Assembly: GCA_021298815.1 (NCBI GenBank)
Contig: JAJTHE010000050.1
Span: forward strand, 1 to 36,780
Reading direction: 5' to 3'
DNA: 36,780 nucleotides
DNA from: Betaproteobacteria bacterium
Lineage (GTDB): Bacteria; Pseudomonadota; Gammaproteobacteria; Burkholderiales; CAIKXV01
Below the pieces are notes generated by a model that searched no databases, was not told the origin of the DNA, and saw only the letters and a program-made list of their open reading frames with translations. Below, one piece after another: positions 1-36,780 of the stretch (its first letter is position 1; each line of letters opens with the position of its first letter). Both the position numbers and the translations under genes were made by a program.

Positions 1-85
1 AAGTAACCGCAGCAACCCGCCCGTCATCGGAGGCCGCCGGCAGAACGGCCCGTGACCGGTGCGGACCCAGGATGGAGGAGGCTTC

Positions 86-1141
86 ATGCAATCAACGGCA
101 GGCAAGGGCCGTCCGCTGCGGCGGGCGATCGCCGCGACGTTCGTGGCAGGCAGGACGCTGACGGTCGCGCTGGTGGCTGCGCTTCCGGTCACGGTCACAC
201 TCCCGCTCACCGCCACGCCCGCACTGGCGCAGGGCACAGCCTCAGCCTGGCCCGCGAAGCCGATCCGCTTCATCGTGCCATGGACGCCCGGCAGCGGCAC
301 CGACCTGTGGTCGCGGGCGTTCGCCGCACGGCTGCAGGACACCATCGGCCAGTCGGTGGTGATCGATAACCGCGGAGGCGCCGGCGCCGTGATCGGCACC
401 GAGATCGCGGCCAAGGCACCGGCCGATGGCTACACCATCTATGTCGGCGGTTCGGTGTCGCTGGCGATCAGCCCGGCGATCTATCCGAAGGTGGCCTACG
501 ACCCGGTGCGCGACTTCGCACCGGTGAGCCTCGTCTCGCGCTTCTACAACGCGATCGCGGTGCATCCGTCGCTGCCGGTCAAATCGGTGAAGGAACTGAT
601 CGCCCTGTCCCGGCGCCAGCCCGGCGCGTTGATGATGGCCTCGGCCGGCAACGGCTCGACCAGCCACCTGGTCGGCGAACTGTTCATGGCCACCACAGGC
701 GTGAAATGGACGCATGTGCCGTACAAGGGCGGCGGCCAGTCGGTGGCCGGCGTGCTCGGTGGCGAGTCGCACTTCACCATCTCGCCGGTGGTCGCGACCG
801 CATCGCTTGCGCGCGCGGGAAAGTTGCGGGTATTCGCCGTGACCAGTGCGCAACGATTGCCCGGACTGCCGGACGTGCCGACCGTCGCCGAGTCTGGCGT
901 GCCCGGCTTCGAGTACGGCGGCTGGAACGGCATCCTGGTGCCGGCCGGCACGCCGGTCGAGCGGGTGGGGCGGCTGCACGCGGCGACGGTCAAGGCGGCC
1001 AACACGCCGGAGTTCAGGGAAGTGCTCGAACAGGATGGCTCGCAGCTCGTCGCCAGCACCCCTGAGCAGTTCGCCGCGTTCATCCGCAGCGAGTACGAAC
1101 GCCATGTGAAGCTGATCAAGGAGGCGGGGATACGGCCGTGA
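86..1141 (+). CDS. Bug/TctC-family periplasmic substrate-binding protein
   Basis: Extracytoplasmic receptor of the tripartite tricarboxylate transporter family; such proteins bind carboxylates or related small molecules in the periplasm. The 351-residue product has a long signal peptide (basic start, hydrophobic stretch, ALAQ near residue 50), then the family opening WPAKPIRFIVPWTPGSGTD, the DNRGGAGAVIGTEIAAKAP loop, HVPYKGGG in the middle and LPDVPTVAESGVPGFEYGGW towards the end. The ATG at 86 was chosen because GGAGGAG lies just upstream at 72-78; an upstream in-frame GTG at 59 would put this ribosome site inside the gene. The next gene is a second receptor of the same family starting 41 bases downstream. 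No TctA or TctB gene is nearby, so the ligand and membrane partner are unknown. Family assignment is firm, substrate is not. Confidence 0.93.
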   Translation: MQSTAGKGRPLRRAIAATFVAGRTLTVALVAALPVTVTLPLTATPALAQGTASAWPAKPIRFIVPWTPGSGTDLWSRAFAARLQDTIGQSVVIDNRGGAGAVIGTEIAAKAPADGYTIYVGGSVSLAISPAIYPKVAYDPVRDFAPVSLVSRFYNAIAVHPSLPVKSVKELIALSRRQPGALMMASAGNGSTSHLVGELFMATTGVKWTHVPYKGGGQSVAGVLGGESHFTISPVVATASLARAGKLRVFAVTSAQRLPGLPDVPTVAESGVPGFEYGGWNGILVPAGTPVERVGRLHAATVKAANTPEFREVLEQDGSQLVASTPEQFAAFIRSEYERHVKLIKEAGIRP

Positions 1142-1182
1142 CGACGGCGCGCAGGCCACTTCGACGCGAAGGAGGGTACCCG

Positions 1183-2178
1183 ATGCAACGGCGTATCCGC
1201 ATCACGGCTGCAGCAGCGCTGGCGCCAGTGGTTGCACTGGCAATGGCTGTGGCAGGGTTGCCTGCCGTCGCTGTTGCGCAGGCCTGGCCGGCCAAGCCGA
1301 TCCGCCTGATCGTGCCGGGGCCTGCCGGCGGCGGGACGGACATCCTCGGGCGGATGGTGGCGGAGGGCCTGACGCGCCACTTCGGCCAGACGGTGATCGT
1401 CGACAACCGGGGCGGCGGGGCCGGCATGATCGGCACCGAGGTGGTCGCGAAGGCGCCCGCGGACGGGTACACGCTCCTGATGGCCTATGCCGGCGTGCTG
1501 ACGGTGAACCCGGCGTTGTTCAAGGTGATGCCCTACGATCCGATCAGGGACTTCGCCCCGGTCGCGATGTTTGCGCGGGTGCCGGCGGTGCTCGTCGTCC
1601 ATCCGTCCCTGCCGGTGAAGTCGATCGCCGACCTGGTGCGGCTGGCGCGCGCGAAGCCCGGTGCCCTGGACTATGCATCGTCCGGCAACGGGACCTCGGG
1701 CCACCTGTGCCTGGAACTGCTCAAGCAGGTCGCGAAGATCGACATCGTGCACATTCCCTACAAGGGCGGTGCGCCGGCGATGGCCGACGTGCTGGGTGGC
1801 CAGGTCCCGATCATCTGCAACAACCTGGTGGAGATCCTGCCGCAGGTGAAGGCAGGCCGCATGCGCGCGCTCGGCATCTCGGCGCTTGCGCGGTCTTCCC
1901 TTCTGCCCGACGTGCCGGCGATCGCGGAGACCTATCCGGGGTTCGAGGCGGACACCTGGTTCGGCGTGATCGCGCCGGCGGGCACGCCAGCGCCGATCGT
2001 CGATCGCCTCAACGAAGCGGTCCGGCAGCTGAAGGAGACCCCTGCCGTACGGAGCCGGCTGTCGCAGATGGGTGCGGACGCGATCGAACTGTCGCCGTCC
2101 GAGTTCAGCGCGCTGATCCGGCGCGAGATGGAGAAGTGGGCGAAGGTCGTGGCCGGTGCCGGCATCCGGCCCGAATAG
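1183..2178 (+). CDS. Bug/TctC-family periplasmic substrate-binding protein
   Basis: Second tandem receptor of the tripartite tricarboxylate transporter type, 331 residues. A signal peptide of about 32 residues ends in AVAVAQA, followed by WPAKPIRLIVPGPAGGGTD, VIVDNRGGGAGMIGTEVVAKAP, HIPYKGGAPAMADVLGGQVP and LPDVPAIAETYPGFEADTW, all typical family landmarks. GAAGGAGGG sits a few bases before the ATG at 1183; a GTG at 1138 overlapping the previous stop is less likely. It is probably co-transcribed with the preceding receptor. The gene ends three bases from the stop of the convergent minus-strand operon at 2182. The two receptors differ clearly in sequence, so they probably recognise different ligands rather than being a recent duplication (inference). 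Confidence 0.93.
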   Translation: MQRRIRITAAAALAPVVALAMAVAGLPAVAVAQAWPAKPIRLIVPGPAGGGTDILGRMVAEGLTRHFGQTVIVDNRGGGAGMIGTEVVAKAPADGYTLLMAYAGVLTVNPALFKVMPYDPIRDFAPVAMFARVPAVLVVHPSLPVKSIADLVRLARAKPGALDYASSGNGTSGHLCLELLKQVAKIDIVHIPYKGGAPAMADVLGGQVPIICNNLVEILPQVKAGRMRALGISALARSSLLPDVPAIAETYPGFEADTWFGVIAPAGTPAPIVDRLNEAVRQLKETPAVRSRLSQMGADAIELSPSEFSALIRREMEKWAKVVAGAGIRPE

Positions 2179-2181
2179 CGG

Positions 2182-3306
2182 TCACGTCCGCCCTGCGCGG
2201 ACATCTTCCACCGATGCCGCGAACGATCCGTCGCGCCGCTTCAGCGCACGGGTGACCGACCGTTCGTTGCCGAAGGTCGGTATCACCGCCGAGTGCTTGC
2301 CCGCGCCGCCGACCACGATGACGATGTAGTCCTGCGGGCTCTGGCACATCGGCACCATCGCATCGAGGCCGGCCGTCGCGAAGCGCTCCGGGAAGGTCAC
2401 GCGCAGCCGGCGCTCCCGGTTCTCGTCGGAGAACTTCCCGAGCGGCACGCGCGCATGCTCGTAGAGGTACTCCTTCACGTCCTGCTTCGAGAAGCCACCG
2501 CGCGCGACCGTGGCTGCGTGCTCCGGCCCGAACAGGATCACCGGCTCGGACAGGCGGTTGTTGATGTTGTTGACCCCTGTTGTCGCGACCGTACCGGCGA
2601 GTGTCTTCATCACGCCGCCGGCGGTCGTGCTCTCGTGGTCGTTGACGTTGTGCGGTGGTTCGGCGGCGACCACGGTAACGGTCGACGCATGTTCAGGGAA
2701 TCCGCGTTCGACGTGCAGCGGTTCCCATGGGCTCGCCGCCGCGTTCTCCGCGGTGCAGTAGGTGTACTTCGCCGGCGATCCGTAGGTCGCCATGTCGCCC
2801 ACGCCGGGGGATGATCCACCGAGGTTGACCAGGGCGAGCCGCACGGCCCGGCCGATCGTGGCGTTAGCCTGTCCCGCGGGGCCGAACGCGCCATGCCCGC
2901 AGTTCAGCCGGAGTTCCGCGGCGATCGGCCCGTTGAAGATGAGCAGCGGCGAGCACGAATGGGTCGTCGCCTGCACGCCATAGAGGTTGAACGGTTCCTC
3001 GGCCAGCGCTTCGATCGCCAGCACCACCAGCGGGAAGTACTCCGGCCGGCACCCGGCCATCACTGCGTTGGCTGCCAGCCGCAGCGGCGTCGCTGCACCA
3101 TAGCGCGGCGGGATCTTCGCGACGGGCTCGCTCCAGGGCCGGTCGCAGTAGTCGAGCATGCGTTCCACCCGCGCCACCGTCGGAGGCACGATCGGCAGGC
3201 CATCGCTCCAGCCACGCTCGAGGTAGAGCGCGTTGATCTTCTCCAGGTCGTCCTCGGCCTGTAGGCTCGCACCGGGAAGGGCGAGCAGGTCCGGCAGCGA
3301 AGTCAT
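2182..3306 (-). CDS. Conserved protein of unknown function, partner of the UGSC selenoprotein
   Basis: A 374-residue protein with no signal peptide or membrane segment, probably cytoplasmic. I do not recognise a characterised enzyme. Its ATG overlaps the stop of the upstream selenoprotein gene by four bases (ATGA), so the two are probably translationally coupled and work together. Visible features are the opening YLERGWSDGLPIVPPT, a THSCSPLLIFNGPIA segment, LRLNCGHGAFGPAGQANATIGRA, a glycine-rich NLGGSSPGVGD, and IVIVVGGAGKHSAVIPTF near the end. Cysteines occur in YCDRP, AGCRPEY, THSCSP, LNCGHG, YTYCTAE and PMCQSP; any of them could be a redox partner of the Sec residue, but this is speculative. 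Gene reality is well supported by coupling and codon pattern; function is unknown. Confidence 0.85.
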   Translation of the reverse strand: MTSLPDLLALPGASLQAEDDLEKINALYLERGWSDGLPIVPPTVARVERMLDYCDRPWSEPVAKIPPRYGAATPLRLAANAVMAGCRPEYFPLVVLAIEALAEEPFNLYGVQATTHSCSPLLIFNGPIAAELRLNCGHGAFGPAGQANATIGRAVRLALVNLGGSSPGVGDMATYGSPAKYTYCTAENAAASPWEPLHVERGFPEHASTVTVVAAEPPHNVNDHESTTAGGVMKTLAGTVATTGVNNINNRLSEPVILFGPEHAATVARGGFSKQDVKEYLYEHARVPLGKFSDENRERRLRVTFPERFATAGLDAMVPMCQSPQDYIVIVVGGAGKHSAVIPTFGNERSVTRALKRRDGSFAASVEDVRAGRT

Positions 3307-3860
3307 CGGCCCTCCTCCCGGAACAGGTCGAGCAGTTGCGGCACGGCCACGTCGGCGCGAGCCTGCACCTCGGCCAGCAACAGTCCGCCGAGCGGATGCG
3401 GGATCAGGATCAGCGGCAGGTCAGGCACGCCGAACACCCGTGCCTGGGTGCGGCCCAGCTTCAGGAATGCTTCGGAGCAGATCACCGCGGCGCGCAGGCC
3501 GCGCTTCCGGAGCTGGATCATGTCGTGGACACTCCACGACGTGCAGGCTCCTCAATCGGCCATCGCGGTGAGGACGAAGTCCGCCTCCGCCGCGAGTCGA
3601 TCGAGCACTTCGGCAGGCGCGCCCTTGGCCGCGTTGTCCTTGCGCTGCGAGACGACGGACTCGATCGCGACGGAGGCGCGAAGGCCCTCCACCGCGAATC
3701 GCAGCAGGTGGTCCGCATTGCCCTTGCTGTTGTCGAGCAGGCCGAAGCGAAGTCCTGCCCGTGCGGAGCGGGGCGATGCGGCCGGTGCCTCGGCTTCCTT
3801 CGTGGACGCGTCGGGAGCATCCGGGGCGTCCGGGGCGACGAGCGTAATCATTCGTTGCAT
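3303..3860 (-). CDS. UGSC-family selenoprotein (in-frame TGA read as selenocysteine)
   Basis: Annotated as one 185-residue reading frame containing a TGA at 3552-3554 (residue 103). Before it the frame reads GLRFGLLDNSKGNADHLL and then FVLTAMAD; after it GACTSWSVHDMIQLRKRG, ICSEAFL, FGVPDLPLILIPHPLGG. These match what I know of the family that annotation pipelines call UGSC (seleno)protein, where U or C sits at exactly this point before GSCTS and VHD. Here the motif is U-G-A-C, a UxxC redox pair (Sec103/Cys106). A 19-nt hairpin follows 11 nt after the TGA (3522-3540). GGAGGA precedes the ATG at 3860. An APDAPDAPD repeat lies near the N-terminus. The stop overlaps the next gene by ATGA. The alternative is a nonsense-mutated pseudogene, but open sequence, coupling and hairpin argue against it. 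No sel genes are in the window. The biochemical role of the family is not established. Confidence 0.88.
3522..3540 (-). promoter_or_regulatory. Bacterial SECIS-like hairpin downstream of the Sec UGA
   Basis: On the minus strand GTCGTGGA pairs perfectly with TCCACGAC around a GTG loop: 8 base pairs, 3-nt loop, 19 nt in all. It begins 11 nt after the UGA, and the first loop base is G, 20 nt from the UGA. Bacterial SECIS elements bound by SelB, such as that of E. coli fdhF, are minihairpins with similar spacing and a G in the apical loop. Two further pairs (AC with GT-type flank) are possible below one mismatch. The hairpin lies in coding sequence encoding residues just after the UxxC motif. SelB recognition is inferred, not shown. 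Confidence 0.8.
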
Positions 3861-3913
3861 GTGTCCTCCATGGCCTGCCAGCGCTTCAACCGTGGAGCCA
3901 TGGTAGATGACTC

Positions 3914-5158
3914 TCACCCGATCAGCGAGCGCCCCTCCATCCCGTCGCAAGCCTGGCCGAGGAAGCGCAGCAAAGTGGGTGCGATGTCCGGCAGGCTGGT
4001 GGCGTCCCCGACCACCGCCGGCGCAACCTGCGGATGCATCAGCACCAGGAACGGCCGCGTCTCGTCGGGACCAAGGCCGCCGTGGTGGCCGCAGCCGATC
4101 TCGGGTGCCTTCTCGCCATCGGCGACCAGCCAGCGATTGCCGGCGATGCCGCGCGCATTGCGCGCGGTGTCGACCGCGGCCGCAAGCGCCTCGTCGCCGC
4201 CGAGCCCCAGTGCGCGCAGTTCATCGACGCCGAGGATGCGTCCGGCCCAGGGTTCCTGCGCCATCCCGGCGAGCCGCTCTAGCAAGGCAGCGCGCGCGTC
4301 CGGCGTCGCGTAGATCAGCCCCGCCGTCCCCTGCGATGCGACCGCGATGCGTCCCTGTTCGAGTTCGTCCGCCAGTCCTTTCGACGCCAGCCAGCGACCG
4401 ACATGGATCGAATCGCCGATCGCCTCGTGCCCGTGGTCGGAGCACAGTCCCACCAGGATGTCGGCATGCTCGCGGGCACGCTCCACCGCCGCGAGCGTCT
4501 TTTCCGCGAGCGTGTCGACGACCCGCAGTGCCTCGAGATGCTCGGGGCCACCCACCGCCTGGTGGTGCAGGGTGAGGTCCGGATTGGCCAGCCACAGGAT
4601 GCCCACCGCGATGTCGTCGTCCGGCACGACCTGCGTGCAGAAGCGTTCGGTCATCGCGCGATCGCCATCGAGGTCGTGGCTGATCGCGAGATGGTCGGCA
4701 CCCTGCAGCGCGACCCCGCCGGGTCCGTACGAGCCCGATCGATGGAGCACCCGGCCGCCGTGCTCGGGATCGAGGAAATAGGCCGCCCCGGCAGACACGT
4801 TCGAGTACGCGACCTGGCGCAGGCCGGCCGCCGCCAGCCGGTCGGCCATCGTGCGCCGGCGCAGCGCCCGTCCGGTGACCTCGCGCAGGTGCGCGACGAA
4901 GCCGGGCAGCCCCACGTCGCTGACCACCAGCCTGCCTTGTTCCATCAGCGCGACCTGGTTGCCGTACAGGCCGTGCGACCCGGGGAAGCAGCCGGTCGCG
5001 ATGCTGGCGGCCGACACGCGGGTCACCGACGGGAACACCGCGCGATGGTCGGACGCCCGAAGGCCCGCACGCAGGCAGCCATCGATGAACGGCGTATGCC
5101 CCTTGCCGAGCCAGTCCCGGCCCAGTCCGTCGCAGACGACCAGGATCACACGCTTCAC
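3914..5158 (-). CDS. Alkaline-phosphatase-superfamily hydrolase (type I phosphodiesterase/phosphonoacetate hydrolase-like)
   Basis: A 414-residue metal-dependent hydrolase with the alkaline phosphatase fold, expected to cleave a phosphate diester, phosphonate or similar ester. Metal and catalytic residues are visible in order: Asp10 in VVCDGLG, the nucleophile Thr46 in FPSVTRVSAASIATG, Asp and His in NPDLTLHHQAVG, Asp and His in CSDHGHEAIGD, and the C-terminal His in GCGHHGGLGPDE. Residues LHGNQ/YSNVSAGAAYFLDP resemble the phosphonoacetate hydrolase branch of the nucleotide pyrophosphatase family. No signal peptide is seen, so it is likely cytoplasmic. It lies 39 nt after a Bug receptor and 53 nt before the selenoprotein, in the same direction, suggesting it acts on the compound captured by that receptor (inference). 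Exact substrate unknown. Confidence 0.88.
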   Translation of the reverse strand: MKRVILVVCDGLGRDWLGKGHTPFIDGCLRAGLRASDHRAVFPSVTRVSAASIATGCFPGSHGLYGNQVALMEQGRLVVSDVGLPGFVAHLREVTGRALRRRTMADRLAAAGLRQVAYSNVSAGAAYFLDPEHGGRVLHRSGSYGPGGVALQGADHLAISHDLDGDRAMTERFCTQVVPDDDIAVGILWLANPDLTLHHQAVGGPEHLEALRVVDTLAEKTLAAVERAREHADILVGLCSDHGHEAIGDSIHVGRWLASKGLADELEQGRIAVASQGTAGLIYATPDARAALLERLAGMAQEPWAGRILGVDELRALGLGGDEALAAAVDTARNARGIAGNRWLVADGEKAPEIGCGHHGGLGPDETRPFLVLMHPQVAPAVVGDATSLPDIAPTLLRFLGQACDGMEGRSLIG

Positions 5159-5197
5159 GCTGCACCACCGTTCATGAAGGGCATCTCCAGGGGCCGC

Positions 5198-6199
5198 TCA
5201 GTCCAGTCGAAGTCCCGATCGCGAGACGATGAGGTCGCTGCGCTCGATCTGCGCACGGATGAAGTCGCGCAGCTGCTCGGGCGTGGAACCCACCGGCTCG
5301 GCGCCCTGCTTGAGCAGGGTCGACTGTACCTCCGGGAAGGCCAGCGCGGACACGAACGCCTTGTTGAAGCGGGCTACCATCGCAGCCGGCGCACCCTTCG
5401 GAAGGGCGCTGGCCACCCAGGTGCTGAAGTCGAAGCCGGGGAAGCCGAGTTCCGCGACCGTCTGCGCATCGGGAAGCGCAGTCGCGCGGCGGCTGGAGGT
5501 CACCGCCAGCGCCTGCAGGCGTCCCGATGCGACGAGCGGCACCGCCGGCGGCACGCTGCTGATCGCGACATGCACATGGCCACCGATCGCGTCCTGCACC
5601 AGCGGCCCCGAGCCCTTGTAGGGCACGTGCACCAGCGACACCTTGCCCATCGCGGACAGCAGTTCCCCCGCCAGATGCTGGGGGCTGCCGGCGCCGATGG
5701 AGCCATAGGTGATGGTTCCCGGATTGCTGCGCGCGGTGGCGAGAAACTTCGCGAGCGTCGGGCGCGTGGCCGGATGCGACACCAGCACCAGCGGGAACAC
5801 CGCGATCAGGCTCACCGGCTCGAAGTCGGTGCGCGGGTCGTAGGCCATCTTGCGATAGAGGCTGGTGTTGATCGCCATCTCGCTGGCGGCACCGAACAGC
5901 ACCGTCTGTCCGTCGGGCGAGCTGCGTGCGACATAGGCCGCGCCGACCATGCCGGTGGCGCCTGGCCGGTTCTCGATGATCACCGGTTGCTGCAACGCCT
6001 CGGTCAGCCGGGCTGCGATCGCACGCGCCGTGATGTCGGTGCCACCGCCGGTCGGATACGGGATCACCAGCCGGACCGGGCGATCGTTCGCCTGTGCGAG
6101 GCTGGTCGACGGCGCAAGCGCCAGCGAAGCCGAGAGGATGCCGATCGCGCCGATGTACAGGGTGGTCTGCGCCTGCCGCGCAGCGCTCGATCGTGACAT
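5198..6199 (-). CDS. Bug/TctC-family periplasmic substrate-binding protein (first gene of the selenoprotein operon)
   Basis: A 333-residue receptor of the tripartite tricarboxylate transporter type. The signal peptide ends around SLAQA, then DRPVRLVIPYPTGGGTDITAR, IIENRPGATGMVGAAYVARS, HVPYKGSGPLVQDAIGG and LPDAQTVAELGFPGFDFSTW. The ATG at 6199 follows AAGGGCAGG; an in-frame ATG at 6253 would add 18 non-signal-like residues. It is followed closely on the same strand by the phosphodiesterase-like hydrolase, the selenoprotein and the 374-residue protein, so it is probably the uptake receptor for that pathway. The 192 bases upstream separate it from the GntR regulator on the same strand, which may control it. 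Ligand unknown. Confidence 0.92.
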   Translation of the reverse strand: MSRSSAARQAQTTLYIGAIGILSASLALAPSTSLAQANDRPVRLVIPYPTGGGTDITARAIAARLTEALQQPVIIENRPGATGMVGAAYVARSSPDGQTVLFGAASEMAINTSLYRKMAYDPRTDFEPVSLIAVFPLVLVSHPATRPTLAKFLATARSNPGTITYGSIGAGSPQHLAGELLSAMGKVSLVHVPYKGSGPLVQDAIGGHVHVAISSVPPAVPLVASGRLQALAVTSSRRATALPDAQTVAELGFPGFDFSTWVASALPKGAPAAMVARFNKAFVSALAFPEVQSTLLKQGAEPVGSTPEQLRDFIRAQIERSDLIVSRSGLRLD

Positions 6200-6261
6200 G
6201 GCCTGCCCTTCGATGAATGCGAAGCGACCAAGTCTGAGGGGCGCGAGTGACACATCGATGA

Positions 6262-6378
6262 CAGCAGGCGTCCGTTCGGGTGGTCGCCGATCTCGTGTCC
6301 CGCCTCGGCCATGATATCGAGATCATCGTGCGCCCGCAGCGGCCACGCGCCGGAAAGATCGAGCTGCGCTTCGCCTGA
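6262..6378 (+). pseudogene. 3' remnant of an XRE/HigA-type antitoxin gene
   Basis: An open stretch of about 38 codons ending at TGA 6376-6378 reads RVVADLVSRLGHDIEII then VRPQRPRAGKIELRFA. This resembles the C-terminal end of small helix-turn-helix antitoxins, which typically finish with a V..L...L..LGxDVEIVV-like segment. A stop codon at 6259-6261 blocks the frame immediately upstream, and no helix-turn-helix part or toxin gene is present, so it would be a decayed fragment. It lies antisense between gntR and the Bug receptor. The match is by memory of the family and is moderate at best. Confidence 0.4.
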
Positions 6379-6391
6379 AGCCAGGCTGCCG

Positions 6392-7156
6392 CTACCGATT
6401 CCGCCCCGCCGCTCGCGCCTCGCGCTTGAGCTCGAACCGATACCGGTAGCGCTCCTCCGGGTGCACGCTGACCGACGTCTGGAACACCTCGCCACTGCGA
6501 CCGGTGTAGGTGCGCATCACCACCATCGCCGGCGACTCGGCCTCGGCCTTGAGCGCGGCGGCCATGCGCTTGGGCACCCGCATCACGAACAGCTCGATGT
6601 CGGCGCGCTCGATCACTTCGTCGAACAGCTCGACGATCTGTTCGCACACCGGCATCGACGTATGCCTGCGATGCTTCGTGACGCTGGCGTACTGCGGCAG
6701 CACGTAGGTGTCGGTCCAGCACAGCGGCACGGTGGACTTGCCGGCGTAACGCAGCGTGGTGATCTGGAACCATTCCTTGCCGGCGGGGCAGTGCAACTGC
6801 TGGGCCAGCGCGGCATCGGCCTTCACGTAGCGGGTGGCGGTCACCTTGCGATGGGTGTCGCGCGGATAGTCGAGCAGTTCGTTCACCGAGGTGACTGCAT
6901 GCGACAGCACCACCGGCATGTGGGTGGCGACCACCACCGAACCGGTGCGTGGACGGCGCACGATCAGTCCCTCGGTCGAGAGCGTCGCCAGCGCCTGGCG
7001 CAGCGTCGGACGGCTGGTGTCGAACAGCGTGGCGAGTTCCGCCTCGATCGGCAGCCGCATGCCAAGCGCATACACGCCGGACTGGATGTCGGCGCGCAGC
7101 CGGTCGGCGATCTGGGTGTGGCGGGGAGGACTCTTCTGGGGCGCCATTTCAATCAT
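6392..7156 (-). CDS. GntR-family transcriptional regulator, HutC subfamily (UTRA domain)
   Basis: A 254-residue regulator. Residues about 10-75 form the GntR winged helix-turn-helix: HTQIADRLRADIQSGVYALG, LPIEAELATLFDTSRPTLRQ, LSTEGLIVRRPRTGSVV. The rest fits a UTRA ligand-binding domain (EWFQITTLRYA, PLCWTDTYVLPQYA, VVMRTYTGRSGEVFQTSVSVHP). HutC-type proteins usually repress transport and catabolic genes until a small effector binds. It is divergent from the Bug receptor at 7281, and its start codon lies next to a TTGACAATTCA element that is also found upstream of the monooxygenase at 9501. This suggests autorepression and control of the 7281-10799 genes, and perhaps of the minus-strand operon below it. 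The effector is unknown. A start at 7147 (MAPQ) is possible. Confidence 0.92.
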   Translation of the reverse strand: MIEMAPQKSPPRHTQIADRLRADIQSGVYALGMRLPIEAELATLFDTSRPTLRQALATLSTEGLIVRRPRTGSVVVATHMPVVLSHAVTSVNELLDYPRDTHRKVTATRYVKADAALAQQLHCPAGKEWFQITTLRYAGKSTVPLCWTDTYVLPQYASVTKHRRHTSMPVCEQIVELFDEVIERADIELFVMRVPKRMAAALKAEAESPAMVVMRTYTGRSGEVFQTSVSVHPEERYRYRFELKREARAAGRNR

Positions 7157-7157
7157 C

Positions 7158-7186
7158 TTGACAATTCAGGGGGGCATCGCTACGGT
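7158..7186 (+). promoter_or_regulatory. Promoter of the Bug/enolase-superfamily genes overlapping a putative GntR operator
   Basis: TTGACA at 7158-7163, a 17-base spacer and TACGGT at 7181-7186 make a good sigma-70-type promoter reading towards the receptor at 7281. The -35 box is part of TTGACAATTCA, repeated exactly at 9431-9441. On the other strand the same bases sit directly before the gntR start codon, so a repressor bound here could block both directions. No transcription evidence; inferred from sequence. Confidence 0.55.
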
Positions 7187-7280
7187 CACGGACAGATGTC
7201 GGTCCACCGGCCGAACAAAGACACCCGGGGTTCGAGGCCGTTGCCAAGAATACTTGGAGCGGAACAAGGGGAGGGGCAGC

Positions 7281-8258
7281 ATGGCTGATCGTTCCTGTCG
7301 CGGGCTCGCCGCCGCGATGCTGGTGGCCCTCCCGGCCGCGGCATCGGCGCAGCCGGCCGCGAACTATCCCGACCGTCCGGTTCGCGTGGTCAATCCATCC
7401 TCGCCCGGCGGCGGCGCCGACGTGGTCTCGCGCATCGTGATGCAGGAGGTGTCGAAGGCGCTCGGCCAGTCGTTCATCATCGACAACCGTCCCGGTGCCG
7501 CCAACATCATCGCCACCGAGATCGCCGCGAAGGCGCCGCCCGACGGCTACACCTTGCTGATCGCGGCTACCGGCACCTTCGTCACCAATCCGCTGCTCTA
7601 CGCGAAGCTGCCGTACTCGATCAAGGACTTCGAGACGATCAGCATCGTCGCCGACGCGCCGTTCATCCTGTCGGTGCATCCGAGCGTGCCGGCGCGCACG
7701 GTGAAGGAACTGGTCGCCCATGCGAAGGCGCAGGAGGGCAAGCTCACCTTCGCCTCGTTCGGACGCGGCAGCTCCTCGCATCTGGCGGGCGAGCTGTTCC
7801 AGTCGGTGACCGGCACGAAGCTGGTCCATGTGCCGTACAAGGGTGCCGCACCCGGCATGGCCGACCTCGTCGCCGGGCAGATCACGATGGCCTTCGACAG
7901 CGGCCTGTCGTCGATCCCCAACATCACCGCCAAGCGCATCCGCCCGCTCGGCGTGGCCGCCCCGCAGCGCCTGCCCAGCCTGCCCGACGTACCGACGCTC
8001 GCCGAGCAGGGCCTCGGCGCGTTCGATGCCGGCACCTGGTACGGCGTGATGGCACCGGCGCGCACGCCGAAGCCGATCGTCGACCGGCTGCATGGGGCGA
8101 TCGTCAAGGCACTCGCGCTGCCGGATGTCGCGAAGCGGATCAACGACCTGGGCACCGCGGTGATCGGCAACACGCCGGTCGAGTTCAGCGCGCAGATCGC
8201 GCGCGAGAGCGAACGCTGGGCAGCGGTGGTGAAGCAAGCTGGGCTTAAGCCGGAATAG
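7281..8258 (+). CDS. Bug/TctC-family periplasmic substrate-binding protein
   Basis: A 325-residue receptor with a short signal peptide ending AASAQ, then YPDRPVRVVNPSSPGGGAD, IIDNRPGAANIIATEIAAKAP, HVPYKGAAPGMADLVAGQI, LPSLPDVPTLAEQGLGAFD and the closing APARTPKPIVDRLHG. The ATG at 7281 follows GGGGAGGGGCAGC; longer upstream reading would run through the divergent promoter. The gene leads a plus-strand group with an enolase-superfamily enzyme 27 bases downstream, and it faces the HutC-type regulator. It probably delivers the substrate for those enzymes (inference). No membrane components are encoded nearby. Confidence 0.92.
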   Translation: MADRSCRGLAAAMLVALPAAASAQPAANYPDRPVRVVNPSSPGGGADVVSRIVMQEVSKALGQSFIIDNRPGAANIIATEIAAKAPPDGYTLLIAATGTFVTNPLLYAKLPYSIKDFETISIVADAPFILSVHPSVPARTVKELVAHAKAQEGKLTFASFGRGSSSHLAGELFQSVTGTKLVHVPYKGAAPGMADLVAGQITMAFDSGLSSIPNITAKRIRPLGVAAPQRLPSLPDVPTLAEQGLGAFDAGTWYGVMAPARTPKPIVDRLHGAIVKALALPDVAKRINDLGTAVIGNTPVEFSAQIARESERWAAVVKQAGLKPE

Positions 8259-8285
8259 CCTGGGCAGACGAAGGACCGTGCCCGC

Positions 8286-9404
8286 TTGACCGCACCCCTG
8301 ATCATCCGCGCCGAGGCCATCCCGGTCTCGCTGCCGCTCGCCCGTCCCGTGCTGATGGGCGGTGGCCAGCGCTTCACGCATTCCGAGTCGCTGGTCGTGC
8401 GGCTCGAGACCGACAGCGGCCTGGTCGGCTGGGGCGAGGCATCCGCGGCGCCGACGATGACCGGCGAGACCCTGCCCGGCATGAAGCTGGTGGTCGATCG
8501 CGTGCTGCTGCCGATGCTCGACCATGCGCCGGTGCTGGAACGCGCGACGATGGAGCGCCGCCTGCAACGCGCGATCCCCGGCAACAGCGCCGCCAAGTGC
8601 GCGGTCAACGTCGCCCTCTACGACCTGCTCGGCCGCCACTATCGCGTGCCGGTGCATGCACTGCTCGGCGGGCTCGCGCGCACCCGGCTCCCGGTGATGC
8701 ACCTGCTGGCCAACGCTACCGTCGAGGAAGACCTCGACGAAGCGGTACGGAAGCAGGCCGAGGGCATCCGCCTGTTCAAGGTGAAGGCCGGCGTGAAGCC
8801 GGTGGCCGACGAGATCGCGATGCTGTCCGCCCTGCGCGAACGCCTCGGGCCGGAGGCGATGCTCTGCGCCGATGCCAACACCGGCATGGGACTGGACGAC
8901 GCCTGCGACTATGCGCGTGCCGCGGCCGGCGCAGGGCTGCTGTTCTTCGAGCAGCCGCTCCCCGACCACGACCTCGACGGCATGATCAAGGTCGCGCAGG
9001 CCGGCGGCGCGCCGACCTGCGCCGACGAATCCGCGCACGACATCGACCACATCATCGCCTGGCATCGCGCCGGTGCGATCGCGGGCGTGAACCTGAAGAC
9101 GATCAAGCTCGGCGGCATTGCCGGCCTGATGCGCGCGGCGATCGTGTCCGGCCAGCTCGGGCTGAAGATCAACCTCGCCTGCAAGGCGGGCGAATCGAGC
9201 CTCGGCACCGCGGCGCTGGTGCACCTGGGCTACACCGTGCCCAACCTCGACTGGGGCATCACGCCGAGCAGCCAGTACCTGGCCGAGGACATCGTGCGCG
9301 CGCCGATCCGGCCGGTGGACGGGACCATTCCCGCACCGACCGGCAACGGGCTGGGCGTCGAGGTGGACGAGGGTGCGGTGGATCGCTTCCGGACGGCAGC
9401 CTAG
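8286..9404 (+). CDS. Enolase-superfamily enzyme, mandelate racemase/muconate lactonizing type
   Basis: A 372-residue enzyme with the N-terminal capping domain (RAEAIPVSLPLARP, WGEASAAPTMTGE) and a TIM-barrel carrying the superfamily residues: Lys165 and Lys167 in LFKVKAG, metal ligands Asp196 (CADANTG), Glu222 (FFEQPL) and Asp247 (CADES), and Lys271/Lys274 in VNLKTIKLGG. The KxK plus Lys arrangement is that of muconate cycloisomerases and dipeptide epimerases, which abstract a proton alpha to a carboxylate. The best start is TTG at 8286, after a weak GAAGGACC; no ATG or GTG lies in frame nearby. Together with the Bug receptor and the flavin monooxygenase it suggests breakdown of an aromatic or cyclic acid. 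Exact reaction not assignable. Confidence 0.88.
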   Translation: MTAPLIIRAEAIPVSLPLARPVLMGGGQRFTHSESLVVRLETDSGLVGWGEASAAPTMTGETLPGMKLVVDRVLLPMLDHAPVLERATMERRLQRAIPGNSAAKCAVNVALYDLLGRHYRVPVHALLGGLARTRLPVMHLLANATVEEDLDEAVRKQAEGIRLFKVKAGVKPVADEIAMLSALRERLGPEAMLCADANTGMGLDDACDYARAAAGAGLLFFEQPLPDHDLDGMIKVAQAGGAPTCADESAHDIDHIIAWHRAGAIAGVNLKTIKLGGIAGLMRAAIVSGQLGLKINLACKAGESSLGTAALVHLGYTVPNLDWGITPSSQYLAEDIVRAPIRPVDGTIPAPTGNGLGVEVDEGAVDRFRTAA

Positions 9405-9425
9405 CGCTGCCCTCCCGAGGCGCAT

Positions 9426-9459
9426 TTGTATTGACAATTCACGGCCCGGGTCCTACCTT
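9426..9459 (+). promoter_or_regulatory. Promoter and putative GntR operator before the monooxygenase gene
   Basis: TTGACA at 9431-9436, a 17-base spacer and TACCTT at 9454-9459 form a sigma-70-like promoter. TTGT-ATTG-ACAA at 9426-9437 is an inverted repeat overlapping the -35 box, and TTGACAATTCA is identical to the element at the gntR/Bug divergent promoter. Co-regulation by the HutC-type protein is inferred. Confidence 0.5.
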
Positions 9460-9500
9460 GGCAGCCTCGGCCCGCAGGGCCCCCGCATGAAGGAACCGCG

Positions 9501-10799
<1,299 letters not shown>

Positions 10800-10810
10800 G
10801 GCGACGGCGA

Positions 10811-11230
10811 TCAACCCTGCCACGGGTTGATCACCGTCAGGCCTGTACGTTCGAATGGAGCCGTGTCCCTGGTCGCCACGCCCATGCCGTTGGCCGATGC
10901 GATCGCGGCGATGATCGCGTCAGCGGAGGAGATGGCCGAGCCCATGGCTCTCGAGCGGGCTAGCACGTCCGCATACGCCTGGGTACAGGCCATGTCGAAG
11001 GGCAGCACACGACCGGAGAAGAGCGGCAGCACCCGCTTCTCCAGGTTGTCGTGCAGGCTTGTCCTGCGCCTGCCGGCGGGAAGCAGCGCTACGCCTGCCC
11101 GCAACTCGGCGACCGTGATCGCGGCAAGGAAGAGGGTTTCGATCGGCTGGGCGTCGATCCATGCAATGACCCTGGCATCCGGCATGGGCCGCGCCGGCTC
11201 GGACACGACGTTGGTGTCCAGCAGGATCAT
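10811..11230 (-). CDS. PIN-domain ribonuclease toxin, FitB/VapC-like
   Basis: A 139-residue PIN-domain toxin. It opens with MILLDTNVVSE, whose Asp5 is the first metal-binding acid; further acidic residues are in AITVAELRAG, SSADAIIAAIA and VATRDTAPFE, the order expected for VapC/FitB nucleases. Its ATG overlaps the stop of the upstream antitoxin by four bases (ATGA), the usual arrangement for a type II pair. The PARPMPDARVIAWID segment resembles the FitB branch. The toxin appears intact. It would act on cytoplasmic RNA when the antitoxin is degraded. Target unknown. Confidence 0.9.
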   Translation of the reverse strand: MILLDTNVVSEPARPMPDARVIAWIDAQPIETLFLAAITVAELRAGVALLPAGRRRTSLHDNLEKRVLPLFSGRVLPFDMACTQAYADVLARSRAMGSAISSADAIIAAIASANGMGVATRDTAPFERTGLTVINPWQG

Positions 11231-11481
11231 TCGAAGGTTGCCGCGCGTGCAGGGGTCCTGTCCCGAACCTGTTCGAAGACGGCGAACTCTTCGTCAGTGA
11301 GCCGGGCCTGGCGTCCGAAATCGGCGAGCAGGGAACCCAGCCTGATCCGTCCTTCCGGGTTCACAGCCGTTTCGAGAATGCTGCGCACCTCGGCCTCCAT
11401 GCTTTGGCCGCGCTGGGCGGCGCGCACGCGCAGAGCTCTGTGGACCTCGTCCGGGATGTTCCTGATGGTCAGCATCGGCAC
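11227..11481 (-). CDS. Ribbon-helix-helix antitoxin, FitA-like
   Basis: An 84-residue antitoxin. The N-terminus LTIRNIPDEVHRALRVRAA followed by RGQSMEAEVRSILETAV is a FitA-type ribbon-helix-helix DNA-binding domain; the C-terminal tail (LTDEEFAVFEQVRDR) would wrap and block the toxin. Start choice: a GTG at 11481 has AGGAG six bases upstream, whereas the ATG at 11475 is 12 bases away from it, so MPMLTIRN is preferred. The upstream region holds AATGCATGC repeats (11501-11528) that could be its operator, giving conditional autoregulation with the downstream toxin. Confidence 0.88.
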   Translation of the reverse strand: MPMLTIRNIPDEVHRALRVRAAQRGQSMEAEVRSILETAVNPEGRIRLGSLLADFGRQARLTDEEFAVFEQVRDRTPARAATFE

Positions 11482-11500
11482 GGTCTGCTCCTGTGCAGGC

Positions 11501-11528
11501 AATGCATGCATTGTAAACTAATGCATGC
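11501..11528 (-). promoter_or_regulatory. Putative operator/promoter of the FitAB-like pair
   Basis: AATGCATGCATT (11501-11512, self-complementary) and a second AATGCATGC (11520-11528) flank an AT-rich stretch that contains TACAAT on the minus strand (11515-11510), a possible -10 box. Repeated palindromes in front of an RHH antitoxin are typical of autoregulatory sites. No convincing -35 box was found. Confidence 0.5.
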
Positions 11529-11659
11529 GCGAGTGCCAGCCAGCCCGTGCGCCACCCGCAAGGGCCGGTTACCTGCCCGTAACCCGGGGCGGACGAGCAT
11601 CGAGGCACGGCGGCGCTCCCTTGCGCGCGCCGCGAATCCAACACCTGGAAAGGATGATC

Positions 11660-12325
11660 ATGTCCGCTCGTGCAAGATCCGGTGCCGCGCTGGTCGCGGT
11701 GATCGGCTGGATGTTCTCCCCATCCGAAGTCCACGCCCAGGAGGCACCGGGGCTCTACGCCAACGTCTATCTCGGACCGAGTCGGCTGTCCTCCACCGGC
11801 CTCACCGAGTCGCGGCCTGCAGGCGGACGCATCGGCGACAATGCGAAGTTCGATGGCGGCATCGGCTTCGGAGGCGCGGTCGGCTACCGCTATGGCAACG
11901 GGTGGGCCGCGGAGCTCGCCTGGGACTATCGACGCCACGGCCTGAAGAGCGTCGGCGGAACCCCGGTCGACGGCGACTATGCATCGAGCATACTGTTCCT
12001 GAACGGGTACTACCGATTCCCGAAGTGGGGTGCCATCCGGCCCTTCATCGGCGCCGGCCTGGGCTGGGCCCAGGAAATCGACATCGACATCGAGCGCAAC
12101 GGGCGCGAGCTGAGCTACTCGCGCTCCGGTGGTGTCGCGTTTCAGGCGATACTTGGCGGCGAATTCGAGCTGTCGTCGAAGTGGAGCCTGGTCGGCGACG
12201 TCCGCTGGATGCGGGTCGGTTCGCGCGACTTCAAGGCGGAAGGCGCTGCCGCGGATGGCACGCTGACCGGCCAGCTGAAGTACCAGCCGATGTCGCTCAA
12301 TCTCGGGGTGACGTACCGGTTCTGA
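11660..12325 (+). CDS. Small outer-membrane beta-barrel protein
   Basis: A 221-residue protein with a signal peptide ending EVHAQ, then alternating strands of aromatic and small residues (GLYANVYLGPS, GGAVGYRYGNGWAAELAWDY, FLNGYYRFP, RPFIGAGLGWAQE, QAILGGEFELSS, WSLVGDVRWM) and a final SLNLGVTYRF. The C-terminal phenylalanine after alternating hydrophobics is the outer-membrane assembly signal; the size fits an eight-stranded barrel of the OmpA/OmpW/Opa type. GGAAAGG precedes two close ATGs (11654 and 11660); 11660 has better spacing. A two-component system begins 66 bases downstream, so the barrel may be its target or simply a neighbour. Specific function unknown. Confidence 0.82.
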   Translation: MSARARSGAALVAVIGWMFSPSEVHAQEAPGLYANVYLGPSRLSSTGLTESRPAGGRIGDNAKFDGGIGFGGAVGYRYGNGWAAELAWDYRRHGLKSVGGTPVDGDYASSILFLNGYYRFPKWGAIRPFIGAGLGWAQEIDIDIERNGRELSYSRSGGVAFQAILGGEFELSSKWSLVGDVRWMRVGSRDFKAEGAAADGTLTGQLKYQPMSLNLGVTYRF

Positions 12326-12391
12326 GGCAGGAGCGGCCTCGAGTCGTTCGCGGCCGCATCCCGGCAAACGAGTCTGTCGGCGTACCTCCCG

Positions 12392-13075
12392 ATGCCAAGA
12401 ATCCTCCTCGTCGAAGACCATCCGCGCATGGCGCAGACGATCCGTGCCGCACTGGAACGCGGTGGCATCGCCTGCGACGTGGTGGAAAGCCAGCGGCAGG
12501 CCGTGGCCGCGATGGCGGATGCGCGCTATGACGCCCTGATCCTCGATCGAAGCCTTCCCGATGGCGACGGCCTGCAGGTGCTCACCCGCCTGCGTGCCGC
12601 CCGCAAGTCCATCCCCTGCATGGTGCTTACCGCACGCGACGCGCTGGGCGATCGCGTCCACGGACTCGAAGCCGGCGCGGACGACTACCTGACCAAGCCG
12701 TTCGAGACGGAAGAACTGCTGGCCCGCACGCGGGCGCTGCTGAGGCGAAGCCAGCCATGGATGCCGAGCGAAGTCGTGTTCGGCGACGTACGCGTGGATC
12801 CGCAGAGCGCCTCCATGTGCGTCGCGCGCGCCTGCGTCACCTTGTCCCCGTCCGAACTGCAGATCATGCTGGAACTCGTCCGGCACGCGGGCAGCGTTGC
12901 CAGGCGCGGCGCGCTAGAGTCGGTGGCCTGGGGCCTGTCCTCGGCGGTCACGCCGAAGGCCCTGGACGTGGCTGTCCATCGACTGCGCGGGAAGCTTGCT
13001 TCATTACGCTCCACCGTGTCGATCTCGAACACGAAGGGGGTAGGGTATGCGCTGGTGGTTTCCGAAGACCCCTAG
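12392..13075 (+). CDS. OmpR/PhoB-family response regulator
   Basis: A 227-residue transcription factor. The receiver domain has Glu8/Asp9 (VEDHPR), phospho-acceptor Asp52 (LILDRSLPDGDG), Thr80 and Lys102 (LTKPFE). The C-terminal half (residues about 128-222) is a winged helix: TLSPSELQIMLELVRHAG, VTPKALDVAVHRLRGKL, SISNTKGVGYAL. The layout is like QseB/PmrA regulators. It overlaps the histidine kinase gene by 29 bases, so the two are co-translated and almost certainly a cognate pair. Signal and regulon are not visible from sequence; the adjacent barrel and SGNH/PEP-CTERM genes are candidate targets. Confidence 0.94.
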   Translation: MPRILLVEDHPRMAQTIRAALERGGIACDVVESQRQAVAAMADARYDALILDRSLPDGDGLQVLTRLRAARKSIPCMVLTARDALGDRVHGLEAGADDYLTKPFETEELLARTRALLRRSQPWMPSEVVFGDVRVDPQSASMCVARACVTLSPSELQIMLELVRHAGSVARRGALESVAWGLSSAVTPKALDVAVHRLRGKLASLRSTVSISNTKGVGYALVVSEDP

Positions 13076-14420
13076 CCTCGCGCTGCGGCTGTCCATCGCG
13101 TTCTCCGTCTCGATCGTCATCGTCGCAGGTGCCTACCTGTCGGTCCAGGCGGTGGTTGCCGAGCGCTTCGCGAGCTTCATCACCGAGCAGAGCCTGAAGG
13201 GGCAGACCAACGACATCGCCGAGGCCATCGAGACGGATCCGGTGGACGGTACAGTGGTCGTTCGGCTGGCGGCGCGCGACGCCTACGGTTTCGATGCGTT
13301 CTTCGCGAACCTGAAGTATCGCGTGCTGAGTGCCGACGGCCGGGTGGTCGCCACCTCCGACGGCATCGGCGACAGCCTGCTGCCCGCGATCGCCGTCGAG
13401 CGCCAGGATGGCCACTTTTCACTGGTCGATCGCGATGGCGTGCGCTTGCATGTCGCGGCCGTGCGCCATGATGTCGCGGGCGTGCCTTATATCGTCCAGA
13501 TCGGACGCAGTGACCGGTTTGCGGAACTGGCCCTGGAGGCGATCGTTCCTGCGGTGACCGAGGCGGTGGGCATCGTCGCTGCGATCTCCATCCTGGTGCT
13601 GTCCATCCTCAGCTACCTGGGCATCCGCAGCGTCTTGCGGCCGATCCGCATCGCCAGCGAAGCCGCGGCATCCGTCGGTCAGTCCAACCTGTCTACCCGC
13701 CTGCCCGTGCAGGAAGTTCCCTCGGAGATCCGGCCGCTGATCGTCGCCTTCAACGGGGTACTCGACCGACTCCAGACCGCGTTCGACAGCCAGCAGCGCT
13801 TCTTCGCAAACGCCGCGCATGAGCTGAAGACGCCGATCGCGCTGCTGCGCGGGCAGCTCGAAGGCGCAACCGGCGCGGTACCGGTACAGGCGCTGCGGGA
13901 TGTCGACATGATCGCCCGCGCGGTCGGCCAGTTGCTGCATATCGCCGAGGTATCTGGCGGCCGATCACTCGAGCGCCGGCCGGTCGCGATCGACGAACTG
14001 GCCCGCCAGGTGGCAGGCCACCTCTCGTGGCGGGCCGAGCGCGTAGAGGTGAGCCTGCACCTCGAGTGCGCTGGGGATGGCATCGAGATATCGGCCGACG
14101 CGGGCGAACTGGTCGTGCTGCTGAAGAACCTGGTCGAGAACGCGATCGATTTCTCGCCCGAAGGCGGCCTGGTACGGATCAGGGTCGCCTCCGACGGCCT
14201 GGAGGTCGAGGACCAGGGTTGCGGTGTGCCCGAGGCACAGCGCGAACGCGTGTTCGAACGGTTCTGGCGAGGCCCGGGAACGGCGAGGCCTGGCTCCGGG
14301 CTGGGCCTTGCCATCTGCCAGGAAGTGGCATGGGCGCATGGCTGGCAGATCCGGTGTGGGGTCGCGTCCTCGGGAGGCGCACTGTTCCGGGTCGACTTCG
14401 ATGGACCCCCACCCGCATGA
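13047..14420 (+). CDS. Membrane-bound sensor histidine kinase
   Basis: A 457-residue kinase. Transmembrane segment 1 lies near residues 10-32 (LSIAFSVSIVIVAGAYLSV), a periplasmic sensor of about 130 residues follows, transmembrane segment 2 is near 170-193 (AVGIVAAISILVLSILSYLG), then HAMP (LRPIRIASEAA, LPVQEVPSEI). Dimerisation and phosphotransfer centre on His258 in NAAHELKTPIALLRGQ. ATP-binding boxes: N box LVENAIDFSPEGG, G1 VEDQGCGVPE, F box RVFERFWRG, G2 GSGLGLAIC. All catalytic parts are present. The ATG at 13047 lies inside the end of the response regulator gene, preceded by GGGGGTAGGGT. Ligand unknown. Confidence 0.94.
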   Translation: MRWWFPKTPSLALRLSIAFSVSIVIVAGAYLSVQAVVAERFASFITEQSLKGQTNDIAEAIETDPVDGTVVVRLAARDAYGFDAFFANLKYRVLSADGRVVATSDGIGDSLLPAIAVERQDGHFSLVDRDGVRLHVAAVRHDVAGVPYIVQIGRSDRFAELALEAIVPAVTEAVGIVAAISILVLSILSYLGIRSVLRPIRIASEAAASVGQSNLSTRLPVQEVPSEIRPLIVAFNGVLDRLQTAFDSQQRFFANAAHELKTPIALLRGQLEGATGAVPVQALRDVDMIARAVGQLLHIAEVSGGRSLERRPVAIDELARQVAGHLSWRAERVEVSLHLECAGDGIEISADAGELVVLLKNLVENAIDFSPEGGLVRIRVASDGLEVEDQGCGVPEAQRERVFERFWRGPGTARPGSGLGLAICQEVAWAHGWQIRCGVASSGGALFRVDFDGPPPA

Positions 14421-14541
14421 CCCATCGGGCGCGCGACGCTACCGGGGCGCAGATCATCCGGGCCGACCGGCATCGCTATACTCGGGCCATCGACGGGCAG
14501 CACAGACTGCGACTGCGAACCACATTCCCGGAGGAGTACGC

Positions 14542-15894
14542 ATGAAGCGTCTGGCACTCGGCATCGCCCTTCTGTCCTGCGCGGCGGCGCAGGCACAGCC
14601 GATCGAGATCCTGTTCGTCGGCAACAGCTACACGTTCGCGCGCGTGGCACCGATGCTCAACTACAACGCGGCGAACGTCACCGACCTCACGCGGCCGCGG
14701 GGTCCGCTGCACGGTGGGATCGATCCAGTGCTGCCGTTCGTCTCGGGCGCCCCGTTCACCAACCTGACCGGCACCAACTCGTACCCGGTGGGGACGATCA
14801 ACCCGGTCACCGGCGCCGAGTTCACCTCGTTCTCCCCGCACACGCAGACCAGCACCTGGGGCGGCGTGCCGGGCATCTTCAAGCAGTTCACCCAGCAGGC
14901 GGGGCTGAACTACAACGTCTCGCTGTCGACCCGCAATGCCGCGTCGCTGCGCGGCCATTTCCTCAACACCGCCAACGACAACTGGGACCTGCGCGGCAAC
15001 ATCGGCAGCCAGCGCTGGGACAAGGTCGTGCTGCAGGAGCAGAGCGACGAGGTCCTGCCGCCACGTATCTCGTCCACCGGCACGCCGCTGGCATCGAACC
15101 TCCCCGCGGCCCTCGCCTACACCAACCTGATCGAGAACTGGATCCACAACGGCACGGCGCTCAGCTACCGCGAGCGCGCGATGTACAACACGATCTTCGG
15201 CGACCAGGCCGGCTGCGTCGCGGCCGGCGGAACCGCCGGGTCGTGCAACAACAACACGCTGCGCACGATCGCCGCCAATCCCAATGCGAACGCGGCGGCG
15301 AAGATCTACCTGCAGCAGGTGTGGGCCCGGCCGAACATGGTCAACCCGCCCGGGGTGGCGACCATCGACCCGCGCACCGGCAACGCGACCTACGACCCGA
15401 CCGTGCCGGCCCCCACCTTCTACAACTCCCTGGAAGCGGCGACCGCCGACCTCAAGGCGGGCAACGAACGGATCGCGGCCTTCGCCGGCGCAGACGGCAG
15501 CGGCGGCATCGCCGGCATCGTGCCGGTGGGCGAAGCGTTCATGCGCGCGATCCTCGCCGGCGTGGCCACCGCGGACATGTATGCATCCGATGCGCTGACC
15601 GACGGACTGATGGACCTCTGGTTCAACGACGGTACGCACCCGAGCGTCTACGGTGCCTATCTCAGCGCGCTGACCCTGTTCGGCACGATCACCGGGATGG
15701 ATCCGCGGCGGCTCGGGGCCCTGGAGCAGGCGGCGCGGGACCTCGGCATCAGCTCGCGTGAGGCGGTGCTGCTGCAGCAGGTCGCGGCAGACCAGCTCGG
15801 GTTCGCGGTGGTGCCGGTACCGGCCAGCCTGCCGCTGTTCGCGGCGGGACTGGTGGTGCTGGGGCTGGTGCGGCGGCGACGGGCAACGGCGTGA
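14542..15894 (+). CDS. SGNH-hydrolase-like exported protein with PEP-CTERM-type sorting tail
   Basis: A 450-residue secreted protein. A 19-residue signal peptide ends AAAQAQ, directly followed by IEILFVGNSYTFARV, which resembles SGNH block I with the nucleophilic serine in GNSYT. Near the end, FNDGTHPSVYGAYLSAL supplies the Asp and His of block V. The C-terminus VPVPASLPLFAAGLVVLG then LVRRRRATA is a motif, hydrophobic span and arginine cluster like PEP-CTERM signals (VPEP or VPLP variants) processed by exosortases in exopolysaccharide-forming proteobacteria. GGAGGAG precedes the ATG at 14542. Many Asn-rich stretches lie between. It probably acts on acetylated or esterified surface polymers, but this is inference. 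Its stop is directly adjacent to the convergent Fic gene. Confidence 0.8.
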   Translation: MKRLALGIALLSCAAAQAQPIEILFVGNSYTFARVAPMLNYNAANVTDLTRPRGPLHGGIDPVLPFVSGAPFTNLTGTNSYPVGTINPVTGAEFTSFSPHTQTSTWGGVPGIFKQFTQQAGLNYNVSLSTRNAASLRGHFLNTANDNWDLRGNIGSQRWDKVVLQEQSDEVLPPRISSTGTPLASNLPAALAYTNLIENWIHNGTALSYRERAMYNTIFGDQAGCVAAGGTAGSCNNNTLRTIAANPNANAAAKIYLQQVWARPNMVNPPGVATIDPRTGNATYDPTVPAPTFYNSLEAATADLKAGNERIAAFAGADGSGGIAGIVPVGEAFMRAILAGVATADMYASDALTDGLMDLWFNDGTHPSVYGAYLSALTLFGTITGMDPRRLGALEQAARDLGISSREAVLLQQVAADQLGFAVVPVPASLPLFAAGLVVLGLVRRRRATA

Positions 15895-16950
15895 TCAACG
15901 TCCTGGCGTGACCTGAACCCATTTCGCGCCCCGTCCCTTGCCGGTGGGCGCGATCACGCCTTCCGTCTTCATCGTGCGCAGGATCACCCGCACCGTGTCG
16001 CGACTGACGCCGGGACAGGCCTCCTCGATCTGGGATATGGAGAACGGCACCTGGCGCTTCAGGATCTCCGCCCGCACGCGGTCGCCCTTGGCGCCGCGTC
16101 CCCGCGCGAGGGTACCCACCCGCGCCTCGAACTCCCCGTACGCCCGCAGCAGCGCACCCCAGAAGTAGTCCAGCCAGGGTGCGACATCGTGCGCAGCCTC
16201 ATGCCAGCCTTGCGAACTGGCCTCGAGGGTTTCGTAGTAGCTCTCCTTCGATTCCTCGAAGATGCGCTCCAGGCTGATGAATCGGCCGACGACACAGTCG
16301 AAGTGATAGAGCAGCTGCAAGGTGAGCAGCCGCGCCATGCGACCGTTCCCGTCCGGGAACGGGTGGATGCAGAGAAAGTCCAGGATGACCAGCGGTACCA
16401 GCACCAGCGGGTCGGCCAGGTGCTGGTCCAGTGCCGTCCGGTGACGCGCGAGCATGTCCGCCATCGCGATGGGCGTGAGGTGCGCGGCGACCGGACGAAA
16501 TCGGATGCGCGAGCTGCCATCGGGATGGCGCTCGACGATGTCGTTGTTCGTCGCCTTCCAGTGCCCGCCGGGCTGCGGCATGTAGCGGTAGAGGATGCCG
16601 TGGAGCTGCAGCACGGTGCCTTCGGAAAACGGCATCTGCCCACCGCTTTCGTGGATCAGGCCCAGGGCGTCGCGGTACCCGGCCACTTCCTGCTCGGATC
16701 GGCTCTGGGGCGTCGCATTCCTGAGGACGAGCGACTTCAGCCGATGGGCCGCCACCACCACCCCTTCGAGACGGTTCGATGACTCGGTAGACTCGACGAC
16801 GGCCACCTGTCGCAGGTCGCTCAGCACTTCGGGCGACTGGGCTACGAACAGCGCCTGTTTGCCCCGGAATTCGCCCAGCGCGCGCAGCGTCGCCAGTTGC
16901 TGCGTATCGAACCGCAGCCTGGCAAGGTAGTCTGGCGAGAGCGAGTGCAT
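15895..16950 (-). CDS. Fic-domain protein (putative AMP-transferase) with C-terminal winged helix
   Basis: A 351-residue Fic protein. The catalytic loop is HPFPDGNGRMARLL (His196), matching HxFx(D/E)GNGRxxR, which transfers AMP from ATP to a hydroxyl side chain of a target protein. An N-terminal SSNRLEG matches the inhibitory (S/T)xxxE(G/N) helix, so it is a self-inhibited class II form. Residues about 300-351 (PFSISQIEEACPGVSRDTVR, MKTEGVIAPTG) look like a winged helix, perhaps for DNA binding. Start: an in-frame ATG at 17100 exists, but the first 50 codons would run through a 53-bp AT-rich palindrome; MHSLSPDYLARL at 16950 is the natural family start, although its ribosome site is weak. Target unknown. 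Confidence 0.87.
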   Translation of the reverse strand: MHSLSPDYLARLRFDTQQLATLRALGEFRGKQALFVAQSPEVLSDLRQVAVVESTESSNRLEGVVVAAHRLKSLVLRNATPQSRSEQEVAGYRDALGLIHESGGQMPFSEGTVLQLHGILYRYMPQPGGHWKATNNDIVERHPDGSSRIRFRPVAAHLTPIAMADMLARHRTALDQHLADPLVLVPLVILDFLCIHPFPDGNGRMARLLTLQLLYHFDCVVGRFISLERIFEESKESYYETLEASSQGWHEAAHDVAPWLDYFWGALLRAYGEFEARVGTLARGRGAKGDRVRAEILKRQVPFSISQIEEACPGVSRDTVRVILRTMKTEGVIAPTGKGRGAKWVQVTPGR

Positions 16951-16972
16951 CCTGAGGCTTTCGGGGTGGAGC

Positions 16973-17025
16973 AATAGGGTAATGGTACTTCTAAATGGGG
17001 TATTTAGTGTCTGAACTACCCTATT
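16973..17025. promoter_or_regulatory. 53-bp nested palindrome upstream of fic
   Basis: Outer arms AATAGGGTA (16973-16981) and TACCCTATT (17017-17025) and inner arms CTAAAT (16991-16996) and ATTTAG (17002-17007) are both exactly centred on base 16999. The stretch is much richer in A and T than its surroundings and lies 23 bases upstream of the preferred fic start. It could be a two-tier operator for a dimeric regulator, possibly the Fic winged helix itself, or a cruciform. Function is inferred. Confidence 0.65.
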
Positions 17026-17118
17026 AAATGCCCTGTTGCCTCCTTCCAGCAGTGAGCGTCGGGTCAGTGGCCGCAAGGTGGAGGGCGATGCGTTGCTCAT
17101 CGCCCTGCTGCGCTACCC

Positions 17119-17694
17119 CTACCGAGACTGCCGAATCGCCAGCAGCGCGGCCACCGTCTTCGCCGGCCTCGGCGGCGAGATATCGAATGCCGCGAAGAAG
17201 GTGTCCGACACGGGGCCGGTCCGATCCACAGGCGTGTCCACGTTGCCGAAGAAGTCCCTCACCTCAGCCGCACTCGCCCTCACGTCGAAGGCCACGCACC
17301 GCGACCGCTCACCCCGGGTGACCGAAACCCGGATCGCATCGATGTTCGCCCACGGCACCTGCAACCAGCGCATGTCCTCGTTCGACTTGAAAGACGTTGT
17401 CCGGAGGTCGTTCGCCGGAAACGTGATGCCTTCATCGTCGGCGATGAACAGGACGAAGCGGCTCCACGGCCGCGGCCATACCGCCATCGGGAAGGTCACG
17501 ATGCCCACGAAGGCAGCGATCAGCACGGCGGGCAACGGCAGCGGCGTGCGCGAGGACAGGACCAGATAGAGCGCGAGCGGCCCGACCAGCAGCAACGAGA
17601 GCCGGAACGTGACGCGCAACCAGCGCGGGTTGGCCATCACGTAGGCGCGCGGCCCGGGTGCCGGTCGCGAGGACAGGATGCGATTGGGGATCAC
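17119..17694 (-). CDS. Putative membrane protein, STM3941-like
   Basis: A 191-residue protein with two hydrophobic spans near residues 28-45 (VTFRLSLLLVGPLALYLVL) and 53-72 (LPAVLIAAFVGIVTFPMAV), then a soluble domain with FIADDEGITFPAND, MRWLQVPWANIDAIRV and RCVAFDVRASAAEVRDF. The layout of two N-terminal membrane helices followed by an LxVPWxdI segment resembles the STM3941 family of uncharacterised proteins. The start is a GTG at 17694, 20 bases after the lipoprotein stop; an ATG at 17637 (MANPRW) just before the first helix is equally plausible. No function known. Confidence 0.65.
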   Translation of the reverse strand: MIPNRILSSRPAPGPRAYVMANPRWLRVTFRLSLLLVGPLALYLVLSSRTPLPLPAVLIAAFVGIVTFPMAVWPRPWSRFVLFIADDEGITFPANDLRTTSFKSNEDMRWLQVPWANIDAIRVSVTRGERSRCVAFDVRASAAEVRDFFGNVDTPVDRTGPVSDTFFAAFDISPPRPAKTVAALLAIRQSR

Positions 17695-17713
17695 GCGCGT
17701 GCCGGGTACCGAG

Positions 17714-18271
17714 TCAGCGCACGCCCTTGAGCGAGCGCCCGTCCGCGCTGCGCGTCACGGGACAGTTCACCACGATGGTCGTGACTTCCAGCGTGAGTTC
17801 GTTCCGTTCCTCGGCGGCGAGCAGTGCTTCCTCGGAGCGGAGCTCGCGCGCCGCGGCCGGGTTCTTCCAGCGCACCAGGACCACCCGCCACAGCGGGCTG
17901 TAGCCGAGATCCTTGTTGCCGGGCCCCACCGGGTCCGGCGCCGACTGGAAGATGCTGATCTGTTCATCGCCGACGAACTTGTACACCCGGGCGATGGGCG
18001 CACGTCCCGGCTTCAGGTTGATGACATCGGCCAGCCCCGGCACGTAGTTGGCACCGACCATCTTCGCCATTGCTGCATCGGAGATGTCAGTGGTGATGTA
18101 CTCCACGATGCGGCCGTCGATCCAGGCGCGGCTGAGCGGCAGGACGGTCTCGGTGCGGCCGACGTCGAACAGCGGGCTGGCGCAGGCGGAGAGCAGGAGG
18201 AGGGCGAGCAGGGCGGCGGCTGATCGCACGGGTTGTCCTTGGCTACTCGTTCGTAACGAGGTTCGATTCAT
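17714..18271 (-). CDS. Putative lipoprotein of unknown function
   Basis: A 185-residue protein. The signal sequence ends in a lipobox (ALLLLSAC, followed by AS), so it is probably lipidated and held in the outer membrane facing the periplasm. The mature part contains WIDGRIVEYITTDISDAAM, FVGDEQISIFQSAPDP, YSPLWRVVLVRWKNP and TTIVVNCPVTR. Similar lipoproteins with a closing VNCP motif occur widely in Burkholderiales, but I know of no function. The ATG at 18271 follows GAGGGAC; an ATG at 18289 is possible. The membrane protein gene downstream may be in the same transcript. The VapC gene upstream ends 14 bases before this start. Confidence 0.75.
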   Translation of the reverse strand: MNRTSLRTSSQGQPVRSAAALLALLLLSACASPLFDVGRTETVLPLSRAWIDGRIVEYITTDISDAAMAKMVGANYVPGLADVINLKPGRAPIARVYKFVGDEQISIFQSAPDPVGPGNKDLGYSPLWRVVLVRWKNPAAARELRSEEALLAAEERNELTLEVTTIVVNCPVTRSADGRSLKGVR

Positions 18272-18285
18272 TGCGATACGGTCCC

Positions 18286-18705
18286 TCATGTCGGAGCCGC
18301 AGCAGACCAGTCCTCCACGACCAGCTTCGGCACGCGCTTGAACTCGCGGGTATTGCGCGTCACCAGCGTCATGCCGCGCGAGCGCGCATGGGCTGCGATG
18401 AACAGATCCTGGCTGCCGATGGGCGTGCCAGCCTTTTCCAGCGCACTACGAATGTCCGCGTAGTGCCGATCCGCAGGCTCGTCCAGCGGGAGCACGGTCA
18501 TGGACTCGAGCAACTGCTCCACGCGCCGCGTCAGCGCCGCGGAGCCCTTGCGCCGGGCACCGAAGCGCAGTTCGCTGGCGACGACGATGCTGGTGCACAA
18601 GCGCTCCGGATCGAGCTCGCGCAGTCGCTCGAAGACGGCACCTTGTGGTTCGCGGATCAGGTCGGACAACGCATTCGTGTCCAGCATCCATTCAGGCTCG
18701 GACAT
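18286..18705 (-). CDS. vapC: VapC-family PIN-domain toxin
   Basis: A 139-residue toxin. MLDTNALSDLIREP provides the first Asp, SIVVASELRFGA the Glu, PIGSQDLFIAAHAR and VTRNTREFKRV the remaining acidic and polar residues of a PIN nuclease; all are intact. LxYGAxKKGS-like residues after SELRFGA match plasmid- and chromosome-type VapC that cleave initiator tRNA, though that target is only known for some members. Its ATG overlaps the antitoxin TAA by one base (TAATG), so the pair is translationally coupled. Confidence 0.92.
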   Translation of the reverse strand: MSEPEWMLDTNALSDLIREPQGAVFERLRELDPERLCTSIVVASELRFGARRKGSAALTRRVEQLLESMTVLPLDEPADRHYADIRSALEKAGTPIGSQDLFIAAHARSRGMTLVTRNTREFKRVPKLVVEDWSAAAPT

Positions 18706-18938
18706 TACAGATCGGCCCGGACCTGCGGCGGCGTGTCCTCGACCTCGGGCACCCCCTCCTTCAGCGGTTTCCAGGAGGCCAGCAGGTCGAGCAGCCGGTT
18801 CTTGCGCACCGGAGTGAGGATCAGGCTGTCACCCTCCTTGCGAATCGAAACCTCGGTTCCTTCCATTTCGAGCTTCCTTGGAATGCGTACTGCCTGGTTG
18901 CGGCCGTTTCGGAACAATGACGCGCGACGTTCGGTCAG
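18705..18938 (-). CDS. vapB: VapB-family antitoxin, probably non-canonical CTG start
   Basis: A 77-residue antitoxin of the AbrB/MazE type. The core LFRNGRNQAVRIPRKL is the classic VapB DNA-binding start, and the tail (LLDLLASWKPLKEG, PPQVRADL) would occupy the toxin. Homologues normally begin a few residues before LFRNGRN, often with ER-A-S. Here the in-frame codons upstream read LTERRAS with no ATG, GTG or TTG between the ribosome site and TTG at 18917. GGAGG (18948-18944) is five bases before CTG at 18938, so CTG is the best start; ATC at 18941 is another possibility. The TTG alternative would be 26 bases from GGAGG. The upstream repeats suggest autoregulation. Confidence 0.85.
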   Translation of the reverse strand: MTERRASLFRNGRNQAVRIPRKLEMEGTEVSIRKEGDSLILTPVRKNRLLDLLASWKPLKEGVPEVEDTPPQVRADL

Positions 18939-18958
18939 GATGGCCTCCAGCTATAAAC

Positions 18959-18978
18959 AGCATATGGCAGAGCATATG
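18959..18978 (-). promoter_or_regulatory. Putative VapBC operator
   Basis: Two copies of AGCATATG (18959-18966 and 18971-18978), each with a palindromic CATATG core, lie twelve bases apart just upstream of the vapB ribosome site. The spacing, about one helical turn, suits two antitoxin dimers on one face. TTTATA at 18957-18952 on the minus strand may be the -10 box. Confidence 0.5.
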
Positions 18979-19147
18979 CCACATCCTTTCCGGAAGCAAA
19001 TCCCGCGTTCTCAGTACGTCGAACTCGGTTGAGGTGGATGCTGCCTGAACACGTGGCGGACTAAAGCGCCGAAAACATGGGCCAAGCCCCAGATACTCGA
19101 TGTCCCTCTGGTACCCTGCCTATGGACTTTTCTCGATGAGGTGTCTT

Positions 19148-19357
19148 GTGAGAACGACCGTAAGCATCGACGACGAGTTGTTTCGAACGGCGATGGCTCT
19201 TGCCGAGCCCGGGTTGGACAAGGGCGATCTGCTTCGCGAGGCATTGGCCGTGTTCGTACGTGTGCAGACCGGGAAACGGCTTGCTGCCCTTGGCGGGCGT
19301 GGCCCCGGGATGCAGAATGTGCCCCGCAGGCGTCCCGAAGAACAGTCGCCTCAGTGA
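19148..19357 (+). CDS. VapB-type antitoxin without a partner toxin
   Basis: A 69-residue antitoxin of the ribbon-helix-helix type: RTTVSIDDELFRTAMALA, DKGDLLREALAVFVRVQTG, RLAALGGRGPG, then a basic proline-rich end. GTG at 19148 follows AGGTG with suitable spacing; an ATG at 19136 would add MRCL. The family normally overlaps a PIN toxin gene. Here only GTGACC and a few VapC-like codons follow (19354-19380) before the antisense neighbour begins, so the toxin is lost. It may still bind DNA or neutralise a related toxin. Confidence 0.75.
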   Translation: MRTTVSIDDELFRTAMALAEPGLDKGDLLREALAVFVRVQTGKRLAALGGRGPGMQNVPRRRPEEQSPQ

Positions 19358-19380
19358 CCTTCGTCGTTGCCGACAGCTTG
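19354..19380 (+). pseudogene. Vestigial start of a VapC toxin gene
   Basis: GTG at 19354 overlaps the antitoxin stop (GTGA) and encodes VTFVVADSL, like the M-x-x-V-V-D-x-S start of PIN toxins. The similarity then ends, close to the 3' end of the convergent AbrB-DUF433 gene. It is very short, so chance resemblance cannot be excluded; the overlap geometry is the main support. Confidence 0.4.
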
Positions 19381-19387
19381 TCGCGCG

Positions 19388-19858
19388 TCACTCCCTCGAA
19401 CGCTCACGCTTCAAGTCGACTGAAGCGTCCCAATCGAGCGTCCCCACCAAATCCAGAACCCGTCGCTGCTGGGCCCGGGCATCCTCCAGCACCGCCACGG
19501 CCATCTCGCGGGTGACGGTCGGAAACTGGTCGAGGAAGGTATCGAGCGAATCGCCTTCCTCGAGGTAGTCGAACAGGTTTTTCACAGGCACCCGCGTGCC
19601 GGTGAACACTGGTGCACCACTCTGGATCTCTGGATCCACGGTCACGAAATGGCGGTCCGTGCGGTCGCGATAGCCATCCTTGCGGGCTCCCTTGGCGATG
19701 CCGGCCAGCTGGTCCAGCTCGGGCACCGGCATCACCAGGACGCCCTTGCCTTTGGGGACGAACACGAACTCCTGCCCGGCCTGCCAGTGCTGCGCCTCGA
19801 GAATAGCCTTCGGCATCGAGATCTGGAACTTTCTGGACAAAGTGGCGGTCATGGTCAC
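19388..19858 (-). CDS. Chimeric AbrB-DUF433 antitoxin-like protein
   Basis: A 156-residue protein joining two antitoxin types. Residues 1-69 are an AbrB/MazE-like domain (TATLSRKFQISMPKAI, GQEFVFVPKGKGVLVMPVP, GYRDRTDR) almost identical to the complete 70-residue antitoxin at 25535-25747, which stops one residue later. From residue 70 the sequence is a DUF433 domain (TVDPEIQSGAPVFTGTRVPV, LDTFLDQFPTVTREMAVAVL), normally a stand-alone antitoxin with a PIN-like DUF5615 toxin. The join is exactly at the end of the AbrB unit, pointing to fusion by recombination. No toxin follows. GTG at 19858 has AGGAG eight bases upstream; ATG at 19852 is possible. Function unproven, probably a DNA-binding orphan. 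Confidence 0.82.
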   Translation of the reverse strand: MTMTATLSRKFQISMPKAILEAQHWQAGQEFVFVPKGKGVLVMPVPELDQLAGIAKGARKDGYRDRTDRHFVTVDPEIQSGAPVFTGTRVPVKNLFDYLEEGDSLDTFLDQFPTVTREMAVAVLEDARAQQRRVLDLVGTLDWDASVDLKRERSRE

Positions 19859-19930
19859 TGGGATTGCTCCTAACGTAGCGCACGATGAACGGCAAGAATG
19901 ATACTTTTCCGCTGATCACGGCAACAGGAA
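19649..19930 (-). repeat. Direct repeat copy A (AbrB antitoxin segment plus upstream)
   Basis: From about 19649 to 19930 the sequence matches 25539-25820 at most positions by eye, in the same orientation. It covers the AbrB-encoding part, its GTG start and an upstream block including CTTTTCCGCTGATCACGGC, which also contains the 3' end of the DUF3147 gene. The two copies flank the ThDP enzyme/lactonase/Bug cassette. Exact ends need alignment. Confidence 0.75.
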
Positions 19931-20269
19931 CACCCCGAACCGCCGCAACACGAAGGCCAGCGCCAGGAAGCATGCGATCGTCAGCACCGCGGATGCCACG
20001 AGCGTGAGCCAGAAGCCGAGCCGCGGCAGCAGCTACGGAAACACGAGGAACATCGGCAGCGTCGGCAACACGTACCAGAACGTGTAGCTCGCGTGGTTGG
20101 CCAGCTTCGACTCGGGCTGGTGCTCCACGTACAGCCAGATCAGCGTGAGCACCGTGACCAGCGGCAGCGCTGCCACGGCCGCGCCGAGCTTGTCGCTGCG
20201 CTTGGCCAGCTCGCTGATGAGCACCACGAGCCCCGCCGTGGTCAGGTACTTGAATGCGAGCCATGCCAT
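19916..20269 (-). pseudogene. DUF3147-family membrane protein interrupted by an amber codon
   Basis: The frame starts at 20269 (MAWLAFKYLTTAGLVVLISE, AKRSDKLGAAVAALPLVTVL) and would encode a 117-residue protein with four hydrophobic helices, the usual DUF3147 length. A TAG at 20033-20035 follows TLPMFLVFP. Reading on gives LLPRLGFWLTLVASAVL and VLRRFGVFLLP to a TGA at 19916, which is clearly the conserved C-terminal half. One base change (TGG to TAG) explains it, since tryptophan is expected there. A truncated 78-residue product may be made. Sequencing error is the other explanation. Function of the family is unknown. Confidence 0.75.
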
Positions 20270-20341
20270 GGCCGGACCTCGGTGGTGAAAGATGGCAGTC
20301 TACACAGACGCTTGCGGCAGCCTGACCCGTGCGGTCACCCC

Positions 20342-20371
20342 TTGCATGCCGCACCGCAGCCTTGCTAGAGT
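20342..20371 (+). promoter_or_regulatory. Candidate promoter of the ThDP enzyme/lactonase/Bug operon
   Basis: TTGCAT at 20342-20347, an 18-base spacer and TAGAGT at 20366-20371 lie about 95 bases before the ATG at 20464, in a stretch with no other gene. No operator-like repeat was recognised beside it. Confidence 0.4.
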
Positions 20372-20463
20372 GATCGAAACAGCCATCCCGAAACCCGCCC
20401 GCACGGGATGAGCCGCAGCTCAAGAGCCGCACACACATAAAGCGGGCAACAGGAGGAGGCACC

Positions 20464-22158
20464 ATGGCCACGACGACCGGTCCCCGGTATGTCGCCGACA
20501 TGCTTCGCGCGTACGAGGTCTCGCACCTGTTCTTCGTGCCGCAGATGCTGCTCGAGACGCTCACCTCGATGGAAGGGGTGCCGATCCGCCGCATCATGAC
20601 CCACGGCGAGAAGGCTGCGGCCTACATGGCGGACGGTTATGCGCGTGCGTCGCGAAGGCCGGGCGTGTGCATGGCGCAGCATGTCGGCGCGTCGAACCTC
20701 GCGGCCGGGCTGCGCGACGCCTACCTCGCCTGCTCGCCGGTGGTCGCCATCACCGGCGGCCCGGCGCCGCACCAGCGCTATCGCCATGCGTACCAGGAGC
20801 TGGAGGACTTCACCCAGTTCGACCACACCACCAAGTTCAACGCGCATGTCGACCACATCAAGCGCCTGCCCGACATGATGCGCCAGGCCTTCCGCGAGGC
20901 GACCAGCGGCGCGCCCGGCCCGGTGCACCTGCAGATCGGCGGCCACCATGCGGAATGCATCATGGTCGAGGCGGACCTCGACCTGCTGGTCGAACCGCAG
21001 TTCAGGAACGTGCCGCCGTTCCGCCCCGCGGCAGACCCGGCGCATGTGACCGAGGCGCTGCGCCTGCTCGCCTCGGCCGAGCGCCCGATCATCGTCGCCG
21101 GTGGCGGCGTGCACTGGTCGGCGGCGCAGGCCGAGGTGGTGCAACTCGCCGAGCTGCTGCAGATCCCGGTCGCGACCTCGCTCAATGCGCGCGGCACGAT
21201 CCTCGACGACCATCCGCTGTCGGTGGGCGTGTGCGGCACCTACTCGCGCAGCTGTGCGAACCAGTCGGTCGGCGAGGCGGACCTCGTGTTCTTCATCGGC
21301 AGCCACACCGGCAGCCAGGTCACTGCGCGCTGGCAGGTGCCGAAGCCGGGCACGCCGGTGATCCACCTCGACATCGACGTGCGCGAGCTCGGCCGCAACT
21401 ATCCGGTGCAGGTCGGCCTGCTCGGCGATGCGAAGGTGGTGCTGCGGCAGATGATCGACGCCGCCACCGGCACGAAGCCCAGGGCACGCCAGGCCTGGCT
21501 CGACCGCATCCAGTCCCTCGTCAAGGGCTGGCGCGCCTCGACCGACGGCCACCGCAACTCCGACGCCGTGCCGATGCGCCCCGAGCGCGTCTGCCGCGAG
21601 ATCGGCGAGATGCTGCCGGCCGATGCGGTGATGGTCTGCGATACCGGCCACTCCGGCATCTGGACCGGCACGATGATCGACTTCATGCGCCCGGGCCAGC
21701 GGCTGATCCGCTGCGCCGGCTCGCTCGGCTGGGCGCTGCCCGGCGCGATGGGCGTGAAGTGCGCGCTGCCGAACACGCCAGTGGTCTGCTTCGCCGGCGA
21801 CGGCGGTGCGTACTACCACCTGGCCGAGCTCGAGACCGCGGCGCGCTACGGCATCAACCTGGTGCTGGTGGTGAACAACAACGGCGCGCTGAACCAGGAG
21901 ATCCCGCACTTCGACAAGTCGTACGGCGGCGACCCGGACGAACGCGGCCGCGAGATGTGGGGCTTCAGCCCGGTGAGCTTCGCCCAGGTGGCCGAGTCAC
22001 TCGGCTGCGTGGGCATCCGCGTCGAGCGGCCGGAGGACATGCCGAAGGCGATGGAGCGCGCATTGAAGGCGAACCGGCCGGTGGTGATCGACGTCGTCAC
22101 CGACCACCGCGCGTTTTCGCCGAAGACCTGGACGGGCGCCACCGGCGCCGACCACTGA
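20464..22158 (+). CDS. Thiamine-diphosphate-dependent enzyme, acetolactate synthase/decarboxylase family
   Basis: A 564-residue enzyme with the three-domain layout of the acetolactate synthase-like group. The catalytic Glu49 lies in MTHGEKAAAYMADGYAR in the N-terminal pyrimidine-binding domain; the central domain includes RPIIVAGGGVHWS and SLNARGTILDDHPLSVG; the C-terminal diphosphate-binding motif starts at Gly445-Asp446-Gly447 (CFAGDGGAYYHLAELETA) and ends in VVNNN. The enzyme would cleave or form a C-C bond next to a carbonyl, as in decarboxylases, carboligases or C-C hydrolases; the precise reaction is not readable. GGAGGAGGC precedes the ATG. Two SMP-30-like proteins and a Bug receptor follow in the same direction, suggesting catabolism of a sugar-acid-like or ring compound. 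Confidence 0.9.
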   Translation: MATTTGPRYVADMLRAYEVSHLFFVPQMLLETLTSMEGVPIRRIMTHGEKAAAYMADGYARASRRPGVCMAQHVGASNLAAGLRDAYLACSPVVAITGGPAPHQRYRHAYQELEDFTQFDHTTKFNAHVDHIKRLPDMMRQAFREATSGAPGPVHLQIGGHHAECIMVEADLDLLVEPQFRNVPPFRPAADPAHVTEALRLLASAERPIIVAGGGVHWSAAQAEVVQLAELLQIPVATSLNARGTILDDHPLSVGVCGTYSRSCANQSVGEADLVFFIGSHTGSQVTARWQVPKPGTPVIHLDIDVRELGRNYPVQVGLLGDAKVVLRQMIDAATGTKPRARQAWLDRIQSLVKGWRASTDGHRNSDAVPMRPERVCREIGEMLPADAVMVCDTGHSGIWTGTMIDFMRPGQRLIRCAGSLGWALPGAMGVKCALPNTPVVCFAGDGGAYYHLAELETAARYGINLVLVVNNNGALNQEIPHFDKSYGGDPDERGREMWGFSPVSFAQVAESLGCVGIRVERPEDMPKAMERALKANRPVVIDVVTDHRAFSPKTWTGATGADH

Positions 22159-22177
22159 AAGAATCAGGAGCCAGCCC

Positions 22178-23098
22178 ATGCATGGATCGCTCGAACACCT
22201 GAAGGTCGAGGTCGACCTGTGCGCGCCCGGATGGGAGCGCATCATCGACCCGAGCCCGCCGGTCACCGTCATCGCGAAGGACATCATCTTCGGCGAAGGC
22301 CCGACCTGGGACGCGAAGAACGGCTGCCTCTGGTTCACCGACATCATCGGCGACACCATCTGGAAGTGGACGCCGGACAAGGGGCAGGAGCTAATCCTGC
22401 GCCCGTCGGTGAAGGCCAACGGCACCTGCCTCGACCTCGACAACCGGCTGGTCGTCGCCGGATGGGGCGGCCGCACCGTGTTCCGCCGCGAGCACGACGG
22501 CAAGTGGACGACGCTCGCCGACAACTGGAAGGGCAGGAAGCTCAACAGCCCGAACGACATCGTCGTCACCAGCGACGGCTCGGTCTGGTTCACCGACCCG
22601 CCGGGCGGACTGGTGAACGTCGGCATGACCGGCCCCGACATGCAGCGCTACCTGGACACACAGCCGGTGTTCCGGATCTCGCCCAAGGGCGAACTGTCGG
22701 TGGTGTGCGAAGACAACACGTATCCGAACGGCCTGTGCTTCTCGCCGGACGAATCGATCCTGTACGTGAACTGCAGCCGCGAGCGGGTGATCCGCGCCTA
22801 CGATGCGAAGAAGGACGGCAGCGTCGGCCCGGCGCGCATCTTCCACCGCTACGGCGGCCCCGAGCGCGGCGTGCCCGATGGCCTCAAGTGCGACGTCGAC
22901 GGCAACGTGTGGTGCACCGCGCCCGGCGGCATCTGGGTGCACGACCCCTCCGGCAATACGATCGTGCGCATCAAGACGCCCGGCCACCACCCGACCAACA
23001 TCGCGTTCGGCGACGCCGACTGGAAGACGCTCTACATCACGATGATCGGCTCGGTGGTGAGCACGCGCATCAACATCGCCGGCGTGCCGTCGCGATGA
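22178..23098 (+). CDS. SMP-30/gluconolactonase-family protein
   Basis: A 306-residue six-bladed beta-propeller protein of the SMP-30/LRE family, which commonly hydrolyses sugar lactones with a single divalent metal. Family landmarks are FGEGPTWDAKNGCLWFTDI (metal Glu in GEGP), KLNSPNDIVVTSDGSVWFTDP (metal Asn), YPNGLCFSPDESILYVN (Asn) and VPDGLKCDVDGNVWC (catalytic Asp). No signal peptide is evident, so it is likely cytoplasmic. It starts 20 bases after the ThDP enzyme, with AGGAGCC before the ATG. A second SMP-30-like gene follows 27 bases later. The pair may act on consecutive or alternative lactones (inference). Confidence 0.9.
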   Translation: MHGSLEHLKVEVDLCAPGWERIIDPSPPVTVIAKDIIFGEGPTWDAKNGCLWFTDIIGDTIWKWTPDKGQELILRPSVKANGTCLDLDNRLVVAGWGGRTVFRREHDGKWTTLADNWKGRKLNSPNDIVVTSDGSVWFTDPPGGLVNVGMTGPDMQRYLDTQPVFRISPKGELSVVCEDNTYPNGLCFSPDESILYVNCSRERVIRAYDAKKDGSVGPARIFHRYGGPERGVPDGLKCDVDGNVWCTAPGGIWVHDPSGNTIVRIKTPGHHPTNIAFGDADWKTLYITMIGSVVSTRINIAGVPSR

Positions 23099-23124
23099 AC
23101 GGCCACCCCTGACCGGAGACCCGC

Positions 23125-24012
23125 ATGGCCTGGAACTTCGAACTGATTGCCGGCCCGTACAAGGGCCGAACCGGTGGCCTCGCCTGGGATGGCAAGGCGA
23201 TGCTGTTCAGTGCGGTGGCGGAAGAGCAGGTGCTGCGCTACGACCCGAAGGCGAAGAAGGCCGAGACCTTCCGCCGCTGGACCGGCCGCGTGAACGGCCT
23301 GGCCGTCGCACCGGACGGCTCGGTGTACGCCGCGCAGGAAGGCGGCCGCCGCGTCGTGCACTATCGCACCGACGGCAGCACCGCCCCGACCGAGGAACTG
23401 CTCGACGGCGCGCACCACAACCAGCCGCTCGACGTGCAGCTCGACAGCCGCGGCCGCATCTGGTTCGCCGACGCGTACAACGCACAGCCCCCGTACGGCC
23501 CGCCCGCGTACCCGATGCTCGACCATGCCTCGGTGCTGCGCCTGGACCCGACCGGCCCCGGCACGTACCGCATCGAACGCATCACGCACGACACCTGCGG
23601 CCCGCGCGCGGTGCTGCTGTCGAAGGACGAACGCACGTTGTATGTGGCTGATGGTGACGTCGAACGTGGCGACGTGTGCCAGCTGTTCGCGTACGAGGTC
23701 AGCGAGTACGGCAGCGTGGGGCATGCACATACGCTGCTCACCTTTACCGCGGTGGATCGCGGCATCGAGGGCATGTGCCTGGACAGCGACGGCAACATCG
23801 TTGCATGCATGGGATGGAGCAAGGCAGGGGCGGGGCCTGCGATCGTGGTGATCTCGCCCGGCGGGACGATCCTCGAGACGCATGCGTCACCGGCCGACCT
23901 GCCGATGCGCTGCGCGTTCGGGGATGACGGGCTGGAGAGCCTGTATGTGACGGCGGGCGATGGCGGACTGTACCGCGCGACGGATACCGGACGGCGCGGC
24001 ATGAAGCGGTAG
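23125..24012 (+). CDS. SMP-30-like beta-propeller protein, divergent paralogue
   Basis: A 295-residue propeller protein of the SMP-30/gluconolactonase type. It has TGGLAWDGKAMLFSAV, RVNGLAVAPDGSVYAAQ, HNQPLDVQLDSRGRIWFAD, CGPRAVLLSKDERTLYVADG and IEGMCLDSDGNIVACMG. Some metal-site positions differ from its upstream neighbour: the first blade has GLAWDG rather than EGPTWD, so the usual first-blade Glu is absent. The lactonase reaction is therefore less certain, and it could be a binding or related hydrolase form. It lies in the same operon with GGAGACCCGC before the ATG. The next gene, a Bug receptor, starts 86 bases downstream after a hairpin. Confidence 0.82.
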   Translation: MAWNFELIAGPYKGRTGGLAWDGKAMLFSAVAEEQVLRYDPKAKKAETFRRWTGRVNGLAVAPDGSVYAAQEGGRRVVHYRTDGSTAPTEELLDGAHHNQPLDVQLDSRGRIWFADAYNAQPPYGPPAYPMLDHASVLRLDPTGPGTYRIERITHDTCGPRAVLLSKDERTLYVADGDVERGDVCQLFAYEVSEYGSVGHAHTLLTFTAVDRGIEGMCLDSDGNIVACMGWSKAGAGPAIVVISPGGTILETHASPADLPMRCAFGDDGLESLYVTAGDGGLYRATDTGRRGMKR

Positions 24013-24061
24013 AGGGACAGCAGCAGGAGCAACGAAGAAGGTCGGCGCATCACCGCACTAC

Positions 24062-24081
24062 CCCCGCCCGTGATGGCGGGG
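24062..24081 (+). promoter_or_regulatory. Intergenic GC hairpin before the Bug receptor
   Basis: CCCCGCC (24062-24068) and GGCGGGG (24075-24081) pair perfectly around CGTGAT. No T-run follows, so it is not a standard terminator. It ends just before the GGGAGATC ribosome site of the gene at 24099 and may stabilise upstream mRNA or tune receptor translation. Confidence 0.45.
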
Positions 24082-24098
24082 TCACACGGGAGATCGCA

Positions 24099-25082
24099 AT
24101 GGACTCGAAGCGTTCAACGGTGGCGCGCGTGGCGATGATGGCGCTCGCTGCCATCGCCAGCCCCACCCTGGCCCAGGGGCCCGGGCAGTATCCATCGAAG
24201 CCGATCCGGCTGATCATCCTGAGCACGCCCGCCTCGGGGCCGGACATCGTCGGGCGATTGATCGGCGCGCACCTGACCGAAGCCTGGGGCCAGCAGGTGG
24301 TGATCGACCCCCGGCCCGGTGCGAGCGGCATCATCGGCGCCGAGATCGCTGCCCGCAGCGCACCCGACGGCCATACCCTGGTCATCGCCACCACCCAGGC
24401 CGCGATCGTGTCGGTGATGTTCGACAAGCTCAAGTTCGACCTGATCAAGGACTTCTCCCCGATCAGCCTGATGGCCTCGACGCCGTTCCTGCTGGTGGTG
24501 AACCCCGGGATGCCGGCGAAGACGATCGCGGATTTCGTTGCGATGGCGAAGGCCAAGCCGGGCGAGCTGCGTTACGGATCGGGTGGGTCGGGCTCGCCGC
24601 CGCACCTGTCGGCGGAACTGTTCAGGCACATGACCGGCATCGACGTGCAGCACGTGCCGTACAAGGGCGTGACGCCGGCGCTGACCGACACCATCGCAGG
24701 GCAGGTGCACATGACGATCTCGGTGGTGCCGGCGGTGCTGGCGCACATGCGCTCCGGGCGGGTGCGTGCGCTCGGCATCACCAGCGCGAGGCGCTCGGAG
24801 GTGGTGCCGGAGGTGCCGGCGATCAGCGAGACGATCCCGGGCTACGAGTACATCGGGTGGTACACGCTGCTGGCGCCGGCCAGGACGCCGGTGGCAATCA
24901 TCAATCGCCTGAACGCGGAAGTGGTCAGCGCGCTGAAGACGTCGGCGGTGCGCGAGAAACTGGCCGACCTCGGGGCGGAGCCGATCGGCAGCACGGTGAA
25001 GGAAGTGACCGAGTTCATACCGGCGCAGATGGCTAGGCTGCGAGAACTGGTGCGGTTGTCCGGCGCCAAGGCGGATCGGTAG
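24099..25082 (+). CDS. Bug/TctC-family periplasmic substrate-binding protein
   Basis: A 327-residue receptor. The signal peptide ends SPTLAQ, then YPSKPIRLIILSTPASGPD, VVIDPRPGASGIIGAEIAARS, HVPYKGVTPALTDTIAGQVH, and closing APARTPVAIINRLN. It differs from its paralogues in having TPASGPD in the first ligand loop, where the others have a glycine-rich PGGxxD or PxGGGTD, which may reflect a different ligand. It is last in the operon with the ThDP enzyme and two lactonase-like proteins and probably supplies their substrate. ATG at 24099 follows GGGAGATCGCA. Confidence 0.92.
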   Translation: MDSKRSTVARVAMMALAAIASPTLAQGPGQYPSKPIRLIILSTPASGPDIVGRLIGAHLTEAWGQQVVIDPRPGASGIIGAEIAARSAPDGHTLVIATTQAAIVSVMFDKLKFDLIKDFSPISLMASTPFLLVVNPGMPAKTIADFVAMAKAKPGELRYGSGGSGSPPHLSAELFRHMTGIDVQHVPYKGVTPALTDTIAGQVHMTISVVPAVLAHMRSGRVRALGITSARRSEVVPEVPAISETIPGYEYIGWYTLLAPARTPVAIINRLNAEVVSALKTSAVREKLADLGAEPIGSTVKEVTEFIPAQMARLRELVRLSGAKADR

Positions 25083-25145
25083 GCTACTCGAGCAGGTGGA
25101 TGCGCGCGGGATGGCGGCGCCGAGGCGTGCTTGCCGGCTTGCGCT

Positions 25146-25535
25146 TCATGCCCTCTTGGGAAACAACGCCACGCCAGGCAGGCCGTCGAAGTGCGCGTCG
25201 CAGGTCAGCAATTCCGCACCGACGTGTCGTGCCGTCGCATAGACGATGGCGTCGGCCGTGGCCAGCTTGTGTTCGCGGTGCAGCTCTGCCGCGAGCAGGG
25301 CGATGCTGGTGTCCAACGGCACGACCACGCATTTCTGCGTGTAGGCAATGACCTGGTCGGCCTGGTCTTCACCGAGCTCGCGCACCAGCCACTTGGACAG
25401 TTCCAGCTGCACGATCGTGGGGACGATGCACTCCGGCTTGTCCGGGAACTGCTTTCCAAGCCTGGCACCCAGCGCGCTGCCGGTGAGCCATTCGATCCAG
25501 GCCGAGGTATCGATGACGCGTCGTGGCACCGCCAT
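25146..25535 (-). CDS. VapC-type PIN-domain toxin
   Basis: A 129-residue PIN toxin. RRVIDTSAWIEWLTGS carries the first Asp, TIVQLELSKWLV the Glu, LATADAIVYATAR the second Asp and LLTCDAHFDGLPGV the last acidic cluster; the nuclease site looks complete. The ATG at 25535 shares one base with the antitoxin stop (TGATG), the standard coupled layout. Its antitoxin is the intact copy of the AbrB unit seen in the chimera at 19388. RNA target unknown. Confidence 0.9.
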   Translation of the reverse strand: MAVPRRVIDTSAWIEWLTGSALGARLGKQFPDKPECIVPTIVQLELSKWLVRELGEDQADQVIAYTQKCVVVPLDTSIALLAAELHREHKLATADAIVYATARHVGAELLTCDAHFDGLPGVALFPKRA

Positions 25536-25747
25536 CAATAGCGGTCCTTGCGGTCGCGGTAGCCATCCTTGCGGCCCCCCCTGGCGATGCCGGCCAGCTG
25601 GTCAAGCTCGGGCACCGGCATCACCAGGACGCCCTTGCCTTTGGGGATGAACACGAACTCCTGGCCAGCCTGCCACTGCTGCTCTTCGCGAACGGCCTTC
25701 GGTATCGAGATCTGGAACTTGCTGGACAGGGTGGCGGTAGCGGTCAC
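25535..25747 (-). CDS. AbrB/MazE-type antitoxin
   Basis: A 70-residue antitoxin with a swapped-hairpin AbrB DNA-binding fold (TATLSSKFQISIPKAVRE, GQEFVFIPKGKGVLVMPVP) and a short charged C-terminus ending GYRDRKDRY. It pairs with the PIN toxin immediately downstream. The start is GTG at 25747, in the same position as in the paralogue at 19858; the ribosome site is weak. The segment with its upstream region is duplicated at 19649-19930, where the toxin has been replaced by a DUF433 domain. Confidence 0.88.
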   Translation of the reverse strand: MTATATLSSKFQISIPKAVREEQQWQAGQEFVFIPKGKGVLVMPVPELDQLAGIARGGRKDGYRDRKDRY

Positions 25748-25820
25748 TGGAGTGCTCTGATGTATCGATGAGTGATTGGTAAGAATACACTTTTCCGCTG
25801 ATCACGGCGAAAGCAGGACT
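25539..25820 (-). repeat. Direct repeat copy B (AbrB antitoxin segment plus upstream)
   Basis: Matches 19649-19930 in the same orientation, including CTTTTCCGCTGATCACGGC. Beyond the antitoxin it carries a short tail that reads WFGVLLSP and stop on the minus strand, corresponding to the FGVFLLP end of the DUF3147 gene near copy A, so the copied segment once included that gene's 3' end. The 194 bases from 25748 to 25941 hold this remnant and the gntR promoter region but no other gene. Confidence 0.7.
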
Positions 25821-25893
25821 CCGAACCACCCAGAGGGAGTGCGACGCCAGCGCGCGCTTGCGTGGTTCGGAAACATCGACCCGGGCGTCTGGA

Positions 25894-25930
25894 CAGTTGT
25901 CTTCAATCGTGTAAAGTAGTCAGACAACTG
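25894..25930 (+). promoter_or_regulatory. Inverted repeat and FadR-type operator upstream of the GntR gene
   Basis: CAGTTGTCT (25894-25902) and AGACAACTG (25922-25930) are perfect 9-base inverted arms. The right arm overlaps TAGTCAGACAA (25917-25927), which fits the FadR-subfamily pattern T-N-G-T-N(x)-A-C-N-A. It ends 11 bases before the regulator's ATG, so autoregulation is likely. TAAAGT at 25912-25917 may be a -10 element. Confidence 0.55.
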
Positions 25931-25941
25931 AGACGACCGCC

Positions 25942-26745
25942 ATGCCAGCCAGACGAACTGCACAGCCGCTCGAACCCGTGTTCTCCCGGGTGGCGGCTCG
26001 CACGTCCGCCGGCAACGGCGCGGCCGCGCTGGACGTCAGCAAGGTCGTGCCGCTCAAGTTCGCGGACCAGCTCTACGAGGACATCCTCTCGGCCATCGTC
26101 GACGGCAAGCTGCCCGAAGGCGAGCGTCTTCCGTCGGAGACCGAACTCGCGTCGGCGTTCGGCGTGTCGCGCCCGGTGGTGCGCGAGGCGCTGTCGCGGC
26201 TGCGTGCGGACGGTGTCGTGGTGTCGCGCCGGGGTTCGGGCTCGTACGTGCAGCGCCGGCCGAGCCGCGAGTTCCTGTCGCTCGCGCCGATCGGCGGCAT
26301 CGCCGACCTGATGCGCTGCTTCGAGTTCCGGATCGCGGTCGAGGGCGAGGCCGCGGCGCTGGCCGCCACGCGCCGCACCGAGCAGGACCTGCTCGAGCTC
26401 GAGGCCGCCCTGGACGAACTCGAGACGGCGATCGTACAACAGGCGGTCGGCACCCAGGCCGATGTCCGCTTCCACAAGGCGATCGCGGTCGCCAGCCGCA
26501 ACAAGCTGTTCCACTCGACGCTGATGACCCTGTCGAACGCGATCTTCGAGGGCATCAGCGTCGCGCGCAAGCTGACCCTACAGGCCAGCCGCCGCAGGCT
26601 GCTGACCGTACAGGCGGAACACCGACGCGTGTTCGAGGCGATCCGAAACGAAGACGCCGCGGGCGCCCGTCGGGCCGTACGGCAGCACATCGAGAATGCA
26701 CGGGCACGGATCCTGAGCGAGGCGACCGCGCCACCGCAGGACTAG
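25942..26745 (+). CDS. GntR-family transcriptional regulator, FadR subfamily (FCD domain)
   Basis: A 267-residue regulator. The winged helix-turn-helix spans residues about 35-108 (PLKFADQLYEDILSAIVDGK, LPSETELASAFGVSRPVVRE, LRADGVVVSRRGSGSYV). The C-terminal all-helical FCD domain includes FEFRIAVEGEAAALAA with an Arg at the usual ligand site, DVRFHKAIAVASRNKLF with Asp and His typical of metal-dependent carboxylate sensing, and AEHRRVFEAI with the second His. FCD regulators commonly respond to organic acids. It sits 32 bases before the LeuC-like gene in the same direction and probably controls the polycarboxylate operon that follows. About 35 disordered residues precede the DNA-binding domain. 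Confidence 0.92.
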   Translation: MPARRTAQPLEPVFSRVAARTSAGNGAAALDVSKVVPLKFADQLYEDILSAIVDGKLPEGERLPSETELASAFGVSRPVVREALSRLRADGVVVSRRGSGSYVQRRPSREFLSLAPIGGIADLMRCFEFRIAVEGEAAALAATRRTEQDLLELEAALDELETAIVQQAVGTQADVRFHKAIAVASRNKLFHSTLMTLSNAIFEGISVARKLTLQASRRRLLTVQAEHRRVFEAIRNEDAAGARRAVRQHIENARARILSEATAPPQD

Positions 26746-26777
26746 CGCGCGTCACCGCTTCGACACCGGAGGGAAGC

Positions 26778-28190
26778 ATGGCAGCACCGACACCTCGAAC
26801 GATGTACGAGAAGATCTGGGACGAGCATGCGGTGCGCACGCGCGGCGAGAACGAGGCGCTGCTCTACGTGGACTACAACGTGGTGCATGAAGGTCCGTTC
26901 TACGCGTTCGACGGCCTGATCCAGGAAGGGCGGGCGGTGCGCCGGCCTGCGCAGACCATCGCCTTCTCCGACCACTACGTGCCCACCGTGCAGCGCGAGC
27001 GCGGCCTCGACGGCATCGTGGATCCCGAGGCGCGCTCGATGGTCGAGCAGCTCGCGAAGAACGCGGCGACCACCGGCATCACCCACTACGGGATGGACCA
27101 TCCGCAGCAGGGGATCATGCACGTGGTCGCGGCCGAACTCGGCCTGGTGCAGCCGGGCATGGTGGTCACTGGCTCCGACTCGCACATCGCCACCAACGGT
27201 GCGTTCGGGGCGTTCGGCTTCGGCGTCGGCGCCTCGCAGGTCAAGCACATCCTGGCCACGCAGACGGTGTGGCTGAAGAAGGCACGCACGATGCAGGTGG
27301 TGGTCGACGGCACGCTCGGGCCGGGCGTCAGCGCGAAGGACGTGGTGCTGGCGATCATCGAGCACCTGAGCATCGGCGGTGGCGTCGGCCATGTCATCGA
27401 GTACACCGGCACGGTGATCCGCGCGCTGTCGATGGAAGGCCGGATGACCCTGTGCAACATGACGATCGAGGGCGGTGCGCGGGCGGGCATGATCGCGCCG
27501 GACGAGATCACCGTCGCCTACCTGAAGGGCCGCGAGTACGCGCCGGATGCCGCCGCCTGGGCGGATGCCGTCGCATACTGGCGCTCGATCGCCACCGATG
27601 CCGGCGCGACCTACGACAGGCACGCGGCAGTCGACGGCAGCCGGATCGAGCCGATGGTCACCTGGGGCACGGCGCAGGACGAGGCGACCGGCATCGGCGG
27701 CACGGTGCCCGATCCGGAATCGCTGTCCGATCCGGCGCGCCGCGTGCGCGCACGCCGTGCGCTCGACTACATGAAGCTCGTCCCCGGCCAGTCGATCCGT
27801 GACATCGCGATCGACCGGGTGTTCATCGGTTCGTGCACCAATGCCCGTCTCGAAGACCTGCGCGAAGCCGCGCGGGTGGCCGAGGGACGCAAGGTGGTCG
27901 TGCCGTCGGTGATCGTGCCGGGTTCGCAGACGGTCAAGCGCGCGGCCGAGGCCGAGGGCCTCGACCAGGTGTTCCTCGCGGCCGGCTTCGAGTGGCGCAG
28001 CCCGGGCTGCTCGATGTGCACCGGATCCAACGGCGACCGCGTCCCGGCCGGCGAACGCTGCGCATCGACCTCGAACCGGAACTTCGAAGGCCGGCAGGGG
28101 CGGGGTTCGCTGACCCACCTGGTGAGCCCGGCCATGGCAGCGGCCGCCGCGATCAGCGGCCGGCTCGCCGACGTGCGCGACTTTCTCTGA
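26778..28190 (+). CDS. LeuC-like large subunit of an aconitase-family hydro-lyase
   Basis: A 470-residue [4Fe-4S] hydro-lyase subunit of the isopropylmalate isomerase type. Cluster ligands are Cys353 (GSCTNARLED) and Cys411/Cys414 (SPGCSMCTGSNGD). Substrate and cluster segments include VVTGSDSHIATNGAFGAFGFGVG and the C-terminal CASTSNRNFEGRQGRGSLTHL. It departs from leucine-biosynthetic LeuC at positions that are usually fixed: YVDYNVVHEGPFYAFDGL replaces the IDRHLVHEVTSPQAF-type segment, and MCTGSN replaces MCLAMN. It therefore probably isomerises or hydrates a different acid. It pairs with the small subunit 12 bases downstream. GGAGGGAAGC precedes the ATG. Context with TcuA and aconitase suggests a tri- or dicarboxylic substrate (inference). 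Confidence 0.88.
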   Translation: MAAPTPRTMYEKIWDEHAVRTRGENEALLYVDYNVVHEGPFYAFDGLIQEGRAVRRPAQTIAFSDHYVPTVQRERGLDGIVDPEARSMVEQLAKNAATTGITHYGMDHPQQGIMHVVAAELGLVQPGMVVTGSDSHIATNGAFGAFGFGVGASQVKHILATQTVWLKKARTMQVVVDGTLGPGVSAKDVVLAIIEHLSIGGGVGHVIEYTGTVIRALSMEGRMTLCNMTIEGGARAGMIAPDEITVAYLKGREYAPDAAAWADAVAYWRSIATDAGATYDRHAAVDGSRIEPMVTWGTAQDEATGIGGTVPDPESLSDPARRVRARRALDYMKLVPGQSIRDIAIDRVFIGSCTNARLEDLREAARVAEGRKVVVPSVIVPGSQTVKRAAEAEGLDQVFLAAGFEWRSPGCSMCTGSNGDRVPAGERCASTSNRNFEGRQGRGSLTHLVSPAMAAAAAISGRLADVRDFL

Positions 28191-28201
28191 GCGAGGCGCA
28201 G

Positions 28202-28822
28202 ATGCAGCCCTTCACCACCCTGCGTGCGATCGCCGCGCCGTATTTCGAAGCCGACATCGACACCGACAAGATCATCCCGCACCGCTACCTGCGAAAGCCG
28301 CTGTCGGCGGGCTATCGCAACTTCCTTTTCTACAACGAGCGCTTCACGCCCGAAGGCACGGTGAAGCCGGACTTCGTGCTGCACCGGCCGCCCTACGACC
28401 GGGCGCAGGTGCTGGTCGCCGGGCGCAACTTCGGCGGCGGATCGACCCGGGAAGGGGCGGTCTACGCGCTCGCCGACTTCGGCTTCCGTGCGCTGATCGC
28501 GCCGAGCTTCGGCGACATCTTCCATGCGAACTGCCTGCAGAACGGCGTGCTTCCGGTGGTGCTGCCGGATGCGGTGATCGCCGGGCTGGCGAAGCATCTT
28601 GTCGAGCAGCCCGGCGCCGAGGTGACCATCGACCTGCCCGGGCAGGAAGTCACGATGCCCGACGGCAGCCGCCACCGATTCGAGCTGGACCCGGTCCGCA
28701 AGGACCAGCTGCTGCGCGGCCTCGACGACATCGGGATCACCCTGACCGATGCCGGCCTGATCGAGGCGTTCGAGGCGCAGTACCACCGCCGCCTGCACTG
28801 GCTGGGCAACGGCCGAACCTGA
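28202..28822 (+). CDS. LeuD-like small subunit of an aconitase-family hydro-lyase
   Basis: A 206-residue swivel-domain subunit of the bacterial LeuD type. It shows DIDTDKIIPHRYLRKP, VLVAGRNFGGGSTREGAVYAL, APSFGDIFHANCLQNGVLPVVL and the usual C-terminal domain. Normal LeuD has GRNFGCGSSREHA; here the Cys is Gly and the motif ends in TREGA, a further sign that the enzyme is not for leucine synthesis. The loop YLRK corresponds to the region that sets specificity in isopropylmalate/homoaconitate enzymes. It would form a heterodimer with the preceding subunit. The start lies 12 bases after the large subunit stop, with GAGGCGC before the ATG. Confidence 0.9.
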   Translation: MQPFTTLRAIAAPYFEADIDTDKIIPHRYLRKPLSAGYRNFLFYNERFTPEGTVKPDFVLHRPPYDRAQVLVAGRNFGGGSTREGAVYALADFGFRALIAPSFGDIFHANCLQNGVLPVVLPDAVIAGLAKHLVEQPGAEVTIDLPGQEVTMPDGSRHRFELDPVRKDQLLRGLDDIGITLTDAGLIEAFEAQYHRRLHWLGNGRT

Positions 28823-28875
28823 ATGACCGAACAACCGAACAACCGAATGACCTGAAGCACCGAAGCACCTGAAAG
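28823..28875 (+). repeat. Short direct repeats in the leuD-dioxygenase gap
   Basis: The 90-base gap contains ACCGAACA followed by ACCGAACA and ACCGAATGACC, then GAAGCACC-GAAGCACC. These are small imperfect tandem repeats without an obvious hairpin. A GGAGGAACG ribosome site for the next gene ends the gap. No promoter was recognised, so read-through from the LeuCD-like genes is likely. Confidence 0.5.
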
Positions 28876-28912
28876 ACGGCCCGCCAGAGGCCGCACTCGG
28901 AGGAGGAACGTC

Positions 28913-29833
28913 ATGCCGGACTCGCTGCAGATCGTCCCCTTGCCCCATGCCTGCGGCGCCGAGGCGCATGGCGTCGACGTGCGCACGCTCGACGCGGATG
29001 CCTTCGCGGTGCTGCGCCAGGCCTGGCTGGAAAACCTCGTGCTCGTGATACACGGCCAGCAGCTCACCGACGCGGAACTGACCGCGTTCGGGCAGCGCTT
29101 CGGCGTGCTGGACGAGCTGCCACCGGTCGGCACGGGGCAGAAGCCGCGCGACAACAAGTACATCTCGGTGATCTCGAACGTGATCGAGGATGGTGTGCCG
29201 ATCGGCGGCCTCGCCGACGACGAGGTGATCTGGCACTCCGACACCTCGTATCGCGAGCGGCCGCCGTCGGCGAGCTTGCTGTACGCGCTCGAGCTGCCGG
29301 CCTGGGGCGGCAACACCGGCTTCGCCAACATGTACCTCGCGCTCGAGACGCTCGACCCGGCGCTGCGCGCGCAGGTCGACCGGCTTTCGATCAAGAACGA
29401 CACCACCTACAACGCGGGTGGCCAGTTGCGCGAAGGCTTCGAGCCGGTGACCGACGTGCGCAACTGTCCCGGCGCGATCCACCCGATCGTGCGCACCCAT
29501 CCGGAGACCCGGCACGACTGCCTGTACCTCGGGCGGCGGCGCAACGCCTACGTGATGGGGCTCGAGGTCGACGAGTCCGAAGCCCTGCTCGACCGCCTCT
29601 GGGCGCATGCGACGCAGGACTTCCTGTACTGGCACCACGAATGGACCGTCGGCGACGTGGTGGTCTGGGACAACCGCTGCACGATGCATCGGCGCGACCA
29701 CTTCGATCCGGCCACGCGCCGGGTGATGCACCGCGCCCAGGCCCGCGACGACCTGCGGCCGGAACGCGACGAGGGCGCGAAGGCCATGCCGCATCCCCGC
29801 GGCCATGCAATCCCCGAGGCGATCGGCGCCTGA
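28913..29833 (+). CDS. TauD/TfdA-family Fe(II)/2-oxoglutarate-dependent dioxygenase
   Basis: A 306-residue non-haem iron enzyme. The facial triad is His108 and Asp110 in VIWHSDTSYRERPP and a distal His in NRCTMHRRDHFDPATRR, followed by the Arg that binds the 2-oxoglutarate carboxylate. Other family segments are LVLVIHGQQLTDAELTAFGQ, GNTGFANMYLALETL and AIHPIVRTHPETRHDCLYLG. Such enzymes hydroxylate a substrate carbon next to an acidic or ether group while decarboxylating 2-oxoglutarate, here in the cytoplasm. Between the LeuCD-like enzyme and TcuA, it could hydroxylate or open the imported polycarboxylate before the aconitase-type steps (inference). GGAGGAACGTC precedes the ATG. Confidence 0.9.
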   Translation: MPDSLQIVPLPHACGAEAHGVDVRTLDADAFAVLRQAWLENLVLVIHGQQLTDAELTAFGQRFGVLDELPPVGTGQKPRDNKYISVISNVIEDGVPIGGLADDEVIWHSDTSYRERPPSASLLYALELPAWGGNTGFANMYLALETLDPALRAQVDRLSIKNDTTYNAGGQLREGFEPVTDVRNCPGAIHPIVRTHPETRHDCLYLGRRRNAYVMGLEVDESEALLDRLWAHATQDFLYWHHEWTVGDVVVWDNRCTMHRRDHFDPATRRVMHRAQARDDLRPERDEGAKAMPHPRGHAIPEAIGA

Positions 29834-29870
29834 CCGCAGCACACTGGGCAGCACACTGGAGGAGCAATCG

Positions 29871-31367
29871 ATGCAAGCGAAGGACATCAGCGAAGCGGAT
29901 GTGGTGGTCGTCGGCGCGGGCAATGCGGCGCTGTGCGCGGCGATGGCCGCGCACGAGGCGGGCGCGAAGGTGATCGTGCTGGAACGGGCGCCGCAGTCGG
30001 AGGCCGGCGGCAACAGCTTCTTCACCGCCGGCGCCACCCGGTTCGTGTTCAACAATATTGCCGAACTGCGCGAGGTCCTCGACGTCTCGGAAGAGGAGGA
30101 GCGCACGGTCGACTTCGGCGTCTACACCGCCGACAACTTCTTCGACGACATGGGCCGCGTCACCCAGTATCGCTGCGACCCCGACCTCACCGAGGTGCTG
30201 GTCTCCAACAGCCGGCCGACGCTCGCGTGGATGAAGAAGAAGGGCGTGAAGTTCGAGCCGATGTACGGCCGTCAGGCGCACAAGGTGAACGGACGCTTCA
30301 AGTTCTTCGGCGGCCAGGTCTGCGCGTTCTGGGGCGGCGGGGCAGGGCTCGTCGAGTCAGAGCACCGGATCGCGAAGACGCTGGGCATCCCGATCGTCTA
30401 CGAGACGGCCGCGGTCTCGCTGGTGCAGGAAGCCGGCCGGGTGGTGGGCGTGGTGGTGGAATCCGGGGGGCTCCAGTCTACGATCCGCGCGAAGGCGGTC
30501 GTGCTCGCCGCCGGCGGCTTCGAGTCGAACGCCGAGATGCGTGCCCGCTACCTCGGCCCGAACTGGGACCTCGCCAAGGTGCGCGGCACGCGCTTCAACA
30601 TGGGCGACGGCATCAACATGGCGATGCGGGCCGGCGCGATGCCGTGCGGCCACTGGTCCGGCGCGCATGCGGTGGGCTGGGACATGAACGCACCGACCTT
30701 CGGCGACCGCGAGGTCGGGGACGGGTTCCAGAAGCACAGCTATCCGTTCTCGATCATGGTCAATGCCGACGGCGAACGGTTCGTCGACGAGGGCGCGGAC
30801 TTCCGCAACTTCACCTATGCCAAGTACGGGCTCGACGTACTGAAGCAGCCCGGGCTGTTCTCCTGGCAGGTCTACGACGCGAAGGTGACGCCGCTGCTGC
30901 GCGACGAGTACCGCATCCGGCAGGTGACCAAGGTCGAGGCGGATACGCTCGAGGCGCTCGCGGAGAAGATGGAAGGCGTGAACCCGAAAGGCTTCCTGCG
31001 CACCGTGAAGGCGTTCAACGCCGCCGTGCGGCAGGACATCCCGTTCAACTCGGTGGTCAAGGACGGTCGCTGCACCGAAGGGCTGGCCGTTCCCAAGTCG
31101 AACTGGGCGAACACCCTCGACACGCCGCCGTACCAGGCCTATGCGGTCACCTGCGGCATCACCTTCACCTTCGGCGGCGTGAAGGTCTCGCCGCAGGCGG
31201 CGGTGCAGAGCGTCGCCGGCCAGCCGATCCCCGGCCTGTTCGCGGCCGGCGAGATGGTCGGCGGGCTGTTCTACTTCAACTACCCGAGCGGCACCGGACT
31301 GGTGTCGGGCGCGGTGTTCGGCCGCATCGCCGGCACCCAGGCCGCGCGGCACGCGGGCGGGCTCTGA
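29871..31367 (+). CDS. tcuA: FAD-dependent tricarballylate dehydrogenase-like protein
   Basis: A 498-residue flavoprotein of the succinate dehydrogenase/fumarate reductase FAD family. The dinucleotide motif is ADVVVVGAGNAALCAAMAAHE; further landmarks are EAGGNSFFTAGATRFV, RAKAVVLAAGGFESNAEMRA, GDGINMAMRAGA, TFGGVKVSPQA and the end GLFAAGEMVGGLFYFNYPSG. This pattern and length fit TcuA, which oxidises tricarballylate to cis-aconitate. Aconitase A starts two bases after its stop, a direct sink for cis-aconitate. In Salmonella TcuA needs the iron-sulfur protein TcuB for re-oxidation, and TcuC for uptake; neither is here. An altered substrate is possible. GGAGGAG precedes the ATG at 29871. Confidence 0.87.
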   Translation: MQAKDISEADVVVVGAGNAALCAAMAAHEAGAKVIVLERAPQSEAGGNSFFTAGATRFVFNNIAELREVLDVSEEEERTVDFGVYTADNFFDDMGRVTQYRCDPDLTEVLVSNSRPTLAWMKKKGVKFEPMYGRQAHKVNGRFKFFGGQVCAFWGGGAGLVESEHRIAKTLGIPIVYETAAVSLVQEAGRVVGVVVESGGLQSTIRAKAVVLAAGGFESNAEMRARYLGPNWDLAKVRGTRFNMGDGINMAMRAGAMPCGHWSGAHAVGWDMNAPTFGDREVGDGFQKHSYPFSIMVNADGERFVDEGADFRNFTYAKYGLDVLKQPGLFSWQVYDAKVTPLLRDEYRIRQVTKVEADTLEALAEKMEGVNPKGFLRTVKAFNAAVRQDIPFNSVVKDGRCTEGLAVPKSNWANTLDTPPYQAYAVTCGITFTFGGVKVSPQAAVQSVAGQPIPGLFAAGEMVGGLFYFNYPSGTGLVSGAVFGRIAGTQAARHAGGL

Positions 31368-31369
31368 CC

Positions 31370-34078
<2,709 letters not shown>

Positions 34079-34175
34079 GACACACCGGGACCCGATCCAT
34101 CGCAGCACACGGAAGACCCGCACAGGGCGCCGTGACAGGGCCGCAACCCGCTGGCCCGATCGAGAGGAGGAAGCC

Positions 34176-35168
34176 ATGAGGAATCCGTCGCCGTCCGCCA
34201 CGCGCACGATGCCGCTTGCCTGCCTGATCGCTGGCCTGCTGGGCGGGGCCATGCCGCAGGCGCTCGCACAGTCGTTTCCCGTCAAGCCGATCCGCATGAT
34301 CGTCGGGCTCGGGCCCGGCGGCGCCGCGGACACCACCGCCCGGCTGCTCGGCCAGCGGATGGCTACCGAACTCGGCCAGCCCGTGCTGGTCGACAACCGC
34401 ACCGGCGCGAGCGGCGTGATCGCCTACCAGCTCGTCGCCTCGTCGATCCCGGACGGCTATACCCTGGCCCTTGTCACCGCCGCGGTCACCACGCTGCCGT
34501 TCCTGCATACCAAGCTGCCCTACGACATCGAGAAGGACCTCGTCCCGGTCGCGGTGCCCACCAGCAGTTCGCATGTGCTGCTGGTCAACCCGAGCGTGAA
34601 GGCGACAACGGTGGCGGAGCTGATCGCGCTCGCCCGCGCCAACCCCGGCAAGCTGAGCTACGCGTCCACCGGCGTAGGCAGCGCGCAGCACATGGCGGGC
34701 GAGTTCTTCAACATCCTGGCGAAGACCAACATCCTGCATGTCGCCTACAAGGGAGGTGCCGAGAGCGTGATGGCCACGCTGAGCGGGCAGGTCGAGGTCA
34801 CCTACGGCAGCCTGGTCGCCTCGACGTCGCTGATCAACGCCGGCAAGCTGCGCGCACTGGGCATCACCGGCACCACGCGCTCGCCGCTGCTGCCCTCGGT
34901 GCCCACCATCAGCGAAGCCGGCCTGCCCGGCTACGACTCGGTCGCGTGGTACGGCGTGATGGCCCCGGCACGCACGCCGCGCCCGATCATCACGCGGCTG
35001 AACGAGGTGATCGTCAAGGCCGGCCAGACGGCAGAGCTGCGCGAGGCCTACGCGAAGATCGGCCTCGAGCCCCAGTCGCACACACCGGAACAGTTCGCGG
35101 AGCTGATCCGCAGCGAGCTGGCCAAGAACCGGAAGCTGGTCGCCGAGGCCGGGATCAAGGCCAATTGA
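34176..35168 (+). CDS. Bug/TctC-family periplasmic substrate-binding protein
   Basis: A 330-residue receptor. The signal peptide ends PQALAQ, then FPVKPIRMIVGLGPGGAAD, VLVDNRTGASGVIAYQLVASS, HVAYKGGAESVMATLSGQVE, LPSVPTISEAGLPGYDSVAW and APARTPRPIITRLNE. GAGAGGAGGAAGCC precedes the ATG at 34176. It follows aconitase by 97 bases with no clear terminator and so probably belongs to the polycarboxylate operon. A second receptor starts 29 bases downstream. Because TctC itself binds tricarboxylates, this genomic position makes a tricarboxylic ligand reasonable, but it is not demonstrated. Confidence 0.92.
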   Translation: MRNPSPSATRTMPLACLIAGLLGGAMPQALAQSFPVKPIRMIVGLGPGGAADTTARLLGQRMATELGQPVLVDNRTGASGVIAYQLVASSIPDGYTLALVTAAVTTLPFLHTKLPYDIEKDLVPVAVPTSSSHVLLVNPSVKATTVAELIALARANPGKLSYASTGVGSAQHMAGEFFNILAKTNILHVAYKGGAESVMATLSGQVEVTYGSLVASTSLINAGKLRALGITGTTRSPLLPSVPTISEAGLPGYDSVAWYGVMAPARTPRPIITRLNEVIVKAGQTAELREAYAKIGLEPQSHTPEQFAELIRSELAKNRKLVAEAGIKAN

Positions 35169-35197
35169 CCGGAGCCAGCCATGGAGAAGGAACGGAC

Positions 35198-36178
35198 ATG
35201 AGGACGTGCGCAGCAACCATCGGATGCCTGCTGGGGATGACCGCCGGCACCATCGGACAGGCGTTCGCCGCCGAGGCCTATCCCTCGCGGCCGATACGCT
35301 ACCTGGTGCCGGCGCCACCGGGCGGCGCGCCCGACACGCTGGCACGACAGACCGGCCAGCGCCTGTCCGAATCGCTCGGCCAGTCGGTGGTGATCGACAA
35401 CCGCCCCGGCGGCAATGGCATCATCGGCTCCGAGATCGCGGCGCGCGCCGTGCCGGACGGCTACACGATCGTGATGGGGTATGCCGGGCCTTTCTCGATC
35501 AACCCGGCGCTGTACCCGAAGCTGTCCTACGACCCGGTACGCGACTTCGTGCCGCTGGCACTGATCGCGACCGGACAGAACGTGCTGGTGATCAATCGTT
35601 CGTTCACGGTGCGCTCGGTGAAGGAGCTGATCGCGCTGGCGAAAGCGAAGCCGGGGCAGCTCAACTTCGCCTCTGGTGGCACCGGGCAGTCGTCGCACCT
35701 GTCGATGGAGCTGCTGATGACGATGGCGGGGATACGGATGGTGCACATCCCGTACAAGGGCGCAGGGCCTGCGATGGCCGATGTGATCGGCGGTAATGTG
35801 GCGCTGCAGTTCCTGGCGGTGCCACCGGCGATCACGCAGATCCAGGCGGGCAAGTTGATCGGGGTCGGGGTGACCGGGTTGCGGCGGGTGCCTGCGCTAC
35901 CCGACGTACCGACGATCGCGGAAAGCGGACTGCCGGGGTACGAAGTGCTTACCTGGTATGGCGCGTTCGCGCCGGCGAAGACGCCCGGGCTGATCGTCGG
36001 GCGGTTGAGCCGGGATCTGGCGGCTGCGATCGGCAGCGAGGACATGCTTGCGCAGATGAAGAAGCAGGGGCTGGATGCGGGGGCGGTGTCGGCGGAGGCT
36101 TTCGGGAAGTGGTTGAGGGAGGATGTGGCGAAGTGGAGGAAGGTGATTGTGGAGGCGGGGGTCAAGGTGGAGCAGTGA
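35198..36178 (+). CDS. Bug/TctC-family periplasmic substrate-binding protein
   Basis: A 326-residue receptor with a signal peptide ending QAFAA, then YPSRPIRYLVPAPPGGAPD, VVIDNRPGGNGIIGSEIAARA, HIPYKGAGPAMADVIGGNVA, LPDVPTIAESGLPGYEVLTW and APAKTPGLIVGRLS. GGAGAAGGAACGGAC precedes the ATG at 35198. It is the second tandem receptor at the end of the polycarboxylate operon; two receptors with different binding loops could widen the ligand range of one transporter encoded elsewhere. Close behind its stop lie fragments of a toxin gene, marking the end of the intact cluster. Confidence 0.92.
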   Translation: MRTCAATIGCLLGMTAGTIGQAFAAEAYPSRPIRYLVPAPPGGAPDTLARQTGQRLSESLGQSVVIDNRPGGNGIIGSEIAARAVPDGYTIVMGYAGPFSINPALYPKLSYDPVRDFVPLALIATGQNVLVINRSFTVRSVKELIALAKAKPGQLNFASGGTGQSSHLSMELLMTMAGIRMVHIPYKGAGPAMADVIGGNVALQFLAVPPAITQIQAGKLIGVGVTGLRRVPALPDVPTIAESGLPGYEVLTWYGAFAPAKTPGLIVGRLSRDLAAAIGSEDMLAQMKKQGLDAGAVSAEAFGKWLREDVAKWRKVIVEAGVKVEQ

Positions 36179-36200
36179 GGGCAGCCGGCGGCACGGTACG

Positions 36201-36285
36201 GTGTACACCAAACGTTCGGCAGTGGCGTTGGCGGTTCTCGGAGCGATGGCCGGCACGGCCACTGCACAGGCTGAGGCAGTGCGTA
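36201..36285 (+). pseudogene. Signal-peptide-like remnant
   Basis: From GTG 36201 one frame reads VYTKRSAVALAVLGAMAG then TATAQAEA: a basic start, hydrophobic core and AQA-type cleavage site like those of the nearby Bug receptors. The conserved receptor domain does not follow; the frame continues into shadow sequence of a VapC fragment. It may be the leftover start of another receptor gene. Chance resemblance is possible. Confidence 0.35.
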
Positions 36286-36477
36286 GTCGCGACCACCGAG
36301 GAGATCCTCGCCCGGATCGAGCGGGAGAAGCTCCATGACTACGGATATGGCTCGGTAGACATTGCGCTGCTGGCCTCCGCCCGGCTGACGCCTGGTACGA
36401 AGATTTGGACGAAGGACAAGCGCCTCGATGCGCTTGCGAGGTGCCTCGGCGTTTCGTTCAGCGTTGCTGGATACTAA
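36286..36477 (+). pseudogene. C-terminal fragment of a VapC-type PIN toxin
   Basis: About 63 codons encode VVATTEEILARIEREKLHDYG, then GSVDIALLASARLTPGTKIW, TKDKRLDALARCLGVSF and a stop. This matches the C-terminal half of PIN toxins (the GxxxVDAHLLAS and LWTxDKRL motifs), with Asp residues for metal binding. The N-terminal half with the first catalytic Asp and the antitoxin gene are absent; upstream in frame is shadow sequence. It is a degenerated toxin. The description above skips one residue between the first two stretches. Confidence 0.65.
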
Positions 36478-36479
36478 CG

Positions 36480-36779
36480 CTACAGGATCCCCGTCTCCCG
36501 ACAGGGAACACCTTCCAAAACCCTTCGATACCCGAGCCGGGACACATCGATCGTGTCGAATCGACCCTGCATGATCAACTCCGCCATGCCCCTGCCCACC
36601 GCCGGCGCATGCATCAACCCATGCCCCGAAAACCCGCACGCCACCAGGAAGTTCTCCGGCCCGCCCTCGCAGTGCCCCAGGATCATGTTCCCATCCAGCT
36701 CGCACTCGTCATAGAGCCCGGCCCACTCCCGCACCAGCTTCAGTTCCTCGAATTCCTTGACGCGCGCCGCACACGCCGG
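36480..36779 (-). CDS. DAO-family FAD-dependent oxidoreductase, C-terminal part
   Basis: The minus-strand frame enters from the right edge of the window and stops at 36480; about 99 residues are visible. LVREWAGLYDECELDGNMIL, GHCEGGPENFLVACGFSGHG and LMHAPAVGRGMAELIMQG are typical of the C-terminal FAD-binding region of D-amino-acid oxidase/sarcosine oxidase-like enzymes, which oxidise amines. The N-terminal dinucleotide motif lies outside the window. A GTG at 36734 is not the true start, because the conserved WAGLYD segment continues upstream in frame (VKEFEELKL). Substrate unknown. Confidence 0.85.
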   Translation of the reverse strand, partial: PACAARVKEFEELKLVREWAGLYDECELDGNMILGHCEGGPENFLVACGFSGHGLMHAPAVGRGMAELIMQGRFDTIDVSRLGYRRVLEGVPCRETGIL

Positions 36780-36780
36780 C

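Follow-up and report, generated by a model that had tools for sequence, protein, structure and literature searches.

A UGSC-family gene with an in-frame TGA and its adjoining partner gene: a predicted selenoprotein and, probably, a two-subunit reductase

The 36,780-nucleotide stretch of DNA analyzed here (the window) carries on its minus strand a UGSC-family gene with an in-frame TGA, followed directly by a partner gene. We propose that the UGSC protein is a selenoprotein, its TGA being read as selenocysteine (Sec) by the sel genes of the same genome, and that it probably forms a two-subunit reductase with the partner (rough probability, 0.58). The prediction that this TGA encodes Sec is strongly supported. 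The gene itself belongs to the known UGSC family; the unusual aspects are the size of this family in the order and the two-gene unit. The features are listed in Table 1.

Table 1. Features of the UGSC locus and its upstream neighbors in the window
Feature	Coordinates	Strand	Basis or remark
Predicted UGSC-family selenoprotein gene, 185 residues, Sec at residue 103 (U103)	3303..3860	minus	ORF reading and family models
In-frame TGA, predicted Sec codon	3552..3554	minus	Reading frame; Cys here in 43 of 44 loci from a scan with a Cys pattern
SECIS-like hairpin, 7-bp stem, loop AGUGU (3529-3533)	3522..3540	minus	Fold and conservation
GGAGG, likely ribosome-binding site of the UGSC gene	3865..3869	minus	Sequence; putative function
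Partner gene encoding 374 residues, without a Pfam or NCBIfam match; its start overlaps the UGSC stop (ATGA)	2182..3306	minus	ORF and profile scans
Type I phosphodiesterase family hydrolase (PF01663)	3914..5158	minus	53 bases upstream of the UGSC gene
TctC (Bug) solute-binding protein	5198..6253	minus	Family match
GntR-UTRA regulator	6392..7156	minus	Family match; possible regulator of the cluster (putative role)

The UGSC frame runs from ATG 3858-3860 to TGA 3303-3305, and its sole internal stop is the TGA in question, over which two open minus-strand stretches join in frame, as the initial annotation had described. The GGAGG lies 4 bases upstream of the start codon. The coupling of the gene to the next one by ATGA, also described before, was confirmed: the ATG of the partner (3306-3304) shares bases with the UGSC stop. 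The read-through product contains UGACTSWSVHD at the codon, GLLDNSK before it and PDLPLILIPHPLGG after it, and the TGA does fall at the place where the family carries U or C. The window is GC-rich and holds 69 places at which two open stretches (at least 70 codons on either side) are joined over a TGA. Because such joined stretches are common, it is the homology over both halves that lifts this gene above chance; both halves of the protein are conserved, up to an invariant HP.

The PF24696 (UGSC) model matched residues 19-180 of the product (E 2.5e-45; 155.1 bits against a cut-off of 25), and NF041046 (UGSC_fam) scored 127.9 bits, barely above its cut-off of 125. Like the family, the product has U at the U/C place and a UxxC motif. 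It differs in having Ala for Ser, so that the motif reads U-G-A-C with U, G and C kept. This Ala was rightly noted as a departure from the eponymous motif, and it is unusual (GSC in 55, GGC in 3 and GAC in 1 of 59 TGA loci), but it is not unique: U-G-A-C was also found in 2 of 11 loci of genome G293 and in a Myxococcales metagenome-assembled genome (MAG) from Lake Baikal. This MAG locus (L104:8001-8438) matches the window without a single difference over the 33 bases that start with the TGA and finish with the hairpin.

A protein search with the read-through product yielded 11 database relatives, 9 of which stop at the residue preceding U; these truncated relatives include the window's own 102-residue fragment and sequences at 93% and 77% identity. 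In the other two, which are protein entries only, the Sec place is occupied by W (P0003) and by C. The W of P0003 may reflect a TGA translated as Trp or a genuine Trp codon. A scan of named loci gave 43 with Cys and 1 with TGA, and these 44 are nearly all Cys by construction, since the scan used a Cys pattern. In a tree of 103 domains, Cys and Sec forms were mixed, with at least 5 switches on well-supported branches (9 on the best tree); which way the switches went depends on the root.

Bacterial SECIS elements are hairpins located shortly after the UGA, with a G in the first two loop bases. The hairpin in the window agrees with this rule: the stem GUCGUGG/CCACGAC, starting 11 bases past the TGA, encloses the loop AGUGU (fold z -3.3). 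The inner six pairs were intact in 58 of the 59 TGA loci; among 43 Cys loci from other organisms, they were intact in 9. These loci are mutually related, and the counts are non-independent trials. The exception, L023, has a diverged hairpin region. When the 59 TGA loci were redrawn synonymously (300 draws), the inner six pairs were kept in 10.9 loci on average and in 21 at most. The outermost pair was standard in 43 of the 59 loci, and the pair 21-27 was CG in 38, GC in 20 and non-standard in 1.

Covariation was evaluated on 52 distinct rows. Pairing was found in 96.2% of the cells, and 34 cells were changed on both sides, compared to 10.5 in shuffles; neither value was reached by any of 500 shuffles. 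Two of the five covariation measures were weaker, both-side-changed pairs being matched by 36 and further pair types by 9 of the 500 shuffles. Furthermore, the Ser codon in the loop was AGT in 52 of 52 TGA loci but in 0 of 16 Cys loci having Ser there; of the 409 Ser codons in 19 genes of the window, 12 are AGT. Across the loci compared, the predicted hairpin is conserved and specific to the TGA forms of UGSC.

The genome (G000; 5.4 Mb, 88% complete, 173 contigs) contains all four sel genes that the initial annotation had proposed to look for. Contig C23 harbors selA (38721-40052; 580 bits against a cut-off of 267.9), selB (408.8 bits against 242.25) and the gene for tRNA-Sec (anticodon tca; 72.9 bits), which was also called by ARAGORN. 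The selD gene, with its own TGA in GGGUGCK, is located on contig C170 (410.5 bits). The expectation that selenoproteins are uncommon in this lineage did not hold: a selA match (E up to 1e-40) was present in 108 of 399 genomes sampled across the order (107 above the cut-off), and there are 8 UGSC loci in this genome. A UGSC match was detected in 43 of the 399 genomes and was above the cut-off in 40. A selA match was found in 38 of these 40 genomes, compared to 70 of the 359 others (Fisher p 5e-22, relatedness not corrected). The two UGSC genomes without a selA match, G103 and G144, both have a tRNA-Sec above the cut-off. Within the genus, selB was above the cut-off in 9 of 11 genomes, those without being G144 and G330 (84% and 83% complete). 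In three genomes (G211:C88, G059:C81 and G240:C56), a UGSC gene is located at most about 1.3 kb from selA on the same contig.

Two other readings of the TGA were weighed against Sec. A pseudogene or a sequencing error, with the TGA as a true stop, would be conceivable in a 173-contig assembly known from assembled sequence alone, and the rare Ala in the motif and the decayed appearance of some G293 copies (three with a further stop) point in the same direction. We consider this very improbable, since all 8 matches of the genome have one TGA, the truncated relatives at 93% and 77% identity stop at the very same position, conservation extends over both halves to the invariant HP, the hairpin and its loop codon are maintained, and the sel genes are present. 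Translation of the TGA as Trp (code 4) or by general suppression would account for the W at the Sec place in the protein entry P0003. However, the UGSC gene uses TGA as its own terminator, tRNA-Sec and SelB are present, and the hairpin is restricted to TGA forms, which makes this reading even harder to credit; the Cys in 43 of the 44 named loci cannot discriminate against Trp, because the scan pattern demanded Cys. Neither observation that, according to the initial annotation, would refute the Sec reading was established in the assembled sequences compared: the genome has sel genes, and relatives retain the TGA, with W at the place in the protein entry P0003. The assignment as a UGSC-family selenoprotein is thus supported by the family models, the sel genes, the TGA-form-specific hairpin and the Cys at the same place.

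The 8 UGSC matches of this genome each have a single TGA, always at the U place. The scan of the 399 genomes scored at most 8 candidates per genome, and among the matches listed, each has one TGA. When all candidates were scored in eight chosen genomes, seven of them candidate-rich, 9 to 58 UGSC matches per genome were detected. The 58 matches were found in G293 (98% complete, 2% contamination). Exactly one TGA was present in 51 of them, some of which are partial. Three contain the TGA and another stop, one of these being split in two, and look decayed. The four stop-free matches comprise one below the cut-off, two partial ones (one continuing a neighboring match) and one that is full-length but weak. 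In the 11 G293 loci examined, the TGA was always at the U place. One stop-free UGSC match was observed in G140 (C44:7810-8313), the other listed matches of which carry TGA.

The partner is a nearly constant companion of UGSC. A search with the partner protein returned 7898 relatives among 7997 scored candidates. The partner was present in the fetched stretch by UGSC in 56 of the 59 TGA loci (not in L026, which is at a contig end, L055 and L062) and near UGSC in 43 of the 44 named loci (not in L096, where 161 bases separate the UGSC start from the stretch end). In larger stretches, it adjoined 18 of 18 UGSC matches, 7 of this genome and 11 of G293, which overlap the 59. As all loci were found via UGSC, these counts show that UGSC is rarely without the partner, not the reverse. 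Profile scans assigned the partner to no Pfam or NCBIfam family, and structure comparison with its confident model (pLDDT 91.8) revealed no clear known fold. Its residues Cys86 and Cys184 are nearly invariant.

PrdB of D-proline reductase and GrdB of glycine reductase, the selenoprotein B forms, act together with additional subunits and with thiol donors, and the pyruvoyl-forming partner subunit of these systems is GrdE/PrdA. In an hhalign comparison, UGSC matched PrdB (TIGR04483) with 82.5% (E 9.8e-6), its U falling on the Sec/Cys of PrdB and its C on the PrdB Cys; the PrdB-like FPLGN aligned with HPLGG of UGSC. With the controls, ten other families and reversed PrdB, UGSC reached at most 2.7%, and PrdB reached at most 4.1% with the same control families. 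The GrdB model (TIGR01917) gave weak matches to 12 of 20 UGSC members (best E 2.7e-5). From these alignments, the UGSC protein is judged to be a distant relative of selenoprotein B (GrdB/PrdB). It differs from selenoprotein B in being far under the curated cut-offs (13.7 bits for the product against 602.2 for GrdB) and in its partner, which matches no model of a known subunit: when 58 partner sequences were scanned with NCBIfam models, those of the pyruvoyl-subunit type gave no match at E up to 1 and none of the known reductase subunits was recognized, and the PrdB profile does not match the partner. The structure model of UGSC (pLDDT 85.9) consists of five alternating strand-helix units, and flavodoxin-like, receiver-like and GTPase folds predominate among its listed structure matches.

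On the minus strand of the window, the gene order is GntR-UTRA regulator, TctC receptor, hydrolase, UGSC and partner. The regulator, receptor and hydrolase are compatible with a catabolic operon. With 150 of 576 candidates scored, at least 150 TctC (Bug) matches were counted in the genome (in the window at 59-2178, 5198-6253 and 34338-35153), and the adjacency of TctC to UGSC is therefore not evidence. Some of the named loci have CoA-transferase, acyl-CoA dehydrogenase and hydrolase genes as neighbors, mostly recognized by eye. Several Bordetella-Alcaligenaceae members have a CoA-transferase and a TctC-like receptor (by eye) after the Cys pair, some also a thioredoxin reductase; in L085, CoA-transferase and thioredoxin reductase were confirmed by profile scan. 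This Bordetella locus also contains a sulfopyruvate/phosphonopyruvate-decarboxylase-like alpha gene by the Cys pair (298-1427, minus strand; profile scan), possibly with a beta gene nearby. A thioredoxin-reductase-like cluster was present in 9 of the 44 named stretches (up to 16.5 kb), from Alcaligenaceae and several actinobacteria. Three of four such genes scanned were above the cut-off, one of them a reductase-thioredoxin fusion adjoining the partner, and the fourth was just below (335 against 343.45). The thioredoxin reductase genes adjoin Cys forms; none was detected among the scanned window genes, and at a different UGSC locus of the genome, the closest candidate fell below the cut-off (198.5 against 343.45).

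In PrdB, the selenocysteine probably attacks D-proline. Likewise, the U103 selenol would attack a bound small organic substrate, and C106 would resolve the intermediate with formation of a Se-S bond, which thioredoxin or a different thiol system would then reset. The role of the partner would be to bind the substrate or to activate it, and each paralogue pair in a genome would serve a different one. We infer that UGSC and its partner constitute a thioredoxin-recycled two-subunit selenol reductase acting on small organic acids; thioredoxin serves glycine reductase as thiol donor, according to the accessible part of PMC13188914. Taken further, the two proteins might represent a novel type of selenium-dependent reductase with two subunits, cousin to the glycine and proline reductases, that has radiated in Burkholderiales-type bacteria to about 50 paralogues in one genome, each for a different organic acid; these bacteria would be among the most selenoprotein-rich known, with genes that standard annotation truncates. 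We hold this wider proposal tentatively, at somewhat less than even odds.

A UGSC selenoprotein could instead have a general role in thiol-disulfide or peroxide redox reactions rather than in reductive catabolism of a bound substrate, as the UxxC motif and the thioredoxin reductase neighbors might suggest. We find this unlikely in view of the five strand-helix units with their mostly flavodoxin-like, receiver-like and GTPase matches, the remote kinship to GrdB/PrdB, and the dozens of paralogues, which, together with the CoA-transferase, acyl-CoA dehydrogenase and hydrolase neighbors, suit catabolism better. It seems less likely again that the partner, perhaps with a hydratase- or lyase-like fold, is the enzyme proper and UGSC merely repairs or protects it: the two genes recur as a pair, U/C-G-x-C is highly conserved, and UGSC is kept next to the partner in nearly all loci examined, which were found via UGSC. 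Under the reductase reading, the GrdB/PrdB kinship gives a family of unknown function a hypothesis open to testing, namely reductive cleavage by Sec in which a new partner subunit takes part.

PMC2398784, PMC9312934 and PMC13188914 all include UGSC among the selenoproteins they list, as far as the accessible text of these papers goes. In the accessible part of PMC5029168, the UGSC row reads 26 and 33, which we take as organisms and genes, and the richest sequenced bacterium has 39 selenoprotein genes. PMC13188914, in the same partial form, gives at least 57 and 63 selenoprotein genes, all families together, for two other cases, and describes the richest organisms as mostly anaerobic, naming other lineages. 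G293 alone has 51 single-TGA UGSC genes, to be compared with these 39, at least 57 and 63 for all families. If the genes are made, selenium would sustain a large, hidden share of metabolism in these bacteria.

Neither a constant partner nor dozens of copies per genome is mentioned in the accessible portions of the published family descriptions examined. A literature search, with most subscription journals and supplements outside its range, returned no report of the partner as a constant UGSC neighbor, of UGSC-selenoprotein B kinship or of UGSC paralogue expansion. By its description in the accessible part of PMC2398784, the UGSC/Unknown_1 fusion from the 2008 Global Ocean Sampling survey likewise joins UGSC to a conserved second domain; in the larger stretches of this genome and of G293, UGSC and partner are separate matches. 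A second likely kind of selenoprotein was observed in this genome at L137 (G000:C146:21220-21810), a PrdB-like gene with an in-frame TGA in UPNC and a hairpin after it.
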